Virus record (IMG/VR): IMGVR_UViG_3300042905_003448
Location: 1 to 24,137 of that record
Strand: one strand, 5' to 3'
Source: a virus
DNA: 24,137 bases
The notes under the pieces were generated by a model. That model had not been told where the DNA came from. It ran no database searches and saw only the letters and a list, made by a program, of their open reading frames with translations. The position numbers were made by a program, and so were the translations under genes. Shown here one piece after another: positions 1 through 24,137 of this stretch. How positions within the stretch are numbered: the first letter of the stretch is position 1; each line of letters starts with the position of its first letter.

Positions 1-580
1 GCTGATTGAGCCGGTAGGCAACCGAATAACTGGTGAGAATCATGCGGATTGCATCGCCGACCGACTTGCCGCCGGTGGTCGGCTGATAGTCGTCAAGCAG
101 GGCATTGATGTTGAATCGGACGTTATCGGAGTTGTCGATCGGACTGACAACCGGCACACGTTCTGCCCGAGCGATCAGGCCGCGAGCTTCGAACGTGTAG
201 GCATACCACGGCGTACCCGAGTTCTCGGTCGGTCGGCATTCATGCACATTGCCGCAGAAAACGAGCGGGATATTGGCCTCGCCCGCGGAACTGAAACTGG
301 CAGACTGGTTCGTTCGGCTGTCGAAATAAATGCGAACTTCCGCCCCTTGCAAGCTCCAGACATTATCGGTTGTAACAGTACCGTTAGAGCTGGTCGGGCT
401 CTTTTGTGGCCCCTTGCCAAGCAGCGCGAACTGGGCCGACGGAGTGCCGGAGAGCTGGAAGGTTGATACAGAGCTGATCTGAACGCCAAGCAGGCCGGGA
501 TCAAGATTAGCAGGCGTAAGATTAGCGGGCAGATTGGCTGTCTGCTGCCTGAAATAAATGAGCGGTTTGGGATAAGCCAT
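1..580 (-). CDS. Probable tail/baseplate hub-like protein, 3' end cut by window edge
   Basis: An open frame begins with ATG at 580 and stays open to base 1, giving 193 residues without a stop, so the C-terminus lies outside the window. It starts 3 bases after the stop of the preceding gene, with GGGAG upstream. The protein begins MAYPKPLIYF. Its middle has a beta-rich stretch with FCGNVHEC followed by YTFEARGLIARAERVPV, and a later segment KSVGDAIRMILTSY. The order 'small beta barrel with a G-x-V strand, then an ARD-like strand, then a helix with a-x-x-I-x-x-I/L-L' resembles tail hub (gpD/VgrG-like) or Tal-type proteins that cap the tail tip. Its place just after the tape-measure candidate fits. 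The family call is from pattern only; a distal tail protein is the main alternative. Confidence 0.6.
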   Translation of the reverse strand, partial: MAYPKPLIYFRQQTANLPANLTPANLDPGLLGVQISSVSTFQLSGTPSAQFALLGKGPQKSPTSSNGTVTTDNVWSLQGAEVRIYFDSRTNQSASFSSAGEANIPLVFCGNVHECRPTENSGTPWYAYTFEARGLIARAERVPVVSPIDNSDNVRFNINALLDDYQPTTGGKSVGDAIRMILTSYSVAYRLNQ

Positions 581-583
581 AAC

Positions 584-2476
584 TTAGCGACTCCCACGAA
601 AGCCGGGCCGGGTGCGAACCATGGCATTGCGCCTGAGTGTGGACTGCTGCATCATGATCATCATGCGATTCTGCTGAAACTGGCTGAAGGCCATGTTTTG
701 CTCTTCGTTGAGCATCATCATGAAGTTCTCGGCCGGCGACATGCCATTTGCCATACCTGCAGCGGCATCCTGCAACATACGGTATTGACCATAACCTTCT
801 GTGTAAAGCTCTCCGGCCAGTTCTCTGGCTTTTGCAGCCGGAACTCCGCTGGCAAGCAGATCTTCAACGATCATTGCCCGCAAGTTGTTTCGCTGCAAGG
901 TGCGGCCGTTGCTACGAGCCGCGTTGGCCTGAATGCCGCCGAAAGAGGCTGCAATGTTGCCGACATACCGGCCACGATTGGCTGCAAACGACTGCTGCCA
1001 AGGTGCCTGTGCCTGCTTTTGAGCCTGCTCCAGCGATTTGCCGAACGATCCCATGATATCATCCAGCCCCTCGCCGCCTTGAGTGTAGCCGGAAAGGATG
1101 TTGCGAGCCTGGTCGTTGATGGCTTTGATGTCGGCAAAAGGATTGGCGGCGGAAGCCCGAAGTGACTGGATGCGATTGGCGTCGAAAACGCTCATATTCG
1201 ACGAGATGCTGACTGCTGATCTTGCTTCGTCCCGAAGGCTTTGGGGTATCTTGTCGCCGGCCGTTTCAAGAGCCCTTCTGGCATCCGCATCGCCCGAGAG
1301 TGTCTTCTGGATCAGGGTGGCATACTTGCCAAGATCGCCCGGCCCCAGATTGAGCTCTGCCTGCTGCATAAAGTCGCTGACTTGCGGACTGCCTTTTCCT
1401 GTGCCGCTGAAAAGGTAGTTTATTGCGGAGCTTGTGCCAGGAAATCCGGGGATGCGGTAGTTATTTGCATTAAATAGCCGCTTGGCTTCTGCCTGAATTT
1501 CTTCTTCCGACGACTTGGCGGCATTTCGGATCAACTGGCCGGTAAAGTCGCCGCCCAGATCGAGCCCGGCGACGTTTCGCCCCTTGGCCATTTCTTGAGG
1601 TGACATGGCGTTGATCATGCTTGCAAGCTCGGCATTTGACACATCGGCGCCCGCTGCCCGCTGGGAACCGGCCAGTGCTCTTGCACTTTCAGCCATGTAC
1701 TGGCGGCCGAGGGCTGATTCCTGCCCGTATTTGTTGATGTAATAAGAAGCGTCGGATGCCTGTTGTTGCAGCTTCTCTGCACGGGATCGATCAGCGATGC
1801 CAAAGAGGCTGTTTTCTCGACTGCCCAGGTCGTAGCCAAGATACTTGGCGATCGGTTCGCGGTTTTCGTAGGCAACAAGGGCTGTGGTTGCTCCGAGAGC
1901 GGTATAGCCCGCAAGATTTTGGGCCATCACAGGCGACATGCCGAGCGTCGAGCCGAGCCCCTGAGCCATAAACGGCAGATTGTTTAACACACCGCGAAAG
2001 CCGGAGTAGTACAAGTCTTCGAGGCCGTAGCCGAGCGACTGGATACCGACGACCCGCTGCCAGTCTGCAAGCCGCTTCTGCCGCATTTGCTCTTGAGACA
2101 GGCGATTGTCCGAGCCATCAAGATTCTGTTCCGACATCGCCGCCTGAAATGCGGACGCGATCGGATCGATGCCTGAGATGCGGGAACGACCCAACCCACC
2201 GGCTGAGGCTGCGTTGCTGTTGTGGCTGTTGTTGCCGGAATTGACCGAGCCGGGGCTGGTTCCAATTCCTCCTCCGCCACCTCCACCACCACCGCCTGAA
2301 CCACCACCACCAGTTCCGCCTCCTCCACCAGAGCCTCCGCCGCCCCCGAAGTTCATGCCGGCCTGCTTTTGCAGTTCGATCATGCGTTCGAGCTGAGCGT
2401 TGTATTCTTTGAGGTCGGCAAGGCTGGTTGGGCCGAGCCGACTATTGATGATGAAGTCGTAGGTCTGGACTGGCAT
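584..2476 (-). CDS. Probable tape measure protein with long Gly-rich linker
   Basis: This 630-residue protein follows the major tail protein gene by 15 bases and precedes a tail hub-like gene, the normal slot of the tape measure, which sets tail length and is ejected with the DNA. Residues 18-40 form a charged, helix-prone segment. Residues 44-70 are almost pure glycine with single Ser/Thr breaks, including a run of ten glycines. Residues 75-95 are Ser/Asn-rich. The rest is mostly alpha-helical and Ala/Gln-rich, with a hydrophobic stretch around 165-205 (GVLNNLPFMAQGLG onwards), and the C-terminus is Met-rich. If it is a tape measure it would specify a tail of roughly 95 nm by the usual 0.15 nm per residue. 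No zinc-peptidase or lysozyme motif is seen. The assignment rests on position and composition; another tail-interior protein is possible. Confidence 0.55.
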   Translation of the reverse strand: MPVQTYDFIINSRLGPTSLADLKEYNAQLERMIELQKQAGMNFGGGGGSGGGGGTGGGGSGGGGGGGGGGIGTSPGSVNSGNNSHNSNAASAGGLGRSRISGIDPIASAFQAAMSEQNLDGSDNRLSQEQMRQKRLADWQRVVGIQSLGYGLEDLYYSGFRGVLNNLPFMAQGLGSTLGMSPVMAQNLAGYTALGATTALVAYENREPIAKYLGYDLGSRENSLFGIADRSRAEKLQQQASDASYYINKYGQESALGRQYMAESARALAGSQRAAGADVSNAELASMINAMSPQEMAKGRNVAGLDLGGDFTGQLIRNAAKSSEEEIQAEAKRLFNANNYRIPGFPGTSSAINYLFSGTGKGSPQVSDFMQQAELNLGPGDLGKYATLIQKTLSGDADARRALETAGDKIPQSLRDEARSAVSISSNMSVFDANRIQSLRASAANPFADIKAINDQARNILSGYTQGGEGLDDIMGSFGKSLEQAQKQAQAPWQQSFAANRGRYVGNIAASFGGIQANAARSNGRTLQRNNLRAMIVEDLLASGVPAAKARELAGELYTEGYGQYRMLQDAAAGMANGMSPAENFMMMLNEEQNMAFSQFQQNRMMIMMQQSTLRRNAMVRTRPGFRGSR

Positions 2477-2486
2477 CGATCAGTCC
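2467..2486 (-). promoter_or_regulatory. Hairpin enclosing the start codon and overlapping the RBS of the tape-measure candidate
   Basis: In minus sense GGACTG (2486-2481) pairs perfectly with CAGTCC (2472-2467) around an 8-base loop that contains the ATG at 2476-2474. The ribosome binding site AAAGGA overlaps the 5' arm. Folding in the mRNA would hide the Shine-Dalgarno bases and place the start codon in the loop, a simple way to lower tape-measure output relative to the abundant tail tube protein encoded just upstream. The stem is short, so any effect is inferred. Confidence 0.35.
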
Positions 2487-2491
2487 TTTAG

Positions 2492-3595
2492 TTAGCTGAC
2501 ATTCCAGTCAAACGTGTTGCAGTTGGCCGGATCGTAAAGCACTGTGCCGCTGATCTGGGCCGCAAAGATGTCGGGGATTGGTGTAATGTCGGCCAATCCG
2601 TCGAAAACAACATTGCTGCCGAGGTCAAAACTGATCTTTTTGGTGCCGTCGTCGATCACGACCGCGATTGCATTTCGGCCGTTTGTCACTGCGTCTCGCA
2701 TGTCGCGATACCGCTTGCGGTAGATCAGCGAGCCGAAGCCGGAGTCTTCCGAGCCGGTGCCGTCCGGGTCAGTAAGATCCACCACCAGCGAGATTTGAAC
2801 AGCCTGGCTGGTCTTCTGGATACGATCCAGCACCCCGTCGGAGTGGCTGGAAGTTGCAAGCTGGTTGACGAAACTCAGGGCGACCGAGCGAACCGTCACG
2901 AGTTTGCCTCGGTCTGGCGTAGCCCAGCTCTTTGTGCCGCCGGTCGTGGTGTAGAGTGGTGTACCGTCGAAGTCGATATACACCGATGTATGCTTGAACG
3001 TGAAGAGATTCATAGGGTATTCCGTGCAGGCAGGCTCTTTGCCCTTGGCCGGAACGCCGCTGGTTACGGTAATCGGTGTGCAGGTTGAGCCGACAAGCTG
3101 AAACTGACACTGGACGATTGGGCTCTGGGCGCCGACCGAAAGGCCGAATGCACCGAACTTGACGCCCTTGTAACTGTCTGCACGAAGCCGGGGAGCAATC
3201 GGGTCGGAGTCCCAGAAGCAGCGATCAACCTGAAAGCTGGGAATATCGCCGAGCGGGTTGGTGGCCGACTCCTTGGCGAGTGCCGCATCCAGCAGGAAAT
3301 CGGCCTGTTCGCGATAGAGCTTTGTGCCGAATGAGCCGTTGACGGAATAGCCGGTCACGACACCGTGGCGAACGCCGCCCTTGGAGGCGTAGCTAACGAC
3401 CGGCACAAAGTTGTTTGTGTCCGTAATGACAAGTGACTGATCTTCGATGTCGGGGATGATGTAGTCTGTCCCCTTGGTGCCGCCGGAAGCGTAGCCGTAG
3501 CTGGTTGATGCCTGCTTGACATTGGTGCCGCGAAACTCGGAAGCAGTGCCGGCCGCGTTATATTCCTTGAGGATGTGTGCCCAGTAGCGTGCCAT
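2492..3595 (-). CDS. Probable major tail (tube) protein
   Basis: A 367-residue, beta-rich protein with few long helices, opening MARYWAHILKEYN. It has a strong ribosome binding site (GGAG then seven bases then ATG) and starts 3 bases after the tail-terminator candidate stops. It lies between the connector genes and the tape-measure candidate, the conserved position of the tail tube subunit in siphophages. Features include a Gly/Ser/Thr-rich N-terminal third, a Cys-containing middle (QCQFQLVGSTCTP), and a C-terminal half with strand pairs such as ISLVVDLTDPDGTG and IAVVIDDGTKKISFDL. It is longer than many tube proteins (about 150-250 aa), so an added surface domain is plausible. No contractile sheath gene accompanies it, which points to a siphovirus-like rather than myovirus tail. 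The call depends on synteny and fold impression rather than a diagnostic motif. Confidence 0.6.
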   Translation of the reverse strand: MARYWAHILKEYNAAGTASEFRGTNVKQASTSYGYASGGTKGTDYIIPDIEDQSLVITDTNNFVPVVSYASKGGVRHGVVTGYSVNGSFGTKLYREQADFLLDAALAKESATNPLGDIPSFQVDRCFWDSDPIAPRLRADSYKGVKFGAFGLSVGAQSPIVQCQFQLVGSTCTPITVTSGVPAKGKEPACTEYPMNLFTFKHTSVYIDFDGTPLYTTTGGTKSWATPDRGKLVTVRSVALSFVNQLATSSHSDGVLDRIQKTSQAVQISLVVDLTDPDGTGSEDSGFGSLIYRKRYRDMRDAVTNGRNAIAVVIDDGTKKISFDLGSNVVFDGLADITPIPDIFAAQISGTVLYDPANCNTFDWNVS

Positions 3596-3598
3596 GTC

Positions 3599-4084
3599 TT
3601 ATCTCCTGATATTTCCGACGATGGTGAGTGCCCCGGTTCCGCTGAGACACGGCGGATTACGGTATTTGTTGTGGTTAATTGCCGTATTGGAGAGAAAAGC
3701 CGTGCCGAAAACATATCGCGGGTCGTTGGCGACGACTTCGCGAAACTTTTTGTCCAGCGTGAAGAACTGGTCTGTCGCCGCCTCGATCACTTCCCAGGTA
3801 TCGATCATGGCATACTGATTGGTGCCGGGCAGAATCACCTCCATGTTGATGACAAAATCCGCCTTCTGGCTGGTGAATGTCTGGGGAAATGGGCCGGGGG
3901 CACTGTAGGTAAAGCGGATGGCCGGGCAGCGTTCGAGCGGGATGACACGATGATCCTCGGCGGTACCGGGCATGTCGTCCCACGTTTTGATGAGGCCGGA
4001 GAGTACAGGATTGCTCTGAAGGTGGCGGATATAGGCCCGCATGAGCTTGGAGCGGATGCCTTCAGGGATATTGGCACTAAACAT
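3599..4084 (-). CDS. Probable tail terminator / tail completion protein
   Basis: This 161-residue protein begins MFSANIPEGIRSKLMRAYIRHLQSNP and overlaps the upstream connector gene by 8 bases. Its size, an N-terminal helix followed by a mixed alpha/beta body (RVIPLERCPAIRFTYS, VINMEVILPG, DTWEVIEAATDQFF), and its position immediately before the major tail gene match the ring-forming terminator proteins that end tail tube growth and join the tail to the head. The strand PAIRFTYS followed by a second strand (ADFVINMEVILPG) is the usual layout for this fold. There is no unique catalytic signature, so a neck protein of the head-tail joining class is the main alternative. Confidence 0.5.
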   Translation of the reverse strand: MFSANIPEGIRSKLMRAYIRHLQSNPVLSGLIKTWDDMPGTAEDHRVIPLERCPAIRFTYSAPGPFPQTFTSQKADFVINMEVILPGTNQYAMIDTWEVIEAATDQFFTLDKKFREVVANDPRYVFGTAFLSNTAINHNKYRNPPCLSGTGALTIVGNIRR

Positions 4085-4814
4085 CGTATTTCCCTGTCGC
4101 CATGTGGTTTCCCCAGGCCAGAACCTGCCGGTCGATCTGATCCACGTCGTACTGCGTTGCCCCTCGCAGGTTGCGAAGGTTTTCGGGTGCGATCAGGTCT
4201 TCCTCAAAGAAATCCGGGTTCTTTTCGCTTCTGATGCCTTCCCAGCCACATTCAAGCGAGAATCCGTTGGATTCGTCTGACCCGTAAACAACGTAGTTTG
4301 TGATGACGTGCGAGTTCTCGTATCGCGGGGCAGTGGGCGGGCCTGTCAGGTTTTTGTAGTAGCTGCGAGAGTTGGTAATTGGGGCGTCGTCGTAACTATA
4401 GTTCTTGAAGCCGGTGAAAAGCACGCTGTCGCCATATTGCGGCGGTGCCTGTGTTACCTGAGCTTCCGTCTGGAGTGCTGCCAGATCGTAGGAAAGATTG
4501 ACGGTCGGTGCCCCTTTGGGGTCTTCGCTCTTGCGGTATCTCTTTTCGTTGGTCTTCTCAAGTATGGGCGATGGGTTTTCAGAGCCCGCCTGACCGCCAA
4601 GAATGCCGAGCTTGTTGCAAATCATGACTGTTGCTGCGAGCCGGTATTTGAGCATCGGCATGAAAAACTGTATGTTCGAGAGCCGGTGCAGGCGGTTAAT
4701 GATCTCGAAGGCGTTTGCATCGATCCGGCCTTCGTTCATGGCCGAGCGGGCGGCGGCACTTTCCGGCTGAGGCTGCTCTTCCTGCTTTACAGGATCAACT
4801 TTTGTCTCGATCAT
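4077..4814 (-). CDS. Head-tail connection region protein, family not recognised
   Basis: A 245-residue protein whose start overlaps the upstream adaptor gene by 4 bases (ATGA), suggesting coupled translation. The N-terminal 25 residues are acidic and Gln/Pro-rich and look disordered. They are followed by a helical segment (ANAFEIINRLHRLSNIQFFMPMLKYRLAATV, read in parts), a short Gly-rich turn, then a polar beta-rich C-terminal two thirds containing many Tyr and Asn residues. No enzyme motif is seen. It lies between the adaptor and the tail terminator candidate, so a role in the neck or head completion is the likeliest. I do not recognise a family, and a minor capsid decoration role cannot be excluded. 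Confidence 0.5.
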   Translation of the reverse strand: MIETKVDPVKQEEQPQPESAAARSAMNEGRIDANAFEIINRLHRLSNIQFFMPMLKYRLAATVMICNKLGILGGQAGSENPSPILEKTNEKRYRKSEDPKGAPTVNLSYDLAALQTEAQVTQAPPQYGDSVLFTGFKNYSYDDAPITNSRSYYKNLTGPPTAPRYENSHVITNYVVYGSDESNGFSLECGWEGIRSEKNPDFFEEDLIAPENLRNLRGATQYDVDQIDRQVLAWGNHMATGKYDV

Positions 4815-5665
4815 GCGGTTGTCCTTCCGTCGGCAATGCGAAGATCGACGGCGTAGCCCGCTTCGCCTTTACCGTTGACATCGAAGAGTGCGACGGCCGA
4901 TTGCATGATTGAGTTGGCCAGGCTGTAGTGCTTCTGACTGATCTCCTGATAGCTGCCTGTGGTGGGCGTGCTGGAGAGGGCGTTGGTGATCAGATAGAGC
5001 GAGTAGTGAGCGGCCGCGTCTCGCAAGGGAACGTCCACAATCAGCTTGTTCTGGCTGAGTAGCTGGGCGACATACTGCGAACCGTAGGAATTGGGCGAGA
5101 CGACCCCGTAATTGATCGCCTGCAAGCCGTAGAAATTGGTGTTGGAGCTGGCCCTGAGAATACAGGAGTCGATCCAGAGCTTTGCCCGGTATCGCTGGCG
5201 GGAGAAGCCCGAGAGATCGTTGTCGGTGTGGGTGTTTTCGAGGTAGGGGGCTTTTTCCAGCAGGTCGCCGTAGTCGCAATAGACTTTCAGGCAGTCGGAC
5301 GAGCCGGTTTTGGGCGTGGCATTGACCCGCAGAAAGCCGCGAAAGATCTCGCGAGGCGACGGGTAGCAAGTCTGGCCGTTAGGATTCAGGACAACACGCA
5401 GCGAATAGATGCCGGTGTTCAGCTCAAGCTCTGGAATGAATATCTGGTATTCGCCGTCTGAAGGGATTGTCCAGGAGGCGGTCGGCTCTTCGTATGTAGG
5501 CGATCCGGGCAGGCCGGTGGCAATCTCGACCGTAAAGGTTTCTGCACCGTTGAAGCCGGTGATGGCATACCCGCTCTCGTCAAAGACCTTGCGGGTGAAA
5601 GAACGCGCCATGCCCTGAGACACATCGTAAATCTTGCGATCAAGCGGTTGGGGCTCTTTGAACAT
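4811..5665 (-). CDS. Probable head-tail adaptor with N-terminal BppU_N/Ig-like domain
   Basis: This 284-residue protein follows the major capsid gene. Residues 1-115 look like a beta-sandwich: strands such as AETFTVEIATG, EYQIFIPELELNTGIYSLRVVLN and a closing FRGFLRV match the BppU_N/Ig-like pattern of many phage structural proteins. Residues 125-284 are mainly helical (CLKVYCDYGDLLEKAP, RYRAKLWIDSCILRA, DAAAHYSLYLITNAL) and resemble the gp6/gp15-type adaptors that dock on the portal. The fusion of a surface-type sandwich to a connector is unusual. No good ribosome binding site precedes ATG 5665, and an in-frame TAA lies three codons upstream, so the start cannot be moved far. Adaptor identity comes from position and the helical C-terminal half. 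Confidence 0.5.
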   Translation of the reverse strand: MFKEPQPLDRKIYDVSQGMARSFTRKVFDESGYAITGFNGAETFTVEIATGLPGSPTYEEPTASWTIPSDGEYQIFIPELELNTGIYSLRVVLNPNGQTCYPSPREIFRGFLRVNATPKTGSSDCLKVYCDYGDLLEKAPYLENTHTDNDLSGFSRQRYRAKLWIDSCILRASSNTNFYGLQAINYGVVSPNSYGSQYVAQLLSQNKLIVDVPLRDAAAHYSLYLITNALSSTPTTGSYQEISQKHYSLANSIMQSAVALFDVNGKGEAGYAVDLRIADGRTTA

Positions 5666-5695
5666 GGCGCGTTACTCGGGCAGGAGTTTCGGGAA

Positions 5696-6865
5696 TTACT
5701 TGGCTGTGAGCCAAGCGGACGGGCTACGGACGGCAAACTCTGGCCGGTACACCATGGCACCGAACAGGCTGTCGAACGTCATGATGTAGGTGAACTGCTT
5801 CGGATCGTAGGAGATCATGAAGCGGATCGGGATGCCCCGGTAGTAGGCCATCGATGCCTGAACACCGACGGAAGGCGGCGGCAGTTCGAGCGGACGATAG
5901 GCGACTGCGAATGCACGTCGGTGGAACAGGATATTGTGGTAGCGGAACTTGCCCGCATTGCCACCTGTGCCTGTTTCCATAGGCACGTCCAGGTCCCAAT
6001 CAACATTCACGCCGAATGTCGTATTGATGCGGGCAGACGCACGAACGCCAGCCGCGATGCCTTCACCGACGGACGTTTGGGCCGTCCACTGGGTATCTGT
6101 GATGATCTTGGAGAAGGTTGACGGGCGAACCAGCAGAAACATGTTCTGGGTGTCGTCTGTCGGAGCCTTGGCTTCCGTCAGGTTCTGCCACATCTGGGCC
6201 AGAACCGGAATCGAGAGGATGTGTGTGGTCGAACTGTCGGTGTCGACCGGAGCATTACCCTTACCGGCAAAACCGGCCCATTCCGCGTCGGACATGCCGG
6301 AAGCGGTCTGGTCGGCTGAGCCCACTGCGCCGTTGGCCTTGAGCAGCGACGTGAGCGAGCCAGTGCCGAAGATACGGTCGTTGGCCGCTACGCCGGTGCT
6401 GATGGTGTTGAAGATCATCCGCTGGAGCGTCCGGTTGACGTAGCTGGTGAACTTCTTGATGGCTTCGTCCACGAACATGCGACGCAGTTCTTCCGGGCGA
6501 GCCGCAAGAGCCTTGTCCATATCGGGAATCACGAAGGCATACGTCGGGTGCTGGTCGAGCGTCAAAAACCGGCGAACGGTCTTGACGGGGTTCAGCGTGA
6601 CGTTGGTTCCGTAGGCGGTTGTCATGTTGGTGACATCGCCGGTGGAATCCGGGAAGTTAATTTCGATGGTCTTGCCCTGATAGGCCGAGTTCGACGGATC
6701 GATGTCGGTCATCACAAGGTCAAGGAACTTATTCGGGCCAACCAGTGCTTCCTGAGCCTGCTGGAAGGCCGAAATGATGTTGCCAAAAAGCGAGTCGTAA
6801 CCGTTGGATGAAGGAGTTGAGCCATTCCAGCCAAACTGCCTTACACCCGGATCATAAATACCCAT
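5696..6865 (-). CDS. Major capsid protein
   Basis: A 389-residue protein immediately downstream of the scaffold gene. It forms the icosahedral shell, and its HK97-type fold is suggested by the order of elements: an N-terminal arm (GNIISAFQQAQEALVGPNKFL), a Tyr/Phe-rich E-loop-like region (TYAFVIPDMDKALAARPEELRR), a long spine-like helix (FVDEAIKKFTSYVNRTLQRMIF), and a C-terminal signature KFRYHNILFHRRAFAVAYRPLELPPP. A strand with a conserved R/H-rich FHR-Afala-RPL pattern is common near the end of capsid proteins of scaffold-dependent phages. There is no N-terminal delta domain, which agrees with a separate scaffold gene. AAGGGG lies about 12 bases upstream of the ATG. This is one of the firmest structural calls in the window. 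Confidence 0.85.
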   Translation of the reverse strand: MGIYDPGVRQFGWNGSTPSSNGYDSLFGNIISAFQQAQEALVGPNKFLDLVMTDIDPSNSAYQGKTIEINFPDSTGDVTNMTTAYGTNVTLNPVKTVRRFLTLDQHPTYAFVIPDMDKALAARPEELRRMFVDEAIKKFTSYVNRTLQRMIFNTISTGVAANDRIFGTGSLTSLLKANGAVGSADQTASGMSDAEWAGFAGKGNAPVDTDSSTTHILSIPVLAQMWQNLTEAKAPTDDTQNMFLLVRPSTFSKIITDTQWTAQTSVGEGIAAGVRASARINTTFGVNVDWDLDVPMETGTGGNAGKFRYHNILFHRRAFAVAYRPLELPPPSVGVQASMAYYRGIPIRFMISYDPKQFTYIMTFDSLFGAMVYRPEFAVRSPSAWLTAK

Positions 6866-6909
6866 TGTGAGTCATTCCCCTTGCAGGCGATCTGACTCAG
6901 GCGATGGCT

Positions 6910-7755
6910 TTAACTGTCGCTACTCTGGATAACGGCACCTTGGGCCACTGCCTGAGCCAAAGCACCCTGATTTGCAGCCAGCCACGCGGGGTCACGCAGA
7001 CGCGCCGACATGGAAGGCAGGTTCGTTGGTGCGGGCCCGCCGCGACCTTGCAGATCGCCGTATCCTCGGAACTGTGGCGGCATCGGGGCCGGCTGTTGCG
7101 GTGCCATTCCGTTGGGCATCGCTCGGGCGGCTTGTGGGGCAGGCGGCACTTGTCCTTGTGGCCGCTGCTGCTGTGGAGGTGGAGGTGGCGTATTGGCCTG
7201 CTGAAACAACTCGCGTTGCTGCTGCTGGACAACCGCACCTTGCTCGAATGCCGACTGCATCTGTCCGGGAACGCTGTCATCTGCCGCTGGTTCGGCCTGG
7301 TCGTTTTGACTTGAAACGACTTGGAAAAGCTGGGGAAACTCTGAGTACGCCGTTTGTACAACGTCGTTCAATATCTCCGGGGTCAGTTCATTAACCAACT
7401 CGGGAGCGTAATTTACGGCCTTGAGTATCTGCCGTGCCGTCACCCCTTCAGCCAGCAATCCTTCCAGTGCGCCTTCGAAAGATTGCAGGTGGTTGGAAAG
7501 TCGCTGTTCAGACTGATAAGCATTGAACTGTTCGTACTGATCCTCGGGCATTTGCATCCGGGGATCTTCCTTCAGCTCCTTGTACCCTCTTGCAAGGGTG
7601 ACAAGCTGCCCTTTCATCTCTTCGAGTTGAGCCTGCGCAGCTTTCAGCTCGTCGAGTGCCCGCTGTCGTTCCTGCCGCATGCGCTTGGCTGCGGAGTTGA
7701 CCTTGCGGTACTCGTGATACGGAACGCTGTGCTGGTTTTCAAATCCATCTGCCAT
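6910..7755 (-). CDS. Capsid scaffolding protein
   Basis: A 281-residue acidic, Gln-rich protein directly before the major capsid gene, as expected for a scaffold that shapes the procapsid and then leaves. Residues 15-65 form a strong coiled coil (AAKRMRQERQRALDELKAAQ and the following QLEEMKGQLVTLARGYKELK). The middle, about 85-150, is helical and acidic. From about 165 there is a Gln/Pro-rich disordered region with PPPPP tracts, and the C-terminus ends with a helix (AWLAANQGALAQAVAQGAV) that could bind the coat. The start at 7755 has AGGAG at good spacing. No protease domain is fused to it. A conserved intergenic dyad precedes it at 7794-7809. Confidence 0.8.
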   Translation of the reverse strand: MADGFENQHSVPYHEYRKVNSAAKRMRQERQRALDELKAAQAQLEEMKGQLVTLARGYKELKEDPRMQMPEDQYEQFNAYQSEQRLSNHLQSFEGALEGLLAEGVTARQILKAVNYAPELVNELTPEILNDVVQTAYSEFPQLFQVVSSQNDQAEPAADDSVPGQMQSAFEQGAVVQQQQRELFQQANTPPPPPQQQRPQGQVPPAPQAARAMPNGMAPQQPAPMPPQFRGYGDLQGRGGPAPTNLPSMSARLRDPAWLAANQGALAQAVAQGAVIQSSDS

Positions 7756-7793
7756 ACGACTACTCCTGCCCTTATTGTCAGTGCCCTAAGTGT

Positions 7794-7809
7794 ACTGGTC
7801 AATACCAGT
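7794..7809 (-). promoter_or_regulatory. Intergenic dyad, copy C, upstream of scaffold gene
   Basis: This is a perfect inverted repeat, ACTGGT-CAAT-ACCAGT on the plus strand. In minus sense it contains the core GTATTGACC followed by AGTACACTT, identical over that tail to the copy at 22443. It lies in the 56-base gap between the end of the 1500-aa gene and the scaffold start, 38 bases from the ATG. The block it precedes is scaffold, capsid, connector and tail. Possible roles are a phage-specific promoter element, a repressor or stoperator site, or an RNA hairpin used for processing or translation control. Confidence 0.55.
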
Positions 7810-7811
7810 TA

Positions 7812-10800
7812 TCAAAATGGAACGCGACCATCGTAATACGGACTGCTTTCGGCTGTGGGGTATTGCTCGGCGATTTCGTCGGGCGACAAGCCTCGCATGG
7901 GGACTGCAATAGCCTTTTTATTGCGGCCCTTTTTAGGCTCCAGATAGACCAAGCCGTTGTCGTAGTCCTGCGACTTGACTACATGTATTTCTCCTTTGTA
8001 AAGAACTTCATCGCCGGGCTTTTTGCTGGTAGAAACAAAATGCTCCTGATCGTCTTTGGCGTTGGCTTTCAGGATGCTCTGGTCGGCGGGAATCGACACA
8101 ACGCCGTAATCTTCTCCGTCTTCCAGCACATAGCTTCCGTAAGTCAGCTCATTGATGACCGATTTTGGCAGGTCGAGATCGTCTTCCGTGCCGGCGGCAA
8201 GCACGCCCTTGAAGGTAAATTCTGCTTCGTGGCCTTTGCCGCCCAGCTCGATTGTTTCGCCGGGCATCAGGTGTTCGAGATCGACTTCGGTTTTACCTTT
8301 GGTGGTTTTTGTATTAAGCACCTGCTTGGAAAATTTCTCGGCCTGCGAGTTTTTCTTTGCTAACTTTGGTATCATTTGGGCTTCCCGTCTAATGGCTTCC
8401 CAAAACTCATTGACACCATCGCCTTCTCGCAAAATACCCATCTCAATTAAGGTAGCGATGTGCTGATCTGGCGCTGAGGCACTCTTGTTATTTCTGTAGA
8501 GCTTTGCAAGCAGTCCAGGCGAAAGCGTTTCCGCCCCGTCATAATCGCCACCGGGATTCCTCATTAATGATGGCGCCAATATTCCGGTTCCAGACAAATA
8601 TTCCAGTATGCCTCCTGGCGGTACATTCTTTAGGCCGCTTGACCCGTTTCCTGATTTTGACGAACTGCCAGTGGGCTTACTGGTCGTTGTTTTTACTGGC
8701 ATTGCAGGCATCTCTGCTGCTGGCTGTGTGTAGGCGTTTGCTATATCCTGTGGGTTTGCTGTCTGAGGCTGTGCGGGCTGGTCGAATACCGATGTTTGGC
8801 CTTCAAGTGGGTTGTATCGGCCTGCTCTTGCGGCCTGGTCAAGTGCGGTGTCCTGGTCGAACATGGAAGATGTCGTTCTGCCTGCACCTATACCGGGCTG
8901 TTCTGGCTCCTTGAGAGAGAATGGCGTTTCTGTAGGCTTGTCGATTTGATTTGCGAGTAAATCAGGGTAATCGTTGAGTACATTTGGCGGAACGGGCCTG
9001 CCTTCGGCAAGTGCGGCCGTAACCTGCTCTCGATGCCCTTCAGGCGTTCCAGTTCCCAGTGCCCTTGTTTGAATCTGAAGCCAGAGAAAACCGTCAATCT
9101 GATTGTTTTCGATCAGGCTGATTACTTCCTTTGCATTTTGTATTCTGGCCCGTTTTTCGGCGGTCATTCTGCCTTTGCTGTATTGTGCAATCTGAGCGTT
9201 ATAATCGTCTGCGACTGACTGTGCGGCAGATTGCCATTTGGCTTGCCCTTCAGGTGTTTGCAAATACTCTTCCTTGCTCATTTGCCACAATGGCTTACCT
9301 GTTTCTGTAGGCGTCGCATTTTCAAGCACCTGCTCCTGAATCTGTTCGGGGGTGGGAGAAACGGGAGTGTTCTGCTGTTTGTTGCGTCGAGAGAGCCTGT
9401 TTGAAATAAGAACCGGGCCGGATTCTGGCGGCGGGACATAGGGCTCTTCGGGCGATGGCAATGCTGCTTGTCGTGCTGCTTCGATCTGGGCGAGATTTGC
9501 TGCTTCGAGTGCCTGGTCAGGCGTCATTTCCAGCGATTTTTTCCACGGAACGACACTCGTAGGCAATTCGTTACCTTGACGGGCAAGCTGGTTGTAGCTG
9601 TTGCTTGCCATGTTTTGGTAAACCGGATTGTCGGGATCTTGCTCCAGCAATGCACCTGCAAATCCGGCTTGATTCTGCACTTTGGCCTGGTCGAACTGGT
9701 TGTATTTGGCCCCAATCGATTGCGATGCCTGCTGATTCTTTACAAAGTCGCGAAGTGCATTCATGTAGCCATACGGCTGACCCGTTGCCGGATCGATGGC
9801 ATTTGCTGTCGCCGCAATGCTGTTAATATCGCTGGTCAGATTCAGGTTTTCGTCGCCCTTGTCAATTAGTAGTTCCCGGCCAAACTTCTTGCTCATGTCG
9901 AAGCTGAAAATGTTTTCAATGCCGAGGTTTTCCGCTTCAGGATTGGCGTAGTTCTGCTGGTGTTTGGCAAAAACATCGGCAACTGTTTTTTCAGCGATTG
10001 CGTTGATTGCTGCTCGCTTTTGGCTGCGGGATAACTTGGGATCGATCTGCAAAAGCTCGGGCGGAGCGTTTTCGATCAGTTGTTTTACCCACTCGTCTTT
10101 CGTTTGCTGGCCACGGTCGTAAATGTAGTTTTCTGCGTTAAAGAGCCGTGTTTCGGCGGTTCTTTCGGTATAGGGTGAGCCTGATTCAAGCCTGGTGACT
10201 GGCTGGCCCTTGGAGTCGGTGGTTTCGTACTGATTAAGCTCGCCCTGTTTAGCAGGCTCAATACCGCTGCGCAGAAGATGAAGTGATTCATTGCGGGATC
10301 GGAAATCGCCGAACAGATTGGCAATGGAATTGGCGTACTGCTGAATATTTTTGTCAACCGCCGGGGCTTGATTGATTTCTTCAAGCGGCTTGCCTGTAAA
10401 AAGGGCGTTCAGCTTCTGGATTGCTTCAGGATTAGTGTCTGCTTTTGCTGCCCATTTGTCTGCTTCCTGTTCTGCAAACCTTCTTTTTTCAGCTTTAGGC
10501 ACCTGACCAAGATGTTCGTTGACAGTCTGGCCGGGTCGGATTGTGCCCTGATTTTCCCACGGAACTGGCACGTTAAATTCTCGAAAGCCTTTTACATCTT
10601 TCAGGTTTTTGGCGTGCTGGCCTGACTGCTTGTTCCAGCCTTCGATTGCGTCGGGCGTAACACCTGTCGGCATACTTCCCAGAAACGGTTTATTCTTGCT
10701 GGTATCCAGTATGCCTTGCGGGTCTGACTGCTCGTAGAAATCCCTTGCCAGTTTCTCGGCTTCTGTGGCATTTCCTTCCGCTTTCAGCGTGTTCTGCTTG

Positions 10801-12314
10801 TGCAGGCTTTGTGCGAGACTTGTAAGGCGAGTGGCATTTGCCATCAATGCCTTTTTGGTTTTGGGATCTGCTTCAGACGCTGCCATTTCAAGGAAGTGAT
10901 CAGCAAGTGCGGCGGCGCCCATAATCCGGTCGTCGCCTTCATTCCCCTCTGCACCCCTGGTTTTTTTACGGGTGTAACGGGTCATGTCATCCGTATCTTT
11001 GGGCGGGCTGTCTCCCGACGCGGCTATGACCGTTGACTTGCTGCCGAATTTGCTGAGTGCAACCTGCTTTTTAATCTGTTCGACCTTGTGTGCGGGCATA
11101 TCATCAGGCACAAAATCGAGATCGTCGAAATTCGGCAATTCGGCGTTTTGGGCTGTTTTGACGATGTGATCTTCAGCCAATACACCAGACTTGCCTCGGC
11201 CGAACTCAGCGATGATTTTGTCTGAAAGCTGCGATTCTATTTTTCGACGCTCGACGCCTGCCCGGTCGTCTTCAATCTGACCGGCGGGCTTGTTTTCGGC
11301 CTTCTGCTCGGAATACCTGACTGGCTGAGGTGGAATTGCCTGCTTTTCCTGCACGTATCGCCACTCGCGACTTTTGCTGGCTTGTGCGGGTGCTTCCAGT
11401 TGTTTTGCCTGTATCTCCTGCTCCAGCATGTTTCGTTCGGGAGACGGCGGCGGATTTTCCTTGCGTACAGTGACTCTTGGGACACCGCCGAAAAGGTTTC
11501 CGGTATTGGGCGTTGTCAGCCCGCCGGAGCTTTGAGGGCCAGGCTTGAATCCTCCGCCTGTGGGTGACTTGGGTTTGCGTGGGCCTTTGGAGGTCGGCCC
11601 GGTTGGCCCGGCTGTTGGGGGTGGTGCAGGGGGCTCTTGCGGCGGGTTTGGTGGTCGTCGCCATGCAGAGCCAGTCCAGACGCGGCCTTTCTGCTGCTGC
11701 CACGATTGGCCGGAGACATCCTGAAAGAATCGTCGGCGGTATTGCTGATCGGCCGTGCTATGGGCCTGTTTGGGGTCGATGTAGTCGCCGAAAAACTCGG
11801 GTGTACCCTGAAGCCTTTGGCCCGACTCGACCTGCTGCACATAGCTTTCGGCTGTTTTTTTGTCGCCGGATCGCCATGCCTTGTAGGGCCGTTTGTCGAG
11901 TGCCGCTACCTGATAGCCATAATCCTGAAGGTATTTAACTTTGGCGTCGAAGCCCTTGTAGGTTCCGCCCGAGGTTTTGTAGGTATTGGCCCAGTGCCGG
12001 TTGAGCCCTTGCGGGCTGGGCGGCTTGCCCGGATCGATGGCGGTGAAGTCGCCCACGTCGGCGGCTTTTCGCCACTGGGTTTTGCCTTGTTTGTCCTGAT
12101 AGGCGACATGAATCTCGTCGTTGTCAATCAGCAGGTCGTAGCTTTCCTTGCCCCTTGAGACGCGGAGATTGGCTACATTGGCAGATTTGGAAAAGTCGTG
12201 GTGGCCCTGCTGGTAATTATCGACCGACTTCCGCCACTTGCGTGGGGATGTCGCCTTGATTACCGCACTGTTGACTTTGCCGTATGCCCGCCCTGCTGAT
12301 CGAAAGAAGCCCAT
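7812..12314 (-). CDS. Giant 1500-aa phage protein of unknown function
   Basis: This is the longest gene in the window, starting MGFFRSAGRAYGKVNS 24 bases after the 383-aa gene. Residues 1-215 are basic and look folded, with Trp-rich segments (TQWRKAADVGDF, QSWQQQKGRVWTGSAWRR). Residues 220-295 are a Pro/Gly/Lys-rich linker. Residues 300 to about 1200 are long, polar, helix-prone and rich in Gln, Ala, Asn and Lys. A second Ser/Gly/Thr/Pro linker follows before a folded C-terminal part. The last 69 residues begin KPGDEVLYKGEIHVV, an SH3/KOW-like beta pattern. No enzyme motif, signal peptide or membrane helix is seen. Size and position next to the scaffold suit an internal, possibly ejected virion protein, but no family is recognised. 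The sequence looks less G-rich than the terminase and capsid genes. Confidence 0.75.
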   Translation of the reverse strand: MGFFRSAGRAYGKVNSAVIKATSPRKWRKSVDNYQQGHHDFSKSANVANLRVSRGKESYDLLIDNDEIHVAYQDKQGKTQWRKAADVGDFTAIDPGKPPSPQGLNRHWANTYKTSGGTYKGFDAKVKYLQDYGYQVAALDKRPYKAWRSGDKKTAESYVQQVESGQRLQGTPEFFGDYIDPKQAHSTADQQYRRRFFQDVSGQSWQQQKGRVWTGSAWRRPPNPPQEPPAPPPTAGPTGPTSKGPRKPKSPTGGGFKPGPQSSGGLTTPNTGNLFGGVPRVTVRKENPPPSPERNMLEQEIQAKQLEAPAQASKSREWRYVQEKQAIPPQPVRYSEQKAENKPAGQIEDDRAGVERRKIESQLSDKIIAEFGRGKSGVLAEDHIVKTAQNAELPNFDDLDFVPDDMPAHKVEQIKKQVALSKFGSKSTVIAASGDSPPKDTDDMTRYTRKKTRGAEGNEGDDRIMGAAALADHFLEMAASEADPKTKKALMANATRLTSLAQSLHKQNTLKAEGNATEAEKLARDFYEQSDPQGILDTSKNKPFLGSMPTGVTPDAIEGWNKQSGQHAKNLKDVKGFREFNVPVPWENQGTIRPGQTVNEHLGQVPKAEKRRFAEQEADKWAAKADTNPEAIQKLNALFTGKPLEEINQAPAVDKNIQQYANSIANLFGDFRSRNESLHLLRSGIEPAKQGELNQYETTDSKGQPVTRLESGSPYTERTAETRLFNAENYIYDRGQQTKDEWVKQLIENAPPELLQIDPKLSRSQKRAAINAIAEKTVADVFAKHQQNYANPEAENLGIENIFSFDMSKKFGRELLIDKGDENLNLTSDINSIAATANAIDPATGQPYGYMNALRDFVKNQQASQSIGAKYNQFDQAKVQNQAGFAGALLEQDPDNPVYQNMASNSYNQLARQGNELPTSVVPWKKSLEMTPDQALEAANLAQIEAARQAALPSPEEPYVPPPESGPVLISNRLSRRNKQQNTPVSPTPEQIQEQVLENATPTETGKPLWQMSKEEYLQTPEGQAKWQSAAQSVADDYNAQIAQYSKGRMTAEKRARIQNAKEVISLIENNQIDGFLWLQIQTRALGTGTPEGHREQVTAALAEGRPVPPNVLNDYPDLLANQIDKPTETPFSLKEPEQPGIGAGRTTSSMFDQDTALDQAARAGRYNPLEGQTSVFDQPAQPQTANPQDIANAYTQPAAEMPAMPVKTTTSKPTGSSSKSGNGSSGLKNVPPGGILEYLSGTGILAPSLMRNPGGDYDGAETLSPGLLAKLYRNNKSASAPDQHIATLIEMGILREGDGVNEFWEAIRREAQMIPKLAKKNSQAEKFSKQVLNTKTTKGKTEVDLEHLMPGETIELGGKGHEAEFTFKGVLAAGTEDDLDLPKSVINELTYGSYVLEDGEDYGVVSIPADQSILKANAKDDQEHFVSTSKKPGDEVLYKGEIHVVKSQDYDNGLVYLEPKKGRNKKAIAVPMRGLSPDEIAEQYPTAESSPYYDGRVPF

Positions 12315-12338
12315 TGCATAAATCCCTGATAATCAGCC

Positions 12339-13490
12339 TTATCTCAATCCTGTGACCATTTGCCAAGGCTTTGCTTTGTTTAGCAGCCAGTTCATTGGCT
12401 TAACCAGATTTGGGTTAGGGTTTGCAAACGTCGGATCTGCCGGTCGGGCCTGATTTGGCATCGGCGGCAAATCTGGCGTTGCAGGTGCCGAGTCCTGAAC
12501 CGGCAAGCCTGCTGGCTGCGGGGCTAAAGCCAAAGGACTGGGCTGCATTGGTGCTGCCGGCTGATTTAACATGGGCGAGACCTGCGGAGGCTGCTCAACC
12601 AGATTCACGGGAGGCGGAGCAGGCGTCGAAGGCTTCACTCTGTCCATGTATTCCTGATTGGCCTTCTGCATCCCTGCTGCGATCGGGCTTGATGCACGCC
12701 ACTGGTCAATTCCGGCTGAAGTAACGCCTCTCATGCGTGCTGCACGGGCGATGCGGGCGTTCATTGTTGAACTGTTCACTCCGCCGCTGGCACTGCGATT
12801 CAGGACTTCAGGGCTATTGGGGGCATACATGGCGTTGCCACCCGTGACGGCCCGGAAATCGTCAGAAGCCATGCCATCTGCTCTGGCGACTTCGGGGAGC
12901 AAATTGGGCTGCGATCCCGGCGTGAAGCCTCTGGCTTCGTATGGGCTGACTGGCACCATGCGGTTGCCATCCATCTTCATGCCTGGAATGTTGAGCGGTC
13001 TCATTGCCGTGCTGGCGTCGGGTGATTGACCCATCAGCACGTTTCTGGCTGCATTTGGATTGATAAGCTGCGGCCTGCCGGGAGCCGGGGCTTGTCTTGG
13101 CGAGGCGAATCGTGCCGCACTTTCAGCCTGTGCAAACGAGTTCATGCCCCGAGCAACACCGACCGGGCCTTGCAAATCAGGGCTGGAATAGGGATTTCGG
13201 CCAGTTCCCAAAGAAGGCTGCGTTTCAGGATTTGACTGAATGCCTGCGATTACGCCTTGGAGAGCCCGGCCACCGGGTGATTGTGTGGGTCTTGGCAGGC
13301 TGGTCGTACCAAACATTGCCGGTCGCTGTGCCATCATGTTCGGACTGCCTGGTGCAGTAGGCGTCATGCTTGCCTGATTGCCCATCGGATTGTTGTTCAT
13401 CGGTGCTTTGGTCGTTGGGTTGCGGAACGAGTAAGCCGCTGTGCCTAACGACCCTGAAACACCCTGCCACGGACGACCATAACCTGCCAT
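12339..13490 (-). CDS. Pro/Asn/Met/Ala-rich low-complexity protein, unknown
   Basis: A 383-residue protein starting MAGYGRPWQGVSG with AAGGG about 7 bases before the ATG, and the intergenic dyad at 13508-13523 just upstream. It is almost wholly disordered in appearance: Pro, Asn, Met, Gln, Ser and Ala dominate, and only one short helix-prone segment is seen (MNARIARAARMRGV). The C-terminal third has PPPVN, PAPPP and repeated PAxPxP-like stretches. It is followed by the 1500-aa gene with a short gap, and both share the Pro/Gln-rich style, so they probably work together, perhaps as virion-interior or cargo proteins. No known domain is recognised. Confidence 0.65.
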   Translation of the reverse strand: MAGYGRPWQGVSGSLGTAAYSFRNPTTKAPMNNNPMGNQASMTPTAPGSPNMMAQRPAMFGTTSLPRPTQSPGGRALQGVIAGIQSNPETQPSLGTGRNPYSSPDLQGPVGVARGMNSFAQAESAARFASPRQAPAPGRPQLINPNAARNVLMGQSPDASTAMRPLNIPGMKMDGNRMVPVSPYEARGFTPGSQPNLLPEVARADGMASDDFRAVTGGNAMYAPNSPEVLNRSASGGVNSSTMNARIARAARMRGVTSAGIDQWRASSPIAAGMQKANQEYMDRVKPSTPAPPPVNLVEQPPQVSPMLNQPAAPMQPSPLALAPQPAGLPVQDSAPATPDLPPMPNQARPADPTFANPNPNLVKPMNWLLNKAKPWQMVTGLR

Positions 13491-13507
13491 GTTATTACCC
13501 TTTTTAT

Positions 13508-13523
13508 ACTGGTTAATACCATT
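13508..13523 (-). promoter_or_regulatory. Intergenic dyad, copy B, upstream of 383-aa gene
   Basis: On the plus strand this is ACTGGT-TAAT-ACCATT, a dyad with one mismatch against the perfect copy at 7794. In minus sense the core is GTATTAACCAGTA followed by TAAAAAGGG, so the site abuts the ribosome binding site and lies 17 bases from the ATG at 13490. It follows a possible terminator, which suggests a transcription-unit boundary. Confidence 0.5.
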
Positions 13524-13531
13524 GCATCAAC

Positions 13532-13569
13532 AAAAACGGCCGGCCGCAAGAGCAGCAGTCCAGGCCGCC
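13532..13569 (-). terminator. Possible intrinsic terminator after the microprotein gene
   Basis: In minus sense GGCGGCC (13569-13563) can pair with GGCCGGCC (13545-13538), with one bulged base, across a 17-base loop. The stem is followed by GTTTTTG. It lies 5 bases after the stop of the 36-aa gene and before the dyad at 13508. The bulge, the long loop and a run of only five T make it a weak candidate, but the order 'terminator, regulatory dyad, new gene block' is coherent. Confidence 0.3.
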
Positions 13570-13573
13570 AGTT

Positions 13574-13684
13574 TCAGCAGTAGCCTTTTTTCTTTTCCAT
13601 CTTCTGAGTCTTTTTGGGCTCTTTGTGTTCCTGAGCCTTGGTTTTGCCTTTTTCCTGCTTCGGATCCGGTTTCTTGCCTGCCAT
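13574..13684 (-). CDS. 36-aa Lys-rich microprotein
   Basis: A short frame with ATG at 13684 and TGA at 13574-13576, preceded by a near-perfect ribosome binding site (AAAGGAGAACGACA then ATG). The product starts MAGKKPDPKQEKGKTKAQEH and ends MEKKKGYC. About one third of the residues are lysine, with Glu, Gln and Pro making up most of the rest, so it should be disordered and basic. It lies between the papain-like peptidase and the possible terminator. Small basic proteins of this kind occur in late operons of many phages and may bind nucleic acid, but no family is recognised. The good Shine-Dalgarno site and the snug fit between genes are the evidence that it is real. Confidence 0.6.
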   Translation of the reverse strand: MAGKKPDPKQEKGKTKAQEHKEPKKTQKMEKKKGYC

Positions 13685-13696
13685 TGTCGTTCTCCT

Positions 13697-14494
13697 TTAA
13701 ATTCTGACTGGTGGAAGATTGGCTGGGTCAACTTCCGCCGCAAATACACCATACGCATCAAAACCACTGCCTCGCAGGTTACGCTCTGCGATCCAGCAAT
13801 AGCCCTGATTTCCCCACTGTTCACCCCAACTGTTTCTCATGCCGATCAGCCAGCCTGATTTACCTTGTTTCATGGCGAACCCGCCCGATACGGCGTGATT
13901 GTGCCAGCCTGATCGGTTTTGGGGCACGCCTTCTGCGTCAAGCTGATTGAAACCGCCGTTGACCGGCACGCTGAAATTAAATGGAATGCGAAGCTGTGCC
14001 GCTACGCATAAATCGTTGAAGTTTTGCAGCCTGTAGCCAATTTCAATTTTGAATCTCTTCGCATTTTCACGGGCATTTTCATTGATTCGACGGGGATTGA
14101 TCACCCCGTGTGGCACCAGTGCATCGTCACAAGTGCCGCTCTTTTGCAAGAGTGTTAAAGCCTCTGCAATTGAGCTGCCCCGGTCGATACCGTTGCATAG
14201 ATCAGCATAAACCAGCCAAGCGGATAGGGGCACATAGCCAAGCCCTGCGATATAACGGGCATCTTCCAGGCTGGAAGCGGCTGCATGACCATTACAGGCT
14301 CCGTAAGAGCCCTGATTTTTGATTGAAACCTTGTAATCGGGGTTTGATCGATAGTCGAACTCTTGCCATTTATGCTCGGGCACATCGGGCAGAACGCCAC
14401 GAACGGGCAGGATTAAATCAACGGGCGGCTCGTTATTGGCCAGAGAGACAATCTGGCCGTTAGGCAATACCCATTTATCCAGATTTTCGATCAT
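13697..14494 (-). CDS. Papain-like (C1 family) cysteine peptidase
   Basis: A 265-residue protein with the active-site pattern of C1 peptidases. IKNQGSYGACNGHA holds the oxyanion Gln61 and the nucleophile Cys67 (papain QGSCGSCWAF). WHNHAVSGG holds His200, followed by AV as in papain. MRNSWGEQWGNQGYCWI holds Asn221 in the canonical NSWG..WG..GY block. The spacing and length match a mature peptidase domain with a short N-terminal extension (about 50 residues, PVRGVLPDVPEHKW) rather than a full inhibitory propeptide. There is no signal peptide. Its start overlaps the secreted thioredoxin-like gene by 4 bases. The target is unknown: it could cleave virion proteins encoded next door, act at the host envelope during lysis or entry, or process host proteins. 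The peptidase identity is strong, the role inferred. Confidence 0.85.
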   Translation of the reverse strand: MIENLDKWVLPNGQIVSLANNEPPVDLILPVRGVLPDVPEHKWQEFDYRSNPDYKVSIKNQGSYGACNGHAAASSLEDARYIAGLGYVPLSAWLVYADLCNGIDRGSSIAEALTLLQKSGTCDDALVPHGVINPRRINENARENAKRFKIEIGYRLQNFNDLCVAAQLRIPFNFSVPVNGGFNQLDAEGVPQNRSGWHNHAVSGGFAMKQGKSGWLIGMRNSWGEQWGNQGYCWIAERNLRGSGFDAYGVFAAEVDPANLPPVRI

Positions 14495-14988
14495 TTCAGC
14501 CCCGCTGCGATCAGTTTGAGTTCTTCAATCGACGTTACTTTCTTGACCTGCACCAGCTTGCCGCTCTTGTCTTGCAAAATCACCGTTGGCAATCCGGTCG
14601 AGGTAACGTCTCCTCGAAAATTCAGAAGGTCGATGTCCCTTTCCGTGTCGGCATACGTTCGGAACTGTACCCCTGCATCTTTCAGCAGGCCGCGTACTAC
14701 GCCGTTTGTTCGCCATTGCGCCTGTTCCGGGTCTGATGGATCAACGATCAGCGAAAACCAAGCCACATCCTTAACTACAGGCTTATTGTCAGGAGGCGGT
14801 ACAGGTGGCGGAGTTGGCGGCGGTGTCGGGTTGCCGTCGCCAAGAACCACCACCTGACCTGTCTGCTTGCCTACAAAGAACGTGAACCCGTGATGGCTGA
14901 ACACCACCCGTTCCTCAGTCGATGGCTGTACCACCACTGAGGGAATGGATGATTGTGCAAGCAAAACTGCCGCAAGTAGGCTGATCAT
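14491..14988 (-). CDS. Secreted protein with Pro-rich linker and thioredoxin-like C-terminal domain
   Basis: A 165-residue protein starting MISLLAAVLLAQSSIPS, a short signal-like hydrophobic segment with no lipobox Cys. Residues 25-50 form a small beta hairpin region (RVVFSHHGFTFFVGKQTGQVVVLGDG). Residues 53-70 are a Pro-rich linker (PTPPPTPPPVPPP). Residues 73-165 look like a thioredoxin fold: strand AWFSLIVDP, a helix (VVRGLLKDAG), strand VQFRTYA, then GLPTVILQDKSGKLV, where the Pro matches the cis-proline loop, and a final helix (IEELKLIAAGLK). No CxxC is present, so redox activity is unlikely; a binding or scaffold role is more probable. It overlaps both the small membrane protein upstream and the peptidase downstream by 4 bases, so all three are probably co-translated. 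The fold call is from pattern only. Confidence 0.6.
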   Translation of the reverse strand: MISLLAAVLLAQSSIPSVVVQPSTEERVVFSHHGFTFFVGKQTGQVVVLGDGNPTPPPTPPPVPPPDNKPVVKDVAWFSLIVDPSDPEQAQWRTNGVVRGLLKDAGVQFRTYADTERDIDLLNFRGDVTSTGLPTVILQDKSGKLVQVKKVTSIEELKLIAAGLK

Positions 14989-15197
14989 CGTTGATACACC
15001 GCCTTCAGGTGCGATTCATGCCGCTTGAGGAATCTGGCAATCTCATCGTCCGTGATTGTCACCATCTCTCCCTTTTCGTCCGCTTCCCTGACTTTTTGCA
15101 AAATCAATGGAATGACGAGCTTGATAATGACCGGAGCAAGCAACTGGATAATGGGCCAGATCAGCGCAAACGGCACGAATCGCACGAGATTTTTCAT
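14985..15197 (-). CDS. Small membrane protein (70 aa)
   Basis: The product has a hydrophobic N-terminal half (residues 5-36, FVPFALIWPIIQLLAPVIIK and on), long enough for one kinked or two short membrane helices with Pro residues inside, and a charged C-terminal half (READEKGEMVTITDDEIARF). AGGGA precedes the ATG. It overlaps the genes on both sides by 4 bases. The form, short hydrophobic head with charged cytosolic tail, suits a holin, antiholin or other envelope-acting phage protein. No family is recognised. Confidence 0.6.
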   Translation of the reverse strand: MKNLVRFVPFALIWPIIQLLAPVIIKLVIPLILQKVREADEKGEMVTITDDEIARFLKRHESHLKAVYQR

Positions 15198-15406
15198 TCT
15201 TTTTTCCCTGATTCAACCTTCTGAGGCGGAGCGGTCAAGATCAGCAGCGTTTGAGGCTGCCGATTTTTGCGCAGGAAGCCCGCCAACGGATTCGGTCGAT
15301 AGATTTCACTTGCAACCGCATAGACGGCCACTGTGGGCGAAATTTGAACGACTTGCGGGCATTGTCCAGTGGTACACACCTGAGTCACTAATACTTCCAA
15401 CGGCAC
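15194..15406 (-). CDS. Small protein of unknown function (70 aa, GTG start)
   Basis: The frame starts with GTG at 15406, with AGGTG about six bases upstream, and overlaps the next gene by 4 bases. The product opens MPLEVLVTQVCTTGQCPQVV, with two Cys residues five apart, followed by a strand-rich segment (ISPTVAVYAVASEIY) and a basic, Pro-containing C-terminal part ending ESGKKE. There is no clear membrane helix or signal peptide. It lies inside the small membrane-protein run and its neighbours suggest a shared late role, but the sequence itself does not indicate a function. Confidence 0.5.
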   Translation of the reverse strand: MPLEVLVTQVCTTGQCPQVVQISPTVAVYAVASEIYRPNPLAGFLRKNRQPQTLLILTAPPQKVESGKKE

Positions 15407-15437
15407 AGATCACCTAGCCTTTCCGGGAAAGAGGAGT

Positions 15438-15456
15438 TACCGAGAATTCCTCGGTA
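15438..15456 (-). repeat. Perfect inverted repeat in the 57-base gap
   Basis: TACCGAG and CTCGGTA form seven perfect base pairs around a 5-base loop, in the only sizeable gap inside the small membrane-protein run. There is no T-run after it in minus sense, so it is not a classic terminator. It lies upstream of the GTG-started 70-aa gene and could be an mRNA-processing or protein-binding hairpin. It does not share the GTATTRACC core of the dyads elsewhere. Confidence 0.4.
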
Positions 15457-15463
15457 GCTGAAA

Positions 15464-15823
15464 TCAAACGCCAATATCGCCCTTATCGGGCACACCAAGT
15501 TTTGCAGCCTCAATTCGAAGCGCAAAGTTTTCATTTTCGAGCCTGAGCCGTTCGTTCTGTTGCTCAAGCTCTAATTTCATCCGGTAATATTCACGACGAT
15601 TTCTCATTGTGAAATACCCTATCGTTGCCGTAACGGCTGGAATGAAAAGATCCATAACGTGATGCCCGAAGCCTTCAAGGCCGCTTGAATACTTGCCCTG
15701 AGCGGCTGTAACAACAGCCGAAGCCAGTTCAAGCGTGCCGATTACAATCCAAGCCGGCCCCAATAGCCGATCCCCTATGGAATCTATGAAACTTCTGGTT
15801 GAATCGTGATCTAAATCGAGCAT
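15464..15823 (-). CDS. Two-helix membrane protein with C-terminal coiled coil, holin candidate
   Basis: A 119-residue protein. Residues 20-43 (LLGPAWIVIGTLELASAVVT) and 54-73 (HHVMDLFIPAVTATIGYFTM) are probable membrane helices. Residues 76-110 are charged and form a clear coiled coil (REYYRMKLELEQQNERLRLE). Two membrane helices plus a charged coiled tail is common among small phage holins and similar hole-forming proteins, which permeabilise the inner membrane at lysis. It has AAGGGA upstream of the ATG and starts 2 bases after the preceding gene stops. No holin family is recognised with certainty, and a spanin-like or superinfection-exclusion role is possible. Confidence 0.55.
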   Translation of the reverse strand: MLDLDHDSTRSFIDSIGDRLLGPAWIVIGTLELASAVVTAAQGKYSSGLEGFGHHVMDLFIPAVTATIGYFTMRNRREYYRMKLELEQQNERLRLENENFALRIEAAKLGVPDKGDIGV

Positions 15824-15825
15824 CC

Positions 15826-16077
15826 TTAGTTCCCTTGACGAATCATTCGTTTACCGAGCATACGTCCTGTGATGAGTGCAACCGCCAGCGCAAAAACCGG
15901 CGAAAGTCTGCTGCTCCAAGGCTCTGCAAGCCAAAGCGAGTGATTTTGCAGAATGGGCAGAATCACAAGCTCTAAAGCCGCCTGCGCGATGTTGCTGGTA
16001 ATGACAATCGTGCGAAGCTCTCGCCAGTTGATATAGCCCCAAATCGAGGGCAACTGATTTATCTCAGGTTCGGGCAT
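15826..16077 (-). CDS. Small membrane protein (83 aa)
   Basis: The ATG overlaps the stop of the preceding gene in a TAATG arrangement, with AGGGG eight bases upstream. Residues about 22-43 (RTIVITSNIAQAALELVILP) and 57-75 (LSPVFALAVALITGRMLG) are probable membrane segments, and the C-terminal tail is basic (KRMIRQGN). It sits between two other small membrane proteins in a tight run, so a joint holin/antiholin-like function is a fair inference. There is no recognised family. Confidence 0.55.
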   Translation of the reverse strand: MPEPEINQLPSIWGYINWRELRTIVITSNIAQAALELVILPILQNHSLWLAEPWSSRLSPVFALAVALITGRMLGKRMIRQGN

Positions 16078-16283
16078 TACTTTTCCCCTTTAGGCACCGT
16101 GAAACAATGACCACACACCGCGCCCACACCGAACGAAAAGGCCAGCGTTTTCTGATTCACTGCCCAAATCGCTTCTGACCACGTTTGCCCGCCTGTCTGC
16201 CACTTGTAGAGGTCAACAATCAGCAGCACAAAGGCCACAACCATTAGGAACGTAAAATTGCGGGCGGCATTGGTAAATGTCAT
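16077..16283 (-). CDS. Small membrane protein (68 aa)
   Basis: Starts with ATG at 16283 in a 4-base overlap with the upstream accessory gene. Residues 10-28 (FTFLMVVAFVLLIVDLYKW) are a strong membrane helix, and 46-63 (TLAFSFGVGAVCGHCFTV) a second, weaker one containing two Cys. The N-terminus and C-terminus (VPKGEK) are short and basic. It is the first gene of the membrane-protein run that follows the adhesion genes. Size and topology fit a holin-like protein, but nothing distinguishes a lysis role from another envelope function. Confidence 0.55.
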   Translation of the reverse strand: MTFTNAARNFTFLMVVAFVLLIVDLYKWQTGGQTWSEAIWAVNQKTLAFSFGVGAVCGHCFTVPKGEK

Positions 16284-16879
16284 GGTAATGGCCCGTTGGC
16301 TGTACCGTTGCCGTTCGGCGGTGCCGGTGGTGGTGGCGGATAGCCCCAGCCTAATCGTGGCATGGCATCTTCAAACTGTTGCAGTGTCGGCACGAGTCGA
16401 ACGCCTGAAACAACGTCATTTTCAATCTGGTAGGACGTTTTGTAACAGGCTGATCGAAACTCTCTGGCCTGCTTTGATTCAGCCGCCCACGCTGCATCTG
16501 AATCGTCTGTCCAGTCGCCAGCAGTATCGATATTGTCGTAATCTCGCGGGGCAACTGATTTATCCAGATAATCTCTGAGATACTTGGCAAATACAGGCCG
16601 GATTGATCGCAGGTAGCTAAGCTGCTCCTGTTGCGTCAGGCTCACCACCTGCCAGCTTTGATTGACTTTCCCCTGCTGGGCGTCAAATGTCAGCGTTTCG
16701 ACTGCTTTTTGCGTCTGTTCGTTAATCGTCGGTTTTGCGGCCGGGTTGAACGGATACCATCCATAACGGGCCAGTTCCGAAGGTGGCAGAGAGTAGAAAT
16801 TGCTGATATTGCGGTAATCCCGAGGCAGGTTTGCCGGGGCACCGATATTACCATTGACGACGAGGCAGTATTGCGGCAT
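16280..16879 (-). CDS. Tail-fibre accessory-like protein with N-terminal GWYP motif
   Basis: A 199-residue protein starting MPQYCLVVNGNIGAPANLPR, three bases after the lectin gene ends. The stretch LPRDYRNISNFYSLPPSELARYGWYPF is typical of the N-terminal region of small phage proteins encoded next to tail fibres and associated with fibre assembly or host binding. Residues 95-115 are helical (QLSYLRSIRPVFAKYLRDYL). The C-terminus is Pro/Gly/Asn-rich (PPPPPAPPNGNG). It follows the fibre and lectin genes, so an accessory or chaperone role for them is likely. The exact family is not certain. Confidence 0.55.
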   Translation of the reverse strand: MPQYCLVVNGNIGAPANLPRDYRNISNFYSLPPSELARYGWYPFNPAAKPTINEQTQKAVETLTFDAQQGKVNQSWQVVSLTQQEQLSYLRSIRPVFAKYLRDYLDKSVAPRDYDNIDTAGDWTDDSDAAWAAESKQAREFRSACYKTSYQIENDVVSGVRLVPTLQQFEDAMPRLGWGYPPPPPAPPNGNGTANGPLP

Positions 16880-16882
16880 GTG

Positions 16883-18952
16883 TTAGAAGCCCCATTTGGT
16901 TTTAAGGTAATTGCGAACACTTAGCCGGTCTGTATCGCTTAAGGCAGAAGGGTAAATGATGATTTCGGCGATGTTTCCATCCATTGAGAATTGAGATGAT
17001 GAATAAAAACCAATTCGATCTGGAGTAAATGACGTTGACCCAACATTTGTAGAAGTTCCGCTTGAATCAGTTGAATAGGCAGTTGCATTTGTGCCATCGT
17101 ATTTGAATGTGGAATAATCCCATTGCGTGCCATTGGTTCGTGGGTCGTTTGCGTGCTGCGATCCGCCGCCATTCATTTCGATCCGGCTGTTACTTGCAGC
17201 AAAAAGATAGTTTGGCGAACCAGTTGATTTCCCAAGAATTACAGAGCCATTTACGGTGTCATTATTTTTGTAAACGACAAATATTGTGAAGTTGCCTGTG
17301 ATCGAATAACCAAGGCTTAGCCACTGACTCCCATTGAACGCCACTGCCCCCAGCCCATTCCTGCCTTTTGCCGGTGGCAACCATGTTGGCCGATTGGCAA
17401 GCGTTGTCTGTGTGGCGTGCCGGTTGTTGCCAGATAGATCATTCCACTGGTAAACGGCATCTCCATCTTTAATGACGTTTGTTGCCCCTGCGTCTGTATA
17501 AAGCGACGAAGTTTGCGGGGCACTGAGCCATAAAGCCGCACCCGAGACGGGCAGGGTTGTAAATGGGTTGTAAAGGTCAGGAAAAGCGGCTGTGGGTGGT
17601 GTAAAGCTGGCCAAGTAGCGGGCTATGCCTTTTGTCAAGCGAAAGTCGTCCAGATTGCCGTTCAGCTTTAACATTGTGGCCATCGACCCGATTATTAATG
17701 TACCAGTTGCCGAAAAGTCATTGTTCCAGCCTGTTGACGATGTAATGGTCTGAGAAATACCATCAACGAACATATAGATTGTGGAACTACTGCGAACTGC
17801 TGCAATGTGATACCACTGATTAAGGTTGGGTGTCCAATTAAAGTAAGCAAAGACCGATCCGTTGCCATGCCGCCCTAGCCGCAGTCGTTTTGTTCCACTT
17901 GAATCTTCAAGCGCAAACCACCACATTGTAGTGCTTGCAGCTGATTCGCTTGATTGAATATTGGCAATCCCCATGATCTGATTCGTGCCCGGTAATGCCA
18001 AAAATCGCACAAATGTTTCAACTGTAAAGTCACCAGTGCCAACCGCAAAAGCAGCGTTGCTACCTGCATTTAATTGGTCTCCCGTTCCATCAAGGCTTAG
18101 TGAGCCTGTCCCAAACTTAACCACAGATGTGCTAACTTTTGCATCGCCAGCCGCCGTTATATTTAACGCATTCGGCCCACTATCTACAAATGTCGTGCTG
18201 CCGTTTGTCCCGTCCATGTGCAGAAGCAGCGAAACTTTATCGATATACGGGTCTTTGTAGATACCATCCGCCCAGCTTAATACCTGTGCCTTTGTCGTGT
18301 TGTCATGATATTGGTTGTAAACCAGAAATTCAGCCAGATCCACTTTAGCATAGCCGTTATAAACCCTGCCAATCTGCCCAATGACAGGATTAGCATTAAC
18401 TGGCCCGCTTGTTGAGTTTGTAACACCGTTGACTTCAATCGTGACCGTTGTGCCTGTCCGCCTTGCAACAATCTCGCAGAATAAGCCGTTTGTGATAGCA
18501 TTATTGTTGCCATAAACAATGTCGCCCGAGCCGGTAAACCAATACGTTCCCTGCAAGTAAGTGTTCAGCGAATTTAGGCTGGCTTCTGCCTCGCCAAAAA
18601 AGCCGCCGCCGTTACCATCCGCCTCCCGCATAAACCCGATCCAGTAGATTGTAAAATCCCCGGTCAGGGTCATACTTGCGAAATTGATAATATCATCGAA
18701 ACCATCAAAAGAGACGGTCTGAAAGCCGCTGCCCTGATTGGTTTTCAGGATCGGCTGCTTTGTGCCGGTGGCCTGCGTGGCGTGATTTGTGCCGCCTGAT
18801 TTGTCGTTAAACTGAGTGACATTTGTTCCAGAGGTGACAACATCGGTTGCGGAATACCACCGCTGAAGGCCGGTAAGCTGCGATGGGGTAAAAGCACCAC
18901 CACCACCGCCGCCGGTTGTTGCCGTTTTGCGTTGTAAGAGCTTGGCAATCAT
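16883..18952 (-). CDS. Three-domain LamG/concanavalin-like receptor-binding protein
   Basis: 689 residues from the preferred ATG at 18952, which overlaps the fibre stop as ATGA and has AGGG eight bases upstream; a TTG at 18982 would add ten residues. Three lectin-like modules are visible. The first (about 20-230) contains GLQRWYSATDV, DKSGGTNHATQAT and a SFDGFDD strand. The central one (about 235-460) is LamG-like: VSLLLHMDGTNGSTTFVDSG, FGTGSLSLDGTGDQL, DFTVETFVRF and NQWYHIAAVR. The third (about 470-689) repeats the layout of the first (ALWLSA, WNDLSGNNRHATQ, AEIIIYPSALSDTDR) and ends YLKTKWGF. Such domains bind glycans on host surfaces and are common at phage tail tips. It is a strong candidate for host adsorption. 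A short Gly run (GGGGGG) precedes the first module. Confidence 0.8.
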   Translation of the reverse strand: MIAKLLQRKTATTGGGGGGAFTPSQLTGLQRWYSATDVVTSGTNVTQFNDKSGGTNHATQATGTKQPILKTNQGSGFQTVSFDGFDDIINFASMTLTGDFTIYWIGFMREADGNGGGFFGEAEASLNSLNTYLQGTYWFTGSGDIVYGNNNAITNGLFCEIVARRTGTTVTIEVNGVTNSTSGPVNANPVIGQIGRVYNGYAKVDLAEFLVYNQYHDNTTKAQVLSWADGIYKDPYIDKVSLLLHMDGTNGSTTFVDSGPNALNITAAGDAKVSTSVVKFGTGSLSLDGTGDQLNAGSNAAFAVGTGDFTVETFVRFLALPGTNQIMGIANIQSSESAASTTMWWFALEDSSGTKRLRLGRHGNGSVFAYFNWTPNLNQWYHIAAVRSSSTIYMFVDGISQTITSSTGWNNDFSATGTLIIGSMATMLKLNGNLDDFRLTKGIARYLASFTPPTAAFPDLYNPFTTLPVSGAALWLSAPQTSSLYTDAGATNVIKDGDAVYQWNDLSGNNRHATQTTLANRPTWLPPAKGRNGLGAVAFNGSQWLSLGYSITGNFTIFVVYKNNDTVNGSVILGKSTGSPNYLFAASNSRIEMNGGGSQHANDPRTNGTQWDYSTFKYDGTNATAYSTDSSGTSTNVGSTSFTPDRIGFYSSSQFSMDGNIAEIIIYPSALSDTDRLSVRNYLKTKWGF

Positions 18953-20121
18953 TGATTTTGCCCTGATACAAACGCTTTCCAAGACGTTCCGCCATCGACC
19001 GTATAAAAGGCAAACGTGTCACTCTTGCCGTTGGTCGAAGTGAGCGTTGGGGCTGTGCCTGATGGCCATTTGATCGAAGCAGGCCACGTCACTGCCCGAG
19101 CCGTGCCATCGGCTGTAAATTCCAGCGTGAAAGCCGACGCCATCAAACTGGTAGGCACATTCGAGATTGTCAGTGTGGTTATGGCTGCATTCAGGCTGAC
19201 TTTGAAGAAATTACTGCCTGAAAGGTCGAGCGTGAGCGTGCCGCTGCTGATCGCTGGGCTGGTGTAAGATTCCCGCCATGACTGAAAACGTGGCTTGTCC
19301 AGAATGTTACTGTTGTAATTCTGCTGGCCGGTGAATGTGTTTGTCGAAAGCGTTGCGTAGGTTGATGCTGCTGAGGCTGTCGTCAGGTAGGTTGAAAGGC
19401 TGGCAATCGTGGCATAAGTAGCCGATGCGTTACTGGTCGTCAATCCGTCTGTGATGCCGTATCCAGCAAGTGTTGTCGGCTTGCCGGTCAGGTTAGCATA
19501 GCTAAAACTGGCCGATGGCAAATAAGTTGCCGCCGCATTGGCTGTCGTCAGATACAGGCTTAAATTCGGCGTTCCTGTAATGTTGCTGTAGGTTAAGCAG
19601 GAAGCTGTAATATAGCCCGATGGGTTCGTCTGCAAATAATAGGTGCTTGCCGCTGTGGTACTAAGCAGGTAAACGCCTAGATTCGGCGTGCCGGTCAGGT
19701 CAGAATAAGCTCCTGACGTTGCCACCGTGGCAAATGTCGGTTTACCCGTAATGTTTGACCACGTAAGGCAGGAAACCGTCGCATAGTTGCCGATGGGCTG
19801 ATACGTCGATGCTGCCGTTGAACTCAACAGATATACGTTCAGATTCGGCAGGCCGGTTAAATCGCTGTAGAGGCCGCTGGTGGCGACATTGGCGAACGTT
19901 GGCTTGCCGGTCAGGTTCGCCCAAGTGTTATTGGCAATCGTCTGATAAACGGTCAGATTCGGCGTGCCGGGAAGATTGCTGTAGTTGATTGAAACATTGC
20001 CCGTCATGTTATTGACGGCTGTAACCATTGCCGTGCGATCATCCTGAAGGATCGTTACGGAAAGGGGCGGGATGACGATTTGAGCCGGTGAATTTGCCAG
20101 TACAACAATCGGGTCAGGCAC
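18949..20121 (-). CDS. Tail fibre protein with tandem repeats
   Basis: 390 residues from GTG 20121, preferred because GGGAGG lies about 5 bases upstream; a TTG at 20145 is in frame but has no such site. After a short N-terminal head, residues 45-260 consist of repeated fibre units (YSDLTGTPNL, NLTGKPTF, STTAASTY, YGITDG) typical of trimeric phage tail fibres. Two long units are nearly identical. The C-terminal domain (about 275-390) matches a frequent phage fibre tip: LDLSGSNFFKVSLNA, TLEFTADGTARAVTWPASIK, WPSGTAPTLTS, FYTVDGGTSWKAF. It likely forms the shaft and tip of a host-contacting fibre. It overlaps the BppU_N-like gene upstream and the lectin gene downstream, so the three are probably translated together. 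Confidence 0.8.
   Translation of the reverse strand: MPDPIVVLANSPAQIVIPPLSVTILQDDRTAMVTAVNNMTGNVSINYSNLPGTPNLTVYQTIANNTWANLTGKPTFANVATSGLYSDLTGLPNLNVYLLSSTAASTYQPIGNYATVSCLTWSNITGKPTFATVATSGAYSDLTGTPNLGVYLLSTTAASTYYLQTNPSGYITASCLTYSNITGTPNLSLYLTTANAAATYLPSASFSYANLTGKPTTLAGYGITDGLTTSNASATYATIASLSTYLTTASAASTYATLSTNTFTGQQNYNSNILDKPRFQSWRESYTSPAISSGTLTLDLSGSNFFKVSLNAAITTLTISNVPTSLMASAFTLEFTADGTARAVTWPASIKWPSGTAPTLTSTNGKSDTFAFYTVDGGTSWKAFVSGQNQ
19591..19923 (-). repeat. Two near-identical tail-fibre repeat units (54 and 57 codons)
   Basis: Unit 1 (19923-19762) and unit 2 (19761-19591) begin WANLTGKPTF and WSNITGKPTF, continue with VATSGxYSDLTGxPNL and VYLLSxTAASTY, and end CLT. Unit 2 is three codons longer, with a YLQTNPSGYITAS insertion. 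Partial third and fourth units follow (YSNITGTPNL, YANLTGKPTT). This suggests recent internal duplication, with potential for length change by recombination. Confidence 0.7.
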
Positions 20122-20482
20122 TGCAACCTCCCTTGCACTTGGCAATGGCTGGGCCCGCCAGAATAGTTCGCTTGTAGTTGGCTGCGTCGGTCATGTCCAG
20201 TTCCCAGCCGTGGCAATCTTCAGGCACATTGGCCGTAAGTTCTCGTGAAAAGGCCGGGGCTATGGTGCCATTAGCTGCACTAATCACCGAAACATTGCCT
20301 GTAAATACTTGCCCGTTTACCAGCAAATTGGCTTCAAACTGGTATCCCGTGATGTTTACGGGCACATTGGTCGTGATGTTGTTGGCCGTAACCGGTGACG
20401 TGATCTGGAAGGCCAGCGTGACGTTGTTGCCGGGATAAAACTCGATGGGATATGTTGCGGCGGTTTGTTTCCACTTACTCAT
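20114..20482 (-). CDS. BppU_N-like beta-sandwich protein
   Basis: A 122-residue protein with ATG at 20482, overlapping the preceding stop by 4 bases. The order FYPGNNVTLAFQIT, VPVNITGYQFEANLLVNG, a middle strand block and a final WELDMTDAANYKRTILAGPAI is the usual pattern for the N-terminal module of baseplate upper proteins and related phage sandwich domains (G-x-x-x-L-x-F strand, then TGY-x-F-x-A, then a Y-x-x-x-I-x-x-G end strand). It is followed by a C-terminal CKGGC. It may connect the fibre or lectin to the virion. The same type of fold appears to be fused to the head-tail adaptor elsewhere in the window. Confidence 0.6.
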   Translation of the reverse strand: MSKWKQTAATYPIEFYPGNNVTLAFQITSPVTANNITTNVPVNITGYQFEANLLVNGQVFTGNVSVISAANGTIAPAFSRELTANVPEDCHGWELDMTDAANYKRTILAGPAIAKCKGGCSA

Positions 20483-20778
20483 GACGTGACCGCTCCGATC
20501 CAGGCTCCGTTTTGGGTGAGCCCTCTGGAGTTTGTGCAGACAACCGTGAGTGTTCGCACGCCGGCCGAACTAAAGCTGACGGTGACGGTTCCGGTATTTC
20601 CGCCCGAGACGATGGTGGCATTGGCACCTGCTGACCACTGGAAGGCGGGGCTTGTGGTGGGGCAGGTGGCCGTGAACGTGTAGTTGCCGGTGGTGGTAAT
20701 GTTGCCGGCAGGCGGAATGACGGTAACATTGGGCATGACAAGCCCATTAACCAGCAGAATTGCTGCTCTGCGCGTCAT
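20479..20778 (-). CDS. Small Ig/PKD-like domain protein
   Basis: A 99-residue protein with ATG at 20778 and a very strong ribosome binding site (AGGAGG) upstream, overlapping the portal 3' end by 32 bases. The first 15 residues (MTRRAAILLVNGLVM) are hydrophobic and basic and could be a weak signal or a short helix. The rest is one Ig/PKD-like domain: GNYTFTATCP, AFQWSAGANATIVSGG, GTVTVSFSSAGVRTLTVVCT. Ig-like modules on phage structural proteins usually sit on the virion surface and aid contact with cells or glycans. It opens the adhesion cassette after the portal, and could be a virion decoration. Confidence 0.6.
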   Translation of the reverse strand: MTRRAAILLVNGLVMPNVTVIPPAGNITTTGNYTFTATCPTTSPAFQWSAGANATIVSGGNTGTVTVSFSSAGVRTLTVVCTNSRGLTQNGAWIGAVTS

Positions 20779-22396
20779 CCTGCCCTCCTTTCTCGTCTTC
20801 TTCGGCTGAAGCCTGTTCCTCTTCCGGTGCAGGGGGCGGCTGGAGCGGCATCTGGGCCTGAGCCAGCAGCATGTTTTCCTGCATGATGAGGGCCATTTCG
20901 TTCTGGACTTTGGCGTAAGCCTCTTCCTGGGGGATGTTGAGGTCTTCGGCGACCATTGTGGTACGCGATTTCATGTTGAAATTGAGCTGGAAGGCGTCGT
21001 GGGCGTCGCGTTCCGGGCCTGGCCGGTTCTTGGTCATGATCGGCCAGATCATGCGGAAGTTAGAATCGAAGTCGGCAAGAGCGGCTGCAAGGATCTGGTC
21101 GTAGGCCATGACATACTGGGCAGTCTGCTCGTCCTGAATCTCGGCACTGAGCAGTTGCAGCCGGGCGATAGTCAGGCATTTCTTGGCGATCTTGCGTTCG
21201 AAATACTCGAATGTTCGCTGCCGTGCTTCGGCACGCTCGATAAGCGGAAGCTGTTCGGACATGATGGCAACACCGGAAGTGCCGCCCTGCTGTGTCATGC
21301 GGATGGTGGAGGCGGGCACGCCTTCCATTTCGACCATGTGGTCGATGTATTGGGTGAGATCGTTCCAGTCGTACTGGGTAAAACCGAGGTCGGGGCCGAG
21401 AAATTCGGCGGTGGCCTCCATCTTGGTCATTTCGACGTTGCCGGTCGATTCCAGGCGGGTGTATTGGCCCGGCTTCTGGTCGCGAGGCAGGTTCCAGTCA
21501 GCTTTGGTGTTTTTGAGAACGCCTTTGGGCCGCCAGTGGATGATCTGGTCGGCCAGATCGGAAAGGCGGCGGTTGACGTGCATGTTGAGATGGGAGAGGT
21601 GCTGGCCGGGGCCGGAGACCCAGAACGAGTTCCGGGGCATCTCGAAATGGACATACTCGAACGGCACAACCCCGAGATAGTTGGGCTGAGGGTAGCCGAA
21701 AACTTCGCTCATACCGGCATTTTTGTTGGTGGCCGAGTTGGTCGAACTCTGGATAACGGGTGTCGGCGAGGTGAACTTGGAGATCTCGTCGGCCGAGAAG
21801 TAGCGGGCCATACGATTGTCGCCGAAGTTGGAGAGGGTGGCGATTGCCCACGGCTCCATGGCGTCGTCGGACGTAAAGAACGGCACAAACTCGGACGAGT
21901 CCCAGGTGCGCATCTTGACCGGCACAGAGATGGCGTCTGGGCCGTCGTTGGGTACAAACTCGATCGCGGCGGCGTCGTTGATATGCGTGATCCGGTCGGC
22001 AAGCTGCATGACCGAATCGAAATTGTTGGCCTTGTAGATCGTGTTGAGAAACGCGGTGGCTTCGGGATGGCCGTAGATTTCGCGGAACGGGCCTTTGCGG
22101 TAGAGGTGCGTCGAAAGGACATCGACTGTCCGCCGCATGATCTTGGAGTAACGGACGGCAATATCGCGAGCCCGGTCGTTGCCGATCCATTCCGAGATGT
22201 AGGGGATGAAGTTGCCGTCGTAACAGTCGCGGCAGACGCCGGCAAGCACAAGGCGAGTCTGATCGGCCGGGAAGCCGGACTCGATGATTTCGCGGGCTTT
22301 AGCGGCATCGTCGGCAACCAGAACCGCAGGAACAAGCCCGATATTGCGTGTCGGGTTGACAAGCGGATTGAAAATGGAGCCGAGCGAGATTCCCAT
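20747..22396 (-). CDS. Portal protein
   Basis: 549 residues from ATG 22396, chosen because GAAGGG lies 7 bases upstream; a TTG at 22411 would add five residues. The portal forms the dodecameric DNA channel at the capsid vertex, docks the terminase and later holds the neck. The sequence shows an alpha-rich N-terminal region with a DRARDIAVRYSKIMRRTVD helix, a central body with FVPFFTSDDAMEPWAIATL, EYVHFEMPRNSFWV and WRPKGVLKNTKADWN, a probable long stem helix segment (ERAEARQRTFEYFERKIAKK), and an acidic C-terminal tail (PPPAPEEEQASAEEDEKGGQ). Length and composition match portals of siphophages. Its place right after the large terminase subunit supports the call. The acidic tail is dispensable-looking and may be disordered. 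Confidence 0.8.
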   Translation of the reverse strand: MGISLGSIFNPLVNPTRNIGLVPAVLVADDAAKAREIIESGFPADQTRLVLAGVCRDCYDGNFIPYISEWIGNDRARDIAVRYSKIMRRTVDVLSTHLYRKGPFREIYGHPEATAFLNTIYKANNFDSVMQLADRITHINDAAAIEFVPNDGPDAISVPVKMRTWDSSEFVPFFTSDDAMEPWAIATLSNFGDNRMARYFSADEISKFTSPTPVIQSSTNSATNKNAGMSEVFGYPQPNYLGVVPFEYVHFEMPRNSFWVSGPGQHLSHLNMHVNRRLSDLADQIIHWRPKGVLKNTKADWNLPRDQKPGQYTRLESTGNVEMTKMEATAEFLGPDLGFTQYDWNDLTQYIDHMVEMEGVPASTIRMTQQGGTSGVAIMSEQLPLIERAEARQRTFEYFERKIAKKCLTIARLQLLSAEIQDEQTAQYVMAYDQILAAALADFDSNFRMIWPIMTKNRPGPERDAHDAFQLNFNMKSRTTMVAEDLNIPQEEAYAKVQNEMALIMQENMLLAQAQMPLQPPPAPEEEQASAEEDEKGGQDDAQSSNSAG

Positions 22397-22414
22397 GCGT
22401 GCGCCCTTCAAGAG

Positions 22415-22432
22415 TATCGGTTAATACCGATA
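22415..22432 (-). promoter_or_regulatory. Intergenic dyad, copy A1, upstream of portal gene
   Basis: A perfect seven-base inverted repeat TATCGGT-TAAT-ACCGATA. In minus sense the core is GTATTAACC. It lies 18 bases from the portal ATG, directly before the ribosome binding site. It shares the core and spacer with the other copies but has CGGT/ACCG arms in place of CTGGT/ACCAG, which suggests covariation that keeps the stem. Confidence 0.55.
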
Positions 22433-22442
22433 TAAAAAGTGT

Positions 22443-22458
22443 ACTGGTTAATACATGC
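22443..22458 (-). promoter_or_regulatory. Intergenic element, copy A2, upstream of portal gene
   Basis: The plus strand has ACTGGTTAATACAT. The left arm and core match the other copies but the right arm is degraded. In minus sense GTATTAACCAGTACACTT matches the scaffold-gene copy over the last thirteen bases except one A/G in the core. With copy A1 it forms a tandem pair in the 65-base gap between the terminase and portal genes. Confidence 0.5.
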
Positions 22459-22461
22459 GTG

Positions 22462-23856
22462 TCAATCGAGAAATGCAAAAGATTGGGAGAGGCAGTCGGC
22501 GAGGTCTGGGGAGTGGCCGAGCAGGTTGATGACTTCTTCTTTATCGTTGAGCCCGAGGGTATCGGTAGCGTTGAGATCGTAGCGGATTGCCATGAGTTCC
22601 CGCTTGATGGCGGAGAGGAATTGAGTGGGCATGGAGAACGGCCTGAAGTAGCGACCTGCGGGGTCGAGCCGGTTGCGGAGCTGCCAATACGACCAGCTTC
22701 GGATATTGCGGAAGGCGGTGTTGGCCGGTTTGCCGCCCATATAGGGGGTCGGGTTGAAAATACCGATAGAGCGGAGCCGGAATGCGAAGTCGGCCCCGAT
22801 ACCGGCCTGATCGAATGTGATGCGGTGGTCGGAAACGTCGTGCATTCGCTTGAACTCGAAGGCTTTCCATGCTGTTTCTTCCATGGTGGCGATGCGGGAC
22901 TCCCAATAGTCGATGATGCCGTTGTCGTCGCGAACAAGAACGACCGAACGGTCGCCGCCGGAGCCGGTGCCCAGGTCGATTGCGATACGTTTAGGGCCGC
23001 CGGGCGACCAGGGGATTGTTTCGCAGGCCAACAGCCAGTCGAGCGGGATAAGTGTCTGGGAATCGGCTTCGGGGAACTCGGCCAGGATGTGCGGCTTCCA
23101 CCAGAGCGAGCCTTCGCCCCACTCGCGGCGCATCTTGTCGAGCCATCCTTTCGACGCCATACCGCGAGCGGAGTGTTCGACGGAGATGTCGGGGGAGTCG
23201 GTGGACGGGATTGTAATGAGGTTGACCTTTTTGTCCGGCATGGAGGTCTGTTTCATGCAGCGTTCGTAAAAAACGCCTTCCGGCCGGAGCGGGTTGCCGA
23301 TCAAAAGGGTGCGGTGCGGGGCAAGGGAGTCGAGTGCTTCGAAGATTTCGCGATCGACACCGGACGCTTCGTCGACGATAAAGGCGAGATTGCCTGCATG
23401 GTGGCCGGAGAGGCGTTCTTTCTTCTTGGTGGAGTAGGCGAGTACCCACCAATCCTCGGCAATTTCGATCTTCATGGGCTGCTTGTAAACTCTTGCCTTG
23501 GGGAAGAGTTTGTAGGGGCATTCGTGGAATGCCTTGAGGATATAAGCCCAGCAGACTTCCTTGAGCTGTGTTTCGGACGGGGCAGTGACGATGACCTTGG
23601 AGTTTTTGTGGTACATGAGATACCACAGCACAAGGGCGGCAACAGAGAAAGACTTGCCGACAGAGTTGCCTGCCTTGCAGAGTGTTGTCTCGTAAGATCG
23701 AAAACTTTCGGCGAGTTCGGCCTGTTTGCTCCAGAACGGGGGCCGGTTCAGCACGATCTTGTTGAATCGCGAGATCGACATGCGGCAGGGATCGTATTCG
23801 TCGAACAGCCACGGGGGCGTCGGCTTGGAGATCATAACATCGGCGGATACTCGCAT
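22462..23856 (-). CDS. Terminase large subunit (ATPase and nuclease)
   Basis: 464 residues. The N-terminal ATPase has a Walker A-like loop AGNSVGKS at about 62-69, a Walker B strand LAFIVDEAS at 157-165 with D162 and E163, and a coupling-motif-like LIGNP at 185-189. The C-terminal nuclease has RNase H-like acids: D294 in IAIDLGTGSGGDRS, D349 in ITFDQAGIGADF, and D451/D454 in HSPDLADCLSQSF. Together these cut and pump DNA into the procapsid through the portal. The length is typical (about 450-600 aa). The ATG at 23856 lies 3 bases after the stop of the small-subunit candidate, with GGGAG upstream. This is the most secure call in the window and fixes the orientation of the late operon. Confidence 0.92.
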   Translation of the reverse strand: MRVSADVMISKPTPPWLFDEYDPCRMSISRFNKIVLNRPPFWSKQAELAESFRSYETTLCKAGNSVGKSFSVAALVLWYLMYHKNSKVIVTAPSETQLKEVCWAYILKAFHECPYKLFPKARVYKQPMKIEIAEDWWVLAYSTKKKERLSGHHAGNLAFIVDEASGVDREIFEALDSLAPHRTLLIGNPLRPEGVFYERCMKQTSMPDKKVNLITIPSTDSPDISVEHSARGMASKGWLDKMRREWGEGSLWWKPHILAEFPEADSQTLIPLDWLLACETIPWSPGGPKRIAIDLGTGSGGDRSVVLVRDDNGIIDYWESRIATMEETAWKAFEFKRMHDVSDHRITFDQAGIGADFAFRLRSIGIFNPTPYMGGKPANTAFRNIRSWSYWQLRNRLDPAGRYFRPFSMPTQFLSAIKRELMAIRYDLNATDTLGLNDKEEVINLLGHSPDLADCLSQSFAFLD

Positions 23857-23859
23857 AAG

Positions 23860-24137
23860 TCAGGTATTTTCTCCCGGTGTATCTTCTGCATCGATTTCTT
23901 CGGAGAGAACATCGACAAATTCGAGTGCGGGCATAGGAGTATCGGAGACGACGGGGCCTGAAGGCGGGCCGTCGGCGAGGGAGTGTGTGATAAGGCTTTC
24001 GAGGGAGGAGAGTTTCTCGAACTTTTCGCGGGAGAGTTCTGCTGCTTCGAGTGCGAGGGTGTTCTTTATGTTGGAGTTGTCCATTTCGAGCTGCACCCGG
24101 GCGGCGGTAAGCATATCCTTCTCGGAGTATTTGCCGT
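23860..24137 (-). CDS. Probable terminase small subunit, 5' end cut by window edge
   Basis: The frame is open from the window edge to TGA at 23860. The visible part begins GKYSEKDMLTAARVQLEMDN, so an internal ATG at 24114 is probably not the start: the nearest purine stretch is only 2 bases from it, and the frame continues upstream. The sequence has a helical N-terminal part (TAARVQLEMDNSNIKNTLAL and AAELSREKFEKLSSLESLIT), then a Pro/Ser-rich segment and an acidic tail (VLSEEIDAEDTPGENT). Position directly before the large terminase subunit, the helical content and the acidic tail suit the DNA-recognition subunit of the packaging motor. No helix-turn-helix is visible, because the relevant N-terminal region lies outside the window. 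The call is positional. Confidence 0.5.
   Translation of the reverse strand, partial: GKYSEKDMLTAARVQLEMDNSNIKNTLALEAAELSREKFEKLSSLESLITHSLADGPPSGPVVSDTPMPALEFVDVLSEEIDAEDTPGENT

Follow-up and report, generated by a model that had tools for sequence, protein, structure and literature searches.

Two long open reading frames (ORFs) of a virus lie between its gene for a papain-family peptidase and those for scaffold and capsid, and the question raised by this locus is what their products, here called P0002 and P0001, contribute to the phage. The DNA analysed (the window) is the virus contig in full and comprises 24137 bases. On its minus strand the gene order starts with TerL and portal, continues with genes for fibre and LamG proteins and a number of small genes, and then reaches the papain-family peptidase, P0002 and P0001; after these come the scaffold-like and capsid proteins, three proteins resembling connectors, one resembling a tail tube and, in the tape-measure position, a Gly-rich protein of 630 residues. 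Several of these names reflect position and weak family matches only. An earlier note on this DNA had described the pair as two low-complexity proteins covering about a quarter of the window, placed after a peptidase and beside scaffold and capsid genes, and had suggested internal or ejected virion proteins, possibly processed by proteolysis. We found both ORFs at the coordinates in Table 1 with ATG starts, together making up 23.5% of the window, behind a peptidase of papain family C1 (Pfam E 8e-13) and ahead of scaffold and capsid. Only 24 bp separated the P0002 stop from the P0001 start. Family searches with the scaffold-like protein gave nothing above noise.

Table 1. Position of the pair, its neighbours and the repeated upstream element in the window.
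Feature	Position	Strand	Remarks
Major capsid protein	5696..6865	-	phrog_283 E 2.4e-13; P22 coat match weak, under the Pfam cut-off
Scaffold-like gene, 281 aa	6910..7755	-	named by position; coiled-coil-like N-terminus, conserved C-terminus
Element GTATTGACCAG	7795..7805	-	lies 50 nt ahead of the scaffold gene
P0001, 1500 aa	7812..12314	-	ATG start; N-terminal region ~1-240, Pro-rich linker, helical-looking core ~440-960, lineage-specific C-terminal part ~960-1500
Part of P0001 roughly matching the region exchanged in L011/L012 (residues after ~305 to stop)	7812..11400	-	boundary in the window inferred by alignment only
P0002, 383 aa	12339..13490	-	ATG start; Pro/Gly/Asn-rich, cysteine-free; central motifs conserved; mosaic in relatives
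Element GTATTAACCAG	13509..13519	-	motif start lies 29 nt ahead of the P0002 ORF start
Papain-family cysteine peptidase	13697..14494	-	catalytic residues Q, C, H, N conserved
Element GTATTAACCAG	22444..22454	-	lies 43 nt ahead of the portal ORF

We regard both ORFs as real genes, because homologues were found in other contigs and because the 298 N-terminal codons compared between the P0001 homologues of contigs L011 and L012 gave a dN/dS of 0.10. The capsid gene gave 0.11, and the N-terminal part of these homologues is judged to be under purifying selection. By one entropy measure devised for this analysis, the description as low complexity held for P0002, which is probably disordered (low-entropy windows take up 33% of its residues, and 15% are Pro); it did not hold for P0001 (8%). 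The low-entropy stretches of P0001 were confined to the surroundings of residues 201-300, 901-1000 and 1201-1300; the protein is poor in hydrophobic residues (24%) and mostly of ordinary complexity, with Pro-rich linkers. Cysteine was absent from P0001, from P0002 and from the P0001 homologues of L002, L011 and L012. For P0001 between 11 and 17 cysteines were expected, depending on the gene set, and the larger expectation corresponds to a Poisson probability of 5.5e-8. Among the window's other proteins, tape measure, scaffold and capsid had no cysteine either, nor had some other proteins of the relatives, the latter counted on ORFs picked by length without gene calling, so that some spurious frames are included, the 1086-residue ORF of L007 was entered split and some proteins are also present as a shorter second version. 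The absence of cysteine equally fits any hydrophilic, partly disordered protein.

As the earlier note had reported, no domain was recognised: P0001 and P0002 had no match in Pfam, PHROGs or NCBIfam, and a profile of the P0001 family had none in the PDB. When P0001 was searched whole and by its two ends apart, a check that the earlier note had named, no match was detected among 50,697 phage records, and the last 286 residues found no relative among viral contigs. The SH3/KOW-like barrel proposed at the C-terminus of P0001 was not borne out. The last 200 residues had no Pfam match and the last 300 no meaningful PHROG or PDB match, and the AlphaFold2 model of residues 380-1500 reached a mean pLDDT of 38.5, with few, low-confidence strands in that part. 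The N-terminal model had a mean pLDDT of 40.2. The cores of the P0001 homologues were similar at 24-30%, with scattered invariant residues and no catalytic-looking set among them. In these searches neither protein showed a recognisable head-binding or effector domain or a homologue with known function, and a narrow literature search found no description of the family.

A search with the capsid protein led to the related contigs L002/L003 (one phage), L004, L005/L006, L007, L011 and L012, and to short weak matches only in L008-L010; a connector search added L028 and found the other contigs again. P0001 relatives were found only in a few uncultivated siphophage-like contigs, namely L002 (1354 aa), L011 (996 aa) and L012 (940 aa), at 22-30% identity in aligned stretches and E down to 1e-34. 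Homologues of P0002 were found in L002, L007, L011, L012, L054 and L061. Wherever P0001 homologues were found (window, L002/L003, L011, L012) the placement was constant, between the papain gene and the scaffold. Other large proteins occupied this place in L004, L005/L006 and L007. Profile comparison of the L004/L006-type and L036-type proteins with the P0001 family gave E 0.2-0.3, i.e. no detected homology. Two L007 proteins considered as P0001 homologues were dropped and are treated as positional only: one of 310 residues, compared with the P0001 N-terminus, which gained no support from profile comparison, and one of 1086 residues, for which no homology was shown. Analogies drawn below from the L036, L004/L006 and L007 proteins are therefore positional. 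In a host search of genome contigs, the capsid protein found no relative and the papain protein two distant matches.

In seven loci (L036, L037, L038, L039, L076, L077, L084) the papain gene preceded a related scaffold and capsid, with the pair absent between them, where locus labels, here and in the papain survey described below, were given by BLAST against a reference set made for this analysis (E 1e-4), so that distant counterparts would be missed. The pair is therefore accessory and lies outside the minimal capsid machinery. Together with the papain survey, these loci show it to be inserted at the start of the capsid cluster.

Comparison of close relatives revealed where these proteins vary. 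The aligned DNA of L011 and L012 was 95-98% identical and their other shared proteins 91-100% (scaffold 100%, capsids 97%). The alignment had two gaps, one at the 3' end of the P0002-type gene and one reaching from residue 299 of the P0001 homologue to 5 nt before its stop. Across the second gap the cores shared 28% of residues and gave no DNA alignment. We read this as replacement of the C-terminal part of the large protein, to near its stop, by a diverged allele. Bootstrapping of the L012 core, with pairing to the window/L002 versus L011, gave 433, 430 and 137 of 1000 for the three pairings.

A similar pattern was seen among the positional counterparts. L005 and L006 were 99.6-99.9% identical in DNA except in the last part of the counterpart (40% identity over 145 residues), which L006 encodes as a single ORF and L005 as two that overlap. 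L036 and L038, which have no pair, instead contain two large proteins between connector genes, alike in their first ~120 residues, which a protein of L084 also shares. The second of these (819/762 aa, in the virion cluster) was 84% identical over the first ~390-426 residues; beyond this nearly all alignment was lost, to near the stop. Inside the otherwise largely unalignable part, 59 nt around a GGQLAPG motif were 98% identical, and the longer form [FY]SxGGQLAPGxGT occurred in the L036/L038 proteins as well as in the P0001 homologue of L002, at residue 1196 (pairwise E 4e-5). L002 and L003 carried one allele (DNA 99.98% identical). A C-terminal difference was thus found in three of the four close pairs compared; the pairwise scan of contigs used only pairs among the matches listed, and the exchanges concern homologues and positional counterparts rather than any close relative of the window. 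The major capsid gene of L036/L038 (L036 2611-3579, L038 1961-2932) had also been replaced, with 43% protein identity against ~88% in its neighbours. The region therefore recombines in general, and exchange is not unique to the large proteins.

The sequence GTATTRACCAG occurred in exactly three exact copies in the window, counting either strand, each 29-50 nt ahead of an ORF, namely portal, P0002 or scaffold. A 13-base version, allowing at most 2 mismatches, matched 7 times in the window against 0.56 expected. In the related record G001 the element preceded the portal, 383-type and scaffold genes with 0, 2 and 1 mismatches, respectively. In G007 (L011) it had 1 mismatch at the portal and 0 at the 383-type gene, and a 12-base version with 2 mismatches lay near the scaffold start. 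Both records contained it at a few other places too. In G003 and G004 it was not found before these three genes. The distance between the P0002 element and the start codon was unsuited to a plain sigma-70 -35 box; the element may act as a promoter, an operator or at the RNA level. As the element precedes portal, P0002 and scaffold, the P0002/P0001 pair looks like part of a head regulon.

Two further observations concern the element. Directly after the copy upstream of the portal we noted a perfect inverted repeat, TATCGGT-ATTA-ACCGATA (window 22414-22454, minus strand). A virion RNA polymerase, that is a large cysteine-free injected protein combined with a hairpin-like motif, was considered and dropped on reading of the sequences, as no catalytic-looking set of invariants was seen and as the element differs hardly at all between L011 and L012, although their P0001 cores have been exchanged.

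Both the accessory distribution and the exchange would also be expected if P0001 and P0002 were late accessory (moron-type) proteins that remain inside the infected cell and never become part of the virion. Integrase genes are present in the related records G004 (L136 2612-3607) and G001 (L127 2098-3222), whose gene content suggests temperate phages and makes a temperate life with cargo genes plausible; the N-terminus of the L136 integrase may resemble integrases of Planctomycetes. We nevertheless consider this explanation improbable, as the pair always came first in the scaffold-capsid unit, the pair shares its element with portal and scaffold, and a consensus scan found no sigma-70-type promoter of the pair's own.

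The position next to the scaffold and the common element would likewise suit a structural head assembly factor, a core or secondary scaffold that never reaches the host and whose sequence drifts and recombines fast in the manner of disordered assembly proteins. P0001 is also poor in hydrophobic residues and cysteine-free like the scaffold. Against this, related scaffold-capsid pairs exist without P0001, and the C-terminal alleles of L011 and L012 have strongly diverged alongside identical scaffolds and capsids that are 97% identical, which would be hard to explain for a part that fits the capsid. We regard an assembly role as possible, though rather unlikely.

The neighbouring peptidase had been thought a candidate for processing of the pair. 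Its catalytic residues were well conserved in the papain set (Q 81/81, C 81/81, H 79/81, N 80/81), and Pro-rich linkers separate segments of P0001, as might be expected of a polyprotein cut by this enzyme into internal head proteins. The distribution of the gene speaks against such a role. The survey kept the best 80 of 88 papain loci; five of these had less than 1 kb downstream, and among the other 75 a P0002/P0001-type protein or positional counterpart was present in 8 and missing from 67. The papain protein of the window was 88% identical to that of L004, where the neighbouring proteins show no relation to P0001. Moreover, the papain gene accompanied a tail-fibre/LamG block and a signal-peptide-like protein. 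On these grounds the peptidase is judged to be a portable module and not a dedicated processing enzyme of P0001, the proposed processing by it is not supported, and we hold the polyprotein explanation to be very improbable. No prohead protease was recognised in the window.

Within the fibre-LamG-small genes-papain block (window 13697-20145), DNA on the papain side matched L004 and L007 at ~88% identity, and some fibre or small genes matched L037/L039 at up to 92-98%. The capsid genes of these contigs were only 24-57% identical. The block is thus portable and probably follows the host.

The reading as internal or ejected virion proteins is, in our opinion, the best one for the pair, because of the fixed place at the scaffold-capsid cluster, the element and a cysteine-free composition that the tape measure and the scaffold share. 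We give an even chance to a more specific form of it, in which P0002 and P0001 would form a two-gene accessory unit of the head regulon and P0001 would be a head-associated protein ejected with an exchangeable C-terminal cargo. P0001 would then be made late, together with portal, scaffold and capsid, would enter or bind the forming head via its conserved N-terminal region and would leave the head along with the DNA. Its long C-terminal part could be a cargo acting in, or against, the host, and for this reason would be traded among phages by recombination while the N-terminus is retained. The Pro-rich P0002 may help to load P0001.

Accessory or ejected head proteins are familiar from other phages, among them the internal head proteins IPI-IPIII and Alt of T4, and the ejection proteins of P22 and T7. 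The T4 internal head proteins have anti-host roles. Neither P0001 nor P0002 had a PHROG match at E 0.1, and no homology to these proteins was found. Alt is also mentioned in a paper on polyvalent proteins (PMC5512222). According to this paper, phage members of the polyvalent proteins are encoded near late virion genes and thought to be packaged and injected, and the P1 head protein DdrB has ParB-like domains. P0001 resembles the polyvalent or DdrB/DarB-type proteins, as far as described there, in being a large protein encoded among late virion genes, and the P0001/P0002 loci lie near such genes. A sister phage, L036, whose pair of large proteins behaves similarly, has a ParB-like protein in its virion cluster. 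This protein, of 538 residues, aligned to the C-terminal portion of phrog_21, a family with the annotation portal, head and packaging, at E 4.9e-55, and to ParB-like families weakly (E 0.0026). Polyvalent proteins by definition combine, within one chain, at least two recognisable domains whose activities are disparate, whereas P0001 and P0002 had none in Pfam, PHROGs or NCBIfam. The HExxH zincin motif was absent from P0001 and from 14 other proteins examined alongside.

The MuF polymorphic toxins of temperate phages, whose gene lies immediately downstream of the portal (PMC5576092), share with the L011/L012 proteins a conserved N-terminus and an exchangeable C-terminus in a head-cluster protein, and two relatives of the window are likewise temperate by gene content. 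In contrast to the MuF proteins, which carry the MuF domain at the N-terminus, P0001 and its homologues had no Pfam match to this domain (E up to 0.1 and up to 1, respectively), 7257 bp lay between the portal end and the P0002 start, and in place of a small downstream immunity ORF there were only 56 bp between the P0001 stop and the scaffold start. The best reading by analogy is that the pair would work like the P1 Dar/polyvalent or MuF proteins and belongs to none of these groups.

On a wider and tentative view, which we put forward with considerable doubt, such proteins might be the phage-head counterpart of polymorphic effectors. Each capsid lineage would have its own, unrelated carrier N-terminus, and C-terminal cargoes would be exchanged, sometimes across carriers at the [FY]SxGGQLAPGxGT junction, so that the payload brought against host defence would differ from virion to virion. 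Should the C-terminal parts indeed be payloads delivered by the virion, comparison of close pairs like L011/L012 would be a direct route to new anti-host or anti-defence domains unrecognised by any database, as the payload would begin where the exchange does. It would also provide a simple rule by which cargo could be separated from structure among large phage proteins without known function.

Between the papain gene and P0002 we also noticed an ORF of 36 residues (window 13574-13684, minus strand), rich in Lys and Glu and with Cys as the C-terminal residue; similar small ORFs, also ending in Cys, were present at the same place in L002, L007, L011, L012 and L004.
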